A stretch of DNA of 64,000 bases. It comes from Rhodocyclales bacterium. GTDB taxonomy: Bacteria; Pseudomonadota; Gammaproteobacteria; Burkholderiales; Rhodocyclaceae. Below, piece by piece: positions 1 to 64,000 of this stretch (position 1 is its first letter; each line of letters begins with the position of its first letter). The notes under the pieces were generated by a model that made no database searches, was not told the DNA's origin, and was given only the letters and a program-made list of their open reading frames with translations. Where the stretch lies: contig JAPLQY010000015.1 of assembly GCA_026399475.1 (NCBI GenBank), forward strand, positions 62,001 through 126,000, read 5' to 3'. The position numbers and the translations under genes were made by a program.

Positions 1-1011
1 ATGCCGGCGATGTCGTGGGATATGCTCGGCAGCCTGCTCTCGGCCGCCATCGTCATTTCGCTGGTCGGGTTCATGGAAGCCATTTCCATCGCCAAGGCCA
101 TCGCCGCCAAGACCAAGCAAAAGATCGACCCGAACCAGGAACTCATCGGTCAGGGTCTGGCCAACCTGGTCGGTTGCGCCACTCAGGCGTTTCCGGTTTC
201 CGGTTCCTTTTCGCGCTCGGCGGTGAACATCAATGCCGGCGCAATCACCGGCATGTCCTCGGTGTTCACCGGCCTGTTCGTGCTGCTGACGTTGCTGTTC
301 CTGACGCCGCTGCTCTACCATTTGCCGCAGGCGGTGCTGGCGGCGGTGATCATCATGGCGGTGATCGGCCTGATCAATTTCGAGGCCATCAAGCACGCCT
401 GGAAAGCCAGCAAGCATGACGGCACAGCGGCGGTAGTCACCTTCGTCGCTACCCTCGCCTTTGCGCCGCATCTCGATAGCGGCATCATGATCGGGGCCGG
501 GTTGGCCATCGGCCTCTACCTGTATCGCACCATGTCGCCGCGAGTCGCAATTCTTGGTCGTCATGCCGACGGCAGCCTGCACGACGCCGCCGTTTACAAC
601 CTGCCGGCCTCGGACCTGGTGACGGCGGTGCGCTTCGACGGACGCCTCTATTTCGCCAATGTGTCCTTCTTCGAAGATGCGATTCTCGACGCCGTGGCGG
701 CCAACCCGAAAGCGCGCTACCTGCTGGTGGTCGGCAACGGCATCAACGAGCTGGACGCTTCGGGCGAGGAAGTCATGCATCATCTGGTCGAGCGGCTGCG
801 CGGCAATGGTGTCACGGTCGTCTTCTCCGGTCTGAAGAAGCAGGTGATCGACGTCATGCGTGCCACGGGCCTGTTCGACACCATTTCGCAGCAGCACATT
901 TTCGCCACCGCCGACATGGCGCTCGAAGCGATCCATGCCTGGGCTGCCGAGCGCGGCGAGGACGATGCCGCCAGCCCCTTGCGCCCCCTGCCGGCGAGGC
1001 GTTTTGGCTGA
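1..1011 (+). CDS. SulP family inorganic anion transporter, C-terminal part (left-truncated)
   Basis: Inner-membrane SulP (SLC26-like) carrier for sulfate, bicarbonate or a related anion. The ORF fills the window edge, so the first ATG is probably internal; 336 aa is well below the family's usual 500-700 aa. Residues 1-180 are hydrophobic segments of the transport domain, including the small-residue stretch SGSFSRSAVN. Residues about 200-318 form a cytoplasmic STAS domain with the D-A-S-G anti-sigma-antagonist-like motif (ELDASGEE). The next gene starts 85 nt downstream on the same strand, so co-transcription with the Ehr cluster is possible. The substrate cannot be read from the sequence; bicarbonate is only an inference from the context. 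Confidence 0.85.
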   Translation: MPAMSWDMLGSLLSAAIVISLVGFMEAISIAKAIAAKTKQKIDPNQELIGQGLANLVGCATQAFPVSGSFSRSAVNINAGAITGMSSVFTGLFVLLTLLFLTPLLYHLPQAVLAAVIIMAVIGLINFEAIKHAWKASKHDGTAAVVTFVATLAFAPHLDSGIMIGAGLAIGLYLYRTMSPRVAILGRHADGSLHDAAVYNLPASDLVTAVRFDGRLYFANVSFFEDAILDAVAANPKARYLLVVGNGINELDASGEEVMHHLVERLRGNGVTVVFSGLKKQVIDVMRATGLFDTISQQHIFATADMALEAIHAWAAERGEDDAASPLRPLPARRFG

Positions 1012-1096
1012 CGTTCTGGACAACCCGATGCCGCGTTTCGCGCGGCGGACGGGGCGCGCAGCCCGCTGGTAGAATTCGCGATAATTCCACCTCATC

Positions 1097-3106
1097 ATGA
1101 CCAGCCTCCTTCCCATCGACGCCCTGCTGACTGCCGCCTGCGCCTGGCTGTCCATCGGATTACTCGGGCTGGTGGCACCGCGCAACACGAGCTTCATCAG
1201 CAAGACCCTGTTCCCGCTCGGCGCACTCGTCGGCCTGGTGGTCGGCCTGGTGGCGCTGGATTCGCTTGGCGGCCCGGCGCAAACCGCAGTCCTCGTCATT
1301 GGCCTGCCGGATCTGCCCTTCCATCTGCGCCTGGACAATCTTTCGGCCGTGTTTGCGTTGCTGCTAGGCTTCGTCTCGGTCGGCATCTCCATCTTTGCCG
1401 CCGGCTATTTCCGCAAGGGCGAAGGCACCGCACCCGGGGTGCTCTGTCTCGAATACCATATCTTCCTCGCCAGCATGCTGATGGTGCTGCTGGCCGACGA
1501 CGCCTATGCCTTCATGGTGGCATGGGAGACCATGGCGCTGTCATCGTTTTTTCTCGTCACCACCGATCATCGCCACGAGGAAATCCGCCGCGCCGGCTTT
1601 CTGTATCTCCTGATCGCCCACGTCGGCGCCATCGCCATCCTGTTGTCCTTCGGTGTCATGACCGGCGGGGCAGGCGACTACAGCTTCGCCGGCATGCGCG
1701 CCCAGCAACTGTCTCCGTTCTGGGCCTCGGCCGCCTACCTGCTCGCGCTGGCCGGCTTCGGCGCCAAGGCCGGCCTGGTGCCGCTCCACGTCTGGCTGCC
1801 CGAGGCGCATCCGGCCGCTCCCTCGCCGGTGTCGGCGATGATGAGCGGCGTGATGCTCAAGACGGCCATCTACGGCCTGCTGCGGGTGAGCTTTGACTTG
1901 CTGCACGCGACGATCTGGTGGTGGGGCGTGGTGGCGTTGGTGGTGGGACTGGTTACTGCCCTGTTCGGTGTGCTCTACAGCACGGTGCAAAATGACATGA
2001 AGCGGCTGCTGGCCTATTCTTCGATCGAGAACATCGGCCTCATCGCCGTCGGCATCGGCCTGACCCTGATTTTCCATGCTTATAGCATGGAAGCGCTGGC
2101 GGCACTGGCGATGACCGCGGTGCTGTACCACTGCCTGGCCCATGCCGGTTTCAAGAGCCTGTTGTTCCTGTGTACCGGTTCGGTGCTGCATGCGACGAAA
2201 GAACGCAATCTGGGCAAGCTCGGCGGACTGATCCACCGCATGCCCTGGGTGGCCTGGTTGGCTCTGGCGGGAGTGATTGCCAGCGCGGGTTTGCCTCCGC
2301 TCTCAGGATTCGTATCGGAGTGGCTGCTGCTGCAAAGCTTCCTGTTTTCTCCCGGCCTGCCGCATCCCTGGCTCAACATGGTGGTGCCGGTGGCGGCGGC
2401 GCTGGTGGTTCTCGTCGCCGCACTGGCCGGGTTCGCCATGGTCAAGTTCTATGGCATCGTCTTTCTCGGCCAGATGCGCGAGCCGGGGCTCAAGGACGCC
2501 CACGATGCCGGGGGGTGGGAGAAGGCCGGACTGGTATGGCTGGCGCTGATCACTTTGCTGCTCGGCGTCCTGCCGTCGACGGTGATATTGCGCATCGATG
2601 CCGCCACCCGCCAGTTGCTCGGCACCGGGCTCGCGGACAAGCTGCACGAGCAGGGCTGGTGGATGCTGGCGCCGATTTCGCCGGAGCGGGCCAGTTATGA
2701 ACCGCTGATCGTCCTGGTCACGATTGCCGCCACCCTGCTGCTGGGGCGCTGGCTGGTGCGCAGCCTCTATCATGGTCGCGTCCGCCGTACCACCGCCTGG
2801 GACTGCGGCTACTACTTCGAGGGGCCGCGGGCGCAGGACACGGCCGAGGGCTTCAGCCAGCCGATCCGCCGCATCTTCGACGCCATGTTCCGCCTGGAGA
2901 TACATTTTCCGACGGCGCGCGACACAAAGCCCTACTACAGCGTCAAGGTCGAGGATCATTTCTGGTATTGGCTCTACCTGCCGGTGGCCGGTCTGGTCGG
3001 TCGGGTGTCCACGCTCGTCACTGTCCTTCAGGGAGGACGAATCGCGGTCTATCTGATGTACAGCTTTATCACCCTGCTGGTGCTCCTGCTGGTGGCGCGG
3101 CCATGA
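1097..3106 (+). CDS. hyfB: HyfB/NuoL-like antiporter subunit of an Ehr complex
   Basis: Large polytopic membrane protein (669 aa) of the proton-conducting antiporter family found in hydrogenase-4 and complex I. The central family signature is clear (PLHVWLPEAHPAAPSPVSAMM, about residues 230-250), as is the second conserved stretch KRLLAYSSIENIG. The C-terminal tail has the HyfB-type WDCGY and FSQPIRRIF segments. It would translocate protons or Na+ as part of a membrane arm. It is first of six co-directional genes (B, C, E, F, G, I types); the neighbouring large subunit lacks the NiFe site, so the complex is not a hydrogenase. The hyf symbol denotes homology only. Confidence 0.9.
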   Translation: MTSLLPIDALLTAACAWLSIGLLGLVAPRNTSFISKTLFPLGALVGLVVGLVALDSLGGPAQTAVLVIGLPDLPFHLRLDNLSAVFALLLGFVSVGISIFAAGYFRKGEGTAPGVLCLEYHIFLASMLMVLLADDAYAFMVAWETMALSSFFLVTTDHRHEEIRRAGFLYLLIAHVGAIAILLSFGVMTGGAGDYSFAGMRAQQLSPFWASAAYLLALAGFGAKAGLVPLHVWLPEAHPAAPSPVSAMMSGVMLKTAIYGLLRVSFDLLHATIWWWGVVALVVGLVTALFGVLYSTVQNDMKRLLAYSSIENIGLIAVGIGLTLIFHAYSMEALAALAMTAVLYHCLAHAGFKSLLFLCTGSVLHATKERNLGKLGGLIHRMPWVAWLALAGVIASAGLPPLSGFVSEWLLLQSFLFSPGLPHPWLNMVVPVAAALVVLVAALAGFAMVKFYGIVFLGQMREPGLKDAHDAGGWEKAGLVWLALITLLLGVLPSTVILRIDAATRQLLGTGLADKLHEQGWWMLAPISPERASYEPLIVLVTIAATLLLGRWLVRSLYHGRVRRTTAWDCGYYFEGPRAQDTAEGFSQPIRRIFDAMFRLEIHFPTARDTKPYYSVKVEDHFWYWLYLPVAGLVGRVSTLVTVLQGGRIAVYLMYSFITLLVLLLVARP

Positions 3107-3274
3107 GAATGACCCGCCGACCCCAACCCTCCCTCGCGGGAGGGAGATTGCGTGCTCGCTACGCTCGTTTTTCACGGGGTGCTCCGTTGGGCCGCGTGTG
3201 CCGTTGTTCGCTTCGCGAACGCGTCGCTTCGCCTTGGGACGGCCCGGCGGCGAAGCTGGGCCGAGGGTCTTGCC
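3107..3274 (+). repeat. GC-rich intergenic element between hyfB- and hyfC-like genes
   Basis: This 168-nt spacer interrupts an otherwise tight operon. It holds an inverted repeat (CCCTCCCTCGCGGGAGGGAG), the motif GCTCGCTACGCTCG and a TTCGCTTCGCGAA palindrome. The related motif GCTCGCTGCGCTCG occurs in the spacer before the hyfF-like gene. It looks like a small non-coding repeat unit inserted within the operon. The ORF track carries the hyfC frame through it, but the family start lies after it. Confidence 0.5.
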
Positions 3275-4231
3275 ATGATTAGCATTTCCGGTTTCTTCGG
3301 CCAGGTATTTGCGATCCTGCTGGCGCTGGTGCTGGCGCCACTGCTGTCGGGCTGGGTGGGGCAATGCCGCGCCTGGCTGCAGAGCCGCAGCGCACCGCCT
3401 TTGTTGCTGCCCTATTACATGCTGCAAAAGCTCTTCCACAAGGACGTGGTACTGGCACATAACGCTTCATCGCTGTTCCGTGCCGCGCCTTTTGTCGTCT
3501 TTGGCTGCATGGTGCTGGCGTGCGCCATCGTGCCCACGCTGTCCACCGACCTGCCCTTTGCCCCGGCCGCCGATGCGCTGGCGCTGGTCGGCGTGTTCGG
3601 TCTGGCGCGCATCTTCATTTCGCTGGCGGGCATGGATGTCGGCACCGCCTTCGGCAGCCTCGGCGGACGGCGCGAAATGCTGATCGGCTTCCTCGCCGAG
3701 CCGGCGTTGCTGATGGTGATTTTCACGCTGGCCATGATCGCCCAGTCGACCTCGGTCGCCACCATCGTCGAGACGCTGGCGCATCGCGAGTTGGTCATCT
3801 ATCCGAGCCTCGCCTTCGCCGGCGTCGCCTTCACCTTCGTCTCGCTGGCCGAGAACGCCCGCGTCCCGGTCGACAACCCGGCCACGCACCTCGAACTGAC
3901 GATGATCCATGAAGCCATGATCCTGGAGTACACGGGCCGTCACCTGGCGCTGCTCGAATGGGCCGCCAGCCTCAAGCTGTATGCCTACTCCTGCCTCGGC
4001 CTGGCGCTGTTCTTTCCCTGGGGCATCGCCGCCGGCGACAGCTTTCCCGCCCTGCTGGCGGCCATTCCACTGCTGCTGCTGAAGCTCGCGATCGGCGGTT
4101 TTCTGCTCGCCGGCATCGAGACCGTGAACGCCAAAATGCGCATCTTCCGCGCGCCGGAATTTCTCGGCACCGCCTTCATGCTGGCCGTGCTCGGCCTGCT
4201 GGTGCGACTGCTGCTGGAGGCCAGGGTATGA
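3275..4231 (+). CDS. hyfC: HyfC/HycD/NuoH-like membrane subunit
   Basis: Membrane subunit (318 aa) that anchors the soluble arm and forms part of the ion path, equivalent to NuoH of complex I. I chose the ATG at 3275 (MISISGFFGQVF) because the family begins about here; the longer ORF from 3152 only reads through a repeat-rich spacer. The signature acidic loop ENARVPVDNPATHLELTMIHE is present at about residues 200-220, as is an N-terminal QK/R-type loop before helix 2. It overlaps the next gene by 4 nt (ATGA), indicating translational coupling. Confidence 0.9.
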   Translation: MISISGFFGQVFAILLALVLAPLLSGWVGQCRAWLQSRSAPPLLLPYYMLQKLFHKDVVLAHNASSLFRAAPFVVFGCMVLACAIVPTLSTDLPFAPAADALALVGVFGLARIFISLAGMDVGTAFGSLGGRREMLIGFLAEPALLMVIFTLAMIAQSTSVATIVETLAHRELVIYPSLAFAGVAFTFVSLAENARVPVDNPATHLELTMIHEAMILEYTGRHLALLEWAASLKLYAYSCLGLALFFPWGIAAGDSFPALLAAIPLLLLKLAIGGFLLAGIETVNAKMRIFRAPEFLGTAFMLAVLGLLVRLLLEARV

Positions 4232-4896
4232 ACGTCGCCATCCCGTTCTCCGCCCAGCTCATCAACCTTTTCGCCTCGGTGATCCTGCTGCTGGCCTTCG
4301 CCATGCTGGCGCAGCGCAGGGTACTGGCGCTGATCAACCTGTTCGCCCTGCAGGGACTGGCCCTGTGCCTGGCGACGCTGGTGGCGGCCGTGACCACCAG
4401 CCAGTCCCACCTGTATTACTCGGCCGGGCTGACGCTGACGCTCAAAGTGCTGCTGCTGCCCTGGATCCTGCATCGGCTGGTGCGCAAGCTCAACGTCAAG
4501 GGCGAAGTCGAGGCCCTGATCAACATCCCGACCACGATGCTGGCGGGCATTGTCCTGGTGATGGTCGCCTTCAATGTCGCGCTGCCGATCTCGGACCTCT
4601 CCCACACCATCACGCGCGGCACGCTCGGCATCGCCCTGGCGGTGGTGATGCTGGCTTTCCTCATGATGATCACTCGGCAGAAGGCCATCACCCAGGTGGT
4701 CGGCTTCCTTTCCATGGAAAACGGTCTCTTTCTCGCCGCCACCAGCGCCACCTACGGCATGCCGATGGTGGTCGAACTGGGCATTGCGCTCGACGTGCTG
4801 GTCGGGGTGATCATCCTCGGCGTGTTTTTCTTCCAGATTCGCGACCAGTTCGACAGTCTCGACATCCGGCACATGGAACGGCTCAAAGACAGCTGA
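4228..4896 (+). CDS. hyfE: HyfE-like membrane subunit
   Basis: A 222-aa membrane protein with about six or seven hydrophobic helices, matching hydrogenase-4 component E (N-terminal part NuoK-like). The start is the ATG at 4228, overlapping the hyfC-like stop as ATGA. The ORF-track start at 3958 is only frame run-on. Motifs include the VGFLSMENGLF stretch at about residues 160-170, typical of the HyfE family. No HyfD-type antiporter gene is present, so this membrane arm has two large antiporter subunits (B and F) instead of the three of E. coli Hyf. Confidence 0.88.
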   Translation: MNVAIPFSAQLINLFASVILLLAFAMLAQRRVLALINLFALQGLALCLATLVAAVTTSQSHLYYSAGLTLTLKVLLLPWILHRLVRKLNVKGEVEALINIPTTMLAGIVLVMVAFNVALPISDLSHTITRGTLGIALAVVMLAFLMMITRQKAITQVVGFLSMENGLFLAATSATYGMPMVVELGIALDVLVGVIILGVFFFQIRDQFDSLDIRHMERLKDS

Positions 4897-5051
4897 TGAC
4901 CATGCCGTATCGACTGCACCCCTGAAGATGAAACACGCAAAAGGCGAATTGAAGGCCCGCCCCCCCATCCCCCCTCGCGGGGGGCTACTGATCGGCTCGC
5001 TGCGCTCGATAGTCTCCGGGGACTCCGCAACTGGATTTTCACGTTAACCTC
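4897..5051 (+). repeat. GC-rich spacer between hyfE- and hyfF-like genes
   Basis: A 155-nt spacer containing CCCCCCATCCCCCCTCGCGGGGGG, which can fold on itself, followed by GCTCGCTGCGCTCG. It resembles the spacer before the hyfC-like gene and lies in a comparable intra-operon position. No coding potential is visible. Confidence 0.45.
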
Positions 5052-6503
5052 ATGGACTTCTTCATCCTCATGCTCGCCATTCCCATCGTCAGCGGTGCAC
5101 TGTTGACGGTGTTTGGCGAGCGCGACTGGGCGCCCAACCTCAACATCATCGCCAGCTTCGGAACTTTCCTTGCCGCTGTCGGGCTGACTGTCGAGATCGT
5201 CGCCAACGGACCGCGTTTCGCCTTTGGCGAGCAGTTCTTCATCGATTCGCTGAATGTGTTCTTCGTCACGCTGACCGCGTTTGTCGGCCTGACCACCAGC
5301 ATCTTTTCCGGTCCCTACATGAGGAACGAGCAGGAGCACGGCCGCCTCAGCAAGCCGCGCCTGCGCCTCTACAAGAGCATGTACCAGCTCTTCATGTTCA
5401 CCATGCTGGCGGCGCTGACCACCAACAACCTCGGTATCCTCTGGGTGGCCATGGAAGCGGCGACGCTGACCACCGTGCTGCTGGTGTCGCTCTATCGCAC
5501 TCCGGCCAGCCTCGAAGCCGCGTGGAAGTATTTCATCCTCTGCGGAGTCGGCATCGCCCAGGCGCTGTTCGGCACCATCCTGCTCTACTTCGCCGCCGAG
5601 CGCGTACTGGGCGAGGCCGGAAATGCATTGTTGTGGACGCATCTCGTCGACGTCAAGGGCCAGCTCGAACCCACGATCATGGCCCTGTCCTTCATCTTCC
5701 TGCTGGTCGGCTATGGCACCAAGGTGGGCCTGGCGCCGCTGCACAACTGGTTGCCGGATGCCCACGCCGAAGGTCCGACGCCGGTGTCTGCCGTGCTGTC
5801 CGGCCTGTTGCTCAATGTCGCGCTCTACGCCATCCTGCGCTGCAAGGTACTGGCCGATGGCGCCATTCCCGGTAATTTCGCCGGCAATCTGATGATGGGT
5901 TTCGGCCTGTTCACGCTTCTGGTCGCGGCCTTCTTTCTCTCGCGACAAAAGGATGTCAAGCGCATGTTCGCCTATTCGTCCATCGAGCACATGGGCCTCA
6001 TCACCTTTGCTTTCGGCATGGGCGGTCCGGTGGCCAGCTTCGCCGGCCTGCTGCACATGACCATGCACTCGCTGACCAAGTCCGCCATCTTCTTTGCGGT
6101 AGGCCACGCCACGCAGAAGACCGGCACCCAATTGATGGAAAACATTCGCGGCCTGATCAAGATCAACCCGCTGATCGGCTGGGGCCTGATGCTCGGCACG
6201 CTGGCCATCCTCGGCATGCCGCCCTTTGGCGTCTTCGCCAGCGAATTCATGATCCTCACCCACGCCATGAAACACTATCCGTGGGCGACGCCGGTGCTGC
6301 TGCTGGCACTGGGCGTGGCCTTCGCCGCCATTTTCGGCAAGGTGCAGCCCATGGTGTTCGGCGAGACCGAGGCCAAGCGCCTGCCGCATGCGCCCGCCAT
6401 CACGCCGGTGTTCCTGCACCTGGGCATCGTGCTGATGCTGGGCCTCTACATTCCGCCCTATCTCACGCGCTGGTTCCATGAAGCTGCGCGCATGCTGAGC
6501 TGA
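5052..6503 (+). CDS. hyfF: HyfF/NuoN-like antiporter subunit
   Basis: Second antiporter-like membrane subunit (483 aa). It shares the core family motif with the HyfB-like protein: PLHNWLPDAHAEGPTPVSAV at about residues 230-250, then VKRMFAYSSIEHMGLI at about 300. The length matches HyfF (around 500 aa). It would form an ion-translocating module with the HyfB-, C- and E-like subunits. The large-subunit gene starts 2 nt after its stop, so expression is almost certainly coupled. Confidence 0.9.
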   Translation: MDFFILMLAIPIVSGALLTVFGERDWAPNLNIIASFGTFLAAVGLTVEIVANGPRFAFGEQFFIDSLNVFFVTLTAFVGLTTSIFSGPYMRNEQEHGRLSKPRLRLYKSMYQLFMFTMLAALTTNNLGILWVAMEAATLTTVLLVSLYRTPASLEAAWKYFILCGVGIAQALFGTILLYFAAERVLGEAGNALLWTHLVDVKGQLEPTIMALSFIFLLVGYGTKVGLAPLHNWLPDAHAEGPTPVSAVLSGLLLNVALYAILRCKVLADGAIPGNFAGNLMMGFGLFTLLVAAFFLSRQKDVKRMFAYSSIEHMGLITFAFGMGGPVASFAGLLHMTMHSLTKSAIFFAVGHATQKTGTQLMENIRGLIKINPLIGWGLMLGTLAILGMPPFGVFASEFMILTHAMKHYPWATPVLLLALGVAFAAIFGKVQPMVFGETEAKRLPHAPAITPVFLHLGIVLMLGLYIPPYLTRWFHEAARMLS

Positions 6504-6505
6504 TC

Positions 6506-8080
6506 ATGTTTCTCTGCGACGATTCCACCATTGAATTCACGCGGCAACCCGGGGTCGGCGCGCCGATCTGGCGCGGCCGCGCTCCGAGCGGCGAGGATCT
6601 CAGGAGCTTCGCCGCCGCCGCGCATCTGGCCGGCGGACGTTTGGCGGCGATCTGGGGCAGTGATGAGCGACGGCGCGCAGGCGGCTATCGCTTGCATTGC
6701 GTCTTCGGCCTCGACGGCGGCCATGCCTGGCTGAGCCTCGAACTACCGGTCGATGAGCCCGTCTATCTCGATCTGTCCGGCATATTTCCGGCAGCCAATC
6801 GCATGCAGCGCGCCACCCGCGACATGGTCGGAATTGCCACGGACGGAGGCGACCAGCGGCCCTGGCTGCGTCATGGGGCGTGGCCGGCGGACTGGTATCC
6901 ATTGCGGCACGATGCCGAACATGGTGTAGGGATGGGCCTCGGCTTTCCCAATTTTCCAAGCAACTATGACTTCGTCCAGGTCGGTGGCGAGGGAGCCCAC
7001 GAAATTCCGGTCGGTCCGATTCATGCCGGAATCATCGAGCCGGGCCATTTCAGGTTTTCGGTAGTCGGCGAGCGTGTGCTGCGCCTGGAGGAGCGTTTTG
7101 GCTACCAGCACAAGGGCGTCGAGAAACTGTTCATCGGCGCGGATGTCGGGCATGGCGCGCGGCTGGTCGGCCGCATTTCAGGCGATTCCACCTGCGCCTA
7201 CGCCTGGGCCTACGCTGACGCGATCGAGGCGGCGTGCCGGGTCGAGGTGCCGCCGCGGGCACTGCTGCTGCGAGCGCTGATGCTGGAACGCGAGCGCGTC
7301 GCCAACCATCTGGGCGATCTGGGCGCCTTGGGCAATGACGCCGCCTTCGCCTTCGGCCTCACCCAGTTCCTGCGCCTGAAGGAAGACTGGCTGCGCCTCA
7401 ACAGTCAGATGTTCGGCCACCGCTTCATGATGGATTGCGTCGTGCCCGGCGGTGTCGTCGCGGATGTCGGGTCGTCGGCGCTGACCGCGCTGGTCGAGCA
7501 ATGTGCTGTCATCGGCACGGAGGTGAAGAAACTGCGCGCACTCTACGACGAGCACTCCGGCTTGCAGGATCGTTTTGTGACCACCGGAATCGTTGGCGCC
7601 GCCCTGGCGCGCGAACTGTCGCTGACCGGCATGGCCGCCCGCGCCAGCGGCATTCTCCTCGACGGCCGGGCCTATCGACAGGGCTACACGCCGCCGCCGC
7701 CCTATGCGGCGCTGGGCGTGCGCCCGGTCACCGACGAGCGCGGCGACGTGGCCGCGCGCGTGGCCGTGCGCTTCGACGAAATCTCGGAATCGCTGCGCTT
7801 GTTGCGCGAGATTGCTGTCGGCATGCCGTCGGGTGCTACGCGGGCAGACGTCAATCCCGTTGGTGATGCCAGCGGGCTAGGCGTGATCGAAGGCTGGCGC
7901 GGCGAGGTGCTGGTCGGCGTCCAGTTCGACCACGACGGCAGGCTGGCCCGCGTCCATCCGCACGACCCCTCGTGGCAGGCCTGGCCGGCGATCGAACACG
8001 CGGTGATGAAGGATATCGTCCCCGACTTCCCGCTGATCAACAAGTCCTTCAACCTTTCCTATTCCGGAGCCGACCTGTGA
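6506..8080 (+). CDS. HyfG-like large subunit without NiFe ligands (Ehr type)
   Basis: A 524-aa soluble subunit combining a NuoC-like N-terminus (about 1-150) and a NuoD/HyfG-like C-terminus. Catalytic [NiFe] large subunits carry two CxxC motifs; here the first (RICGIC) reads RISGDS at residues 223-228, with serines for both cysteines. The C-terminal motif (SFDPCxxC) reads SFNLSYSG at 514-521, with no cysteine. The protein therefore cannot hold the standard NiFe centre. This is the diagnostic feature of energy-converting hydrogenase-related complexes, which may bind a quinone or other carrier, as NuoD does. The next gene starts inside its stop codon. Confidence 0.9.
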   Translation: MFLCDDSTIEFTRQPGVGAPIWRGRAPSGEDLRSFAAAAHLAGGRLAAIWGSDERRRAGGYRLHCVFGLDGGHAWLSLELPVDEPVYLDLSGIFPAANRMQRATRDMVGIATDGGDQRPWLRHGAWPADWYPLRHDAEHGVGMGLGFPNFPSNYDFVQVGGEGAHEIPVGPIHAGIIEPGHFRFSVVGERVLRLEERFGYQHKGVEKLFIGADVGHGARLVGRISGDSTCAYAWAYADAIEAACRVEVPPRALLLRALMLERERVANHLGDLGALGNDAAFAFGLTQFLRLKEDWLRLNSQMFGHRFMMDCVVPGGVVADVGSSALTALVEQCAVIGTEVKKLRALYDEHSGLQDRFVTTGIVGAALARELSLTGMAARASGILLDGRAYRQGYTPPPPYAALGVRPVTDERGDVAARVAVRFDEISESLRLLREIAVGMPSGATRADVNPVGDASGLGVIEGWRGEVLVGVQFDHDGRLARVHPHDPSWQAWPAIEHAVMKDIVPDFPLINKSFNLSYSGADL

Positions 8081-8589
8081 TTCCGCTGCTGCGCCATATC
8101 TTCCGCACCGGCATTCTTACCGAGCCCACGCCGATACCGGACGGCGGGCCGCAGCGCGAGATCGACCGGCTGCACGATGAAATCCTGCATGTCCTCGGTC
8201 GGGCGCTGACCATCCGCGAGGTCGATGCCGGCTCCTGCAATGGCTGCGAGCTGGAGATCCATGCCCTCAACAACCCCTACTACAACCTCGAGGGTCGCGG
8301 CATCAAGTTTGTCGCCAGCCCGCGCCATGCCGACATGCTGCTGGTGACCGGGCCGGTGACCAAGAATATGGAGAATGCGCTGCGCATCGCCTATGACTGC
8401 ACGCCCGATCCCAAGCTGGTAGTGGCGGTGGGTGACTGCGGCTGCAATGGCGGCGTGTTCGGCGAGAGCTATGCCAGTTGCGGCCCAATCGAGAACGTGG
8501 TTGGCGTCGATCTGCGCATTCCCGGCTGCCCGCCAACGCCGCTGGCCCTGATGCAGGGCATTCTGGCGGCGGTGCGCACGTCCAGGTAG
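8077..8589 (+). CDS. HyfI/NuoB-like small subunit, [4Fe-4S] protein
   Basis: A 170-aa iron-sulfur subunit. I chose the GTG at 8077 (overlapping the large-subunit TGA) because it gives the usual short N-terminus; the ORF at 7972 is frame run-on. Likely cluster ligands are visible: SCNGC (C54, C57), GDCGC (C121/C123) and PGCPP (C151). The proximal N2-type cluster is thus kept although the large subunit has lost its NiFe site. No HyfA- or HyfH-type polyferredoxin gene follows, so the electron donor must be soluble or encoded elsewhere. It is the last gene of the Ehr operon. Confidence 0.88.
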   Translation: MIPLLRHIFRTGILTEPTPIPDGGPQREIDRLHDEILHVLGRALTIREVDAGSCNGCELEIHALNNPYYNLEGRGIKFVASPRHADMLLVTGPVTKNMENALRIAYDCTPDPKLVVAVGDCGCNGGVFGESYASCGPIENVVGVDLRIPGCPPTPLALMQGILAAVRTSR

Positions 8590-8609
8590 TTTCCCCGTAA
8601 GGCTTCGCC

Positions 8610-8636
8610 AGAGTCGGGGCTGGTGGCACGGCGGCG
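8610..8636 (+). repeat. Divergent copy of the AGTCGGCGCTGGCG repeat
   Basis: AGAGTCGGGGCTGGTGGCACGGCGGCG differs at a few positions from the repeat consensus seen six more times in this window. It lies 21 nt after the stop of the small Ehr subunit, in the sense orientation. Confidence 0.55.
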
Positions 8637-8852
8637 CCGCGTCCGGCATGCGCTCCTCAACTTGCGTATGGCATGGAATCGGGCTAGGCTTGCGCCGTCA
8701 ATTCCCGCAGGGCCGTCCCGGAAAGCTGGAGGGTGAGCGATGCCTGGATATGAATACGTGACGATTGCCAGGGGTGGAAACAGATTGTCGGATGCGAATG
8801 CATATATCTGGAAATTTGGTACGACGTCTGCTCCGGCGAAGGAGGGGCTCCC

Positions 8853-9092
8853 ATGCCAAGATGGCTGCGCATATTGATTTCAGGTCTCATCGCCTTGCTC
8901 GTATTCGCTGCCGCGTATCCGAATGTGATCCTTCCAGGTGGGGGCATTGAGATCATTGCGTTCGTTTTCATCTTGGCGCTATCGTTCATTCCATTTTTTT
9001 TGATTTTCGTGTTCGCCGGTCGCGACAAGACGCTTGAAGGCATTGGGTGGGCAGGACATTTCATCATCCTTGCTGCTACATTATTCGGATGA
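8853..9092 (+). CDS. Small two-helix membrane protein, unknown function
   Basis: A 79-aa protein with two strongly hydrophobic segments (about residues 6-22 and 32-54) and a polar link ending in AGRDKT, followed by a third weakly hydrophobic C-terminus. The ATG is preceded by a good ribosome binding site (GAAGGAGGGG, about 7 nt upstream), which supports it as a real gene. It is flanked by two copies of the interspersed repeat. I do not recognise the family. Base composition is somewhat less GC-rich than its neighbours, which may indicate separate acquisition. Confidence 0.6.
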   Translation: MPRWLRILISGLIALLVFAAAYPNVILPGGGIEIIAFVFILALSFIPFFLIFVFAGRDKTLEGIGWAGHFIILAATLFG

Positions 9093-9207
9093 GCTACTGC
9101 CATTGGCGTCAGAAACATTTGACTTTCCGAGTGGCGCGAACATCGATGCAAACGAAGCGCGAAATGACTCCGACTCCTGAAAGCTGACGCGCAAAGGATT
9201 TGCAAGG

Positions 9208-9235
9208 GCGTGCCGCCGTCCTGCCAGCGCCGACT
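9208..9235 (-). repeat. Interspersed repeat copy, 3' of the carbonic-anhydrase-like gene
   Basis: On the minus strand this reads AGTCGGCGCTGGCAGGACGG, continuing GCGGCACGC. It lies 51 nt downstream of the stop of the minus-strand gene at 9286-10362, in the sense orientation to that gene. Confidence 0.7.
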
Positions 9236-9285
9236 GTTGGTGACGACGGTGGGCGACGGGTGGGTGACGGCGCCGCGCGGTGGCG

Positions 9286-10362
9286 TCAGGCCTCGCCGTC
9301 CACGGTCTCCAGTTGCCGCGAGCGCCAGTCGAGTATGGCGGTGCGCACGGCCATTCTGCCGGCGAGCTCGGGGAACTCGGTACGGATCACCTCGGCGGCG
9401 AAGGCGGAGAGGAAGCGGCTCTTGAGTTCGGCCCGTGCCCGATCGACGCCGATTTCGTCGTAGGGCACTGAGGCCAGCAGCAGGAAGCCGTCGTCGGGCA
9501 CACGTCCGGCCCGCATGTTGGCCTCGATGATGCCGGCGGCGGTGCGGATCGGCACGTCGAGGTTCGGACTGTAGGGGCCGATGATCAGCGCGAGGTTGGG
9601 TGTATGCAGGAAGTCGAAGCCGCGGCCGAGGCAGATCATCCACTCGCGGTGCTCGATGTCGAGCGCGCGCTCGGCGCGGCGCATCTGTGCGCGCACCTGC
9701 TCGATATGCTCAAGGTTTCCGTGCAGCAGAGGCATCAGGTCGGCACGCATCTGCGCCGGCATGTCCGGCAGCAGGGCGGCGAGATTGAGTTCCAGCGTGG
9801 CGCGGTCGGTCGAGCTCAAGGTGGACAGGTCGAGTTTTCGGCCGTCAGTGCCGTGAATGATCAGCGCGTCCTCGTCGGTCTCGAAGCCGCAGACCAGCGG
9901 ATAGACGGTGCCATGGGCCGCGCCGAAGATGTGCTCGACCTGGCGGCGGATTTCGTAGGTGTGGGCGATGGCGGCCTCGGTGTCGTAGTTGAAGCCGGCG
10001 CAGCCACGCTGCGGGTCGCCCTTCGAGTAGTGGTAGGTGATGAAGAAGATCAGCCTGCGGCCGCCGCTGACCATGCGTTGCACGTGGTGCGCCAGCACCT
10101 CGCCCAGGTGCGGCCAGCCGAGGTCGAACATGCCACCGAGATTGCGGAATGGCATCAGGATGCCGACGGGCGTGTTGGTGGCGACGGGAATGTTGATGCG
10201 GCCGTCCATGCATTTCAGCACCGCGATGGCGGTCGGATGCTCGGACAGGTAGCGTTCGCGCGCCAGCCACGCCTCCGGACTGCGGTAGTTGGCGCCGTGG
10301 CGGTCGGCAAGGTCGAACAGCCAGTCGATGCGCTGCTGTATCGGCTTACTGTGGATGTCCAT
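9286..10362 (-). CDS. Stand-alone carbonic-anhydrase-like protein (CsoSCA/beta-CA type zinc site)
   Basis: A 358-aa protein with the beta-carbonic-anhydrase signature: CMDGR (C51, D53, R55) followed by H111 and C121 in TYHYSKGDPQRGC, giving a Cys-His-Cys zinc site with the Asp-Arg dyad. The wide His-to-Cys spacing is closer to carboxysomal CsoSCA than to ordinary beta-CAs, where it is two residues. No carboxysome shell or RuBisCO gene is nearby. I chose the ATG at 10362 because a GGAGG-type site (complement of TGCCTCC) lies just upstream. Its start overlaps the end of the upstream dehydrogenase gene by 17 nt, so the two are co-expressed. Activity is inferred from motifs only. Confidence 0.72.
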   Translation of the reverse strand: MDIHSKPIQQRIDWLFDLADRHGANYRSPEAWLARERYLSEHPTAIAVLKCMDGRINIPVATNTPVGILMPFRNLGGMFDLGWPHLGEVLAHHVQRMVSGGRRLIFFITYHYSKGDPQRGCAGFNYDTEAAIAHTYEIRRQVEHIFGAAHGTVYPLVCGFETDEDALIIHGTDGRKLDLSTLSSTDRATLELNLAALLPDMPAQMRADLMPLLHGNLEHIEQVRAQMRRAERALDIEHREWMICLGRGFDFLHTPNLALIIGPYSPNLDVPIRTAAGIIEANMRAGRVPDDGFLLLASVPYDEIGVDRARAELKSRFLSAFAAEVIRTEFPELAGRMAVRTAILDWRSRQLETVDGEA

Positions 10363-11563
10363 GCTGCCTCCTGGAATCGCACCCGGCGTCGAGCAGCGTG
10401 TCACGATCCAGTCGGCGTACATCGATTACGCCGCACAGCGCCATGGCCACCGACATTTCCTTGTGCATGACCGAAAGCATGTGGGCGACGCCGGCCTCGC
10501 CGCGGGCGGCGACGGCATAGCCCCAGGCCCGCCCGAGCATGCAGGCTTTGGCGCCGAGCGAGAGCGCCTTGACCACATCCAGTCCGCTCCTCACGCCGCC
10601 GTCCATGAGCACCTCGAGGCGGTCGCCGACGGCGTCGACAATCCGCGGTAGCGCCTCGACGCTGGCGGCCACGCCGTCCAACTGGCGGCCGCCGTGATTC
10701 GACACCACCAGCCCGTCGGCACCAACCGCTGCCGCCTGGCGCGCATCGTCCACGTCGAGAATCCCCTTGAGCAGGATCTTGCCCGGCCAGTTTTCCCGCA
10801 CCCAGGCCAGGTCGTCCCAGGTGACGCGCGGATCGAACTGGCTATCCACCCAGGCCTTGAATTCCGGCAGGCTGCGCGCATCGGGTACGGCCGTCGTCAG
10901 GTTGCCGAACATCAGGGGTTGGCCCTTGATCGCCACGTCCAGCAGCCAGTGCGGATGCGAGATCAGGTCCCAGGCCTTGGCCAGCCGGCCCGCCAGCGGC
11001 AGTGCGCTGGCCATGCCATTGCGGGTGTCGCGATAGCGCGCCCCCATTACGGCCAGATCGACGGTCAACACCAGCACCGGGCAGCCGGCGGCCTGCGCCC
11101 GCGCCATTAGTTCCTTGGTATAGCTGCGATCGCGCATGACATAGAGCTGATACCAGAAGGGTGCCTTCGTCGCAGCGCGAACTTCCTCGATCGAACAGAT
11201 GGAAACAGTCGATTCGCAAAAGGCCACACCGGCTTGCTCAGCGGCGCGTGCCGCCTGCACCTCGGCCCGCCGCGCCATCGCGCCGGCCAGCCCGACCGGT
11301 GCGAGTATCAGCGGCAGGGCAAGATCCTGGCCCAGCACGCGGGTGTTCAAACTCAGCCGGGAGACATCGCGCATGACGCGCTGGCGCAGGCGCAGGCGAT
11401 TGAACGCCTGCTGATTCTCGCCTGCGGTCACTTCTTCATAAGCCGCGCCGTCGAGGTAATCGAACAAGTGTCGCGGCAGGCGCTTGCGCGCCAGTTCCCG
11501 GTAGTCGGCTGCCGTGGCGGGAGCAAGACCCAGTCCGCGAGTGCCATTGTCCATCACGCTCAT
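10346..11563 (-). CDS. lldD: FMN-dependent 2-hydroxyacid dehydrogenase (LldD / glycolate oxidase family)
   Basis: A 405-aa TIM-barrel flavoprotein that oxidises an L-2-hydroxyacid such as lactate or glycolate. The family N-terminus (RLPRHLFDYLDGAAYEE) and the FMN/catalytic region VVSNHGGRQLDG, with the catalytic histidine, are clear, as are the phosphate-binding stretches MDGGVRSGLDVVKAL and LGRAWGY. Length is normal for the family. Lactate, glycolate and mandelate enzymes cannot be told apart by eye. It is first of a two-gene minus-strand unit with the carbonic-anhydrase-like gene and faces the HTH-ferredoxin operon across a 175-nt divergent promoter region. Confidence 0.88.
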   Translation of the reverse strand: MSVMDNGTRGLGLAPATAADYRELARKRLPRHLFDYLDGAAYEEVTAGENQQAFNRLRLRQRVMRDVSRLSLNTRVLGQDLALPLILAPVGLAGAMARRAEVQAARAAEQAGVAFCESTVSICSIEEVRAATKAPFWYQLYVMRDRSYTKELMARAQAAGCPVLVLTVDLAVMGARYRDTRNGMASALPLAGRLAKAWDLISHPHWLLDVAIKGQPLMFGNLTTAVPDARSLPEFKAWVDSQFDPRVTWDDLAWVRENWPGKILLKGILDVDDARQAAAVGADGLVVSNHGGRQLDGVAASVEALPRIVDAVGDRLEVLMDGGVRSGLDVVKALSLGAKACMLGRAWGYAVAARGEAGVAHMLSVMHKEMSVAMALCGVIDVRRLDRDTLLDAGCDSRRQHGHPQ

Positions 11564-11738
11564 CCCCCAATTGATGCCTGCATCTTACCGCCCCGCGACG
11601 CAATGCGCGAGGCGGCGCAGGCCGGCGGCCCTGGCTTCGCAGAGGCGGAATCCGGCCTCGAGGCGAGGGACGATTCCGGCCGAAATATGTTCTAGGCGAC
11701 CATAAGAAATTGAAATCGCCGGAGGGCTTTGCTTCGCT
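11564..11738. promoter_or_regulatory. Divergent intergenic region
   Basis: A 175-nt gap between the starts of the dehydrogenase gene (minus) and the HTH-ferredoxin gene (plus), so promoters for both must lie here. I see no convincing -35/-10 pair. A GGAGGG lies 12 nt before the ATG at 11739. Confidence 0.5.
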
Positions 11739-13214
11739 ATGCTTGCAATCATGTCTCAGTGGCTGACCCTTTCCCGCGCCGCACATCTGCTCGGCATTTC
11801 GCGCGTCGCTTTGCAGAAGCGCATTCGCGAGGGTGAACTGCCGTCTTTTGATGGCATGGTGGCGGCGGACGATTTGCAGCGGACCTGGCCGGAGCTGGAT
11901 CTGAATGAGTCGGGCAGTTTTGAAAAGACCCGCGCGATTCGCGAGGATGCCTTCGCCAAACGCCTGCGCGAACGTGTCCTGCCGACTCAGGAGACGCTCG
12001 CCCAGCGCCTGTTTGTGCAGGGGCAGGAACTCGCGGAATTGCAGCGGACCCTGACGCGTTATCACACCTTGTTCGAGGCCTTGGAGGTGCGTCTTGCTGC
12101 CGAGCCGGCTCCGGCAGGCGGCGAACTGTTGCGGCTGCTCGACGAGGGCCTGGCGCAGGCGCTGGCGGCCCCCGCACCGGGAAACGACATGGCCGCACTC
12201 GATGCTATGCTGCGCGTCATGTCGGCGCACGTTACGGTCAAGCCATCGGGTCGGGAATTCTTTGTCGAGGGTTCGGAGACCCTGCTGAAGGCCGCGCTGC
12301 GCGCCGGGCTGGCGCCCAACTATGGCTGCGGCAACGGCAATTGCGGCTTGTGCAAGGCGCGCGTGGTATCCGGGGAGGCGCGCACGGTGGCACCTTCCGA
12401 CTACCGCTTCTCGGAAGCCGAGAAGGCCCAGAACCATGTGCTGATGTGTTCCTGCACCGCGCTGAGTTCCGACCTCGTGCTGGAGGTGCTGGAAGCCGGC
12501 GCGCCCGAGGACATTCCCGAGCAGCGCATCGTCGCCAAGGTTCGCCGCATCGATGCGCTGACCGCCGACGTGATACGCGTACACCTGCAGACGCCGCGCA
12601 GCAACCGCCTGCGCTTTCTCGCCGGGCAGCGGGTCACTCTGGGCATTCGCGCCGGCGTCCGTGATGGCAGCGATGTTCATGGCGAATTCCCGGTGGCGAG
12701 CTGTCCCTGTGACGACCGCAACCTGATTTTCCACATCAGCCGCGGCGATCACCGTGCCGCCAGCACCGACTTTTCCCGCCGTGTCTTCGAAGATCGCATC
12801 AAGGTTGCCGACGACGTCTCGGTGTGGGGTCCCTGGGGCCGCTTTGTGCTGGAGAAGGCTTCGGCACGTCCGCTGGTTTTCATTGCGCTCGACGACGGCT
12901 TCGCCCCGATCAACAGCCTGATCGAACACGCCATTGCGGTGGATGCGGCGGAGTCGATCACGCTCTACTGGGCCAGCGAGCAGGCCGGCGGCCAGTACCT
13001 GCCGAACCAGTGCCGGGCCTGGGCCGCCGCGCTCGACGAGTTCAGCTACCGGCCGCTGGCCGTCGATGAACTGGCGGCGGCGCTTGCAGCGGATAGCGCA
13101 TTGCCGCTGAGCGATGTCTATCTTGCCGGGGCGGCCGAGGTGGTTGAGCCGCTGGCCGCCGCGCTGCTGGCCGCCGGTGTGCCGCCGGCGCAACTGCATG
13201 TCGAGGGCCTGTGA
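11739..13214 (+). CDS. HTH / [2Fe-2S] ferredoxin / FNR-like reductase chimera
   Basis: A 491-aa protein with three parts. Residues about 5-50 resemble an excisionase/MerR-like helix-turn-helix (LSRAAHLLGISRVALQKRIREG). A helical linker spans about 60-160. Residues 165-255 form a plant-type ferredoxin with ligands C197, C202, C205 and C237 (GCGNGNCGLC). Residues 262-491 resemble a ferredoxin-NADP reductase, but its usual motifs are degenerate: EFPVAS replaces the flavin RxYS motif, ALDDGFAPI the GGTGxAP loop, and LAGA the CGP motif. A redox-sensing DNA-binding protein is one reading. It leads a five-gene operon with 4-nt gaps. An alternative start is the ATG at 11751. Confidence 0.75.
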   Translation: MLAIMSQWLTLSRAAHLLGISRVALQKRIREGELPSFDGMVAADDLQRTWPELDLNESGSFEKTRAIREDAFAKRLRERVLPTQETLAQRLFVQGQELAELQRTLTRYHTLFEALEVRLAAEPAPAGGELLRLLDEGLAQALAAPAPGNDMAALDAMLRVMSAHVTVKPSGREFFVEGSETLLKAALRAGLAPNYGCGNGNCGLCKARVVSGEARTVAPSDYRFSEAEKAQNHVLMCSCTALSSDLVLEVLEAGAPEDIPEQRIVAKVRRIDALTADVIRVHLQTPRSNRLRFLAGQRVTLGIRAGVRDGSDVHGEFPVASCPCDDRNLIFHISRGDHRAASTDFSRRVFEDRIKVADDVSVWGPWGRFVLEKASARPLVFIALDDGFAPINSLIEHAIAVDAAESITLYWASEQAGGQYLPNQCRAWAAALDEFSYRPLAVDELAAALAADSALPLSDVYLAGAAEVVEPLAAALLAAGVPPAQLHVEGL

Positions 13215-13218
13215 AGCC

Positions 13219-13587
13219 ATGATCCAGCCAAGTCGTGTCATTCCCATCCAGCCGCAGGCCGTCGATACCGAACTGGACGCCTGTTCCTCGGCCGAGCCCT
13301 TCGCCCTGATGGTGCTGGGCGACAGCATGGAGCCCGAGTTCCTCGAAGGTGAAGTGATCCTGATCGAGCCGGAAGGCTTGGCGACCGACGGTTCCTTCGT
13401 CCTTGCCCGGCTCGACGGCGAGTGGATTTTCCGCCAACTGGCGAAGCACGGTACAGGCTGGCGGCTGCAGGCACTAAACCCCGCCTATCCCGCAGCGGAT
13501 ATTCCCGACCTGGGCGAGGTCAAAGGGGTCATCATCCAGAAATCGAAACCCGGCCGTCGCAAGGCCACCAAACGTTACGTGGACTAA
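13219..13587 (+). CDS. S24/LexA-peptidase-like protein lacking the catalytic lysine
   Basis: A 122-aa protein resembling the C-terminal half of LexA/UmuD/phage-repressor S24 peptidases, without a DNA-binding domain. The serine box is intact (GDSMEP, S36), but the strand that normally carries the catalytic lysine (VKRL-type) reads WIFRQL, with arginine 72 at that position. It may be a binding module, not an autoprotease. The ATG at 13219 is 4 nt after the preceding stop; the track start at 13114 overlaps the chimera gene and is rejected. The pairing with an HTH-redox protein suggests a split regulator, which is an inference. Confidence 0.7.
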   Translation: MIQPSRVIPIQPQAVDTELDACSSAEPFALMVLGDSMEPEFLEGEVILIEPEGLATDGSFVLARLDGEWIFRQLAKHGTGWRLQALNPAYPAADIPDLGEVKGVIIQKSKPGRRKATKRYVD

Positions 13588-13591
13588 ACCC

Positions 13592-13825
13592 ATGCCCTAT
13601 TACATCTATCGCGTAACTCCAATCGGGCCGATCCGCCAGTTGGCGAAGATCACCGAGCTCGAGGCATTCAAGGACGCTTCGAACGAAGCCAAGCGCCTGC
13701 GCCGCGAATCCGAACTCGCTGCCGGCGAGTTGATCAAGACCATCTTCGCTTCGAACGAGTTGCAGGCAGAAGAGTTGCTCAACGAGCCGAGAGGCGAAGA
13801 GCCGATGACAGGGGAAGACTACTAG
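13592..13825 (+). CDS. Conserved-looking small protein, unknown function
   Basis: A 77-aa protein with a short beta-like N-terminus (MPYYIYRV) followed by a charged helical stretch (EAFKDASNEAKRLRRESE) and an acidic end. It has no signal peptide, membrane segment or cysteine. It starts 4 nt after the S24-like gene and ends 4 nt before the next gene, so it belongs to the operon. The function is not recognisable from the sequence. Confidence 0.65.
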   Translation: MPYYIYRVTPIGPIRQLAKITELEAFKDASNEAKRLRRESELAAGELIKTIFASNELQAEELLNEPRGEEPMTGEDY

Positions 13826-13829
13826 CGTC

Positions 13830-14282
13830 GTGGTCGACGAAACCGCTTTCCGTCATGCCAGGGGCGAGATCAATCGCCTGCCCTGCGTTTTCGAGCGAGC
13901 GCTGCTGGCGCGCCACGCGGCCTGCGAACTGGCGGTGCGGCACCAGATCGCCGAGCGCGAGACGGTGGCCTGCGCTCAGCCGGTGGCGCGGGCGGTCTGC
14001 GCACAGATGTCGGGCCTGCTGCGCGAGAAGTCGGCATTTGCGCTGGGACTTTCCGATACTCAGCGCATTCTGCCGCACGCCATGGTGATGAAGATCCAGT
14101 GCGGCGGCCTCGATGGTCTCAAGGCCTTGCTGGATGCCGATGCGGTGGCGCCGGATGTGCGGCGCCTGATACGCCTGGCGCAGGAGCGCTACGGCGACCT
14201 CGGCGAGTTGCCCTTTTCCGAGATCGTGCAAGGCGTTGCCGCGTGGAAGGCCCGCCGCCGCCATTCCGGAGAGCCGCGATGA
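13830..14282 (+). CDS. Hypothetical helical protein
   Basis: A 150-aa mostly alpha-helical soluble protein with a GTG start 4 nt after the preceding stop. A stretch rich in Ala, Arg and Glu (residues 20-60) contains two cysteines (CELAVRHQ and VACAQPVARAVCAQ). I do not recognise a family. It overlaps the following ORF by 4 nt (ATGA), which supports both as real and co-translated. Confidence 0.6.
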   Translation: MVDETAFRHARGEINRLPCVFERALLARHAACELAVRHQIAERETVACAQPVARAVCAQMSGLLREKSAFALGLSDTQRILPHAMVMKIQCGGLDGLKALLDADAVAPDVRRLIRLAQERYGDLGELPFSEIVQGVAAWKARRRHSGEPR

Positions 14283-15334
14283 TAGTCGGCATGGCCGCGC
14301 TGGTGGATGCCGTGCAGACCAACTGCGACATCGCCGACGCTCGTCATGCGCGCGACGTCAGCTTGTGCACCTACCTGCTAGGCATGCGCGAGTTCTATCG
14401 CTGGGAACACGAGCTTCCCTGGGGCATCTCACCACCGCGCGACGAGGTGGGACGATGGATTGCCGAGCGCGAGGCGCGCTGGGAGCGGATAGCGGACGAG
14501 GATTTCGTCGCAGTACCGATCGCCGGTCACACCTTCGATCCCTTCGCCGCCCAGAAGGTCAATGCCGCGCTGGCAGGCAGCGGACTGGTGTATGGCGCAG
14601 GCGTGGGGCGCTTCCACAAGCCGCACTTCTTCCTCGGCCAGCTGGCGCGCGAAGAGCAGCGCGGCGATGCGCGACTGCTGGTCTGTGGCTGCGAATATGC
14701 GCGCGATGTTTCGGCCATTCCGGCCGCGTCCCAGGGCGGTACCGTGATTGTCCGCCGCGAGGCGCTGCGGCAGTGGCTTTGGGAGAAAGCCGAGGGCTGG
14801 AACGTCAAGCAACAGGATGGCGCGCTCAAGTCGGCCTTGCTCGCGTATGGCTTTGACGTCGATCCGCAGGCCGCCATCGAGCGCATGGCCGATGGTGAGA
14901 TCGAAACCCTGGTCCTCCACGAGGAAGGCGAAATTGCCGCCGGCCGGGTGCTGGGCAAGGGCTGGTCGGCAAAACTTGATGGCTTCTGCGGCAAGCGCGC
15001 CGAACTGCTGGCGCGAGCGGTGCGCGACAACTTGGCGGATTGCCTGGTGACACTGCCAGGTTTATTGCAGCGAGGCAGCAACGACTCGCTGCATTTCTGG
15101 TTCTCGACCTTCGATGGCATGCGCCGCGAACTGTTTCCGCGACTGGTCGAGTCCTATGCCGCGAGAGTTGTGCGAACCGGTATTCCGCCGGACGGCGGTG
15201 GCGGCATGGACATGCTTGCGAGCGCCGCCGAGGCCGGCCGCGTCCATTTCACCGCACTCGGCTTGCGTTTGCTCGACATGGACGAGCCCGGCATCGAAGC
15301 GCTCTCACACACTCCGGCCGCGATAGCCCTGTAG
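14279..15334 (+). CDS. Conserved hypothetical protein (possibly Sfum_1244-like)
   Basis: A 351-aa soluble protein starting at the ATGA overlap at 14279. The longer ORF from 14099 is frame run-on through the preceding gene. The N-terminus (AALVDAVQTNCDIADARHARD) and YLLGMREFYRWEHELPW look like a conserved enzyme-like family that I recall as Sfum_1244; that match is from memory and weak. It has no membrane segment. Several cysteines lie in LLVCGCEYARD. It closes the five-gene operon begun by the HTH-ferredoxin chimera, so a redox-linked role is plausible but unproven. Confidence 0.6.
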   Translation: MIVGMAALVDAVQTNCDIADARHARDVSLCTYLLGMREFYRWEHELPWGISPPRDEVGRWIAEREARWERIADEDFVAVPIAGHTFDPFAAQKVNAALAGSGLVYGAGVGRFHKPHFFLGQLAREEQRGDARLLVCGCEYARDVSAIPAASQGGTVIVRREALRQWLWEKAEGWNVKQQDGALKSALLAYGFDVDPQAAIERMADGEIETLVLHEEGEIAAGRVLGKGWSAKLDGFCGKRAELLARAVRDNLADCLVTLPGLLQRGSNDSLHFWFSTFDGMRRELFPRLVESYAARVVRTGIPPDGGGGMDMLASAAEAGRVHFTALGLRLLDMDEPGIEALSHTPAAIAL

Positions 15335-15359
15335 GCTGTTCGCGGCCGGTTGTCGATAT

Positions 15360-15926
15360 CTACTCCTTGATGGCTTCGATGGCGATGGTCAGCGTTACCT
15401 CGTCGCTGACGTAGGGCACGTTCTTGCCCATGTTGAACTCCGAACGCTTGACCTTGGTCACCGCGTTGGCGCCAATCGCGTCTTTCTTCAGCATCGGATG
15501 CGGCATGGAATGGAAGGACGTCACGGTCAGCGTCACCGGCCTGGTCACGCCCTTGATGGTCAGATCGCCCTCGACGGCCACCGGCTTGTCGCCATCGAAC
15601 TTGACCTTGCTCGACTTGAAGGTGATGGTCGGGTACTTCGCGGTATCGAAAAAGTCCTCGCCCTGAATGTGCTGGTTGAAAAGCGCGTAGCCGGTGTTGA
15701 CCGACTTGGCGTCGATGATTACATCCACCGCCCCGGTATGGGCGGCGCGATCTATGACGACCTTGCCGCTGGTCTTGTCGAAGCGCTGTTGCTGGTTGGA
15801 ATAGCCGAAGTGGCTGTATTCGAAGCGCGGGTAGGTGTGGGTCGGTTCAACGTTGAAGGTTTCGGGCGCCGCGAAGCTGGCGGCGGAGAAGGCTGAAAGG
15901 GCAAGGACGAGGGCGAGATTCTTCAT
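15360..15926 (-). CDS. YceI family periplasmic protein (1)
   Basis: A 188-aa secreted lipocalin-like protein. A signal peptide (MKNLALVLALSAFSAASFA) is followed by the YceI beta-barrel, with the family segments EPTHTYPRFEYSHFGYS and NQHIQGEDFFDTAKYPTITFKS. YceI proteins bind polyisoprenoid chains in the periplasm. This is the distal gene of a cytochrome b561-yceI-yceI operon, 31 nt after the second paralog. Confidence 0.9.
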   Translation of the reverse strand: MKNLALVLALSAFSAASFAAPETFNVEPTHTYPRFEYSHFGYSNQQQRFDKTSGKVVIDRAAHTGAVDVIIDAKSVNTGYALFNQHIQGEDFFDTAKYPTITFKSSKVKFDGDKPVAVEGDLTIKGVTRPVTLTVTSFHSMPHPMLKKDAIGANAVTKVKRSEFNMGKNVPYVSDEVTLTIAIEAIKE

Positions 15927-15957
15927 GGGTGTTCTCCTGAGGGTTGGGGGCTTGCTG

Positions 15958-16530
15958 TTATTTGGCGACCGGGCTTGCGCTGGCCACCAGGCGGAACTTG
16001 ATCTGTACTTCGTTGGCGACGGTGCCGAAGTCGGCCCAGATGCCTTCGCCGATCGCGTAGTCGGCGCGCTTGATGACCAGACTGCCTTCGAAGCTCGCGC
16101 TGTTGCCTTCCTGGCGCAGCGTGACAGGGGCGGTCAGATCGAGTGTTTTGCCCTTGATCGTCATCTTGCCGGCGACTTCGAAGCGGTTGCTGCCCAGCGG
16201 CTTGACGGTGGTGGCGACGAACTTCGCGACCGGGAAGGCCTTGGTGTTGAACCAGGCCTTGCCGGCGACTTCGTCGTTCGCATCCTGCGATCCCGCATCG
16301 ATGCTGGCCAGGTCGATTTCCAGCTCGGCCCTGGCGGCAGCCGGCTTTGTCGGGTCGAAGGCGACCTTGCTGCGGAAGCTCTTGAACTGGCCTTCGACCG
16401 GCACATTCATCTGCTTCGATACAAACGAGAGCGCACTCTTGCTGGCCTGGAACTGATTGAACTCGATGGCGCAGGCCGGCAGAGCGGTGGCCAGTGCGCA
16501 AAGGGCAAGGCCGTGTCGCCAGTGCTTCAT
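15958..16530 (-). CDS. YceI family periplasmic protein (2)
   Basis: A 190-aa YceI paralog with signal peptide MKHWRHGLALCALATALPACA. The barrel motifs are FNTKAFPVAKFVATTV and MTIKGKTLDLTAPVTL. It is divergent from its neighbour, indicating an old duplication and not a recent tandem copy. Its start overlaps the end of the cytochrome b561 gene by 4 nt, so they are co-translated. The pairing suggests an isoprenoid quinone or similar lipid ligand, which is an inference. Confidence 0.9.
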   Translation of the reverse strand: MKHWRHGLALCALATALPACAIEFNQFQASKSALSFVSKQMNVPVEGQFKSFRSKVAFDPTKPAAARAELEIDLASIDAGSQDANDEVAGKAWFNTKAFPVAKFVATTVKPLGSNRFEVAGKMTIKGKTLDLTAPVTLRQEGNSASFEGSLVIKRADYAIGEGIWADFGTVANEVQIKFRLVASASPVAK

Positions 16531-17114
16531 TTCATTTCTCCAGGTGTGGTGTTGCCAAGAAAAGGGATCATGCGGGCAAGCACGTCGTCACGGTCGATGA
16601 AATGGTGTTTGAGCGCCGCACCGAGGTGGGCAATTACCAAGGCTGCCATGCCGAAGTTGAGCACTTCATGAACCTCCTGCAACAGGCTGCCCAGTTCCTT
16701 GTTCTTGTCCAGCAGGTCGGGTAGCGGCAGGACACCGAACCAGACGGTCTGGAAACCCTTGGCCGAACTCATCAGCCAGCCGCTGAGCGGCACGGCGAAC
16801 ATCAGCAGGTAGAGCAGGACATGCGTCGCTTCGGCGGCCTTGTGCTGCCAGGCCGGCATGCCGACGGGGAACTCGGGCGGGCGATGCCGCAGGCGCCAGC
16901 CAAGGCGCAGGATCACGCACAGAAAGATCGTCACGCCGGCCCATTTGTGCCAAGAGTAGATCCTGAGCTTCTGCGGCGACAGCGGCAAGTCATGCATGTA
17001 CAGGCCGACTGCAAAGGTGCCGATGATGGCGAGGGCGATCAGCCAGTGCAGGCCGATGGCAAGGCCGGTATAGCGCGTGCTGGAATCCGGGCTGGTGCTG
17101 GATCTGGACATCAT
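16527..17114 (-). CDS. Cytochrome b561 family protein (YceJ-like)
   Basis: A 195-aa di-haem-type inner-membrane cytochrome with about four helices. Histidines fit haem ligation: GLHWLIALAI near the N-terminus, YSWHKWAGVT, and ATHVLLYLLM and IAHLGAALKHHFIDRDD near the C-terminus. It probably moves electrons from quinol to a periplasmic acceptor. It is the first gene of the minus-strand operon with two yceI genes. The divergent gap to the next plus-strand gene (17115-17356) must hold its promoter. Confidence 0.9.
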   Translation of the reverse strand: MMSRSSTSPDSSTRYTGLAIGLHWLIALAIIGTFAVGLYMHDLPLSPQKLRIYSWHKWAGVTIFLCVILRLGWRLRHRPPEFPVGMPAWQHKAAEATHVLLYLLMFAVPLSGWLMSSAKGFQTVWFGVLPLPDLLDKNKELGSLLQEVHEVLNFGMAALVIAHLGAALKHHFIDRDDVLARMIPFLGNTTPGEMK

Positions 17115-17344
17115 GGAGCTGGCGGCTGAGGCACGACCATTGAGGAATAAAGCAAATACTTTACGCGTCCTGTCGAGGATAACAAAGACCGGAAGCTACA
17201 AATGATTGGTGCGACGAAGGCAACAATTCGTCTACGCTCTCATTCAGGCCCCGTCATGCAAAGCGGGAGCACCGTCCCCGGCGCACGCGCACGGAGACAT
17301 ATCCCGCAAGGGGATACCGTCGCCGGCCTTGCGGCACAGCGACA

Positions 17345-17350
17345 TATAAT
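17345..17350 (+). promoter_or_regulatory. TATAAT box close to the hyi start
   Basis: A perfect TATAAT lies only 6 nt before the hyi ATG at 17357. No Shine-Dalgarno sequence is visible. If used, transcription would begin at or next to the ATG and give a leaderless message. No good -35 element is present at 16-18 nt upstream. Confidence 0.35.
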
Positions 17351-17356
17351 CGCCGC

Positions 17357-18133
17357 ATGCCACGCTTTGCCGCAAACCTTTCCTATCTGTTTACCGAGCG
17401 TCCCTTTCTGGAGCGCTTTGCGGCGGCGCGCGCGGCAGGTTTCGCAGCCGTCGAGTTTCACTTCCCATACGAGTTTGACCGCGCCGCACTGGCCGAGGTG
17501 GTACTGACCTCGGGCCTGGAAGTCGTCCTGTTCAATCTGCCGCCGGGCGATTGGGCAGCGGGAGAGCGCGGCATTGCCTGCCACCCGCGGCGTATTGCGG
17601 AGTTCCAGGATGGTGTCGGGCAGGCCATTGACTACGCCCGCCTGCTGGGTTGCGGCCGACTCAATTGCCTGGCCGGAATAGCACCTGGCGGCATTACCCA
17701 CGACAAGGCGCGTGAAACCCTGATCGAAAACCTGCGCTTTGCCGCAGCCGTGACCGCGCGCGCGGGTATCGAACTGGTGCTGGAGCCGCTCAACACGCGT
17801 GACACGCCGGGCTTCCTCGTTGCCACCACGCGAACCGCGCTGGCGCTGATCAAGGCGGTTGGCAGTGAGAATCTGCGCCTGCAATACGACATTTACCACG
17901 CCCAGGTGATGGAGGGCGATCTGGCCCGTACGTTGCAGGAGCATCTGCCGCAGATCTCCCATATCCAGCTTGCGGACAATCCGGGGCGGCACGAGCCGGG
18001 TAGCGGCGAGATCAATTTCCCCTTTCTGTTTCAGCACCTCGACAGAATAGGCTACGCCGGCTGGGTCGGCTGCGAATACAAGCCAGGCGGGCGTACTGAA
18101 GACAGTTTCGGCTGGCTGGAGTCGTGGCGGTGA
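17357..18133 (+). CDS. hyi: Hydroxypyruvate isomerase
   Basis: A 258-aa cytoplasmic TIM-barrel enzyme interconverting hydroxypyruvate and tartronate semialdehyde. Family motifs are FAANLSYLFTERPFLERF at the start, the metal-ligand glutamates in LVLEPLNTRDTPGFL and GCEYKPGG, and the histidine-bearing stretches QYDIYHAQVMEGDL and IQLADNPGRHEPGSGEINF. Length is normal. It overlaps the glycerate kinase ORF by 10 nt, so the two sequential steps of glyoxylate assimilation are coupled. Confidence 0.9.
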   Translation: MPRFAANLSYLFTERPFLERFAAARAAGFAAVEFHFPYEFDRAALAEVVLTSGLEVVLFNLPPGDWAAGERGIACHPRRIAEFQDGVGQAIDYARLLGCGRLNCLAGIAPGGITHDKARETLIENLRFAAAVTARAGIELVLEPLNTRDTPGFLVATTRTALALIKAVGSENLRLQYDIYHAQVMEGDLARTLQEHLPQISHIQLADNPGRHEPGSGEINFPFLFQHLDRIGYAGWVGCEYKPGGRTEDSFGWLESWR

Positions 18134-19440
18134 GCTATGGGCGGCAGCGGGCTTTGCTGCGAAGCCTGTTTGATGCGGCGGTTGCGGCTGCCGATCCGGC
18201 GCGCTGCCTGCCCGCATACTTGCCGGAGCCGCCCGCTTCACACGATTCATCAATGGGCCGCACGGTCGTTGTCGGCGCCGGCAAGGCCGCCGCTGCCATG
18301 GCCCGCGCTGTCGAGGATCACTGGCGCGGCGATCCGGAGCGACTCTCCGGCCTGGTCGTCACGCGCTACGGACACGGCGCTCCGACGCGGCGCATCGAAG
18401 TCGTCGAAGCCGCGCATCCGACACCCGATGCCGCGGGGCAAGCGGCGGCGGTGCGCATTCTCGACGCGGTAAAAGGGCTGACGCCGGACGACCTGGTGCT
18501 GGTGCTGCTCTCGGGGGGTGGTTCGGCCCTGCTTGCGGCCCCGATGGCAGGCGTCACGCTGGAACAGAAGCGCGCCGCGACCAAAGCCCTGCTGAGCTGC
18601 GGTGCCAGCATCGGCGAGATCAACTGCGTCAGGAAGCATCTCTCGGCCGTCAAGGGCGGCCGTCTGGCGCTCGCCGCCGCTCCCGCGCGAGTGCTGACGC
18701 TGGCGATTTCCGATGTACCCGGCGACGACCTGTCGACCATTGCCTCCGGCCCGACGGTGTCCGATCCGACAACTTGCGCTGACGCACTCGAAATCGTGAC
18801 TCGTTACGGTATTGAACTTTCCGCCTTCGCGCATCAGTCACTGCTGACGGGCGCCTGCGAAACGCCTAAGGCCGGCGACCCGCGTTTTTTGCGCTGCGAG
18901 TCGCACATCATCGCCACGGCGCAATCTGCGCTAGCGGCAGCGGCCGAGGTGGCGCGAGCGCAGGGCATCGCAGCGCTGGTCCTGGGTGACGCCATCGAAG
19001 GCGAGGCGCGCGAGGTGGCGCGCGTGCTGGGTGGCGTCGCGCTGTCCTGCGCCGCGCATGGAGTGCCGCTGGCGGCGCCCTGCGTGCTGCTCTCCGGCGG
19101 CGAAACTACCGTGACAGTAAGAGGCGGCGGGCGCGGCGGGCGCAATGCCGAATTCCTGCTCGGACTGGCGCTGGCACTCGGGGGGCATCGAAGCATCCAT
19201 GCCATCGCCTGTGATACCGATGGCATCGACGGTTCGGAAGACAATGCCGGTGCGCTGTTGCTGCCGGATACGACGGCGCGTGCCGCTGCCGCAGGAATTG
19301 ATTTGCGTGCGCGCCTGGCCGAGAATGACGCGTACAGCGTGTTCGCCGCGCTCGGCGACCTGGTCGTTACCGGGCCGACACGCACCAACGTCAACGACTT
19401 CAGGGCGATCCTGATCGAACCGACCCTCGAGGTGCCGTGA
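18124..19440 (+). CDS. ttuD: Glycerate 2-kinase, MOFRL family
   Basis: A 438-aa glycerate kinase of the GckA/TtuD type, converting D-glycerate to 2-phosphoglycerate and completing glycolate salvage. Conserved stretches include VVVGAGKAAAAMA, VLLSGGGSALLAAP and the lysine region NCVRKHLSAVKGGRLA; the C-terminal MOFRL domain shows LLSGGETTVTVRGGGRGGRNAEF and CDTDGIDG. It begins with GTG inside hyi; MGRTVVVGAG is an internal methionine, not a likely start. The stop is 1 nt before the diguanylate cyclase ATG. Confidence 0.9.
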   Translation: MAVSYGRQRALLRSLFDAAVAAADPARCLPAYLPEPPASHDSSMGRTVVVGAGKAAAAMARAVEDHWRGDPERLSGLVVTRYGHGAPTRRIEVVEAAHPTPDAAGQAAAVRILDAVKGLTPDDLVLVLLSGGGSALLAAPMAGVTLEQKRAATKALLSCGASIGEINCVRKHLSAVKGGRLALAAAPARVLTLAISDVPGDDLSTIASGPTVSDPTTCADALEIVTRYGIELSAFAHQSLLTGACETPKAGDPRFLRCESHIIATAQSALAAAAEVARAQGIAALVLGDAIEGEAREVARVLGGVALSCAAHGVPLAAPCVLLSGGETTVTVRGGGRGGRNAEFLLGLALALGGHRSIHAIACDTDGIDGSEDNAGALLLPDTTARAAAAGIDLRARLAENDAYSVFAALGDLVVTGPTRTNVNDFRAILIEPTLEVP

Positions 19441-19441
19441 A

Positions 19442-21121
19442 ATGAGCACTCGCGAGCAGAACGAACGGCTGTTGCAGGAACATCAGGCGATATTCGAGAA
19501 TGCCGCGATAGGCATCGTCTACAGTTGCGGCCACCGGATCGAGCGTTGCAACCGGCGCATCGCCGAACTCTTTGGCTACGAGGTGGTGGACCTGGTCGGC
19601 CGCGAAGCGGCAATTTTTTACGCGAACAATGACGACTACGTCCGGTTGAGTCAGGAGGCGCGGGTGGACTTGTTTGCAGGCCGCGCTTTTGTCGGCGATG
19701 TGGAAATGCGGCGCAAGGATGGAGCGGCGGTCCATGTCCATGTTTCAGGCCGGCTCATCGATGCAGCGGCTGCCGAACCGGCCGTGGTGTGGACGATTGA
19801 GGACGTCACCGATCAGCGGCGCATCGAACTCGCTCTTGATCTGGCCAAGCGCGAGACTGAGGCCATTTTTGACTCGGCGGTGATGGGCATCACGCTCGTC
19901 AGGCATCGCGTTATCGTGCGCTGCAATCGGCGCTTTGAAGAGCTGTTTGCCTGCGGACCCGGTGAGATGACCGGACTATCGACAAGGGCCTGGTACCTGA
20001 CCGACGAGGAGTACGCGAGTATCGGCGCGACAGCTTACGCGGCACTCAGTCAGAACAACTACCATTGTCGCCAGCAGCGCTTCCTGCGCAAGGACGGCAG
20101 CATCTTCTGGGGCGAGATAGCCGGACGCGCACTCGATCCGCAGCAGCCGCAGGAAGGCTCGGTGTGGCTGCTCGAGGACATCAGCGAACGACGGCAAATG
20201 CTGCAGCGCCTCGAGCTCGCCCAGCGCGTCCTGGACAGCAGTTCCGAGGCTGTTGTGGTGACCGACGCCGACAACCGCATCGTGTCGGTCAATCGGGCTT
20301 TTGAACGCATTACGGGGTTTTCTGCCGATGAAGTGCTGGGCCGCAATCCGGGGTACTTCAAGTCGGGGCGGCACGACGCAAGCTTCTTCCAGTCGATGTG
20401 GCAGAGCTTGCGCGACACGGGGCGCTGGCGGGGAGAAATCTGGGATCGGCGCAAGGATGGCAGCGTCTATCCGAAGCTTGCCAGCATCGATGTGGTACAG
20501 GATTCCAGCAGCGGCAAGGTGGCTAACTACGTTGCGGTTTTTTCCGACTTCAGCGAACGCAAGGCGACTGAGGAGCAGGTGAGCTACCTCGCGCACCATG
20601 ACCCCCTCACCGGCCTGTCCAACCGCCTGGCCCTTGGCCTGCATCTCGGACACCAGCTCGCCGTCGCCCGCCGTAACGGGACGCGGGTAGCGCTCCTGTT
20701 CATCGATCTCGACGGCTTCAAGCCGGTCAATGACCGCTATGGACATGCCGACGGCGACCGCTTGCTGGTCACCCTGGCCGCAAGGTTGCGGCAGCAGGCG
20801 CGGGAATCCGATCTGGTGGTGCGGCTCGGTGGCGATGAGTTCGTCATCGTGATGGAGGGAGGCTTCACCGACCAGAATCTGGCGACGATCGCGGCAGGCC
20901 TGGTAGCGACGGTTGCCGAGCCTTGCCCTCTTGCCGCCGGGGAAGTGCATGTGTCATGCAGCATAGGTATTGCCTGTGCGCCGCGGGATGGCGATACGCC
21001 GGACGCGCTGCTGAGCTGTGCCGATGCCGCCATGTACCGGGCAAAAGCGGCGGGTCGCGGTTGCCACGTGTTTTTCGAAGGTGGCACCGGCGATATGCAG
21101 CAAGGCGTGCCGTCAAATTAG
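19442..21121 (+). CDS. Diguanylate cyclase with three PAS domains
   Basis: A 559-aa soluble protein making c-di-GMP. Three PAS domains span roughly residues 10-130, 130-255 and 255-380, the third with the family stretch VTDADNRIVSVNRAFERITGF. The GGDEF domain (about 385-550) has the intact active site RLGGDEFVIVM and a RESD I-site five residues before it, so product inhibition is expected. There is no signal peptide or membrane segment, so cytoplasmic ligands or redox state are sensed. The TGAAATG junction couples it to the glycerate kinase. Confidence 0.92.
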   Translation: MSTREQNERLLQEHQAIFENAAIGIVYSCGHRIERCNRRIAELFGYEVVDLVGREAAIFYANNDDYVRLSQEARVDLFAGRAFVGDVEMRRKDGAAVHVHVSGRLIDAAAAEPAVVWTIEDVTDQRRIELALDLAKRETEAIFDSAVMGITLVRHRVIVRCNRRFEELFACGPGEMTGLSTRAWYLTDEEYASIGATAYAALSQNNYHCRQQRFLRKDGSIFWGEIAGRALDPQQPQEGSVWLLEDISERRQMLQRLELAQRVLDSSSEAVVVTDADNRIVSVNRAFERITGFSADEVLGRNPGYFKSGRHDASFFQSMWQSLRDTGRWRGEIWDRRKDGSVYPKLASIDVVQDSSSGKVANYVAVFSDFSERKATEEQVSYLAHHDPLTGLSNRLALGLHLGHQLAVARRNGTRVALLFIDLDGFKPVNDRYGHADGDRLLVTLAARLRQQARESDLVVRLGGDEFVIVMEGGFTDQNLATIAAGLVATVAEPCPLAAGEVHVSCSIGIACAPRDGDTPDALLSCADAAMYRAKAAGRGCHVFFEGGTGDMQQGVPSN

Positions 21122-21270
21122 CCACCCATCATGCGAGCCCGAGGTCAAACTGACATGCGATGCCTGTCCCGATCCTCAGCCACAAGAGATGCGGCGGGGG
21201 TTTCCGGGTGTGACCCGCTCAATGGACGACTGGCCGCGCTTTCCCGAGGCGGCTCTGTGAAGGAGGAATA
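21122..21270 (+). promoter_or_regulatory. Upstream region of glcD
   Basis: A 149-nt spacer between the cyclase and glcD. A strong ribosome binding site (GAAGGAGGA) lies at about 21259-21267, just before the ATG at 21271. I see no convincing promoter or operator. Confidence 0.4.
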
Positions 21271-22773
21271 ATGGTTCAGCGCGAACATTCTGCCGATAAG
21301 GCGCAGGATTTTGCCGGCACGGATCGCGAGGCGCTGCTGGCCGAACTCGCGCGCCTGCTGCCACCCGACTCGCTGCTGTTTGCGGCCGAGGATTTGAAGC
21401 CCTACGAGTGCGACGGCCTTTCTGCCTATCACCAGTTGCCGATCGCGGTCGCCTTGCCGGAATCCGAGGCGCAGGTGGTGGCAGTGGTCAAGGCCTGTCG
21501 CGCGGCCGGTGCGCCGGTTGTCGCCCGAGGCGCAGGCACCGGGCTTTCGGCCGGTGCGTTGCCACATCCGCAGGGCGTGGTGCTGTCCCTGGCAAAACTG
21601 AAGAAAATTCTCCATGTTGACCCGGTGGCGCGCGTTGCCGTGGTGCAAACCGGAGTGCGCAACCTGGCCATTTCGGAGGCCGCCGCACTGCTGGGACTCT
21701 ATTACGCACCCGATCCGAGTTCGCAGATCGCCTGTACCATCGGTGGCAACGTGGCCGAAAATTCCGGTGGCGTGCATTGCCTGAAATACGGACTGACGCT
21801 GCACAACGTGCTGCGCGTGCGCGCGGTGATGATCACCGGCGATATTGTCGAATTTGGCAATCATGCACTCGATGCTCCCGGCTACGGCTTGCTGGCGCTG
21901 GCGATCGGTTCCGAGGGCATGCTGGCGGTCGTCACCGAAGTGACGGTCAAGCTGGTGCCGAAGCCGGAGCATGCCCAGGTGATCATGGCCAGTTTCGATG
22001 ATGTGATGAAGGCAGGCGAGGCCGTGGCGGAAGTCATTGCTGCCGGCATCATACCGGCCGGGCTGGAGATGATGGACAAGCCGGCTACTGCCGCCGTCGA
22101 GCCTTACGTGAAAGCCGGCTACGACCTGAATGCCGAGGCCATTCTGCTTTGCGAATCCGACGGTACGGCCGAGGAGGTCGCGGAAGAAATTGCGCGCATG
22201 AAAGCCGTGCTTGAAACCAGCGGCGCGACCGAGATCCGCGTCTCGCAATCGGAGCCTGAGCGCTTGCGTTTCTGGGCCGGGCGCAAGGCCGCTTTCCCGG
22301 CCGCAGGACGAATTTCGCCAGACTACTATTGCATGGATGGCACCATTCCGAGAAAGCGCCTGGGCGAAATGTTGACGGCGATCTATGCCATGGAGAAGAA
22401 ATACCGCTTGCGCTGCATCAACGTGTTTCATGCCGGCGACGGCAATCTGCATCCTCTGATCCTCTACGACGCCAACGTGGCCGGAGAGCTGGAACGGACC
22501 GAAGCCTTTGGTGCCGAGATCCTCAAGCTTTCGGTGGCGCTGGGGGGCACCATTACCGGCGAACATGGCGTGGGTTACGAGAAGATCAACTCGATGTGCG
22601 ACCAGTTCGGTTCCGACGAGTTGCGTGCCTTTCATGCGGTCAAGCGCGCGTTCGACCCGGAGGGTTTGCTGAATCCCGAGAAGGGCATCCCGACGCTGCA
22701 TCGCTGCGCAGAGTTCGGACGCATGCATGTGCATGGCGGCAACATCAAGTTTCCTGAACTGGAGCGCCTGTGA
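21271..22773 (+). CDS. glcD: Glycolate oxidase FAD subunit GlcD
   Basis: A 500-aa FAD-linked oxidase of the VAO/PCMH type that oxidises glycolate to glyoxylate. The FAD-binding region is clear: PVVARGAGTGLSAGALPHP and CTIGGNVAENSGGVHCLKYG. The C-terminal catalytic region has NVFHAGDGNLHPLILYD and GGTITGEHGVGYEK. Length matches GlcD. With GlcE and GlcF it forms a membrane-associated glycolate dehydrogenase passing electrons to the quinone pool. Confidence 0.93.
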   Translation: MVQREHSADKAQDFAGTDREALLAELARLLPPDSLLFAAEDLKPYECDGLSAYHQLPIAVALPESEAQVVAVVKACRAAGAPVVARGAGTGLSAGALPHPQGVVLSLAKLKKILHVDPVARVAVVQTGVRNLAISEAAALLGLYYAPDPSSQIACTIGGNVAENSGGVHCLKYGLTLHNVLRVRAVMITGDIVEFGNHALDAPGYGLLALAIGSEGMLAVVTEVTVKLVPKPEHAQVIMASFDDVMKAGEAVAEVIAAGIIPAGLEMMDKPATAAVEPYVKAGYDLNAEAILLCESDGTAEEVAEEIARMKAVLETSGATEIRVSQSEPERLRFWAGRKAAFPAAGRISPDYYCMDGTIPRKRLGEMLTAIYAMEKKYRLRCINVFHAGDGNLHPLILYDANVAGELERTEAFGAEILKLSVALGGTITGEHGVGYEKINSMCDQFGSDELRAFHAVKRAFDPEGLLNPEKGIPTLHRCAEFGRMHVHGGNIKFPELERL

Positions 22774-22960
22774 GCGCCGCGCGCAGGGCCGCCCCAAGCC
22801 GGCGCCAGTCAACCAATTGGAGCCGCCGATGGCGGCGAACTGCAGTCACCCCCTTCCTTGGGGCGGAGACGGGGTTTCACGGAGCACTGCTCCGCGCCGT
22901 CGAAGCCGGCTGGCTGTGCAAAGCCAGCCGTGGGGCAGGGGATGGGGGGGAGGTAGTCCA
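22774..22960 (+). repeat. Intra-operon GC-rich element between glcD and glcE
   Basis: A 187-nt spacer holding two hairpins: CGGAGC-ACT-GCTCCG near 22880-22894 and GGCTGGCT-gtgcaa-AGCCAGCC at 22908-22929. The GGGGGAGG before the glcE ATG lies at its right end and probably supplies the ribosome binding site. It resembles the spacers inside the Ehr operon in position and composition. Confidence 0.5.
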
Positions 22961-24016
22961 ATGAGTGCGGACCGGCTTGAAGAGTTCCGCTCGCGCATCC
23001 TCGAACGCAAACCGTTGCGGCTCCGGGGAGGCGGCAGCAAGGATTTTTATGGTGGGCCGCTGTCCGGCGAAGTACTGGACACGGGCGGTCATCGCGGTGT
23101 CGTCAGCTACGAACCGACGGAGCTGGTGATCACCGCGCGCTGTGGCACGCCGTTGGCCGAGCTGGAGTCGACGCTGGCGGAACGCCGACAGTTTCTTGCC
23201 TGCGAAGCGCCGAACTTTGGTTGCGCCACCATGGGTGGCGCCGTGGCTGCCGGGCTTTCCGGTCCGCGCCGGGCAATGGTTGGGAGCCTGCGCGACTTCG
23301 TCCTCGGAGTAAAGATCATGGATGGCGAGGGGCGCGTGCTCAGGTTCGGCGGCGAGGTGATGAAGAATGTTGCCGGCTTCGATGTCTCGCGGCTGATGGC
23401 GGGCAGCCTCGGCACGCTGGGCCTGATTCTCGAAGTGTCGCTCAAGGTGCTACCGCTGCCAGTGGCCGACGCGACACTGCGTTTCGAGTTACCGCAGGAC
23501 AAGGCGCTGGATGCCGTGAACAGGTGGGCCGGGCAGCCTCTGCCGCTGGTGGCGACGTGCTGGCAGGCCGGGATTCTGACACTGCGACTGTCCGGTGCAC
23601 AAGCCGCAGTTGCCGCGGCCTGTCAGAAGCTGGGAGGCGAGTCGCTTGCCGATCCGGCAGCCGCGGCAGCGTTCTGGCTTGCCCTGCGCGAGCAGACCGC
23701 TGAGTTTTTTGCCGGAGATGCCCCGTTGTGGAGGTTTTCTGTGCCCTCTGTGACTCCGCCGCTGGAACTGCCCGGCGCCTCTTTGCTGGAGTGGGGCGGG
23801 GCGCAGCGCTGGATGCGTACCGACACCGATCCATCCCTGCTGCACCAGGCGGCAGCGAAGGCAGGCGGGCATGCAACCCTGTTTCGCGGCGGCGACAAGG
23901 CGAGCGGTGTTTTCGCACCCCTGTCCCCGGTGCTGATGGAAGTGCACCGCCGTCTCAAGCAAAGCTTCGATCCTTACGGCGTATTCAACCCCGGCCGCCT
24001 GTATCCGGAACTGTGA
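22961..24016 (+). CDS. glcE: Glycolate oxidase FAD-binding subunit GlcE
   Basis: A 351-aa second FAD-binding subunit of glycolate dehydrogenase. The ATG at 22961 (MSADRLEEFRSRI) follows GGGGGAGGTAGTCCA and matches family length; the track start at 22727 runs through the repeat spacer and is rejected. FAD-binding stretches are RLRGGGSKDFYG and the MGGAVAAGLSGPRRAMVGS loop. The C-terminus FDPYGVFNPGRLYPEL is typical. It ends 11 nt before glcF. Confidence 0.92.
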   Translation: MSADRLEEFRSRILERKPLRLRGGGSKDFYGGPLSGEVLDTGGHRGVVSYEPTELVITARCGTPLAELESTLAERRQFLACEAPNFGCATMGGAVAAGLSGPRRAMVGSLRDFVLGVKIMDGEGRVLRFGGEVMKNVAGFDVSRLMAGSLGTLGLILEVSLKVLPLPVADATLRFELPQDKALDAVNRWAGQPLPLVATCWQAGILTLRLSGAQAAVAAACQKLGGESLADPAAAAAFWLALREQTAEFFAGDAPLWRFSVPSVTPPLELPGASLLEWGGAQRWMRTDTDPSLLHQAAAKAGGHATLFRGGDKASGVFAPLSPVLMEVHRRLKQSFDPYGVFNPGRLYPEL

Positions 24017-24027
24017 AATCCTGAACC

Positions 24028-25269
24028 ATGGAAACCCATCTCGCCGATTTCATTCGTCATACTTCCGCCGGCCGCGAGGCCGAGGAGATCCTGCGCCGCT
24101 GTGTGCATTGCGGGTTTTGTACCGCGACCTGTCCGACCTACCAATTGCTGGGTGACGAGCTTGACGGTCCGCGCGGACGCATTTATCTGATCAAGCAAGT
24201 GCTGGAAGGCGCCCAGCCGACGACAAAGACCCGCCTGCATCTCGACCGCTGCCTGAGCTGTCGTTCCTGCGAGAGCACCTGTCCTTCGGGCGTGCATTAC
24301 ACGCGCCTGCTCGACATCGGTCGCGAAGTGGTTGAAAGCAAGGTGCCGCGCACGGGCATCGATGCAGTGATGCGCGGCGCGCTGAAAAATCTTTTGCCGC
24401 GTTCGACGCTGTTCGGTGCGGCGATGAAGATGGGGCAGGCGGTGCGGCTCATGTTGCCAGGGGTGCTGCGCGCCAAGGTGCCGCCGCTTTCTTCGGCCGG
24501 CCCTGCGCCACACCGCAGCCACGCCAGAAAAATGATCGCGCTGGCCGGCTGTGTCCAGCCCTCGATGTATCCCAACGTCAACGGCGCAACCCGGCGCGTG
24601 CTGGATCGCCTTGGCATCCAGATGATCGAAGCGGCAGGGGCGGGTTGTTGCGGCGCGGTGCGGGCGCATCTCAACGCCGCGGAAGGCGCGCGCGACGACG
24701 CGCGGCGCAACATCGACGCCTGGTGGCCACTGCTCGAAGCCGGCGCGGAAGGACTGGTGATGACGGCTTCAGGCTGTGCCTCGCATGTGCTCGAATATGC
24801 CCATCTGCTGCAGGAAGATCCCGACTACGCGGTGAAGGCGGCGCGGGTGGTGCTGGCGACGCGCGATATCAGCGAAGTCATTACGGCGGAAGCGGTGGAA
24901 CTCGCGTCCCTTCTGCAGGCCTGTGGCCCCGTGCCGGAGAACGAACGCATGATGGCGTTTCACAGCCCGTGCAGCCTCCAGCATGGGCTCAAAATCCGCG
25001 GTACCGTCGAATCCCTGCTGATTGCTGCCGGATACACACTGACTGCCGTGGCCGACTCGCACCTGTGCTGTGGCTCGGCGGGCACCTACTCGGTTTTGCA
25101 GCCGGTGCTTTCACAGCAGCTGCTGGACAACAAGCTCACCGCGCTGACGGCCGGCCTGCCTGCCGCGATAGCCAGCGCAAACGTGGGCTGCATCGGGCAC
25201 CTGCAGGGCGCTACCACCTTGCCGGTGAAACACTGGATTGAAGTGCTCGACGAGCGCTTGTCATCATGA
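24028..25269 (+). CDS. glcF: Glycolate oxidase iron-sulfur subunit GlcF
   Basis: A 413-aa subunit with two [4Fe-4S] motifs, CVHCGFCTATCP (about residue 28) and CLSCRSCESTCP (about residue 80), followed by two CCG domains (GAGCCGAVRAHL and HLCCGSAGTYS) that bind a further cluster or form the docking site. It transfers electrons from the GlcD/E flavins to the membrane carrier. Length is normal. It is followed after 30 nt by an acyl-CoA synthetase on the same strand. Confidence 0.93.
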   Translation: METHLADFIRHTSAGREAEEILRRCVHCGFCTATCPTYQLLGDELDGPRGRIYLIKQVLEGAQPTTKTRLHLDRCLSCRSCESTCPSGVHYTRLLDIGREVVESKVPRTGIDAVMRGALKNLLPRSTLFGAAMKMGQAVRLMLPGVLRAKVPPLSSAGPAPHRSHARKMIALAGCVQPSMYPNVNGATRRVLDRLGIQMIEAAGAGCCGAVRAHLNAAEGARDDARRNIDAWWPLLEAGAEGLVMTASGCASHVLEYAHLLQEDPDYAVKAARVVLATRDISEVITAEAVELASLLQACGPVPENERMMAFHSPCSLQHGLKIRGTVESLLIAAGYTLTAVADSHLCCGSAGTYSVLQPVLSQQLLDNKLTALTAGLPAAIASANVGCIGHLQGATTLPVKHWIEVLDERLSS

Positions 25270-25299
25270 CCGGCGGCGGAATGAACGGGGTGGCGTGAC

Positions 25300-27015
25300 A
25301 TGAGCGGGGTCGGGCTCGACGCGACGGCGCGCGACTGGCAGACCCTGCGCTCGTCCTTCCGCTGGCAGGTGCCGGCGCGCTACAACATTGCCCAGGCTTG
25401 CTGTGCCCGCTGGGCCGACGATCGATCGCGCTTCGCCCTTTACTACGAGGATGAATCAGGTCATACGGAAGCCTGGACTTTCTGGGATGTGCAGCAGGCC
25501 GCCAACCGCCTGTCCAATGTACTCGGCGCCATGGGTGTCATGGCCGGCGACCGCGTCGCCATCATGCTGCCGCAGCGACCCGAAACTGGCATCGCGCACA
25601 TGGCCTGTTACCAGATGGGCGCGATCGCGGTGCCTGTCTCGCATCTGTTTGGCGCCGATGCGCTGGAATTCCGCCTGACCCATGCCGGGGTGCGGGTGGC
25701 CATCATCGATGAGGGCGGTTTGGAGAAGCTCGGCGCCGTGCGCGACAAACTGCCGGACCTCAAGCACGTGATCGGCGTTGGCGGCGCGCGAGAATCATGG
25801 GTGCGCGAGTGGAACACCTTGCTGCCGCTCGCGTCATCGCGCTATACGCCGAGGGACACCGCGGCCGACGATGCGGCCATGATCATCTACACCAGCGGCA
25901 CCACCGGCAACCCCAAAGGTGCGCTGATCGCACAGCGCGGCCTGCTCGGCAACCTGCCGGGCTTCGTCAGTTCGCACGACTTCTATCCGCAGCGCGGCGA
26001 CATGTTCTGGTCGCCGGCCGACTGGGCCTGGACCGGCGGCCTGTTCGACGCGCTGCTGCCAAGCTGGAACTTCGGCCAGCCCCTGCTCGGCTATCGCGGC
26101 CGCTTCGACCCGGAGAAAGCTTTCTGGCTGCTGGAGAAGTACGGCATACGCAATGCCTTCCTCTTCCCCACGGCGCTGAAAATGATGATGAAGGCGGTGC
26201 CCCAGCCGAGAGAGAAGTACGACCTCGGCTTGCGCAGCGTCATGAGCGCCGGGGAAACCGTCGGCGAGGCGGTGTGCCACTGGGCCCAGGAAGCGCTGGG
26301 CGTCACGGTGAACGAGATGTACGGCCAGACCGAAATCAACTACATCGTCGGCAACTGCGCCACGGTGGCGCCGCCCAAACCCGGCGCCATGGGCCGCGGC
26401 TATCCGGGGCATCGGGTGGCCGTGCTCGATGACGCCGGTCAGCCGGTGGCGCCCGGCGAGCTCGGCGAAGTCTGCGTACAACGCAGTTGCGACGGCGCAA
26501 TGGATCCAGTGTTCATGCTCGGCTACTGGAAGAACCCGCAGGCCACCGCGGAAAAGTTTCTTGGCGGTAGCGTCGATGATCCAGAGGCCTGGGGCCGCAC
26601 CGGCGATCTGGCGAAGCTCGATGAAGATGGCGTGCTCTGGTACCAGGGGCGCAGCGACGACATGTTCAAGAGTGCCGGCTATCGCATCGGGCCGGGCGAG
26701 ATCGAGAATTGCCTGCTCAAGCATCCCGCGGTAACCAATGCCGCCGTGATCGGCGAACCGGACTCCGTGCGCGGCACCGTGGTCAAGGCCTTCATCGTGC
26801 TACAGGCCGGCGAGTGCCCGTCGCCCAACCTCGAGGCTTCGCTGCAGCAGCATGTGCGGCAGTATCTCGCGCCCTACGAATATCCCAAAATCATCGAGTT
26901 CATCGATGCCCTGCCGATGACCACCACCGGCAAGGTGCAACGCCGCCTGCTGCGTCGACAGAGCGAGCCAGGGCTTATGTCCGCGGCCGAACCAGGGACG
27001 GTATCCCGGGATTAG
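25300..27015 (+). CDS. AMP-forming acyl-CoA synthetase
   Basis: A 571-aa ANL-superfamily enzyme activating a carboxylate through an acyl-adenylate. The P-loop IYTSGTTGNPKGAL is at about residue 195. The YGQTEINYIVGN core follows at about 345, the GRTGDLAKLDEDGVLWYQGRSDD hinge at about 430, and TTTGKVQRRLLR with the C-terminal catalytic lysine at about 545. It resembles acetyl- or medium-chain acyl-CoA synthetases. Its location after glcDEF suggests a short-chain substrate, but no specificity residue settles this. Confidence 0.85.
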   Translation: MSGVGLDATARDWQTLRSSFRWQVPARYNIAQACCARWADDRSRFALYYEDESGHTEAWTFWDVQQAANRLSNVLGAMGVMAGDRVAIMLPQRPETGIAHMACYQMGAIAVPVSHLFGADALEFRLTHAGVRVAIIDEGGLEKLGAVRDKLPDLKHVIGVGGARESWVREWNTLLPLASSRYTPRDTAADDAAMIIYTSGTTGNPKGALIAQRGLLGNLPGFVSSHDFYPQRGDMFWSPADWAWTGGLFDALLPSWNFGQPLLGYRGRFDPEKAFWLLEKYGIRNAFLFPTALKMMMKAVPQPREKYDLGLRSVMSAGETVGEAVCHWAQEALGVTVNEMYGQTEINYIVGNCATVAPPKPGAMGRGYPGHRVAVLDDAGQPVAPGELGEVCVQRSCDGAMDPVFMLGYWKNPQATAEKFLGGSVDDPEAWGRTGDLAKLDEDGVLWYQGRSDDMFKSAGYRIGPGEIENCLLKHPAVTNAAVIGEPDSVRGTVVKAFIVLQAGECPSPNLEASLQQHVRQYLAPYEYPKIIEFIDALPMTTTGKVQRRLLRRQSEPGLMSAAEPGTVSRD

Positions 27016-27048
27016 AATGCTCGCTGCGAATACTCAGGAAGGCAGAAC

Positions 27049-27297
27049 ATGACTGACCCTGTAACCGGCCAGGACCGCCGTGCCAATCCGCAGCTGCGGG
27101 CGATCTTTATCGAAGCCTATGAAGTGCTCAAGCCGTTCTTTGACCCCGCCAATAGCTGGGGCGGCCAGAGCCATGAGCATCTGGCCTATCGCTCGCTGCA
27201 CGAGCAGTTTCCCAGCCTGTCGACTCAGGAAGTATTCGTTCTGGTGTCTGCCGCCAGGCGCGTCTTCAGCACCAACGGCAAACCTGTAGCACCGTAG
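27049..27297 (+). CDS. Small hypothetical protein
   Basis: An 82-aa soluble protein with an AGGAAGG site about 8 nt before the ATG (27036-27042). It contains a helical core (FIEAYEVLKPFFDPANSWGG) and conserved-looking aromatic residues, without membrane segments or cysteines. It follows the acyl-CoA synthetase by 33 nt and converges with corA. The family is not recognised. Confidence 0.6.
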   Translation: MTDPVTGQDRRANPQLRAIFIEAYEVLKPFFDPANSWGGQSHEHLAYRSLHEQFPSLSTQEVFVLVSAARRVFSTNGKPVAP

Positions 27298-27324
27298 GCG
27301 CGCCGTGGCGCAGCGCGGCACGCC

Positions 27325-28425
27325 TTATTCCAGCCAGCGGCGCCGCCAGAAGACGATGCTTAGCGTGGTGGCCACCGTCGCCATCATGCCGATCGCGATC
27401 AGGAAGCCATTGGGCAGATCGAGCAGAGGCATGATCTTGAAGTTCATGCCGAAGATGCCCGAGATCAGCGTCGCCGGCATGAAGATGATGGCGACCACGG
27501 TCAGCGCGCGGACCTCCTGATTGACCCGGTTGCTGACGGCCGACAGGTAGATGTCGAGCATGCCGGCGATCACGTCGCGGTTGGCTTCCAGCGATTCGAT
27601 GGCATGCACCGTGTGGTCGTAGATGTCGCGCAGATAGGGGCGGGTTTCCGGACGGAAGAAGCGATCGTCGGCGCGCGTCAGGCTGTTGATCACTTCGCGC
27701 AGGGGCCAGATCGAGCGGCGCAGCGTCAGGGTTTCGCGCTTCAGCTGGTGCACTGTTTGCAGCGAGCCCGGCTTGGGTTTTTCGAGCATCAGGTTCTCGA
27801 GTTCTTCGGTACGCTCGCCGATGTTTTCCAGTATCGTGAAGTAGCGGTCGACGATGGCGTCGAGCAGTGAATAGGCGAGGTAGTCGGCGCCCAGCTTGCG
27901 GATCTGGCCGCGATCCTGGCGCAGACGCTCGCGCACCGGGTCGAAGCGGCCGCTGGGCCGTTCCTGGAAGGTCAGGACGAAGTTGGGGCCGAGAATCAGG
28001 CTGACCTGGTCGGAGCTGATCTGGTCGTTATCGCTGTCGATCTCGAAGAAGCGGGCGACCATGAACAGGTAGTCGCCGTAGTCGTCAATTTTGGGTCGCT
28101 GGTTGGTGTTGAGGATGTCTTCCAGCACCAGCGGGTGAAGCTTGAAGCGGCGCCCGATTTCCGCCATCACCTCGGGTTCGTGCAGGCCATGCACGTTGAG
28201 CCAGAGCACCGGCAGCCTGGTCTGGTAGGCCCTGGCCTCCTCCGTCGACGTGAAGCAGTACTCGACCAGTTCAGTATCGCCGTACTCGATCAGGGTAATC
28301 GTCGGCTGCTCGGTCTTGCGTTCGCCCACATGGATCAGGGCACCGGGCGCCAGCCCGACCTTGGCAGCTTGCGACAGGCGCTTGCCGGCGCGTGTACGGG
28401 AGCGGTTTGGCTTCGGACTCGTCAT
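27325..28425 (-). CDS. corA: CorA family magnesium/cobalt transporter
   Basis: A 366-aa divalent-cation channel. A long cytoplasmic N-terminal domain is followed by two C-terminal membrane helices, and the hallmark GMN motif at the end of the first helix is intact (GIFGMNFKIMP). The coiled stalk region (NRDVIAGMLDIYLSAVSNRVNQEVRALTVVAI) precedes it. Length and layout are normal. It is transcribed divergently from pntAB, and an FNR-type box lies in the shared promoter region. Confidence 0.93.
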   Translation of the reverse strand: MTSPKPNRSRTRAGKRLSQAAKVGLAPGALIHVGERKTEQPTITLIEYGDTELVEYCFTSTEEARAYQTRLPVLWLNVHGLHEPEVMAEIGRRFKLHPLVLEDILNTNQRPKIDDYGDYLFMVARFFEIDSDNDQISSDQVSLILGPNFVLTFQERPSGRFDPVRERLRQDRGQIRKLGADYLAYSLLDAIVDRYFTILENIGERTEELENLMLEKPKPGSLQTVHQLKRETLTLRRSIWPLREVINSLTRADDRFFRPETRPYLRDIYDHTVHAIESLEANRDVIAGMLDIYLSAVSNRVNQEVRALTVVAIIFMPATLISGIFGMNFKIMPLLDLPNGFLIAIGMMATVATTLSIVFWRRRWLE

Positions 28426-28445
28426 GATGGGCGATCGAAAGAAGG

Positions 28446-28459
28446 TTGATCTCGATCAA
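28446..28459 (+). promoter_or_regulatory. FNR/ANR-type box upstream of pntAB
   Basis: TTGATCTCGATCAA is a perfect match to the canonical FNR-family palindrome TTGAT-N4-ATCAA. It lies 21 nt before the corA start and about 136 nt before the pntA ATG. It could control either divergent gene by oxygen. Confidence 0.6.
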
Positions 28460-28594
28460 ATTGATTGATGTGGAAGGCGTATCATACCGGCGGCGCGACA
28501 TCTGCGTTGGCAGAAGCGTATCAGGTGCGGACGAGAAGACCACTGTACGTCCGTGTATCAGGGCAGCATCGATGGACATGTGAATGGGAGAATC

Positions 28595-30157
28595 ATGGCA
28601 CTGACAATTGGAGTTCCCCGGGAAATCCTGGCAGGCGAAAAACGCGTTGCTACCGTACCAGAAGTCGTTGAGAAACTGATCAAGCTGGGCTTCTCGGTGG
28701 CCGTCGAATCCGGCGCCGGCGATGCGGCGAATTGCAGTGACGACACCTATCGCGCCGTTGGCGCCCAGATCATCGAAGGCGCCGCCAAGCTCTGGGCGGC
28801 GTCCGACATCGTTTTCAAGGTAGGCGTGCCGACGACGGAGGAGGTCGGACTCCTGCGCGACGGCGGCACCCTGATCGGCTTCATCTGGCCGGCGCAAAAC
28901 CCGGAATTGATGCAGCAACTGGCTGGCAAGCGCGCCACCGTGCTGGCCATCGACGCGTTGCCGCGTCAGCTCTCCCGCGCCCAGAAGATGGACGCACTGA
29001 CCTCCCAGGCCGGCGTCGCCGGCTATCGCGCCGTCATCGAGGCCGCCAACGCCTTCGGCCGCTTCTTCAACGGCCAGATCACCGCCGCGGGCAAGGTTCC
29101 GCCGGCCAAGGTGTTCATCGCCGGCGCCGGCGTGGCGGGCCTCGCGGCCATCGGCACCGCGGCTGGCCTGGGCGCCATCGTGCGCGCCAACGACACCCGT
29201 GCCGAAGTGGCCGACCAGGTCGTGTCGCTCGGCGGCGAATTCGTCAAGGTCGATTACGAGGAAGAAGGTTCCGGCGGCGGCGGCTATGCCAAGGTCATGA
29301 GCGAGGGTTTCCAGCAGGCCCAGCGCGAGATGTACGCCAAGCAGGCCAGGGAGGTGGACATCATCATCACCACAGCGCTGATCCCCGGCAAGCCCGCGCC
29401 CAGGCTGATCACCGCCGAGATGGTGATGAGCATGAAGCCGGGCAGCGTGATCGTCGACATGGCGGCCGAGCGGGGCGGCAACTGCGAGCTGACCGAGCCC
29501 GGCCATGCGGTGGTGAAGCATGGCGTGACCATCGTTGGTTACACGGACCTGACCTCGCGCCTGGCCAAGCAGTCGTCGACGCTCTACGCCACCAATCTGT
29601 TCCGCCTCGCCGAGGAGTTGTGCAAAACCAAGGACGGCATCGTCGACGTCAACATGGAAGACGAAGCCATCCGCGGCCTGACGGTAATCAAGGAAGGCAA
29701 CATCACTTGGCCGCCTCCGGCGCCCAAGCCATCGGCAGCGCCACCCGCCGCCGCAAAGTCGGCTGCCGCGGCGCCGGCTGCCAAGAAAGGAGGCCATGGC
29801 AAGAGTTCCGCCCCGGCATCCGCCACCAGTACGGCGGTGACTTTCCTGGTCGCAGCCCTCATGTTCTGGTTCGTCGGCGCCAATGCTCCGGCTGCCTTCC
29901 TCGCGCACTTTACGGTGTTCGTGCTGGCCTGCTTCGTCGGCTACATGGTGGTGTGGAACGTCACACCGGCCCTGCATACGCCATTGATGAGCGTGACCAA
30001 TGCGATCAGCAGCATCATCGCCATCGGTGCGCTGGTGCAGATTGGGCCCGAAGGCTGGATACGCTGGCTGGCGGTGGCGGGCATTGCGCTCACCGCGGTC
30101 AATATGTTCGGCGGCTTTGCCGTGACCCAGCGCATGCTGGCCATGTTCCGCAAATAA
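28595..30157 (+). CDS. pntA: NAD(P) transhydrogenase alpha subunit
   Basis: A 520-aa PntA of the one-piece proteobacterial type. The NAD(H)-binding domain I (about 1-370) contains [44 protein letters not shown] and [10 protein letters not shown] low-complexity Pro/Ala/Lys linker (about 375-420) joins it to four C-terminal membrane helices. I took the ATG at 28595, preceded by GGGAG; the ORF at 28553 is longer but unsupported. With PntB it uses the proton gradient to reduce NADP+ with NADH. Confidence 0.95.
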
Positions 30158-30172
30158 CCCAGGAGACACGAC

Positions 30173-31585
30173 ATGTCTGGAAATCTGGCAACCGTCTCCT
30201 ATATCGGAGCAACGATTCTTTTCATCCTCAGCCTCGGCGGACTTTCAAACCCGGAGAGCTCGCGTCGCGGCAATCTCTACGGCATGATCGGCATGACCGT
30301 CGCCGTGCTGGCCACCGTCTTCGGGCCGCGCGTGACCATGGCCGGCCTGCCGTGGATCATTGGCGCCATGGTGGTCGGCGCCAGCGTCGGTCTGTATGCG
30401 GCTCGCACCGTGCAAATGACCCAGATGCCGGAACTGGTCGCGCTGATGCATAGTCTGGTCGGTCTTGCCGCCATGCTGGTTGGATTTGCGAACTACATCG
30501 ACCCGGCGGCGTCTGTCGGCCTGACCGATGCCGAAAAACATATCCACGAAATCGAGATATACATCGGCATCCTGATCGGCGCCATCACCTTCTCCGGCTC
30601 GATCATTGCCTTTGGCAAGCTCTCGGGCAAGATCGGCGGCAACCCGATGCTGCTGCCCGGGCGGCACTGGCTCAACCTTGCCGGCCTGCTGGTAGTCATT
30701 TACTTCGGGCGCGAGTTCCTGCATGCCGGTTCGGTGGCTGACGGCATGACTCCCCTCATCGTGATGACCGTGATTGCGCTGCTGTTCGGCATCCACATGG
30801 TGATGGCGATCGGCGGTGCGGACATGCCGGTGGTGGTCTCGATGCTCAACAGTTATTCCGGCTGGGCGGCTGCTGCCACAGGCTTCATGCTGTCCAACGA
30901 CCTGTTGATCGTCACCGGCGCTCTGGTCGGTTCCTCCGGCGCGATTCTCTCGTACATCATGTGCGCGGCCATGAATCGGCACTTCATCAGCGTGATTGCG
31001 GGTGGCTTCGGCACGACCAGCGGCGCGACGCCGGTGGCGGGTGCGCAGCCTGCCGGCGAAGTGGTGCCGATCAGCGCCACCGAGACGGCAGAACTGCTGG
31101 GCGAGTCCAAGAGCGTCATCATCGTGCCGGGGTACGGCATGGCGGTGGCACAGGCCCAGCACACGGTGTACGAAATCACCAAGTATCTGCGCGGGAAAGG
31201 CGTCAATGTGCGTTTCGGCATTCACCCGGTGGCGGGGCGCATGCCCGGACACATGAACGTGCTGCTGGCCGAGGCCAAGGTGCCCTACGACATCGTGTTC
31301 GAGATGGACGAGCTCAACGATGACTTCCCGCAGACCGATGTGGCGATCGTCATCGGCGCCAATGACATCGTGAATCCCGGTGCGCAGGACGATCCGAACA
31401 GCCCGATTGCCGGCATGCCAGTGCTGGAGGTCTGGAAGGCCAAGACCTCGATCGTCATGAAGCGCAGCATGGCTTCCGGCTATGCCGGCGTCGATAATCC
31501 GCTCTTCTACAAGGAAAACAATCGCATGCTGTTCGGCGACGCCAAGAAGATGCTGGACGAAGTGCTGGTGGCGCTGAAGAGTTGA
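30173..31585 (+). CDS. pntB: NAD(P) transhydrogenase beta subunit
   Basis: A 470-aa PntB. About nine membrane helices fill residues 1-260, and the NADP(H)-binding domain III (about 290-470) has the characteristic [18 protein letters not shown] and [20 protein letters not shown] stretches and [19 protein letters not shown]. An AGGAG site lies before the ATG, 15 nt after pntA. A strong intrinsic terminator follows its stop, so pntAB is a closed two-gene unit. Confidence 0.96.
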
Positions 31586-31604
31586 TCCCTCGCTTGGCGC
31601 AGGT

Positions 31605-31638
31605 AAAACGCCACGGCATGCCGTGGCGTTTTTTTTTG
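31605..31638 (+). terminator. Intrinsic terminator of pntAB
   Basis: AAAACGCCACGG-CATG-CCGTGGCG followed by a run of ten T residues forms a strong GC-rich hairpin with a U-tract, 20 nt after the pntB stop. The A-tract on the left could also let it work for the convergent regulator gene. Confidence 0.93.
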
Positions 31639-31688
31639 CGTGAGCTCGCGGCGTGTTCGGCAGCGTTTGAACAAACGGGTCGATCCGA

Positions 31689-32390
31689 TCAGGTCGGATT
31701 CGTCATCTCGTCGAGCAACTCCATGCTCTCGATCCGGATGCGCCGGTTTTCGAGTCGCATCAGGCCCTGGCGCTGCAACTGGCTGAGCACGCTGGTCACC
31801 GTCTGGCGCGTGGTCCCCACCATGTCGGCTATTTCCTGATGGGTGAGTTGAACATTGAGATGGATGTCCTGATCTACCCTGACGCCATAGCGGGTGGCAA
31901 GCCGCAGGATAAGTTTGATGATGCGCGTCTGCGCGTCGTCATTGATCAGGTTGACGACGACATCGCCGAGCGCGCGCAAGCGATCGGCCAGAATTTGCAT
32001 GATCAGCAGGGCGGCGGCCGAGTGCGTCTTCAGGTACTCGGTCAACTCGGTCTGGGAAAGGAAAAGCACCTCGGACGCTTCGCAGGCCTGGGCATGGACG
32101 ACACGTCCGCCGCCGCGGGCGACCTCCGCCATGCCGAACATGTCTCCGGCAAAGCAGAACCAGAGAATCACGTCCTTGCCCTCCTGCGCCGGCTGGCAAA
32201 TCTTGACCCGGCCCTGCTGCAGGAAATAGACGTGCCGGCCGGGGTCGCCAGCCTTGAAGATAAACTCGTTTTTGGCGAACAGCTTGCGCTGGCTGGCGTG
32301 GACCAGATCTCGCGCGTCGGCACTGCTCAAGCGGGCCAGAAAATCCGTCGGCCCCGATTGGCGGTTAAGGTGCCCCTGGTTCGCTTCCAC
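31689..32390 (-). CDS. Crp/Fnr family transcriptional regulator
   Basis: A 233-aa regulator with an N-terminal cyclic-nucleotide-binding-like barrel (about 35-140; IFKAGDPGRHVYFLQQGRVKI and GDMFGMAEV) and a C-terminal winged helix (LTHQEIADMVGTTRQTVTSVLSQL). It lacks the N-terminal cysteine cluster of FNR, and the recognition helix lacks the ExxSR residues that read TTGAT, so it is unlikely to act at the FNR-type box near pntA. Its effector is unknown. It converges on pntB and is divergent from the secreted-protein/transporter run. Confidence 0.9.
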   Translation of the reverse strand: MEANQGHLNRQSGPTDFLARLSSADARDLVHASQRKLFAKNEFIFKAGDPGRHVYFLQQGRVKICQPAQEGKDVILWFCFAGDMFGMAEVARGGGRVVHAQACEASEVLFLSQTELTEYLKTHSAAALLIMQILADRLRALGDVVVNLINDDAQTRIIKLILRLATRYGVRVDQDIHLNVQLTHQEIADMVGTTRQTVTSVLSQLQRQGLMRLENRRIRIESMELLDEMTNPT

Positions 32391-32585
32391 ACCGCCTCCT
32401 TCAGGTATCCAGCAAACGCGCCGCTCGCTTCCGAATGTCGGCTGGCCGACAGACAGCGGGTGCGCAAGGGCGAATACTAGTCACGTGGTTCAAGGTGCGC
32501 AAGCTAGAGTACCTGATGATAGGGCGGCGGGGCCGGGGAAATCCTTCCTGCCGGACAATGGAATCGGACATACGGAGGAGATGCC
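32391..32585. promoter_or_regulatory. Divergent intergenic region of the Crp-type gene
   Basis: A 195-nt gap with the Crp-like gene on the left (minus) and the secreted protein on the right (plus). GAGGAG ends 5 nt before the ATG at 32586 and fixes that start. I see no clear palindromic operator. Confidence 0.45.
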
Positions 32586-33170
32586 ATGACATACGGTGCA
32601 TTGGTTCAGTGGATTCGGCGGTCTGCAATCCAGGCAATGGCTTGCTGTTTCGCGCTGGCGGGAGCCGGTGCAGTCCTGGCGGCCGATGTGACGGCAAAGA
32701 TGCAGCCCCGGATCGACGCCTACAAGAAACAGGCGGTGGCCTGGGCGGCCGATCCATTGATCGTGAAGGCAGTCAAGGATTCCAATGCCGCCGGACCGGT
32801 TCCCATGATGGGCAATGCCAAGTGGCGCGACCTGAAGGAGAGCGATCCGATCGTCAAGGGCCTGGTCGACAATGCGCCAGGGCAATTGATGACCAAGTGG
32901 ATGAATGCCGACGCGAAGGGCATCAACAAGATCGTGCTCTCCGGCGACAAGAGCCATCGGGTGGGCTTCACCTCGATGCCGGCGATATACATCGGCAAGG
33001 GCAAACCGAACTTCGACGAGGCTTTCGGCGGCAAGGTCTGGCAGCAGGGCGAATCGAAGCCCGATCCCAGCACCAACATCGACACCGTGCAGATTGCGGC
33101 GCCGGTGAAGGACGGCAATACGGTGATCGGCGTACTGCTGGTTTCTCTCACCGCGGCCAATCTCCCGTAG
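32586..33170 (+). CDS. Secreted PDC/Cache-like protein
   Basis: A 194-aa periplasmic protein. A signal peptide (residues 1-33, ending AGAVLAAD) is followed by one compact domain. TKWMNADAKGINKIVLSGDKSHRVGFTS and TVQIAAPVKDGNTVIGVLLVSLT resemble the second half of PDC/Cache sensor domains. There is no membrane anchor or output domain, so it would act as a free periplasmic ligand binder. It precedes the DASS transporter by 10 nt, suggesting a shared substrate, which is an inference. Confidence 0.7.
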   Translation: MTYGALVQWIRRSAIQAMACCFALAGAGAVLAADVTAKMQPRIDAYKKQAVAWAADPLIVKAVKDSNAAGPVPMMGNAKWRDLKESDPIVKGLVDNAPGQLMTKWMNADAKGINKIVLSGDKSHRVGFTSMPAIYIGKGKPNFDEAFGGKVWQQGESKPDPSTNIDTVQIAAPVKDGNTVIGVLLVSLTAANLP

Positions 33171-33180
33171 GGGGTCATTC

Positions 33181-34695
33181 ATGAGTCAATCGATGTCAAG
33201 CACTGGTGGCGGATTTCTCGCGAACTGGGCGGTCAATATCCGCGCATCCGGCCGTACGCCGGGCAAGTGCGCCTGCGGATTCGTCGTGGGATGGGCCGCC
33301 TTCTTCGCCATTCTCTGGCTGATGCCGATTCCCGCCGGCCTCACCCTGGCCGGGAAGGCGACGCTGGCGGTGGTGGTATGGGCCTGCATCATGTGGATTA
33401 CGGAGGCGATCCCCGTCGGTATCTCCGGCATGCTGATTCCGATGCTGCTGGTCATGAGCGGTGCGATCCAGGGCTTTCCCAAGGCGGCGAGCGGCTTCAC
33501 GACCCCCGTGGTGTTTCTCTGCCTGGCCGCATTCATTTTTGCTGCGGTGATGCAGGCGGCGGGTCTGGACCGGCGGATCGCCCTGAGCATGCTGCACAAG
33601 ATGAAGGTGAAAACCGTCAACGGCGTGATCTGGGCCATGTTCGCCGCAAACATGGTGCTGTCACTCATCATTCCGGCCGCCAATGCCCGTGCGGCGACTT
33701 TGTTGCCGGTGGTGAATGGCATCACCGAGATGTTTGGCGACACGCCGGAAGAACGCGCGGGAAAGAAGGCCATCGTCATCCAGACGCTGGTCTACGGCTC
33801 CATGATCAGCGGCATGTGCATCATGACGGCCCACCTGCCCAACCTGGTGCTGGTGGGATTGTTCGAGACCGAACTGGCCCTGAATCTGTCCTATATCGAC
33901 TGGTTCAAGCTGCAGTGGCCGTATCTCGGCATGTTCGTCCTTACGCAGTGGTGGGTGCAGCGCTACTTCAAGACGCGCAGCGTCGGCATACACGGCGGAT
34001 TTGCCGCCGTGGAAAGGCAGCATGCGGAACTGCCGAAAACCGGTCAGGCGGAATGGCTGATCCTCGCGGTGTTCGGCCTGATTGCCGCGCTCTGGGTGAC
34101 CGAGACCTGGCACGGCGTGAAGTCGCACAATGCGGCCCTGATCGGCCTGGCGATCCTGTTTGCGCCGGGTCTGTTCGGCTTCAAGTGGAAGGATCTGCAG
34201 GATCGCACCATCTGGGGCACCTTCCTGCTGCTCGCCGGGGCCTTGTCCATGTCGGCGGCCATGGGCAGCAGCGGCCTCGCGCAATGGCTGTCCGACATCA
34301 TTCATCCGCTGGCGCACGGCCATGCCTGGTGGATGATCCTGCTGATCCTGATGCTGGGCACCCACGTCATTCGCCTGGGCATGCTCTCCAACGTGGCGGC
34401 GATCACCATGCTGGCGCCGATCCTGGTGGCGCTGGCGCCCAAGCTTGGTCTCCATCCGGTGGCCTTCACCATGCTGGTGTCCGACACCGATACCTTCGCC
34501 TACATCCTGCCCACCCAGATCACCGCCGCGGTGATCGCCTACAGCAGCGGAACCTTCACCATGGCCGACTACGCCAAGGTGGGCTGGGTATCGGTGTTGA
34601 TCGCCATTGCCTATGGCATCTGCATCATGGCGCCGTGGTATGCGTTCATGGGCATTCCGGTATGGGATCCGGCGGCACCCTGGCCGTTCAAATAG
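33181..34695 (+). CDS. DASS/SLC13 family anion symporter
   Basis: A 504-aa inner-membrane transporter with about 11-13 helices, of the divalent anion:Na+ symporter type that carries dicarboxylates, sulfate or related anions. Family stretches are MWITEAIPVGISGMLIPMLL near residue 75 and the ANMVLSLIIPAANARAA and SDTDTFAYILPTQITAAVIA segments, in the position of the SNT-type substrate/Na+ motifs. It follows the secreted sensor-like protein by 10 nt and precedes chrA by 9 nt. Confidence 0.88.
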   Translation: MSQSMSSTGGGFLANWAVNIRASGRTPGKCACGFVVGWAAFFAILWLMPIPAGLTLAGKATLAVVVWACIMWITEAIPVGISGMLIPMLLVMSGAIQGFPKAASGFTTPVVFLCLAAFIFAAVMQAAGLDRRIALSMLHKMKVKTVNGVIWAMFAANMVLSLIIPAANARAATLLPVVNGITEMFGDTPEERAGKKAIVIQTLVYGSMISGMCIMTAHLPNLVLVGLFETELALNLSYIDWFKLQWPYLGMFVLTQWWVQRYFKTRSVGIHGGFAAVERQHAELPKTGQAEWLILAVFGLIAALWVTETWHGVKSHNAALIGLAILFAPGLFGFKWKDLQDRTIWGTFLLLAGALSMSAAMGSSGLAQWLSDIIHPLAHGHAWWMILLILMLGTHVIRLGMLSNVAAITMLAPILVALAPKLGLHPVAFTMLVSDTDTFAYILPTQITAAVIAYSSGTFTMADYAKVGWVSVLIAIAYGICIMAPWYAFMGIPVWDPAAPWPFK

Positions 34696-34704
34696 AAGAT
34701 CAAC

Positions 34705-35874
34705 ATGCCCGTGTCGAATTGGAAAGAGATCGCGTCGAGCTTTCTCAAGATTGGTTGCATGGCCTATGGCGGTCCCGCGATCATGGGCATCATGCAGAAT
34801 GAATTCCAGGAAAAGCGCCGCTGGCTCGACAAGGAGCGCTTTCTGGAGGGACTGTCGCTGGTGAATATGCTGCCCGGCGCCGGCGCCACCCAGCTCGGCA
34901 TTTTTCTGGGCTACGCGCGCGGCGGCTGGTGGGGCGGGTTGCTGGCCGGGCTTTGCTTTGTCCTGCCCGCCTTGTGCATCATGCTGGCGCTGACCGCGGC
35001 CTACGCCGCGCTCGGCGCTACGCCATTGATGCAAGGGGCGCTCTATGGCCTGGGTCCGGTAGTGCTGGCGATCTTCGTGGTCGCCGTCTATCGTCTCGGC
35101 CGGAACGCGGTCACGGGGCCCGTGCAGATCGCGATTGCGGTGGCGGCCGGGTTGGCAATGGCACTGAGTCCGCTGGGCGTAGCGATGGTGCTGGCGCTGG
35201 CGGGCGGCGTTGGTATTCTGCTGTTTGCCTCGCGCCGGCAGGGCTTGGCCGTGCTTGCGGCGCTGGTGTTTGCAGCGGCGTTGTTGCATTGGGCGAGTGG
35301 AGCGCCACCGCTGACGCCGGAGTCAAGAGTCGGCGCTGGCGAGACGCCGGCCGGGCTCCTCGACATCGGCGCGTTCTTCCTAAAAGTGGGCGCGCTTACC
35401 TTCGGTGGCGGCCTGACCATGATTGCCTTCGTGCAGGAGCAGGTAGTCAATCAGCTGCACTGGCTCACGCCGCGCGAATTCGTCGATGGTCTGGCGTTGG
35501 GCCAATTCACCCCCGGTCCGATTCTGATGGTGGCAGCCTATGTCGGCTTCAAGCTTGCCGGCGTCGCCGGTGCGCTGGTCGGTGCTGTCGCGATTTTTCT
35601 GCCTTCCTTCATTCTGATGCTGTCGCTACTGCCGGTGTTTGACCGCGTGCGCAAGATCGGCTGGATGAGGGCGGCGATACGTGGCGTCAGCCCGGCGGTG
35701 ATCGGCGTGCTGAGCGTTTCGCTGATACAGATGGCGCCGCACGCCGTGCCGGACATGTTTGCTGCGAGCGTCTTTGTCATGACGGCGCTGATGTTGCTGA
35801 TCTGGCGCGTCGGCGCCATCAAACTCATGCTGGGCGGTGCGCTGCTGGGAACGCTGCGCGACCGCCTCGCCTGA
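34705..35874 (+). CDS. chrA: Chromate transporter ChrA, two-domain
   Basis: A 389-aa membrane protein with duplicated CHR domains. The N-terminal copy has GGPAIMGIMQNEF and MLPGAGATQLGIFLGY; the C-terminal copy has FGGGLTMIAFVQEQVV and LGQFTPGPILMVAAYVG. Long-chain ChrA proteins export chromate, and relatives may carry sulfate-like anions. The linker between the halves (PESRVGAGETPAGLLD) is encoded by a copy of the interspersed repeat at 35325-35350. It lies 9 nt after the DASS transporter. Confidence 0.92.
   Translation: MPVSNWKEIASSFLKIGCMAYGGPAIMGIMQNEFQEKRRWLDKERFLEGLSLVNMLPGAGATQLGIFLGYARGGWWGGLLAGLCFVLPALCIMLALTAAYAALGATPLMQGALYGLGPVVLAIFVVAVYRLGRNAVTGPVQIAIAVAAGLAMALSPLGVAMVLALAGGVGILLFASRRQGLAVLAALVFAAALLHWASGAPPLTPESRVGAGETPAGLLDIGAFFLKVGALTFGGGLTMIAFVQEQVVNQLHWLTPREFVDGLALGQFTPGPILMVAAYVGFKLAGVAGALVGAVAIFLPSFILMLSLLPVFDRVRKIGWMRAAIRGVSPAVIGVLSVSLIQMAPHAVPDMFAASVFVMTALMLLIWRVGAIKLMLGGALLGTLRDRLA
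35325..35352 (+). repeat. Interspersed repeat copy inside chrA
   Basis: AAGAGTCGGCGCTGGCGAGA continuing CGCCGGCC matches the window-wide repeat, including the exact 14-mer AGTCGGCGCTGGCG (35328-35341). It is in frame in the chrA linker between the two CHR domains. Confidence 0.85.
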
Positions 35875-35910
35875 CCATTTCGTTCCATCTTTTCGGAGAC
35901 TGTTCGCAAC

Positions 35911-38295
35911 ATGAAAAAGAAGACCGCTGCCGAGTTGAAACAAATACTCGGGGATTACACCGCTCCCCCGGGCCTTTATCAGATCACCAAGGACATGCCT
36001 TTCCTCGGCAAGGTTTCCTGCAACATCGAGCAGATGGAGGCCGGCTCATGGCAGGAGATCGTCATCGATTACGAGTTGGGCGCTTCAGGCATGGCCGACG
36101 GCTCCTGGTTCAAGGCAACGTTTCGTTTCTATTCGGACTGGGCGCTGTTCCAGAACACCGATCCGGCGGGTGCGAACTACATCTCGGCCGAGTATCACGC
36201 GGCGCCGACCATTCCCGGCCAGAGCCCGGCCACCGTGCAGAAGCTCAGCGTACGCTTCGACCAAAAAGGTCATGAGCGGCCGTTTCAGAAGGCGGTGATC
36301 GTCGATACCTACGACGGCTATCTGAAGGCCGGCGACCACATCATCATTCGTCTGGGCGACCGCCGTTTCGGCGGTGCCGGCACGCGGGTGCAGACGTTTG
36401 TCGAAGAGTTCTTCCGCATCCGCTGCTATGTCGATCCGCTCGGCACCTCGCGCTTCGCCTCGATCGGCGAGGATCTGGTGATCGACATCAAGGCGGGTGC
36501 TCCTGCGCAGCTGATGTGGGCCGGTTCGCGCATTGTCCGCGCCGGGGAAAAAGTTCCGCTGCGGCTGCGCTCCGAGGATCAGTGGGGCAACACCTGCTGG
36601 AACCGCGGCGACAAGGTGATCGTCAAGGCCGCGCTGAATGGTCGGTCGGTCTACAGCAAGGAGTTGCACCTCGCCAAGAAGGGCTGGGCGGTGCTCCTGC
36701 TCGAAGACCTGCCGACCGGGGATGCCGGCGAACTGGTCATCACGGCCAGCCTGCCCGAGCATCCGTGGGTCAAGCCGCAGAACTTCTACGTGACGGTGGA
36801 TCCGGCGCTGGCCATGCCGCGCATTTATTACTGCGATCTGCACGTGCATTCCGAAGACACCATCGGCACCAACTCGACGTCCTACAACCTGACCTACGGT
36901 CGCGACGTGACGGGCCTGGATATTCTCGCCTTCGCCCACAACGACTTCAACATCACCACCGAAAAGTGGAAAAAGACTGTCGAGCTGATACGCGAGATTA
37001 CCAAGGACGGCAGCTTCGTCGCCTACCCGGGTACCGAGTGGTGCGGATCGAGTTGCGCCGGCGGCGACCACAACGTGGTGTTCCTCCACGACGATGAACC
37101 GGAGTTCCCGTATCTCAAGACCGGCGAGCACGTGCGTTCGGTGGAATGGAACGAAGAAATGAAGGGCGGCGGCGTCGAGCCCGGCGCATGGCCGCTCGAA
37201 GAACTGTGGGCCGCCTACGCCCATGATCCGGAGGGGCATTTGCTCATTCCGCATGTCGGCGGGCGGCGCTGCATTCTCGATTGGCACTATCCCAAGCTTG
37301 AGCGACTGATCGAGATTGGTTCAAGCTGGGGACACTTTGGCTGGCTCTATCAGGAAGCGATGGTCCGCGGCTACAAGATCGGCGCCTCGATGGCCGGCGA
37401 CGAGCATCGCGGCCGTTGCGGTGGCGGCGTGCCGGGAACGGCCGTGTTCGGCACCAAGGGCGGCATGTCCGGTGTGATCGCGCCGGAACTTTCGCGCAAG
37501 GCGATTGCCAAGGCCCTGCGCGCGCGGCACACCTTTGCTTCCACCGGCGAACGCAGCTACGGCCTGATCCGTTGCGGCGAGCACATCATGGGCGATGAAT
37601 TCACCCACAAGGGGCCGGCCACCATCGACTATCGCTTTCTGGGCGATGCCGGCTGGGACGAGATCGTCGCCTTCGATCATACCGGGGAGATCTGGCGTCG
37701 CGATCTGCAGCAGGAGCTCGGCCACTCCGATCGCAAGATCCGTTTCCGCTGGGGCGGCGCCCGCGTCAAGGATCGCTACCGCTGGGCGGCGTGGAAGGGC
37801 AAGATCACCATCACCAACGCCGTGATCAACGACTTCACGGGACGCGGCTTCGAACACATCGAGGAAACCTGCTGGCGCGATTCGGCCACCACGGTGGGCT
37901 TCAAGAGCGATACCTACGGCGACGTCGATGCCATAGAGCTGGACGTCTCCCATCTCGCCACAGCCAGAATCCGCGTCGAAGGCACCATCGACGGCTACGT
38001 CAAGGTCGGCGATCCGCTCAAGGGTAATCCCTTCGTACACTGCCCGACGTTCAGCTGGGAAATCACCGGAGCCGAGCTGATCGAAGCGGCTCGAATGAAG
38101 CGCGACCTCCCCGGCGTGGAAATGTTCCTCGCCTTCGAGCGCATGAGCGATGCTCCGGCGCCGCGCGAAGTCAGCGGCACGCTGAACATCGATCCGCACA
38201 ACGGCCCGCATGGCCACCGGCCGGTTTACTTCTTCGGCCGGCAGATCGATGATGCGAAGGTATGGACCTCGGCCCTGTTTCCCACATTTACCTGA
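35911..38295 (+). CDS. DUF3604 / PHP-like domain protein
   Basis: A 794-aa soluble protein. A beta-rich N-terminal region (1-305) precedes a metal-hydrolase-like core starting with YYCDLHVHSEDTIGTNS (about residue 308), the DLHxHS motif of PHP-type and DUF3604 proteins. Further possible ligands lie in AFAHNDFNIT, PGTEWCGSS, GGDHNVVFLHDD, IPHVGGRRC and AGDEHRGRCGG. There is no signal peptide. The substrate is unknown. It follows chrA by 36 nt in a run of same-strand genes. Confidence 0.72.
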   Translation: MKKKTAAELKQILGDYTAPPGLYQITKDMPFLGKVSCNIEQMEAGSWQEIVIDYELGASGMADGSWFKATFRFYSDWALFQNTDPAGANYISAEYHAAPTIPGQSPATVQKLSVRFDQKGHERPFQKAVIVDTYDGYLKAGDHIIIRLGDRRFGGAGTRVQTFVEEFFRIRCYVDPLGTSRFASIGEDLVIDIKAGAPAQLMWAGSRIVRAGEKVPLRLRSEDQWGNTCWNRGDKVIVKAALNGRSVYSKELHLAKKGWAVLLLEDLPTGDAGELVITASLPEHPWVKPQNFYVTVDPALAMPRIYYCDLHVHSEDTIGTNSTSYNLTYGRDVTGLDILAFAHNDFNITTEKWKKTVELIREITKDGSFVAYPGTEWCGSSCAGGDHNVVFLHDDEPEFPYLKTGEHVRSVEWNEEMKGGGVEPGAWPLEELWAAYAHDPEGHLLIPHVGGRRCILDWHYPKLERLIEIGSSWGHFGWLYQEAMVRGYKIGASMAGDEHRGRCGGGVPGTAVFGTKGGMSGVIAPELSRKAIAKALRARHTFASTGERSYGLIRCGEHIMGDEFTHKGPATIDYRFLGDAGWDEIVAFDHTGEIWRRDLQQELGHSDRKIRFRWGGARVKDRYRWAAWKGKITITNAVINDFTGRGFEHIEETCWRDSATTVGFKSDTYGDVDAIELDVSHLATARIRVEGTIDGYVKVGDPLKGNPFVHCPTFSWEITGAELIEAARMKRDLPGVEMFLAFERMSDAPAPREVSGTLNIDPHNGPHGHRPVYFFGRQIDDAKVWTSALFPTFT

Positions 38296-38316
38296 CCGCG
38301 CGGGCGGTCGGCGGCC

Positions 38317-39219
38317 TTGGCTAGCCTGAACTGGCCGGAGGAGGCTGCCGGCCCGGCCGGTTCAGGCAGTTCGAGCTTCGTCCATGCGAGGTCCAACATA
38401 TGCCTGGATTTTCATGGCGATCCGCTCCGAGCGCGACTGGTGGTGCTGTCCGATGGCAACCACCACATGGCACTGCGCGAAGCGCTGGCCGCGTTTCTCG
38501 CGCAGCATCCTGCCGTCGATGACATCTTCTATTCGACCACGCCACCGCGTGTGGCGCTGCAGTGGCTGTCCGCCGGGCATATGGACATCGGCAATCTTCG
38601 TCTTTCCGCCAAGCCGCATGTCATGATCGGACCGCCGCCGGTGCTCGATCAGGCGGTGGCGGATGGATACATGGCGGCTTACCGGCCGTTCATGCGCAGT
38701 CGGGGCGTTGCGCTGCTGGTGCGGAAGGGAAACCCGAAGCGCATCGTCGGTGCAGCGGACCTGCTGCGCGATGGCGTGAAGCTGTTTTTATCCAACCCGC
38801 TGACCGAAAAGCAGAGTTACGGGATCTATCGCGAGGCCTTGCAGCAGCTCGCCGTTGCGGAAGGCTTGTCGCTTGGGTTTCTGGACCATGCGCCCGGGGC
38901 ACCCGACCACGCGAAACTGCTCTATGGCGAGGCGATCCATCATCGCGAGGCACCGCAGGCGCTGGCGGATGACAGGGCCGATGTCGCCGTGGTTTTCTAC
39001 CACCTCGCGCTGCGCTACCAGCGCCTTTTTCCCGAACTGTTCGACCTGGTGCAGCCGGCGGCGTGGGCTCGGGATGATCAGGGTGAGATTGGCCGCGCGG
39101 ATTGCGGGCTGGTTGGCGATGGCGGCGCCTGGGGCGGCGAACTCCTGGAGTTTTTCGAGACCGAGGTCGTCACGCGGATCTATCGGGCCCATGGCCTGGA
39201 GCGAGCGGGGCAAACGTAG
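38317..39219 (+). CDS. Substrate-binding-domain protein without signal peptide
   Basis: A 300-aa protein resembling a periplasmic binding fold (ModA/tungstate-type): LVVLSDGNHHMALREALAAFLAQHP, then SRGVALLVRKGNPKRIVGAADLLRDGVKLFLSNP and DDRADVAVVFYHLALRYQ. No secretion signal or LysR-type HTH is visible. The start is uncertain (TTG at 38317 in the track; an internal ATG at 38467 would cut the fold). It is 21 nt after the DUF3604 gene. It could be a cytoplasmic sensor or a binding protein whose N-terminus has been lost. Confidence 0.6.
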   Translation: MASLNWPEEAAGPAGSGSSSFVHARSNICLDFHGDPLRARLVVLSDGNHHMALREALAAFLAQHPAVDDIFYSTTPPRVALQWLSAGHMDIGNLRLSAKPHVMIGPPPVLDQAVADGYMAAYRPFMRSRGVALLVRKGNPKRIVGAADLLRDGVKLFLSNPLTEKQSYGIYREALQQLAVAEGLSLGFLDHAPGAPDHAKLLYGEAIHHREAPQALADDRADVAVVFYHLALRYQRLFPELFDLVQPAAWARDDQGEIGRADCGLVGDGGAWGGELLEFFETEVVTRIYRAHGLERAGQT

Positions 39220-39221
39220 CC

Positions 39222-39249
39222 GAAAGTCGGCGCTGGCGACCCGGCGGCC
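39222..39249 (+). repeat. Interspersed repeat copy after the binding-protein gene
   Basis: GAAAGTCGGCGCTGGCGACC, continuing CGGCGGCC, contains the exact 14-mer at 39225-39238. It starts 2 nt after the stop codon at 39219, in the sense orientation. Confidence 0.85.
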
Positions 39250-39284
39250 GGCCAATTTGTCGCGGTTCGCGTAGCATTCCGCCA

Positions 39285-39920
39285 ATGAAACTCGAACCGG
39301 AAGCGCTGCGCCAAGTCGTCGACCGCACACTCGATCATTACCACACACGTGCCGAGGCCTTCTGGGAAGGCACGCGCCACCACGACGTCGAGCAGAACAT
39401 CGATGCCTTGCTGCGCCATGTTCAGGCAGCGCCACCATTCACCGTCCTCGACTTCGGCTGTGGCCCCGGGCGCGACCTGTCGGCGTTCGTCCGCCGCGGG
39501 CATCGCGCCATCGGGCTCGAGGGTGCGCCGGCCCTGGCGCAGATGGCGCGTGCCAATAGCGGCTGCGAAGTCTGGCAGCAGGATTTCCTGCGGCTGGACC
39601 TGCCCGATTCCTGTTTCGATGGCATCTTCGCCAACGCCTCCCTGTTCCATGTGCCAAGACAGGAGCTGCCGCGCGTCTTGCGCCAGCTGCACGCGACGCT
39701 GAAACCTCATGGCGTCTTGTTCAGTTCGAATCCGCGCGGCGACAATCAGGAGAGCATCAACGGCGAGCGCTATGGCGCCTATTACGACCTGGCCGCGTGG
39801 CGCGGCTATCTGACGGCGGCCGGTTTCGTCGAAATCGAACACTACTACCGGCCGGCCGGTCTGCCCTTTGAACAGCAACCGTGGCTGGCCAGCGTCTGGC
39901 GCCGGGAGGAGTCGGCATGA
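39285..39920 (+). CDS. Class I SAM-dependent methyltransferase
   Basis: A 211-aa methyltransferase with the SAM-binding motif LDFGCGPGRDLSAF (about residue 52) and the acidic/IFANASLFHVP region of motif IV. The ATG at 39285 is preceded by 65 nt holding the repeat copy; the track start at 39102 is inside the previous gene. It overlaps the next gene by 4 nt (ATGA). The substrate is unknown. Confidence 0.85.
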   Translation: MKLEPEALRQVVDRTLDHYHTRAEAFWEGTRHHDVEQNIDALLRHVQAAPPFTVLDFGCGPGRDLSAFVRRGHRAIGLEGAPALAQMARANSGCEVWQQDFLRLDLPDSCFDGIFANASLFHVPRQELPRVLRQLHATLKPHGVLFSSNPRGDNQESINGERYGAYYDLAAWRGYLTAAGFVEIEHYYRPAGLPFEQQPWLASVWRREESA

Positions 39921-40324
39921 CCGTGGCCGTGCGTCTGCTGCTGGTCGGCGCTACCGGTGCCGTCGGCCGGGCCGTGCTCACCCTGGCGCTCGCCGATCCG
40001 CGAGTGGCGCAAGTCATGGCCGTGACATGCCGCCCCCTGGCCGCGGCGACCAAGCTCACCAATGTCGTGGTCGACTTCGACAGCTTGCCGGCGGACGCGC
40101 CCTGGTGGAAGGTCGATGCCGTGGTTTGCACTTTGGGCACGACACGGCGCGCGGCCAGGTCGAACGAGAAATTTGCTGCCGTGGATCGGGACCTGCCGTT
40201 ACGCATCGCGCGACTCGCCCGGGCCGCCGGCGCCCTGCTCGAGGGCGTGCTTGCCTCGGCGCCGGCCAGTCGGCTGATCGAGTCCGAGGGGCTGCACGAG
40301 CCATCGTCTTCCGGGAACAGGTGA
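39917..40324 (+). pseudogene. Truncated NAD(P)H-binding (SDR-like) protein
   Basis: A 135-aa ORF with a good Rossmann start (LLLVGATGAVGRAVLTLAL) and the family stretch VVCTLGTTRRAARSNEKFAAVDRDLPLRIARLARAAG. It then ends in unrelated Ala/Ser/Glu-rich sequence. Related NAD(P)-binding proteins continue with a catalytic region and reach about 210 aa; that part is absent in all three forward frames here, which points to a deletion. The start is supported by GGGAGGA and the ATGA overlap with the methyltransferase. The TGATG overlap with the next gene shows the deletion kept coupling. Confidence 0.65.
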
Positions 40325-40962
40325 TGCGACACCGCGCGATTCAGGCCGGCTTGTGGTGGCTCGCGGCGACGGGCACGCTCATGGGGACGGCGGCCTGGAT
40401 TGGTGCCAGCGAGTTCGGCCTTCCCGCATTCGATCGCGAAGGACTGATCCTCGCCAACGCCTGGCGCGGCCCCTGGCTGGACCTGGTATTCCTGACCCTG
40501 ACCTGGCTTGGATCACTGATGGTGTTGCTGCCCCTGGCCTTGGCGACCGGCATCCTGCTATGGCGTCGGGGGAATCATATCGAGGCAGGTTTCGTCATCC
40601 TGGCCCTGGCCGGGGCTTCCGCGCTGGCTCGCCTGGCAAAGCATTTCTCGCAGCGCCCGCGGCCGGATTTGTTTGCAGCGCTGACTCCGGCGGGGTCGTC
40701 GTTGTCGTTTCCCAGCGCGCACGCGGTGCAGGTGACGGCGTTTGCGGCGGCGTCCCTGCTGGTCGGTTCACGCCTCACGCTGAATCGCGGGCGCCGGATC
40801 ATGCCGGCAGTTTTCCTGATCGTGGCGTTGGTGGACTTTTCGCGCGTCTATCTGCAGGTTCATTACCCCAGCGATGTTTTGGCGGGTACGCTTGCCGCAG
40901 CCTGTTGGGTAGCGGGTCTGCGCGCAGCCATGTTCACACTCGAGGGGCAGGGGCAGACTTGA
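40324..40962 (+). CDS. PAP2 family phosphatase
   Basis: A 212-aa membrane phosphatase with about five or six helices. The three PAP2 signature regions are intact: KHFSQRPRP, PSAHAVQ and SRVYLQVHYPSDV. It probably dephosphorylates a lipid pyrophosphate or phosphatidate. I took the ATG at 40324, overlapping the upstream TGA (TGATG); the track start at 39868 belongs to another gene's frame. It is the last gene of the plus-strand run beginning at 32586. Confidence 0.88.
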   Translation: MRHRAIQAGLWWLAATGTLMGTAAWIGASEFGLPAFDREGLILANAWRGPWLDLVFLTLTWLGSLMVLLPLALATGILLWRRGNHIEAGFVILALAGASALARLAKHFSQRPRPDLFAALTPAGSSLSFPSAHAVQVTAFAAASLLVGSRLTLNRGRRIMPAVFLIVALVDFSRVYLQVHYPSDVLAGTLAAACWVAGLRAAMFTLEGQGQT

Positions 40963-41011
40963 CGGAGGCATTGCCACCAACGGATACCGTCCCCGCTTCC
41001 AGCGGAGACAT

Positions 41012-41032
41012 AAAAAAACGGGCCGTAGCCCG
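41012..41032 (-). terminator. Intrinsic terminator on the minus strand
   Basis: On the minus strand CGGGC-TACG-GCCCG is followed by seven T residues. It lies about 100 nt downstream of the stop of the secreted-protein gene at 41131-41487. The short TTT on the other side makes it a weaker terminator for the PAP2 transcript. Confidence 0.75.
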
Positions 41033-41130
41033 CTTTGAATCGCCCCGGATTCGCTGCCTCCCGTTGTTTCTGGTGATATCCCGGGCTGCACCGGCCGTAT
41101 TTGCCGCGCCGCGCATACCGCTGGCCGACG

Positions 41131-41487
41131 CTATTTAAGCTTCGTGCATGGCCGCGCATAAATCATGTCGCTGAGTGCCGATCCGGTCAGCGTATTGCGC
41201 TTGTTCTCAATCGAACAGGTGTCGTCCTTGATCGTGATTCCCGTCACCATGAAGCTGTCTGCGACCGAATTTCCGGAACCTTCGTATTGAATCGAGATAA
41301 TCTCCCCCGTCCTGACCGTGCCGGGAAGGCGGATTGAAATGTTCTGTCTGGTCGGAGCAATCATGACCTCGGATGCTCGCTTGAGTTCAGCAGATCCGCT
41401 GGTTTGTACCTGTTCGGCGGCTTCCTGCGCGCTTGCCGATGCCATCAGCGCAACATACATTGCAAAGGCAGGCAGTGATTTTTTCAT
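41131..41487 (-). CDS. Small secreted protein, unknown function
   Basis: A 118-aa protein with a signal peptide (MKKSLPAFAMYVALMASASAQ). I chose the ATG at 41487 because it places the signal at the N-terminus; the longer ORF to 41535 adds an unlikely leader. The mature part has two cysteines (DDTCSIENK and ARPCTKLK) that could form a disulfide, and a beta-rich core (ISIRLPGTVRTGEIISIQYEG). The family is not recognised. It has its own terminator. Confidence 0.65.
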   Translation of the reverse strand: MKKSLPAFAMYVALMASASAQEAAEQVQTSGSAELKRASEVMIAPTRQNISIRLPGTVRTGEIISIQYEGSGNSVADSFMVTGITIKDDTCSIENKRNTLTGSALSDMIYARPCTKLK

Positions 41488-41664
41488 GGTTATGCTCGCT
41501 TTCCAGAGGGAAAATTCAGTTACCAAGAACTCCATGGCGCTGCTTGGCCAACCGACCCGTTGGCTGCCAATGAGGTCTGGCCAAGCGCGACTCCAGAGCT
41601 ATTTGAGCACAGCGTGCTTTCAGACTGCAAGTCCGTTCATACCCGACGACCGGCGCCTGGTGGA

Positions 41665-41987
41665 TCAGGGCTTTCGAAGATCGTGCTCGGCCCACAGGGC
41701 GCGGGCGAACGTCTTCCATACCGTGCCACCATGGGTATGGAAATCCTGCTCGGCGCTTTCCTTCATCACCTTGAGCATCAACTGAGCGAGGCCGAAGAGT
41801 TCCAGGCGCGCCCGATCCAGGGGTTCGTCGGGTTCGCAATCGAGCGCACCGAGCTTGCAATCGAAAGCCTGTCGCGCCAGTTCGCGAACCTGAACCTCAT
41901 CGTGCCAGTCGATGCCCAGAATCACGCCCTTGGTTTCGATCTCGTGTTCGATCTGCAGGGCTTCACGAGAGTAGTTCTCGAAACCGC

Positions 41988-41991
<4 letters not shown>
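41665..41991 (-). CDS. Small hypothetical protein downstream of uvrA
   Basis: A 108-aa soluble, acidic, helical protein ([24 protein letters not shown] at the start). Its ATG overlaps the uvrA stop (ATGA-type junction), so it is translated with UvrA. There is no signal peptide or membrane segment, and two cysteines occur in [15 protein letters not shown]. The function is unknown; the coupling suggests a link to the repair operon or simply a conserved neighbour. Confidence 0.7.
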
Positions 41992-44870
<2,879 letters not shown>

Positions 44871-44955
44871 GATGCGGGATTGAGGTTGGGGAACCGGAAA
44901 CTATACCCCGCTGCGGATTCGATAGCCACCGTGCGCAAGTCCCTGCCTAGGCAGG

Positions 44956-44983
44956 GGTCGCCGCGTCGCCAGCGCCGACTCTT
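44956..44983 (-). repeat. Interspersed repeat, left boundary of accessory segment
   Basis: GGTCGCCGCGTCGCCAGCGC continuing CGACTCTT (plus-strand reading). It is the same orientation as the copy at 49456-49483 with two mismatches over 28 nt, and lies 9 nt after the stop of the DprA-like gene. Confidence 0.85.
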
Positions 44984-44992
44984 CGATCAGGC

Positions 44993-45526
44993 CTATTCGT
45001 CCGCTTGAAAGCTGCGAGCAAGGTTTTGCATCTGCAATCCCCGGCTTTCCCACGTTTCGACTTGTCGTGCCAAGCCGCCGCCTTTGCTGGCATAGGCAAT
45101 CACAATGCAGTCTGCAAGTTGTGCCGTCAGTTCGTTGCGTTGGAGTGCGTGCTCGCTGGTCAGCCGTTTGGCTTCGGCACTGCCGCTCACCACCGCCATG
45201 CGCCCTTCGGCGATGGCTGTTTTCCAGTCGAGTTGCAGGTGTGCGCCAGCCACGGGTCGCGCCAGAACTGCGACCACCGGGCTGCGCGCTTCTAGCAGCA
45301 GGTGCAGCACCGACTGCTCGAGTGGCGAATGAAATCCGCTGATCACAAGTTGATGTGTCTTGGCTTGCTCAACGGCCCAGCTCATTGCCGCACGGATGGC
45401 CGCGCCCGGGCACTGCCGTGAGGCGAAGAACGCGGTCATTGGCGCCGCGAGCAAGCCGGGCTCGCCTACGCCGCTAAGGAGTAGGTCGGCGTGCTCGATT
45501 TCCCATGGTTTGCCAGCCTGGAAAAT
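44993..45526 (-). CDS. DprA/SLOG-like protein, probable non-canonical start
   Basis: A Rossmann-like protein related to DprA/SLOG nucleotide-binding proteins (AIRAAMSWAVEQAKTHQLVISGFHSPLEQSVL and IVIAYASKGGGLARQ). The ORF track starts at the ATG at 45454, which has no ribosome binding site. In the same frame, family-like sequence continues upstream (QAGKPWEIEHADLLLSGVGEP) to a TAA near 45560, with no ATG, GTG or TTG. An ATT at 45526 lies 7 nt after AGGAG, so AUU initiation giving 177 aa is proposed. The function here is unknown, possibly DNA processing or a defence-related nucleotide sensor. Confidence 0.6.
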   Translation of the reverse strand: MFQAGKPWEIEHADLLLSGVGEPGLLAAPMTAFFASRQCPGAAIRAAMSWAVEQAKTHQLVISGFHSPLEQSVLHLLLEARSPVVAVLARPVAGAHLQLDWKTAIAEGRMAVVSGSAEAKRLTSEHALQRNELTAQLADCIVIAYASKGGGLARQVETWESRGLQMQNLARSFQADE

Positions 45527-45576
45527 AACGCTTCTCCTATCGCCATGTTTTAACTTAACTTTTTACGGCTTCCGAA

Positions 45577-45770
45577 GTTGTTTTCTGGTGCCTATGGAAA
45601 ACAACCCACGCCAATCCCACGCCCGGCTACCCCGATGAAAGTGATTTGGTACGCGTACCAGATCACATAGCCAAGGGCGCATCCGTCATTGCTCAAAACC
45701 CATGGAAAACAACCTATGAGCCAACCCATTGCTGCAAAAGCCTTTTCAGCGTTCGCTGCCGTTGTTTTCC
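45577..45770. repeat. Alternating GTTGTTTTC repeats and a 14-bp palindrome
   Basis: GTTGTTTTC occurs at 45577-45585, its complement GGAAAACAAC at 45596-45605 and 45704-45713, and GTTGTTTTCC at 45761-45770, forming two inverted pairs. Between them lies the perfect palindrome TGGTACGCGTACCA (45647-45660). The last copy runs into the C-terminal codons of the AlbA_2 gene. This may be a regulatory or recombination site. Confidence 0.55.
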
Positions 45771-47242
45771 GCCAGGTCGGATAACAAACTCTGCTGTTCC
45801 CCGCCTTGTGCCGGCTTGGTATAGGCCATGTTGCGCTTGCCGCGACCCGCCAAGGGTGCGAGTACGCCCTGATCCACCCAGCCGCCCAGCATCTTCGATG
45901 CTTTCAGCGTTTCCACCTTGGCAATCCTGCACAGGTCTGCGTTGGCTATCGATCCGTGCCGGTCGATCCAGTCGCTCACCTCGTTCCACACGCTGGGGCG
46001 CTCAAGATTCAGCAGCGTTACCGTCACGCTCTCTACCGCTGTCTCAAGGCTCTGGCTGTACTGCGGCGGGTAGAGCTGGGCGGCATCCATCTCGGCGAAC
46101 ATCATCCGCACACCCTCGCCGGCATCGATGTTCGGCGCCACCGGGAACTCGCGCAGGTTTTGCGCCACCAAAAGGTTGCGCGCCTTGGAGCCAGCGCGGC
46201 CGATGTTGGCGGGCGTGATGTTGCCGGGGAACACACCGGGGCTTTCCACTTCGATCCGGTCGTCGAAAATGCGGATGAAGATGTCGCGATTCAAGCGGTA
46301 GTCGCGGTGGATCACCGCATTGACGATGGCCTCTTTCACGACCCGCTCCGGGTACACATGGCGCGTCTTGAAGCCGCTGCCCGAGAGCGTCAGCCCTTGC
46401 GCCAGTTCGTCCAGCACCGTCTTGACCGCCGCATCGATCTGGTCGATCAGGGGGCCGCGCAGGGTCTTGGCCGCTTTGCGCAGGTTGGGTGTGGCGCCGG
46501 GTAGCGCCGCCTTGCCGTCATAGACCATGAGCCGGATGTCGGCGCGCGTGTCGTGGGCAGCCAACAGGCTGCCGGGCTCGTCGGCAAACAGCAACACCGC
46601 TGCGCGCGTTGGCTGCAATTCGCTCCCTACCTTGAGGGCCAGGCCGATGCGCTGCAACTGCTCGGCGAACGTGCCCGACTTGAGCCCGCGAGCGCCGACA
46701 AAGCGGCGCCAGGCATCCGTCTCCAGCAACTCCAGCGCCACCGGCACCGGTTCGCTGACCGCACTGCGCACACCGCGCCGGTAGTGCAGATCGGCAATCT
46801 CGGCCGCAGTCATCTCGCGGTTGGATGCCGACATGCGCGTCCAGGTGCCGTCATCGACGATGGAATGGACCTTGTCGCTCTTCTCCACGCGCAATAGCAC
46901 CACGTGGCCGGGCTCGCCGGTGTTCAGCGTGCAAGGCAGGCGCAGCCAGTGTAGGCGTTCGAAGGCCGGGTTCAATTGCGTGAGCGTCTTGCGCCGCAGC
47001 TCGTCCACCGCTTCGGGGTTTTCCTGTACGCCATGCAGCCGTGCAACCCCACTGCTGCTGGCCGGATCGCCGACACCGAGCACGAGGACACCGCCTTCGG
47101 TGTTGGCGAAAGCGCAAATAGTCTCCAAGGCTTTGCCGACCATCTTGCCCGACACCCGCTTGAATTCGAGGGTTTGGCTCTCGGGCGTTTTGAGCAGCGT
47201 GGTGATGCGGGAAGCCGCTTGGGCGGGGCTGAGGTCAATCAT
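45746..47242 (-). CDS. AlbA_2 (Schlafen-like) / HATPase domain protein
   Basis: A 498-aa protein with an N-terminal AlbA_2 domain (LEFKRVSGKMVGKALETICAFANTEGGVLVLGVGD, residues about 25-60). A central HATPase_c_4 region follows (KEAIVNAVIHRDYRLNRDIFIRIFDD and GIFP/GNITPANIGRAGSKARNLL-like segments, about 280-350), with a wHTH-like C-terminus. Such proteins are often encoded with restriction-modification or phage-defence genes. The N-terminus overlaps the methylase remnant by 8 nt. It seems intact. Confidence 0.82.
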   Translation of the reverse strand: MIDLSPAQAASRITTLLKTPESQTLEFKRVSGKMVGKALETICAFANTEGGVLVLGVGDPASSSGVARLHGVQENPEAVDELRRKTLTQLNPAFERLHWLRLPCTLNTGEPGHVVLLRVEKSDKVHSIVDDGTWTRMSASNREMTAAEIADLHYRRGVRSAVSEPVPVALELLETDAWRRFVGARGLKSGTFAEQLQRIGLALKVGSELQPTRAAVLLFADEPGSLLAAHDTRADIRLMVYDGKAALPGATPNLRKAAKTLRGPLIDQIDAAVKTVLDELAQGLTLSGSGFKTRHVYPERVVKEAIVNAVIHRDYRLNRDIFIRIFDDRIEVESPGVFPGNITPANIGRAGSKARNLLVAQNLREFPVAPNIDAGEGVRMMFAEMDAAQLYPPQYSQSLETAVESVTVTLLNLERPSVWNEVSDWIDRHGSIANADLCRIAKVETLKASKMLGGWVDQGVLAPLAGRGKRNMAYTKPAQGGEQQSLLSDLAENNGSER

Positions 47243-47459
47243 CGGCCAGCTCTTCAGTTGTTCCCACTCGAATCTTTATGTCATAGCTGACAAGAAAGTC
47301 CAACTGTTCAGGCGTAAGCGCAAAGCACTGGGCTAGAAACGCATCAATCGCGTCAACCGCCGGCTTGGCTCGTGCCCAGTCAAACTCTTGATACCGTGAC
47401 TCGGCACGATGTTTGATAGTCGAATGTTCTTGGTAACTGTTCATGAGCGTCTGGTACAA
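47235..47459 (-). pseudogene. Methylase C-terminal remnant (Eco57I-like)
   Basis: A 74-aa ORF whose end, CFALTPEQLDFLVSYDIKIRVG, looks like the conserved C-terminus of large Eco57I-type N6-adenine methylase/restriction proteins (ELDFIINYDIKYRMG type, from memory). The catalytic NPPY region and N-terminus are missing. It starts with TTG immediately after the helicase frame is lost, so most of the methylase has been deleted and its 3' end fused out of frame to the helicase gene. Confidence 0.6.
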
Positions 47460-49269
47460 ACGAATAGAGGTAGATCTGGTTGCGCAGGATGTGCCGGTCT
47501 ATCGACTGCAGGAAAGAAAACCCGGTGGACTCCAAGCGCTTGAAGAGATTGGTGCGGCAGAAGCCCATGAGGCGCTTGCCGGCACGGCCGAGGTTGTCGA
47601 TGAATTTTCGTTCGGCTGCAGACGCATTCTTTTCTGCGATCGGATCGATATAGTTGCCGAGGCCGTAGCGCGGGACGTGCAAGGCGTTGATCTGGTCGAC
47701 CACGGTGGCCGAATACAGTCGCGCGTAGCGGTCGGCTGGGTCGGCATCGTTGACCGGGAAGGTGAGCGATGAAGGCTTTCGGATCGGGAAGTAGCGTTTT
47801 TCACCATCATTGACTGCGATGTAGCGACGACCATGCTTGTCCGCCTCAGTGTAGTGCTGGATGATGAGGCTGCGCGTGCGCCGCACCATGTAAAGGCGAA
47901 TCAGCTCACGCCAATCGTCGAACTCCTCGCTCTTTTCAATGGCGAGGATGGAGTTGACTTTGCATTGGTACTTGCGCTCAAACTCCGCCTCGCTGATTGC
48001 ATGCTTGCGCATGTGGCGTTCCGGGCGAATGCCGATATTGACCTTCTCGTCGATGAACAGACGCAACTGACTCGACAGGTCTGTCTTGGTCTTGTTGTAG
48101 GGCGTGGCGGTAAGCAGGATGACTTTGGCGTCACAACTGCGTATGTAATCTGCAATGGCCTTGTAGCGTCGGCCTTCGCGATTACGCAGGTTGTGGCTTT
48201 CGTCGATGAGAACCAGACGATAGCGCTTGAGGTCGGGCAGCTTTTTGATGACTTGCGATATCGGCAGGACCATGCCGCGCAATCCGTATTCGGTGCGGTA
48301 GCGCTCCCACATCGGTTCCAGGTTCTTGGGGCAGATGATCAGGGTTTCGTAGCCGAGGTCGTCCTCGAACATGCGCGCCAGCGCCGTGGCCATCATGGTC
48401 TTGCCGAGGCCGACCACGTCGCCGATCATCACGCCGCCGCGCCGGTGCAAATGCCGCGCGGCAATCTTCACGGCGCTTTTCTGAAACTCGAACAACTCGT
48501 TTTCAAACCGGCCTGGCAGGCGGAACTGGCTCAGGCCGGCGCGGGCTTCGGTGCTCAGGTGATAGGCAATGTTGAGGTAGATATGGTGTGGCGGAATGGG
48601 TTCTTCACGTGCCCAGCTCGTTCCGATAATCTGCGCCAGATCGGCTGATACATCAAGAGCCCAGCGCTCGCCCCAGCGCTCGCCCCACCGGTCGTCGAAC
48701 CATTTAGCGAGGCGCTCGGTGGCGTGGTGTTCCAGAACGTCGACGTTCAACTCGCCCTGCCTCGACAAACCCTGCAAGGTCAGATTGCTGCTGCCGACAA
48801 AACCGGTGATCGGATTGTTAACGTCGTCGCGAAACAGCAGGTAAAGCTTGGCGTGAAGGGGATAGGGCAGGAACAACTTGACGACGACTTGCCCGGCGCG
48901 AAGCTGCTTCGCCAGACGGCGGAGCCCGGCTTCGTCCTTTCCGCTCGGGATGCCCATGGTGATCTGCTCGCGCAGGTGAGCGGCAAATTGTGTTTTGAGA
49001 CGGATCGCGGCGGCGTTGTCGATCAGGCCGTCATTGGCAACCGCTTTGTATAACTCGCGGATTTCTTCATGTGGGGGGCGTTGCATTCCCACCAGAACGC
49101 GGCAGATTTGTCCTGCGGCCGGGTCCCAGGCCTGGACCAGATCATCGACGGATTGCCAGCCGCGCAAGTTCAAGTAGCCGACACAGAAGTCTGACCGATG
49201 GGATACCTGCATCGTTGCGCGCAGCGCCGAAAGCAGGTCTTGGTCTATGTTGTCGAAGATGCGCGCCAT
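47380..49269 (-). pseudogene. PLD-nuclease-like / SF2 helicase, truncated
   Basis: A 629-aa fragment. An N-terminal phospholipase-D-like domain (LHAKLYLLF and GFVGSSNLT, about residues 130-165) is followed by a helicase first RecA domain with Walker A (GDVVGLGKTMMA), DESH (LIDESHNLRN) and LLTATPYN motifs. The second RecA domain, with motifs V and VI (QREGRIDR type), is absent. After LRNQIYLYSF the frame becomes unrelated and stops, and the methylase remnant begins in another frame. Full-length relatives are around 1,000 aa (from memory). The protein should have no helicase activity. Confidence 0.78.
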
Positions 49270-49501
49270 GGATTTTCCTGTCCGATTATTGATTATTGTC
49301 GGGCGCTTTCCCTCCCTATATGACGCTGGATTCTAGCATCTGCTGGATTGTGGTTTCAGTCCGCAAGGGACGGGAAAAGACCAAATTCGGCCTCCATGCT
49401 CGTCGGGGTATCTGCAATCCGGACAGGCCGGCAATTTCCTTTAGTTCGTTGCTCAGGTCGCCGTGCCGCCAGCGCCGACTCTTGGCCGCCGCGCCCGGGG
49501 T
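49270..49501. other. Non-coding gap with repeat
   Basis: A 232-nt gap between the helicase start and the TSUP gene. It holds the right-hand repeat copy (49456-49483) and presumably the promoter of the decayed minus-strand locus. No gene is visible. Confidence 0.5.
49456..49483 (-). repeat. Interspersed repeat, right boundary of accessory segment
   Basis: GGTCGCCGTGCCGCCAGCGC continuing CGACTCTT, identical to the 44956-44983 copy except two positions, in the same orientation. It lies 18 nt downstream of the stop of the minus-strand TSUP gene. Confidence 0.85.
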
Positions 49502-50245
49502 TTAGAGGGCGCGAATGCCGTGGTACAGGATGCTGAGGCCGCCGACTGCGATCAGGGTTTCGATGATGACGATGTGCAATTTGTGGCCCAGGCGGCTTAC
49601 CAGCAGGGAGGCGACCCAGGAACCGGGCAGCGAAGCCAGGCCGATGACGCCGCCGAGTACCACGCCCGGCACGGTCAGCAGGTCGAGCTTGCCGAATAGC
49701 GCCGAGCGCGTGATATCGACCGCGATAGTGACCAGCGCATCGGTCGCCAGTACCGCTGTTCCGGTGAGGCCCGCACCCAGCAGCAGTGAAATCAGGACCA
49801 CGCCCATGCCCGATGCAATGCCGTTGAGGAAGCCGAAGATTCCGCCGCCTAACGCAAGCCCGCGTGCGCCCAGGTGCAGGTTACGTGCCTTCAGGGTGCG
49901 GCGTGCCGGCAGCGCGGCAAGCACCACCAGTCCGATGACAATGGCAAGACGGGCGGCATCGAGATGTTGATAAATCAGCGTGCCGCCGAGCAGGCAAATC
50001 AGCGCGGGTGGCAGGACCAGTTTGACGGCGCGCGCATCGAAGTCGCGGCGGTAAAACCAGAACCTGCCAACGTTGATGATGATGCCGGCGAACGCCAGCA
50101 CGGGCACCACGGCCTTGATGCCGAGGATGGGCGTCAGCGTTGCGGTAAGGATGATGCCGGTGCCGAAGCCGCCCATGCCGCCAATGATGGCGGAGCCGAA
50201 AGAAACGGCGATGACCAGCGCGAGGAGGTTCGGCGAGAGGTCCAT
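49502..50245 (-). CDS. TSUP (TauE/SafE) family membrane protein
   Basis: A 247-aa permease with about eight helices, of the sulfite/sulfonate exporter (TauE/SafE) family. Typical stretches are GGMGGFGTGIIL near the N-terminus and GGGIFGFLNGIASGMGVVL at the start of the second half, showing the internal repeat. I chose the ATG at 50245; the longer frame to 50353 adds an arginine-rich leader. The anion is unknown. Confidence 0.85.
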   Translation of the reverse strand: MDLSPNLLALVIAVSFGSAIIGGMGGFGTGIILTATLTPILGIKAVVPVLAFAGIIINVGRFWFYRRDFDARAVKLVLPPALICLLGGTLIYQHLDAARLAIVIGLVVLAALPARRTLKARNLHLGARGLALGGGIFGFLNGIASGMGVVLISLLLGAGLTGTAVLATDALVTIAVDITRSALFGKLDLLTVPGVVLGGVIGLASLPGSWVASLLVSRLGHKLHIVIIETLIAVGGLSILYHGIRAL

Positions 50246-50452
50246 GTCGGCATGATAGCCGGTGGTGCGCGAGTTTCGATTGCCTGAGCCCGACCTTGTG
50301 CCGGGTTCGTCGAGGACGATGGTGCGGCGGGCCTGCCCGCGCCTTGCGCCCAAGGCGCATCGTCGCAGTGCATCGGCCCGTTCAATTTATCTATTTGCCG
50401 GCGCTGCGGCACATGACTAAGCTGGCCGGCTTGTTTGAACAAAGGGAATCGC
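50246..50452. promoter_or_regulatory. Divergent intergenic region
   Basis: A 207-nt gap between the TSUP gene (minus) and the hypothetical gene (plus). AAGGGA lies about 6 nt before the ATG at 50453. No clear operator is visible. Confidence 0.4.
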
Positions 50453-51616
50453 ATGCAATCCGGACCGCGTGAAATCCTTACTCCGTTCCGCCCGATTCCG
50501 CTCGATGTTCCCGAGGGGATGAAGCCGAACGAGTTCTTCAACAGCACCGAGAACCTCAACGACCTGGTGCACAACAACGGCCTGCTGGTGAATCCCGAAG
50601 GCCTGCTGCTCTACCGCAAGGCGCTCGGCCACAGCAACGAGTTCGACGCCTCGATCATTTACAACACATCGCAAAGCATCCTCGATCCGCTTGGCCGCCC
50701 GGTGCGGCGCACGCAGGTGCCCGACGCCGTGAAGAACGTCTGGAACCGCATGAACCAGGTCATCATCGAGTTCATGCTGGAGTGCTACCCCGACCCGCAG
50801 CGCAAGCTGGTGCTGGCCGGCGAAGCCAGTCTCGATGCCACCTGGCCGCTGACCTCGCCGGGCGTGCCGAGCATCCGCATGCTGCACAATCATTTCATTG
50901 TCTTCGACAAGGAAGAATTGCTCGCGTCACCGCTGGCCGACGCGAGCAACCCCAACCTGACCGACGGCGGCCAGCACTCGCTGTTCCAGGCCCACATGCG
51001 CGACGTGTACCGCGGATTTTTCGCCGGGCTCGACTTGCAGATTCTTCGACCCTGCACCGACGAGTCGTGCCGCCTCGCCCTGACCGGCTACCCGCAGGGT
51101 TTGCCGAGCTGGGAGATCCAGGGCGGCGTTTCCGCGCTGAAGGACGTTCGTTTCTGGAAGGAATACGACACCCTGCTCAAGGGCTTCATCGATTTCTACC
51201 GCACATTTTTCACGCAGGTCTCGACGCGCAACGCCCCGCTGCCGCGCGACATCCACTTTCCTGAACTGGTCGAGGCCAGGCTCCAGTTCGACAACGACTT
51301 CCTCAAGACGGCGAAAATGGTACGCGACCGCTGCATCAGGGACGCCAAGTACGCCAACGCCATCCGCTGGCAGCCCGCCTTCAAGCAACTGATCTACCGC
51401 AACGACGAAGGCAGGCTGATTGTCACCATCAGCCAGAACTCAATCGGCAACGCCATCACCGAACTGCTCGGCGTCGTGGTCAAGCGCACACCGGACGCAG
51501 TGGCCTACGGGCGCGCCGAGCCGGCGCTGATCGCCAGGTTGCTGGAAGTACGGCGGCGCCTGGTGGAAGCCGATCTGGGCGAGGCGATCGCCACTTCATA
51601 TTGGGGCGCGGCATAG
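50453..51616 (+). CDS. Conserved-looking hypothetical protein
   Basis: A 387-aa soluble protein with no membrane segment. I took the ATG at 50453 (MQSGPREILTPFRP) because it follows AAAGGGA; the track's TTG start at 50435 is less likely. Motif-like stretches are NDLVHNNGLLVNPEGLLLYRKALGHS and LHNHFIVFDKEELLASPL. I do not recognise a family. It lies in the segment between the decayed defence locus and the MFS-ssb pair, so it may be accessory. Confidence 0.6.
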   Translation: MQSGPREILTPFRPIPLDVPEGMKPNEFFNSTENLNDLVHNNGLLVNPEGLLLYRKALGHSNEFDASIIYNTSQSILDPLGRPVRRTQVPDAVKNVWNRMNQVIIEFMLECYPDPQRKLVLAGEASLDATWPLTSPGVPSIRMLHNHFIVFDKEELLASPLADASNPNLTDGGQHSLFQAHMRDVYRGFFAGLDLQILRPCTDESCRLALTGYPQGLPSWEIQGGVSALKDVRFWKEYDTLLKGFIDFYRTFFTQVSTRNAPLPRDIHFPELVEARLQFDNDFLKTAKMVRDRCIRDAKYANAIRWQPAFKQLIYRNDEGRLIVTISQNSIGNAITELLGVVVKRTPDAVAYGRAEPALIARLLEVRRRLVEADLGEAIATSYWGAA

Positions 51617-51796
51617 TTGCCGTATTGCCTGCGCCGTCCTGGAATACCGCTTCGCATAATTTTCCGGCCATTGTCATCCGCTGTGGTGCCCCCGGGCGAG
51701 GCGATCGGATTTGCATGTTTGTGCCTTAAAATGCGCTCATGCGCCGCACCACCGGGTCTCCGGTGATTTGACCTGCCGGAACAACTCCTGAACCCG
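51617..51796 (+). promoter_or_regulatory. Upstream region of the MFS-ssb unit
   Basis: A 180-nt gap. TTGCAT (51711) and TAAAAT (51727) are only 10 nt apart, so they do not form a normal sigma-70 promoter. No SOS-type box is visible. Confidence 0.35.
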
Positions 51797-53032
51797 ATGC
51801 TATCCCCCACTCCAGACGCCATGAGCCGCGATGAAAAGCGTGCGGGCGTCGCACTGGCTTCCATCTTTGCGCTGCGCATGCTCGGGCTGTTCCTGATCCT
51901 GCCGGTGTTTGCGATCCATGCGCAGAGCATTCCCGGCGGCGACGATCTGACCCTGGTCGGCATCGCGCTCGGGGCTTACGGTCTGACTCAGGCCATGTTC
52001 CAGATTCCTTTTGGCATGGCGTCTGACGCTTTCGGCCGCAAGCGGGTGATCGTTTTCGGCTTGCTGCTGTTTGCCGCCGGATCGGGAGTGGCCGCCCTGG
52101 CGCCGGATGTCTGGTGGACCATTTTCGGCCGCGTGCTGCAGGGCGCCGGGGCGATTTCGGCCGCCGTCACTGCGCTGGCTTCGGACCTGACGCGGGAGCA
52201 GCATCGCACCAAGGTCATGGCGATGATCGGTTCCTCGATCGGCCTGGTGTTCGCCCTGTCGCTGGTCGCCGCGCCCGCGCTTTATGCCGCGATCGGCATG
52301 AGCGGGCTGTTCTGGATGACGGCGGTCCTGGCTGTTGCCGCCATCGGTCTCGTGACCCACGTCGTACCGCCGGCACCGCCACTGCCGCCGGGCCCCAAGC
52401 CGCCGTTTCGTGATGTGTTGCTCGATACCCAGTTGCTGCGTCTAAATTTCGGCATCTTCACCCTGCACATGGTGCAGATGGCGATGTTCGTCGTTGTCCC
52501 CGGCTTGCTGGTACGTTATGGCGGCCTGCCGCTGGCCTCGCACTGGAAGATCTATCTCCCGGTGGTGCTGGCGTCTTTCGTCCTGATGGTGCCGGCGATC
52601 ATCCTTGCCGAAAAACGCAACAAGGTGCGGCCGGTGTTCATTCTTGCCATCAGCCTGCTGCTGGCTACCTTGCTGGTGATGTGGTCAGGCAGTGCGAATT
52701 TCACAGTGGTGGCGGGCGGCCTGCTGAGTTTCTTCGTCGCCTTCAACATTCTCGAAGCCATGCTGCCCTCAATGATTTCGCGCATCGCTCCGCCGCGCGC
52801 CAAAGGGGCTGCGCTGGGCATATACAACACCACGCAGGCCCTCGGCCTGTTCATCGGCGGGGCGATGGGGGGCTGGCTGGTAAAGAATTTCGACGCCGGT
52901 GCCGTGTTCCTTTGCGGCGCGGTGATGGCCGCACTTTGGCTGGTCACAGCCGCCACCATGCCGCCGGTGCCTGTGCGTCGGGCGGTTGCAACGCCGCCGT
53001 CCGCGCATGGCATACTTGAAACAAAATCCTGA
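51797..53032 (+). CDS. MFS transporter
   Basis: A 411-aa major facilitator protein with about 12 helices. The loop 2-3 signature is GMASDAFGRKRVIV, and VLQGAGAISAAVTALASDLTREQHRTKVMAMIG matches drug-efflux-type MFS proteins. The start is the ATG at 51797, with an alternative at 51821. Its stop lies 12 nt before ssb. A gene order with uvrA, an MFS transporter and ssb together is common in Betaproteobacteria (from memory). Confidence 0.9.
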   Translation: MLSPTPDAMSRDEKRAGVALASIFALRMLGLFLILPVFAIHAQSIPGGDDLTLVGIALGAYGLTQAMFQIPFGMASDAFGRKRVIVFGLLLFAAGSGVAALAPDVWWTIFGRVLQGAGAISAAVTALASDLTREQHRTKVMAMIGSSIGLVFALSLVAAPALYAAIGMSGLFWMTAVLAVAAIGLVTHVVPPAPPLPPGPKPPFRDVLLDTQLLRLNFGIFTLHMVQMAMFVVVPGLLVRYGGLPLASHWKIYLPVVLASFVLMVPAIILAEKRNKVRPVFILAISLLLATLLVMWSGSANFTVVAGGLLSFFVAFNILEAMLPSMISRIAPPRAKGAALGIYNTTQALGLFIGGAMGGWLVKNFDAGAVFLCGAVMAALWLVTAATMPPVPVRRAVATPPSAHGILETKS

Positions 53033-53044
53033 GGAGAAACTCAC

Positions 53045-53503
53045 ATGGCGTCAGTCAACAAGGTCATCATCGTCGGTAATCTGGGCCGCGATCCGGAAGT
53101 GCGTTACACCCCTGATGGTGCGTCGATAGCCAACGTCACCATCGCTACTACCGATACCTGGAAGGACAAGGCGACCGGTGAAAAAAAGGAAGCCACGGAA
53201 TGGCATCGCGTGGTGTTCTTCGGCAAGTTGGCCGAAATCGTCGGCCAGTACCTGAAGAAGGGGCGCCAAGTTTATGTCGAGGGCGCCTTGCGCACCCGCA
53301 AGTGGCAGGACAAGGAAGGCCAGGAGCGCTACACGACAGAGATTGTGGCCAATGAAATGAAAATGCTTGGCTCCCGCGAGGGCATGAGTGACGCACCGCC
53401 GCGTGACAGCAGTGGCGGCAGTGGCGCCGCGAATCGCCCGGCAGCAGCGCCGCAAGCGGCCGCCGGCAACTTCAATGACTTCGAGGACGACATTCCGTTC
53501 TGA
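53045..53503 (+). CDS. ssb: Single-stranded DNA-binding protein
   Basis: A 152-aa SSB with the OB-fold ([21 protein letters not shown] and [20 protein letters not shown]) and the acidic tip DFEDDIPF that recruits repair proteins. The linker is Gly/Ala/Pro-rich. A GAGGAG site precedes the ATG. Length is normal. It overlaps nothing and ends 13 nt before the convergent histidine kinase. Confidence 0.97.
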
Positions 53504-53515
53504 GAGGTCACCTGT

Positions 53516-54925
53516 TCAGCATGCCGCGCCGCTCGCTTCCGGCGGCTCGATCGGCAGCGAAATGCGGAACGTGGTGCCGACCCCGACTTCGCTCGTGACC
53601 TCGATGCGCCCGCCGTGTTTTTGCACAATGCCGTAGGACAGCGACAAGCCCAGTCCGGTGCCCTTGCCGATCGGCTTGGTAGTGAAGAAAGGATCGAAAA
53701 TCTTCTTCTGGTGTTCTTCCGTGATGCCCGCTCCGGTATCGGCGATTTCGACCCAGACGCCATCGGCCTGCGCGCCGCAGGCAATCGTGATGCTGCCGCG
53801 CCGGCCCTCCGGCATCGCTTGCGCGGCATTTACCAGTAGATTCATGAACACCTGGTTGAGCTGCGACGGCAGGCATTTGATCTGCGGCAGATCGCCATAG
53901 GCCTTTTCCACGTCGGCGCGGTACTTGATCTCGTTGCGAATGATGTTGAGTGTCGAATCGAGGCCGGCTCTCAGGTCGACCCATTCCCATTGGTGCGCAC
54001 TGTCGACGCGCGAGAAGTCTTTCAGGTCGGCCACGATCTGTTTGACCCGGCCGATGCCATCCTTTGACTCCTGCAGCAGGGCCGGTATGTCTTCCTTCAG
54101 GTAATCGAGTTCGGCGTCTTCCTTGATTGCGGCCATTCGCGCCAGCCAGGCCGCGCATTCCGGGTGACTATCCGCCATCGACTGGAGCAGGGTTTCGCCC
54201 TCGCGATAGCATTCCAGCACATCGCCGATTTGATCGAAGTACTCCACCAGCGAGCCCAGATTGGAGTGCACAAAACCGATCGGGTTGTTGATTTCGTGCG
54301 CCACTCCCGCCGCCAGTTGACCGATGGACGCCAGCTTTTCAGATTGCACCAGTTGCTGCTGGGTCTGCTTCAGCTCGGCATTCAGCACCGACAATTCGTT
54401 GAAGCGCCGTTTCAGCTCGGCTTCCGCAATTTGCCGCTGCATGATGTCGTCTTCCAGTTCGCGTTTCGCCTGCACGAGCAGGGAGTTCTGCCGTTTCATC
54501 CGGCGCTGGGCCTCGGCCAGTTCGGTGTTGAGTTGCAGAACCTCGGTCGATATGCGTTCCAGATCATGGATGTCATGCTCGCCGATCAGTAGCAGGTGCC
54601 GGCCCTCGCGATGGATGGCGACACTGATGGACTGACACGGTGTCCCCGGCTTGCCCAGGGTCAGCAAGCCAGCGAACAGCGGCGCATCCGGCGTCGGCGG
54701 ACTGGCCATCCGCAGCAGATCGGCCAGCGGCGGATTGACGAAGCAGCCCTCGACATCGAGCAGACACCCGGCCGGCAGCGGTTCGCGCCCGATCATTCGC
54801 CAGAAGCCGAGATTCGCATCGAGCAGACGGCCTTCATCATTCAGCCGGGCGATCACCACTGCCGTCAGGTGGCGCAGCGATGGCGGAATCCCTGTCGCCG
54901 CGGATGACGCGAAATAGCGTTCCAT
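53516..54925 (-). CDS. Sensor histidine kinase (PAS-like), paralog A
   Basis: A 469-aa soluble kinase. I chose the ATG at 54925 (MERYFASSAATG), 4 nt after the B12-protein stop. A PAS-like region (30-120) is followed by a coiled coil (about 150-210) and a histidine-kinase core: SEKLASIGQLAAGVAHEINNPIGF with the phospho-accepting histidine, LNQVFMNLLVNAAQAMPEG (N-box), ADTGAGITEE (G1) and KGTGLGLSLSYGIVQKHGG (G2). The C-terminal half is nearly identical in style to paralog B at 56357-58246. It is the last gene of the signalling operon. Confidence 0.9.
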   Translation of the reverse strand: MERYFASSAATGIPPSLRHLTAVVIARLNDEGRLLDANLGFWRMIGREPLPAGCLLDVEGCFVNPPLADLLRMASPPTPDAPLFAGLLTLGKPGTPCQSISVAIHREGRHLLLIGEHDIHDLERISTEVLQLNTELAEAQRRMKRQNSLLVQAKRELEDDIMQRQIAEAELKRRFNELSVLNAELKQTQQQLVQSEKLASIGQLAAGVAHEINNPIGFVHSNLGSLVEYFDQIGDVLECYREGETLLQSMADSHPECAAWLARMAAIKEDAELDYLKEDIPALLQESKDGIGRVKQIVADLKDFSRVDSAHQWEWVDLRAGLDSTLNIIRNEIKYRADVEKAYGDLPQIKCLPSQLNQVFMNLLVNAAQAMPEGRRGSITIACGAQADGVWVEIADTGAGITEEHQKKIFDPFFTTKPIGKGTGLGLSLSYGIVQKHGGRIEVTSEVGVGTTFRISLPIEPPEASGAAC

Positions 54926-54929
54926 CGAA

Positions 54930-55997
54930 TCAGCGCGCCCTGCCATTCGCGTCGGCGCCGAAGTTCTTCGCCAGCAGTTCGGCCTGTTCGGCATCGGCTA
55001 CCCACAGGTCGGCGCCAAGATCGCGCCAGACTTCGTCCAGCGCGTTGATGGTTCGCCCGCCGAGCAAGATCGGGGGGCAGGCCTGACCCATTTCGGCGCG
55101 CAGACTCCCGATAAATTCGCGCGTGGTTTTCAGTTGCTGCGGCATCGAAACCGACAGGCCCAGCAGATCGGGACGCAGCGCATCGACCTGACCGATCAGC
55201 GACGGGTCCGGTACATTGGCGCCGAGAAATTGCGCCGTCCAGCCCGCCGTTTCAAAGGCGTCCGAAATCATGCGCAGCCCCAACGCATGATGGTTGTTTT
55301 CGACGTTGGCGAAAATCGCCGTGCGCGCCATCGGCTCGGCAAATTCCGCGAGCGAGAAGGCATTGGCCATCACATATTGCGAAATGGCCGTGGCCAGATG
55401 CTCCTGCGCCACGCTTATGCGATTGGCCTGCCACATGCGGCCAACGTCGTACATGGCGGCCTGGATGATGCGCACATTCACCGTCGCCAGTGACGCGCCC
55501 GCCGTCATGCACTCGCTCACCAGCTGGTGCGCGGCGACGCGCTGGCTGGCCAGCAGCAGGTCGAGATAGGCGTCCTTTTGCGGCAGGGCCGGCGGCAGAT
55601 GGCGGAACTCGGCCGGCAGCGTGGCCGGTTTTACCAGCGCCTGACGGCCGGTAGCGAGTAGGCCGAGAACCCGGGCCTGATCCGCGCCGGTCAGACGTTC
55701 GCGATAAAACCCGGCCAGATCATCCAGCGAGTGGTTGAGGTGCTGCGCGTCCACACCGCGCGATTTCAGCACCTCGGCCACCCAGCACAAGTAGTCGGCA
55801 AAAGGCTGGTCGCGGCCGCTGTCGACAGCCGCGCACAGATAATCGATGTGGTGCCGGATATCGGTGCGCCAGGCCTTGAGCCCCCGCTCACCGAAGCGTT
55901 CCAACACTTCGGGGTGCAGGCGGCATTGCTTTTCGACGGTCATCGCGATGGCATCGTCGGCGCTGTTGCGCAACTGCTCGCTGAGGGAATTCGTCAT
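54930..55997 (-). CDS. Cobalamin-binding sensory protein with Wx9EH motif
   Basis: A 355-aa cytoplasmic protein. A helical N-terminal domain (1-125) precedes a B12-binding cap region (about 145-215) with W-QANRISVAQ-EH, an exact match to the Wx9EH motif of the AdoCbl photoreceptor CarH. A Rossmann-type B12 domain follows (about 220-345) with NHHALG (an N/HxxG variant of DxHxxG), GLSVSMPQ and LLGGRT. There is no HTH, so output probably goes through the histidine kinase encoded 4 nt downstream. The ATG at 55997 follows GGAGGCGAAC. A light or cobalamin sensor is the likely role, unproven. Confidence 0.82.
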   Translation of the reverse strand: MTNSLSEQLRNSADDAIAMTVEKQCRLHPEVLERFGERGLKAWRTDIRHHIDYLCAAVDSGRDQPFADYLCWVAEVLKSRGVDAQHLNHSLDDLAGFYRERLTGADQARVLGLLATGRQALVKPATLPAEFRHLPPALPQKDAYLDLLLASQRVAAHQLVSECMTAGASLATVNVRIIQAAMYDVGRMWQANRISVAQEHLATAISQYVMANAFSLAEFAEPMARTAIFANVENNHHALGLRMISDAFETAGWTAQFLGANVPDPSLIGQVDALRPDLLGLSVSMPQQLKTTREFIGSLRAEMGQACPPILLGGRTINALDEVWRDLGADLWVADAEQAELLAKNFGADANGRAR

Positions 55998-56014
55998 GTT
56001 CGCCTCCTCCGTTC

Positions 56015-56314
56015 TCAGTCCGTCACCAGGGTCAGCCGTCGCACCTCGGCGCTGCCGGGCACGATCCGCAGGCCTTTCGGGATGCCGATATGGGACGCCC
56101 GGTGCGCCGGCGACTTGAACCAGGTCTCGAAGCTCTCGGCATCCCGCCACCAGGTCAGCAGCCAGAATTCGTCGGGCTGTTCGCTGTCGCGGACGACCTC
56201 CATGCGCACGAAGCCGGGTGCATCGTCCACCAGATGCGGTCGCTGGAGAAATGCCTCGGCAACGTCCTCGCCCATCTCGTTGGCAACGGTAAACCTGCTG
56301 AAACCAAGAAACAT
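56015..56314 (-). CDS. Antibiotic biosynthesis monooxygenase (ABM) domain protein
   Basis: A 99-aa dimeric ferredoxin-like fold protein. The typical stretch is VDDAPGFVRMEVVRDSEQPDEFWLLTWWRDAESFETWFKSPAH. Family members oxidise polyketides or degrade haem, but many are uncharacterised; this one could be a small haem- or ligand-binding protein. It is encoded between the B12 protein (17 nt) and kinase paralog B (42 nt) in the same direction. Confidence 0.85.
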   Translation of the reverse strand: MFLGFSRFTVANEMGEDVAEAFLQRPHLVDDAPGFVRMEVVRDSEQPDEFWLLTWWRDAESFETWFKSPAHRASHIGIPKGLRIVPGSAEVRRLTLVTD

Positions 56315-56356
56315 GTCGATCCTTTGATTCGCGCGGCAGGGCCGGGCTGTTCTGCT

Positions 56357-58246
56357 TCAAAAAGTCGGCGCTGGCGGGACGGCGTTGGCGCCGCTGTCTG
56401 CCGCGTCGCTCGCCTCCGGCGGCTCGATCGGCAGTGAAATACGGAAGGTTGTGCCGACCCCGACCTCGCTCCTGACCTCGATCTTGCCGCCGTGTTTCTG
56501 GACGATGCCGTAGGAAAGGGATAAACCCAGTCCGGTGCCCTTGCCGATCGGCTTGGTGGTGAAGAAGGGGTCAAAGATGCGCTTGAGGTTTTCTTCCGTG
56601 ATGCCGGCCCCGGTGTCGGCTACTTCGACCCAGACGCCCGCAGCCTCCGTGCCGCAGCGTATCGTGATGGTGCCGTGCGTGCCTTCCGGCGTGGCTTGCG
56701 CCGCATTCACCAGCAGGTTCATGAACACCTGGTTGAGTTGCGATGGCAGGCACTTGATCGCCGGCAGCTCGCCGTATTCCTTGACCACGTCGGCGCGGTA
56801 CTTGATCTCGTTGTTCACGATATTGAGCGTGGAGCTGAGCCCCGTCCGCAGGTCGACCCACTCCCATTGCTGCGTACTGTCGACCCGGGAAAAATCCTTG
56901 AGGTCGGCGACGATCTGCTTGACGCGGACAATGCCGTCCCTTGATTCCTTCAGCAGGTCCGGGATGTCTTCCTTCAGGTAGTCCAGTTCGGCATCCTTCT
57001 TGAGCTGCTTCATCTTCTCCAGCAAGGCCGCGCCACCCTCGTGGTCCTTTATCAGTCCGCCCAGCATGACTTCCCCTTCCTGGTAGCCCGCCAGCAAGGC
57101 CATGATCTGCTCGAAGTAGCGCTCCAGCGAACCCAGATTGGATTGCACGAAACCGATCGGGTTGTTGATTTCGTGCGCCACGCCGGCTGCCAACTGGCCG
57201 ATCGAGGCCAGTTTTTCCGATTGCACCAGTTGCTGCTGGGCCTGCTGCAGCTCGGTGTTCAGCGCCGACAGTTCGTTGAAGCGCTCCAACAGTTCCGCCT
57301 CAGCCTCCTGGCGGCGAGTGATGTCCTGCTCCAGTTCGTGCGTCGCCTCGCGCAACTGCTCGCCACGGGCGGCCACAAGATGTTCCAGTTCGCTCTTGGA
57401 CTCCATCAGCGCGTATTCCGTCATTCGCTGCTCGGTGACATCCTGCAGCGTCTCGACTGCGCCGACTATCTCGCCGTCGGGATCGGTCAGCGGTGCCGCG
57501 ACGAAATACAGCCAGGTTCCGGTCGCGCTAAGGTTCGGGAAGAAATCCTCAGCCTGGTAGGCGCCGGCGATCAGTTGCGAACGGCTCAGGCGCTTGTTGC
57601 CGTAAAGTTCCTTGATGGAGGTTTCGATGCTACCGTCGACAATCAGGTCGGCCATGGTGGACCGCTCGGTGTCGTAAAAACCCTTTTGGTGTCCTCGGGT
57701 ACCCACCACGTCGACGGCCTTGATGCCGAGAACCTGCTCACAGGCCTTGTTCCAGTGCGTAACGATATGATTCTGGTCAATGACGAAAGTTGGCACCGGG
57801 TTGCTGTCGATAATCTGCCGCAGTGCCTGCCGTGTCTGTTTCTGGTGTACCTCGGCAAGCTTGCGTTCAGTGGTGTTGAGGTAGCGCCCGAGGCTGATGA
57901 TTCGGCCATCCACTTTCAGCAGAGTGACGAACAGATCGACAAAGCGTTCTTCCCCCTGCGCGGTTATCAACTCTGCTTCGTAGCGCGCGGGCAGGTCCGC
58001 GCCGGCAAGGCGCGCCCGGTTGCGCTCCTGCAACATGTCCCGCATCTGCGGCGCAAACAGTTCCCAGAAGTTCATGCCCAGCAACTGTTGCCGCGAATAG
58101 CCGGATAACTCGCACATCGCCTCATTGACCAGCACCAAGCGTTCGCCGTCATGGGCGGCAAAGCCGACCGGCAGCAACTCGATCATCGCGGCCAGCTGGG
58201 CCATGGAGAAGATGGCATTCGGTAAAGGCTCGGGAAGATCAGCCAT
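56357..58246 (-). CDS. PAS-PAS sensor histidine kinase, paralog B
   Basis: A 629-aa soluble kinase starting at the ATG 2 nt after the HDOD stop (TAACCATG). PAS 1 (about 15-130, VNEAMCELSGYSRQQLLGMNF) and PAS 2 (about 145-280, with EIVGAVETLQDVTEQR) precede a coiled coil (290-345) and a kinase core with SEKLASIGQLAAGVAHEINNPIGF. A G2 box GKGTGLGLSLSYGIVQKHGG and a near-identical end to paralog A follow. The stop codon lies beside a repeat copy that encodes part of the last residues. Duplication of this core gave the two kinases. Confidence 0.92.
   Translation of the reverse strand: MADLPEPLPNAIFSMAQLAAMIELLPVGFAAHDGERLVLVNEAMCELSGYSRQQLLGMNFWELFAPQMRDMLQERNRARLAGADLPARYEAELITAQGEERFVDLFVTLLKVDGRIISLGRYLNTTERKLAEVHQKQTRQALRQIIDSNPVPTFVIDQNHIVTHWNKACEQVLGIKAVDVVGTRGHQKGFYDTERSTMADLIVDGSIETSIKELYGNKRLSRSQLIAGAYQAEDFFPNLSATGTWLYFVAAPLTDPDGEIVGAVETLQDVTEQRMTEYALMESKSELEHLVAARGEQLREATHELEQDITRRQEAEAELLERFNELSALNTELQQAQQQLVQSEKLASIGQLAAGVAHEINNPIGFVQSNLGSLERYFEQIMALLAGYQEGEVMLGGLIKDHEGGAALLEKMKQLKKDAELDYLKEDIPDLLKESRDGIVRVKQIVADLKDFSRVDSTQQWEWVDLRTGLSSTLNIVNNEIKYRADVVKEYGELPAIKCLPSQLNQVFMNLLVNAAQATPEGTHGTITIRCGTEAAGVWVEVADTGAGITEENLKRIFDPFFTTKPIGKGTGLGLSLSYGIVQKHGGKIEVRSEVGVGTTFRISLPIEPPEASDAADSGANAVPPAPTF
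56360..56387 (+). repeat. Interspersed repeat at the end of kinase paralog B
   Basis: AAAAGTCGGCGCTGGCGGGA continuing CGGCGTTGG has the exact 14-mer at 56363-56376. It is antisense to the kinase gene, encodes its C-terminal residues, and partly overlaps the stop at 56357-56359 region. Confidence 0.8.
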
Positions 58247-58248
58247 GG

Positions 58249-59097
58249 TTATCCCAGCAAGTTGGCAAAGCCGTTGAAATGCTTGTCGGCCTGTTCCAGC
58301 ACCGCCCGCAGTTGTTTTTCGCCGAGACCGAGGCGTTGCCACGCAGCGGCATTCGGCGGTGGCACCAGGGCATCCGGATCGCCCGCCAGATCGAGCGCAT
58401 GGGCCAGCACATCGGCGACATGAACCACATCGGCCATATCGGCCGGTACCTTGGGCGCGTCCGGATTCATCTGATGGTGTCGCTCCACCGCAGCGGCAAT
58501 CGGCGCTGGAATACGCCAGTGGCGGCACAACTCGCTGCCGATTTGCGCGTGGTCGCAACCCAGCACCGCACGTTCTGCGTCGAGCAGCAGGCAATCCGCC
58601 TGTTTGCGCCGCAACAGGATGTCGGCATACACCGTCGGGTACGTGACCACCAGTACCAGGCGGCCAATGTCGTGCAGCAATCCGGCCAGAAACAGGGTTT
58701 CCGGACTCAGTTTGGCGAAGGGCGCCAGCTTTGCGGCGCAGGACGCCGCGCCGAGCGAATGGCGCCAGAAAATTCGAGGGTCGAAGCCCTCACCGCCTCT
58801 GCCCAGCCATGCCGCGGCAATCCCAGCCGTGGTCACCAGTGAGCGGACATTGACAAAACCCAGCACCGTGATCGCCTCGGCAATCGTGTCTATCCTGCCC
58901 TGCATGCCGTAAAACGGCGAATTGGCCACGCGCAGGGTACGTGCCGCCAGCGCCTGGTCATGGCCGATGCCGCGCGCCAGGCGGTCGATATCGACATCCT
59001 CCTCACCCATGGTTTGCAGCAGTTCCATCACCACCGTCGGCAGCGAGGGCAGGGCGTGCAAGCTGCCGACGATCTCAGCCAGGCTCGGCGTTGTCAT
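58249..59097 (-). CDS. HDOD domain protein
   Basis: A 282-aa HDOD protein, a catalytically modified HD relative used in signalling. Conserved stretches are LPSLPTVVMELLQTMGEEDVDIDRLARGIGHD, RVANSPFYGMQGRIDTIAEAITVLGFVNVRSLV and AGLLHDIGRLVLVVTYP, with HxxH-like residues retained in part. HDOD proteins commonly work with c-di-GMP circuits. The ATGA overlap with the gene upstream at 59094 shows coupling. Confidence 0.9.
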   Translation of the reverse strand: MTTPSLAEIVGSLHALPSLPTVVMELLQTMGEEDVDIDRLARGIGHDQALAARTLRVANSPFYGMQGRIDTIAEAITVLGFVNVRSLVTTAGIAAAWLGRGGEGFDPRIFWRHSLGAASCAAKLAPFAKLSPETLFLAGLLHDIGRLVLVVTYPTVYADILLRRKQADCLLLDAERAVLGCDHAQIGSELCRHWRIPAPIAAAVERHHQMNPDAPKVPADMADVVHVADVLAHALDLAGDPDALVPPPNAAAWQRLGLGEKQLRAVLEQADKHFNGFANLLG

Positions 59098-59420
59098 TGC
59101 AAGGCCTCCAGGCGATACGCCAGCACTGCCTCGAACAGTGTTTGTGCGCCGCTGTCGCCTTCCAGGTCGCAGCGGCGGAACAGGTCATCGAGGCGTCGGT
59201 GCAGCGCTTCGCTGGCCTCGGTCAGTTCGGCCTCGTCGCGTTGCTGCTCAATCGTTACGGCGACAATGCCGCGCTGGGCCAGTTTTTCCAGCGCCGCCTC
59301 GGTAAGGATGCTGCCTGCCGTCATCAGCACCTGCCCGTCGGCGCCGAGCACCGCCGCCGTCAGCCGTGCGCCGGCATGAACCTCGCTCAGGGAAATTGTC
59401 GAAGAGTCTTTCGTATTCAT
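59094..59420 (-). CDS. Small signalling-operon protein
   Basis: A 108-aa soluble protein whose ends overlap both neighbours by 4 nt (ATGA type), so it is a genuine coupled gene. Its middle (SEVHAGARLTAAVLGADGQVLMTAGSILTEAALEKLAQRGIVAVTIE) resembles the small N-terminal module found in front of HD-GYP proteins. The C-terminal half is helical. The function is unknown. It may bind a signal or regulate the HDOD protein. Confidence 0.65.
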   Translation of the reverse strand: MNTKDSSTISLSEVHAGARLTAAVLGADGQVLMTAGSILTEAALEKLAQRGIVAVTIEQQRDEAELTEASEALHRRLDDLFRRCDLEGDSGAQTLFEAVLAYRLEALQ

Positions 59421-60250
59421 GATGTCCCGTCCGGCATGAATATCAATACGTAGCCGCGCTGCTGCATGATCGAATCGACGGTGTGGCAGCTTACTTGATA
59501 AGCACAGTCGTCAATTTTCATCGTGGCCGCGCCGCTCCCCCGCGCCACCAGCTCCGTCGCCGCGGCCGGCAGCGCCTCGGCAATCAAAGTACCCAGCAGC
59601 GGGTGCCGCGCGAAGCATCGGGTTGCGGCGGCGTTGGCGAATACCAGCAAGCCGTCGGGGTCGACGCCTAGCAGCGGCACCGGCAGGCAGTTAACGATTT
59701 CCTGCACCGCCGTTAGCGCCGTCTCGCCAAGTTCAGTGCGCCGTCGCTGCGCCTCCAGCGCCTCCTGCAACCGGGCGTTCACCCGAACAAGCTCGGCGTT
59801 GGCCGACTTTACCTGCTGGTTGAGGCCTTTATTTTCGTCGTGCATTGCCTTGCGCCGAAAGGCCTCTTCGATCTCGGCCTTGAGCATGTCATCGTCCCAA
59901 GGCTTGGAGAGGAACTTGTAGATCGCGCCCGTGTTGATGGCATCGGTGATGCTTTGCAGGTCGGCATAGCCCGAGAGCACCATGCGCACGGTGTCGGGAT
60001 ACAGCTCCTTGGCCCGGCGTAGAAACTCAACGCCGCTCATGCCCGGCATGCGCTGGTCGGAAACGATGACGTCGACCCGGCTGCGCGCCAGTTCATCCAG
60101 CCCGGCCTGGCCACCATTGGCGGTCAATACCTGATAGGCCTCGCGTCGCAACAGGCGTCTGAGTGCCGACAGGATGCTGTCTTCATCGTCCACCAGCAAT
60201 ACCGTCGGCCTCGCCGATGCGTCTGAGTCCGTCAGGGAAATATCGCTCAT
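59417..60250 (-). CDS. Response regulator with PAS-like output
   Basis: A 277-aa protein. The receiver domain (about 15-130) is intact, with acidic pocket VLLVDDEDSIL, phospho-accepting aspartate in VIVSDQRMPGMSG, and the conserved Thr/Ser and Lys (SGYADLQ, LSKPWDDD). A coiled coil (about 135-175) leads to a PAS-like domain (about 180-277, with LLGVDPDGLLVFANAAATR). The receiver closely resembles the one at the C-terminus of the 60281-63502 protein. It lies 30 nt after that gene. Confidence 0.9.
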   Translation of the reverse strand: MSDISLTDSDASARPTVLLVDDEDSILSALRRLLRREAYQVLTANGGQAGLDELARSRVDVIVSDQRMPGMSGVEFLRRAKELYPDTVRMVLSGYADLQSITDAINTGAIYKFLSKPWDDDMLKAEIEEAFRRKAMHDENKGLNQQVKSANAELVRVNARLQEALEAQRRRTELGETALTAVQEIVNCLPVPLLGVDPDGLLVFANAAATRCFARHPLLGTLIAEALPAAATELVARGSGAATMKIDDCAYQVSCHTVDSIMQQRGYVLIFMPDGTS

Positions 60251-60280
60251 TGCTCGCGGTCTTTTGATGGAGGCGGAATA

Positions 60281-63200
60281 CTAGCTTTTCCGGTACCGCA
60301 ACTCGTGCTCGCGGAAGGCTTCGCGTACCAGTTTACGCAGGGCTTCGTCCTCCCACGGCTTGGTCAGGAAGCGCCAGATGGCGCCTTTGTTGATGGCATC
60401 GGTGATGCTCTGCAAATCGGTGTAACCGGACAGCACCATGCGAATGGTGTCGGGATGCATTTCCTTGACCCGGTTGAGAAACTCGGTGCCGCTCATTTGC
60501 GGCATGCGCTGGTCGGAGATGATGACCTGCACGTCGTTGGTCGCCAGCATCTGGAGGCCCTCGTTCGGGTCGGTGGTGGTCAGGATGCGGTAACCCTCGC
60601 GGCGCAACAGACGCTTCAGCGAATTCAGAATCCCCGCTTCGTCATCCACCAGCAGCAGGGTTTCGCTCGGCGTTTCATCGGCTACCGCGATGGCCTTGCC
60701 TGCCATCAGCATCGCCTCGAACTGCTCCGCCGGCAAGGGCCTGCTGAACAGGAAACCCTGCATTTCGTCGCAGCCGAGCTTGCGCAGGAAGCTTAGCTGG
60801 GCCTCGGTTTCAACGCCTTCGGCGATCACCGTCATGTGCAGATTGTGCGCCAGTCCGATAATGGCCCGGGCCACGGTGGCGCTGTTCGGATCGGTGCACA
60901 CGTCATTGACGAAGGAACGGTCGATCTTCAGATACTGCACCGGCAATTGCGTCAGATAGGCCAGGCTGGAATAGCCGGTGCCGAAATCGTCGATGGCCAG
61001 TTTGGTGCCGGCGACATGCAACTTGTGCAACAGCGCGATGGTTTGTTCGGGCGATTCCATCAGCAGGCTCTCGGTCAGCTCCAGTTCCAGCCACTGGGTT
61101 TCCAGACTCGTCGCGTCGAGATACCGCCTGCACAGGGCGGGCAAGGCCTGCTCCGCGTTGCGCACCTGCAGTTGCTGCTGCGAGACATTCACGCCGATGG
61201 TGACGATCGGTATGCCGCGGTCGAGCCAGTCGCGCTGCTGGCGGCAGGCTTCGGCCAGCACCCAGTCGCCGATTGGCTGGATCAGCCCGGTCTCCTCGGC
61301 CAGCGGAATGAAATCGTTCGGCGCTACCAGTTTTCCGTTGCGCTGCCAGCGCAGCAATGCTTCGGCCGCGACAATCTGACCGCTGCGCAGATCCACCCGC
61401 GGCTGATAGTGCAGCAGCAGCTCCTTGTGCTCGACCGCGCGGCGCAAGTCTGTTTCCATTTGCAGCCGATCATGTACGCCCTGGTTCATGGCTTCGACGT
61501 AGAACTGGAAACGGTCGCGGCCCTCCTTCTTGGCGCGCGCCAGGGCATTCGCTGCGTTGGCCAGCAGGCTGTCGGCGGTGTCACCGTCCTTGGGAAACAG
61601 GGCAATGCCGATGCAGGCGGTGATGTGCACTTCCCGCCCCAGCACATCGATCGGCACTGCAGCGGCATCCAGCATCTTGCGCACCGCAACGGCGACATCG
61701 AGGCTTTCTGTCACTTCCGGCATGACGATGACAAAATTGTCGCCGCTGCGCCGGGCCACGGTATCCGCCTGACGCAGGCAGGTCGTCAGGCGCTGGGCCA
61801 GTTCAAACAGCAGTTGGTCGGCGCCGCGATGGCCGAGTGTCTGGTTCAGTCGGCTGAAGCCATCGAGATCGAGCTCCAGTACCGCCACCGAACTGCCGCT
61901 GCGCCGCGCCAGCGCCAGCGCCTGGGCGATCCGGTCGTTGAGCAGAAGCTCGTTGGGCAGGCCGGTCAGCAAGTCATGATTGCCCAGGAAGACAATCGCT
62001 TCTTCCTTTTCCTTGCGCGCTGTGACGTCGACACGGTAGCCGATGATCTCCTCCGGGTCGCCGGCGGTATCGCGCACCAGGCGGCACTCGCCGCCGATCC
62101 AGCGCCATGAGCCGTCGCCACGGAGAAAGCGGTATTCAACGTCCGAACGCCCCGTGGTGAGCAGCTCCGAAAACTTGTCCATCGCCCCTTCGCGGTCATC
62201 CGGATGGATGTTGTCCGTCCACAGGGACGGCTTGTCAAAAAAGCTCTTCGGCGTATGGCCCAGCAATTCCAGGACATTGGGGCTGATGTAGGTCATGCCG
62301 AAATCCGGCTTTGCCTGCATGGTGTAGATGATTGCCGGACTCTCGTGCAGCAGGAAGGTCAGCCGCGCCTCGTTGTTTGCCAGTTTTCCATGCACCTCGT
62401 CGATGGCCGCTTCGCGTTCCTGCAGTGAGGCGGCCATGGCATCGAAGCCGCGTGCCAGTTCACCCAGTTCGCCGGTCGCCGCGGACTGTCCCGAGCGGGT
62501 CGCGAAATCGCCTGTGCCGATGCGGCGGCCGGCCGCCACCAGTGCCCGCAGGGTGCGCATGACGCCGATCTCGGCACCGGCCAGGGCCAGCGCCAGGGCC
62601 GCCAGCAGGGCGCCGAGCGCGATCGCCATGCTTTCCAGGTATTTCTTCAGCAGCACTGCACGGAAGGCTTCCAGCGGCACCCCGATGGACAGATGCAGGG
62701 CACCCTTGGCCACGCCTTCGGAGGCGGCAAAGGCGTAGCTGCGCTCGGCGCCGTCCAGCCCCTGCGTTGCTATCGTGCCGCGCGGTGTTGCCAGCACGGC
62801 TTGCACCATCGGTTGCGAGGCGAACAGTACTCCTGTCAGCTCGGGCTTTTCGGGAATGCGGAAAATCAAGCGGCCGCTGTGGTCGAACAAATGGATTGCC
62901 GCACCTTCCGGCAGCGAGCCAGCGCTGAGCGGGCGCACCAGATCGCTGATTTTCAGCGCGACGAAGACCACCCCCAGGAGAGACTTCCCGGCACCTTCCA
63001 CGGCCAGGGCAAACACGACTTGCGGCGTGCCGCTGGTGCGGCCGGTGATAAGGCCGCTGACGACCAGCTTCCGGGTTCTCAGTGTCTCGCGAAAGTAGTC
63101 GCGGTCGGAAATATTGATGCCGAGGCTGGCGGGCGTCGAGGCGCAGGTGACGATGCCCTGCGGATTGGCAAAAGCACTGATGGAATATTGCGGAACGCTG

Positions 63201-63502
63201 CGGTGCAGGGTCTCCACATATCTCTGGCAGTGGGCTGTATTGCCGTCGTGTACCGACATGTCCGTGGCGATGGCCACCAGCAGATCGTTTGCCGACTGGG
63301 TGACTGCATCAAGGCGTACCAGCGATCGATCGAGTTGCATCTGCAGGCTCTCGGCCTGCTCGAGCTTCATCCGCTGGTAGCCATGATAGTGCGTCACGCT
63401 CAGCCCGATCAGCGAGGGCACAGCGCCCGCCAGCACCAGCAGGACAATGCGGGTGCGCAGGGATTGCCAGAAAGGCACTGTCAGCGACTTCGTCATGCTC
63501 AT
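60281..63502 (-). CDS. Cache-HAMP-PAS-GGDEF-EAL-REC signalling protein
   Basis: A 1073-aa membrane protein. An N-terminal helix (about 18-35) and a second one near 290 flank a periplasmic dCache domain. HAMP (about 310-370), PAS (about 375-500), GGDEF (500-665), EAL (670-930) and a C-terminal receiver (about 945-1073) follow. The GGDEF motif is degenerate (RSGDNF), while the EAL site looks complete ([30 protein letters not shown]). It is therefore probably a c-di-GMP phosphodiesterase. The receiver at the C-terminus, instead of the N-terminus, is unusual. It is the first gene of the operon. Confidence 0.92.
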
Positions 63503-63904
63503 CTGGGTGGGCTCAGCTTGATTGGGACTTTTTGCTCATGGCGCTTTTCTGAAAAAATGTTACAAACCCTGGCGTTCCATCTGGCAAGACCAGCCGCTGG
63601 GAGCTTAAGGTTTTACGGAGAAGCATGATCTCAAGGCAGCGGCGTTTTGGTCATCCGTGAATTACGCGACAAACTGCGGTATCTACGTAGTGGCTCGACG
63701 TCGAACCGGGTTTCCGGCGTTCACAGATGGAGCCGCAACACCACTCCCCGACAGGCTTTGCGCTGCATACTTGAATCCGCCAACCGTTCGGACCGGCCGG
63801 CACCGCGCCGCTGCACCCGGGATGAAACGTGGCCGGGAAACCGGGTTTCGGGTTAATCTGACGACCTGTCCGGGATAAGAAAATTCCACTTGTGACCATG
63901 TCTC
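63503..63904. promoter_or_regulatory. Intergenic region, promoters of two divergent signalling genes
   Basis: A 402-nt gap between the Cache-GGDEF-EAL-REC gene (minus) and the partial response regulator (plus). It contains an AT-rich stretch (TTTTCTGAAAAAATGTTACAAA near 63545) and a repeated CCGGGTTTC sequence (near 63707 and 63841) that makes imperfect inverted repeats. No gene longer than background is visible, and no motif is clear enough to name. Confidence 0.4.
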
Positions 63905-64000
63905 ATGAACGACATTGCTGAAACGCCCGCTACGCTGTTGCTGGTCGATGACGAGGCGAACATTCTTTCATCGCTGCGGCGTTTGCTGCGGCCGGCAGGC
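63905..64000 (+). CDS. Response regulator, N-terminal fragment (right-truncated)
   Basis: 32 codons in frame to the window edge, starting at the ATG at 63905 ([32 protein letters not shown]). The acidic pocket VDDEANIL and LRRLLR resemble the receivers at 59417 and at the end of the 60281-63502 protein. It is absent from the ORF track because it runs off the end. It continues beyond the window. Confidence 0.8.
   Translation, partial: MNDIAETPATLLLVDDEANILSSLRRLLRPAG

Follow-up and report, generated by a model that had tools for sequence, protein, structure and literature searches.

What role do five closely packed genes play in a Rhodocyclaceae genome, when the first of them appears to join a DNA-binding domain to a ferredoxin and a degenerate reductase? 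The genes lie within a window of 64,000 nucleotides (the whole stretch of DNA that was analysed), where a first-pass annotation had described them as separated by 4 nt or overlapping. The reading frames agree: five co-directional frames occupy the + strand, the first spanning 11739-13214 (the others are listed in Table 1), with gaps of 4, 4 and 4 nt between genes 1 to 4 and a 4-nt ATGA overlap shared by genes 4 and 5. Conservation of this order had been set beforehand as a check, and the five-gene order was found in 39 of 80 loci, with a further 6 showing the same order plus three extra genes. This indicates that the genes are not adjacent by chance. Taken alone, the S24 domain encoded by gene 2 could suggest a mobile-element or phage origin, but neither the gene order nor the linkage to dsr genes does so.

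Table 1 Positions of the operon genes and associated features within the window
Feature	Position	Strand	Basis
Promoter-like block, conserved upstream of gene 1 (CCATAAGAAATTGAAATCGC ... GCTATGCT); overlaps ATG at 11739	11700..11743	+	Alignment of 23 Sulfuritalea-type loci
Gene 1, chimera	11751..13214	+	Pfam/NCBIfam, 21-member alignment, AlphaFold2 and Foldseek, motif comparison
[2Fe-2S] cysteines C197, C202, C205, C237	12327..12449	+	Invariant in 21/21 orthologues
Signature VASCPCDDRN in place of flavin motif RxYS/RxFS	12693..12722	+	C322, C324 invariant in chimeras
Gene 2, stand-alone S24 (LexA/CI/UmuD-type) domain	13219..13587	+	PF00717, E=9e-19
Gene 3, 77 aa, starts MPYY	13592..13825	+	Conserved in 18 orthologues
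Gene 4, 150 aa, GTG start	13830..14282	+	Alignment; five invariant Cys (C19, C32, C48, C57, C91)
Gene 5, Sfum_1244/DUF6866 family, 351 aa	14279..15334	+	NF045620, PF21739/PF21740

A tie between the whole gene set and reverse-Dsr (rDsr) sulfur oxidation had escaped the first-pass annotation. The window genome is of the Sulfuritalea type and carries its dsr cluster elsewhere in the genome, with the operon unlinked from dsrAB. On contig C77, dsrAB are accompanied by dsrF, dsrH, dsrC, dsrM and dsrK, and a congener has dsrE too; the dsrEFH genes in the genome itself or its congener identify the Dsr of the host as the oxidative type. Of the 151 family genomes, 30 contain the chimera, 29 of these with dsrA, and 30 contain gene 5 (Sfum_1244), every one of them with dsrA. 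In a sample of 274 genomes from the class, dsrA accompanied the chimera in 23 of 26 genomes, the S24 gene in 75 of 77, gene 4 in 67 of 70 and Sfum_1244 in 58 of 63 (Fisher p 3e-9 to 2e-46, uncorrected for phylogeny). When genomes were approached from chimera loci, dsrA was present in all 15, two of which were already part of the family sample. Exceptions are few: one genome (G025) lacks dsrA yet encodes the chimera together with genes 3 and 4, and some operon genes occur without dsrA in a few genomes of the class (G217, G328, G336, G243, G420), several of which are incomplete. The operon genes are almost only found in rDsr sulfur oxidisers, and the operon belongs, with near certainty, to the rDsr system. 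For the operon as a whole we favour, with some confidence, the reading that it is an accessory and probably redox-regulatory rDsr module with gene 1 as its sensor.

Physical linkage points to the same system. In 10 of 10 Burkholderiales loci, dsrK-M-C-H-F-E-B-A is divergent from genes for Cas6-like, DsrC-like, c6 and TauD-like proteins, the chimera, S24 and gene 3, and 5 of these loci contain all five operon genes. The isolate Curvibacter sp. PAE-UM is one example of the operon beside dsrAB, which makes its functions directly testable. Response regulators, kinases or GGDEF-EAL genes also occur near several chimera loci; these are common genes, and their presence is possibly coincidental.

Other neighbours bear on a different account, in which the set builds or activates rDsr components (the siroheme and Fe-S enzymes DsrAB, DsrL and DsrMKJOP). 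MoxR, VWA and DsrS-like proteins would form the remodelling core, the Fer2-pseudo-FNR part of gene 1 would donate electrons or act as a scaffold, and the HTH would be a docking domain or a secondary addition. MoxR-VWA pairs frequently have a role in metallo-enzyme maturation, and in several other Rhodocyclaceae genera genes for a MoxR-AAA ATPase, a VWA/DUF2201 protein and a DsrS-like protein stand inside the operon, between genes 1 and 2. In three Gammaproteobacteria, an HTH-less homologue of gene 1 comes after dsrN-dsrR-(MoxR-VWA)-DsrS-like, where 'DsrS-like' is a synteny assignment by position after dsrN-dsrR rather than by comparison to a reference DsrS sequence. However, the window genus and the Burkholderiales keep the five genes without this trio in the operon, a weak DUF2201_N match elsewhere in the window genome being its only trace there, and the HTH region, conserved in all chimeras, is left unexplained. 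We regard a role in assembly or maturation as possible but unlikely. The open-access literature yielded no paper combining dsrAB, MoxR and DsrS; Alvin_2107 appears there in a single passing mention, in a figure legend.

Gene 1 probably starts at 11751, because most orthologues begin at that Met and the ATG at 11739 sits inside a conserved promoter-like element; the start at 11739 was dropped on these grounds. Residue numbers nevertheless count from 11739. Across the 23 aligned Sulfuritalea-type loci, the upstream block and a TATGCT motif are conserved and the remaining upstream sequence is not, and the block may function as a promoter. A scan for the sigma-70 consensus gave no match, and a search for an operator that the dsrA intergenic region shares with the promoter of the chimera found none.

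From its N-terminus, the product of gene 1 comprises a MerR/excisionase-like HTH, a helical coiled-coil-like linker, a plant-type [2Fe-2S] ferredoxin domain and a degenerate FNR-type reductase domain. The ferredoxin domain (Fer2, E=7e-14 in Pfam) has the ligand pattern C-x4-C-x2-C...C. FNR-type NCBIfam models match at E 1e-17 to 7e-27, yet far under their cut-offs. The HTH_17 match (E=3e-4, 21.5 bits) falls below the Pfam gathering score of 27 and is weak among the orthologues as well (9 of 21 at E<0.01), but the modelled N-terminus folds as helix-turn-helix, strand, helix at pLDDT ~75-80. The AlphaFold2 model as a whole (mean pLDDT 72, highest in the reductase domain) consists of the HTH, helices and an FNR fold, which Foldseek matched to 7c3a at E=2e-23 and to reductases of the BenC/CarAd type, which serve benzoate and carbazole dioxygenases.

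The binding motifs, compared with those of a canonical paralogue from the window genome, have decayed. In the flavin motif RxYS/RxFS, R is replaced by G and S by P in the window protein, and the motif is degraded in nearly all orthologues; the CPC that stands there is shared with the dsr-linked HTH-less homologues and missing from the canonical paralogue. The NAD(P)H motifs GGxxG and CG(P/A)P are replaced by LDDGFAP and AGAA, and the C-terminal aromatic is absent, the terminal residues being LHVEGL. Residual flavin binding is possible given weak matches to NAD_binding_1 and FAD_binding_6 in 14 and 12 of the 21 orthologues, respectively. In a tree the chimeras cluster, with 2 label changes against 20 in shuffles, and the HTH was apparently acquired in one fusion event. 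Judged by its sequence, gene 1 derives from a ferredoxin-reductase whose [2Fe-2S] ligands persist; the canonical residues for binding flavin and NAD(P)H are gone, and an HTH has been added. The profiles, the invariant cysteines and the paralogue comparison thus uphold the original description of an HTH-[2Fe-2S]-reductase chimera with degraded nucleotide and flavin motifs. A normal oxidoreductase fold with intact motifs had been named as the finding that would speak against it; a normal FNR fold is indeed predicted, but the motifs are degraded.

Gene 1 might still be a working electron-transfer flavoprotein with unconventional motifs, passing electrons from NAD(P)H or another donor to the [2Fe-2S] cluster and feeding a sulfur-oxidation step or dsr-linked oxygenases. 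The predicted fold, the intact ferredoxin ligands and the TauD/2OG oxygenases close to dsr loci would fit such an enzyme. Against it stands the loss, relative to the canonical paralogue, of the RxFS Arg and Ser, the NAD-site GG, the CG(A/P)P Cys and the C-terminal aromatic, and we know of no need of 2OG dioxygenases for such a reductase. We consider this improbable; the lost residues make gene 1 resemble a redox sensor rather than an enzyme.

Gene 2 was assigned to S24 by sequence only, including profile matches to CI/LexA/UmuD structures. As had been noted at the outset, it has the serine (Ser36) and lacks the catalytic lysine, whose position (aligned to lambda CI Lys192) is taken by Arg72, and it ends in a basic tail. 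Arg occupies this position in 37 of 37 homologues and Ser is kept in 34, so the Ser-Lys dyad of self-cleaving S24 proteins is absent and autoproteolysis is unlikely. In many dsr genomes the S24 gene closes the dsr cluster and has no chimera next to it. A split LexA/CI-like switch, in which S24 protein and HTH chimera together make up one repressor, governed by S24 cleaving itself or a partner, can point to the closeness of the domain to CI/LexA/UmuD and to S24 genes directly 3' of the HTH gene in many loci, but it is very improbable and was rejected on the Lys-to-Arg substitution, the loss of Ser in 3 of the 37 homologues and the wide distribution of S24 in dsr genomes apart from the chimera.

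Genes 3 to 5 had been listed as without recognised function. This holds for gene 3, which matches no Pfam or NCBIfam family above threshold and, in a PDB profile search, gave one marginal 22-residue match that was disregarded. It does not hold for gene 5, a member of DUF6866/Sfum_1244 at 405 bits against a cut-off of 150 for NF045620. Its invariant residues are N15 C16, C30 and H214-E215..E218; no PDB fold matched its AF2 model (pLDDT 94) at an E-value below 0.6. Gene 4, which may instead start at 13833, is possibly an Fe-S protein; a PDB profile search found nothing. In the open-access literature searched we met no paper on Sfum_1244 or DUF6866, nor their co-occurrence with rDsr, which is not proof of novelty.

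Returning to the sensor reading, gene 1 would bind DNA as a dimer and sense redox conditions: its [2Fe-2S] cluster, perhaps together with the CPC cysteines, would read the electron or thiol state arising from sulfur oxidation. Its state would then adjust the expression of dsr or accessory genes, and the S24 pseudo-protease, the Cys-rich gene 4 product, gene 3 and the Sfum_1244 protein may join it in rDsr regulation or assembly. We advance this mechanism tentatively, its chances lying a little short of even. The weakly scored HTH, for which DNA binding is predicted, is a counterpoint, and the HTH-less homologues in dsr context imply a task for the Fer2-FNR part that is independent of DNA binding. 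Of the earlier proposal of a redox-responsive regulator with separated DNA-binding and S24 modules, the regulator survives as the leading mechanism; the split repressor falls with S24 genes apart from the chimera, the lysine lost throughout and the HTH-less homologues.

As a route to energy, reverse-Dsr sulfur oxidation is of major importance in sediments, lakes and symbioses; the roles of DsrR and DsrS and its regulation are poorly resolved. Four families are here tied to this pathway, namely the chimera/pseudo-reductase, the S24 pseudo-protease, the Cys-rich 150-aa protein and DUF6866/Sfum_1244, with gene 3 joined through the operon. Conceivably, though we hold this more doubtful than the sensor mechanism itself, gene 1 represents a redox-sensing transcription factor of a new class: a former ferredoxin-NAD(P)H reductase without flavin or nucleotide chemistry, with a CPC pair and one HTH fusion, in which sulfur oxidation sets the [2Fe-2S] state and this state controls transcription, partnered by a non-cleaving S24 protein and a DUF6866 protein of a predicted fold without solved match.

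Among known systems, the rDsr set of Allochromatium vinosum comprises fifteen genes, dsrABEFHCMKLJOPNRS (PMC3368242). The operon occurs in the same genomes as such sets, adjoins dsrAB in Burkholderiales, includes a DsrS-like gene in several Rhodocyclaceae and has its gene 1 homologue after dsrN-R-S-like genes in Gammaproteobacteria, but the fifteen published genes include none of its five (PMC3368242), and in the window genome the operon is unlinked from dsrAB. Gene 5 belongs to a family, Sfum_1244/DUF6866, that is itself uncharacterised. With LexA, CI and UmuD, gene 2 shares the S24 domain, by sequence, and a GDSM serine motif; unlike them it has no DNA-binding domain, has Arg for Lys and carries a conserved basic tail. 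Gene 1 resembles the ring-hydroxylating dioxygenase reductases (BenC, CarAd; PRK05713) in Fer2-FNR order, predicted fold and [2Fe-2S] ligands, and departs from them in its N-terminal HTH and coiled-coil-like region, its lost flavin and NAD(P)H motifs and its CPC signature. SoxR, a MerR-type redox regulator, combines an HTH, a coiled coil and a [2Fe-2S] cluster. The likeness to gene 1, with its HTH, long helical stretch and [2Fe-2S] domain in this order, is one of working principle: the HTH of gene 1 matches HTH_17/excisionase models weakly, and its cluster is housed in a plant-type ferredoxin domain, whose fold is unrelated, with a pseudo-reductase domain in addition.

The five genes at 11739-15334 all run in the same direction, separated by 4, 4 and 4 nt and then overlapping by 4 nt, as the first-pass annotation had read them. 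They form one unit, since the FMN-enzyme gene upstream points away from them and the YceI gene downstream is convergent. Gene 1 probably starts at 11751 rather than 11739, because most orthologues start there and the 11739 ATG sits inside an upstream element, ending GCTATGCT, that is conserved in 23 Sulfuritalea-type loci. Several Sulfuritalea-type genomes also have repeated palindromic units (GGGGACATATCCC ... GGGGATACCGTCCCC) before the operon (L050, L151, L153, L163, L168, L170, L174, L176), which the window lacks.

Our survey of gene order covered 80 loci taken from named genomes in a collection, among them Sulfuritalea, other Rhodocyclaceae, Curvibacter, Hydrogenophaga, Rubrivivax and Hylemonella. 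The order 1-2-3-4-5, whose conservation the first-pass annotation had proposed checking, was indeed conserved: it was found in 39 loci, and in six more as gene 1-MoxR-VWA-DsrS-like-2-3-4-5, the remainder being mostly partial or broken by contig ends. Hydroxypyruvate isomerase, glycerate kinase-like and GlcD genes lie beyond the operon, with similar genes after it in several Rhodocyclaceae relatives. Before it lies a gene for a protein resembling carboxysome shell carbonic anhydrase (PF20686 over cut-off; TIGR02701 at E=1.6e-10, far under its cut-off).

Coordinates of the operon, its neighbours and genes near dsrAB (L numbers are loci in other genomes)
Feature	Position	Orientation	Remark
Carboxysome shell carbonic anhydrase-like protein	window 9286-10422	(-)	
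Lactate-dehydrogenase-type FMN enzyme gene	window 10346-11563	divergent from operon	upstream neighbour
HTH of gene 1	residues 8-37		
YceI gene	window 15360-15926	convergent to operon	downstream neighbour
Hydroxypyruvate isomerase, glycerate kinase-like, glycolate oxidase GlcD genes	window 17357-22773		
Cas6-fold protein	L095:6598-7224		near dsrAB
Cas6-fold protein	L097:3373-3999		near dsrAB
Cas6-fold protein	L081:12842-13552		near dsrAB
TusA-type protein	L097:2852-3334		dsr neighbourhood of a congener
Kinase, regulator, rhodanese, S24 row	L143:4880-8009		closes dsr cluster

The operon belongs to the rDsr functional unit. Ten Burkholderiales loci were examined, and in every one dsrK-M-C-H-F-E-B-A lies divergent to a series of genes: c48 (undetected in one locus), Cas6-like, DsrC-like, c6, TauD-like, chimera, S24 and gene 3. 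Genes 4 and 5 come next in the loci where they were detected, and five loci hold the complete set of five. Gene 3 tracks the operon and adjoins gene 4 in distant Gammaproteobacteria. In other Gammaproteobacteria Sfum_1244 adjoins dsrAB, DsrC-like and Alvin_2107-type genes. In three Gammaproteobacteria, HTH-less homologues of gene 1 lie downstream of dsrN-dsrR-DsrS-like, some of these runs including MoxR-VWA and some not. The published order is dsrABEFHCMKLJOPNRS (PMC3368242), and the gene after dsrN-dsrR is therefore called DsrS-like, by position only. That 2011 paper gave the functions of DsrR and DsrS as unresolved; DsrR was afterwards tied to sulfur oxidation regulation, according to a citation in PMC11406059.

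On a single contig the window genome carries dsrAB together with dsrF, dsrH, dsrC, dsrM and dsrK; its assembly has an estimated contamination of 9%, but dsrA occurs in three congeners too. Among 151 family genomes, dsrA was present in 29/30 with the chimera vs 9/121 without, and in 30/30 with Sfum_1244 vs 8/121 without. A class sample of 274 genomes spread over many families (94 with dsrA) gave 75/77 for S24, 67/70 for gene 4, 58/63 for Sfum_1244, 23/26 for the chimera and 34/37 for the HTH-less homologue (Fisher p from 3e-9 to 2e-46, values that ignore kinship). All 15 genomes found via chimera loci have dsrA, two of them already counted in the family sample. One family member (G025, locus L068) has no dsrA but does have the chimera, gene 3 and gene 4; it is a natural test of the module's role without Dsr.

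Other genes recur in these neighbourhoods. In sulfur oxidisers belonging to several families, the Cas6-fold protein (PF09559; TIGR02807 over cut-off in L081) is repeatedly near dsrAB. TauD-like and PKHD/2OG-Fe(II) oxygenase-like genes are repeatedly near Sfum_1244 and dsrAB in Gammaproteobacteria (L081, L077, L070). The TusA-type protein has two matched stretches. In a gammaproteobacterium (L143), genes for a histidine kinase, a LuxR-type response regulator, a rhodanese and the S24 homologue stand in a row; several others have similar sets.

Profile searches and structure prediction bear out the plant-type ferredoxin and the reductase-like domain, of FNR type, first read in gene 1; these follow a putative HTH with weak profile scores and a helical coiled-coil-like stretch. 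The four ferredoxin cysteines are unvaried across 21 orthologues. Compared with L001, a canonical paralogue of the same genome (AFSIANAP, GGTGFAP, CGAP, aromatic C-terminal residue), gene 1 has EFPVASCPCDD, LDDGFAP and AGAA at these places and no such aromatic; the nucleotide and flavin motifs are degraded, as first noticed. The CPC signature is common to chimeras and one group of HTH-less homologues (~325-405 aa). In the AlphaFold2 model (mean pLDDT 72; most of the reductase part roughly 80-93) the reductase fold appears normal while the motifs are not, since the best Foldseek matches are dioxygenase reductases (E=2e-23) and the motifs differ from L001. Of the normal fold with intact motifs that the first-pass annotation had set against its own reading, only the fold is thus found, as a prediction. 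In a maximum-likelihood tree, whose long-branch rows need caution, the chimeras required 2 label changes, where shuffles needed about 20. This fits one HTH fusion followed by one loss.

Gene 2 is a standalone S24 domain alignable to CI, LexA and UmuD. All 37 homologues have Arg at the CI Lys192 position, and the serine is retained in 34 of them, matching the early reading of a serine without catalytic lysine; self-cleavage is therefore unlikely. The last three genes had been given no recognised function. This holds for genes 3 and 4, for which profile searches found no family match over threshold, and not for gene 5, which they assigned to Sfum_1244/DUF6866. A putative Fe-S or zinc site in gene 4 is plausible because five cysteines are invariant. 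The model of the DUF6866 protein is of high confidence (pLDDT 94), and no PDB match to the predicted fold was better than E=0.6. The protein has invariant Cys and H-E-x2-E residues and is a candidate for metal binding.

Gene 1 may be a reductase-derived, DNA-binding [2Fe-2S] redox sensor: all chimeras keep the HTH and helical stretch, catalytic motifs are lost while cluster ligands are retained, and signal-transduction genes lie close to several chimera loci. Against this stand the weak HTH profile scores, the relatives without HTH in the same dsr context, and a search for an operator common to the chimera promoter and the dsrA intergenic region, which found none. The main alternative, an assembly role together with MoxR, VWA and DsrS-like proteins, is compatible with a sensor. 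What the first-pass annotation observed holds, and its redox-responsive system is partly supported, in that the regulator could stand with gene 1. We conclude that the operon is an accessory module, as yet uncharacterised, of rDsr sulfur oxidation, itself a known pathway; the module's most interesting component is its unusual chimeric protein.
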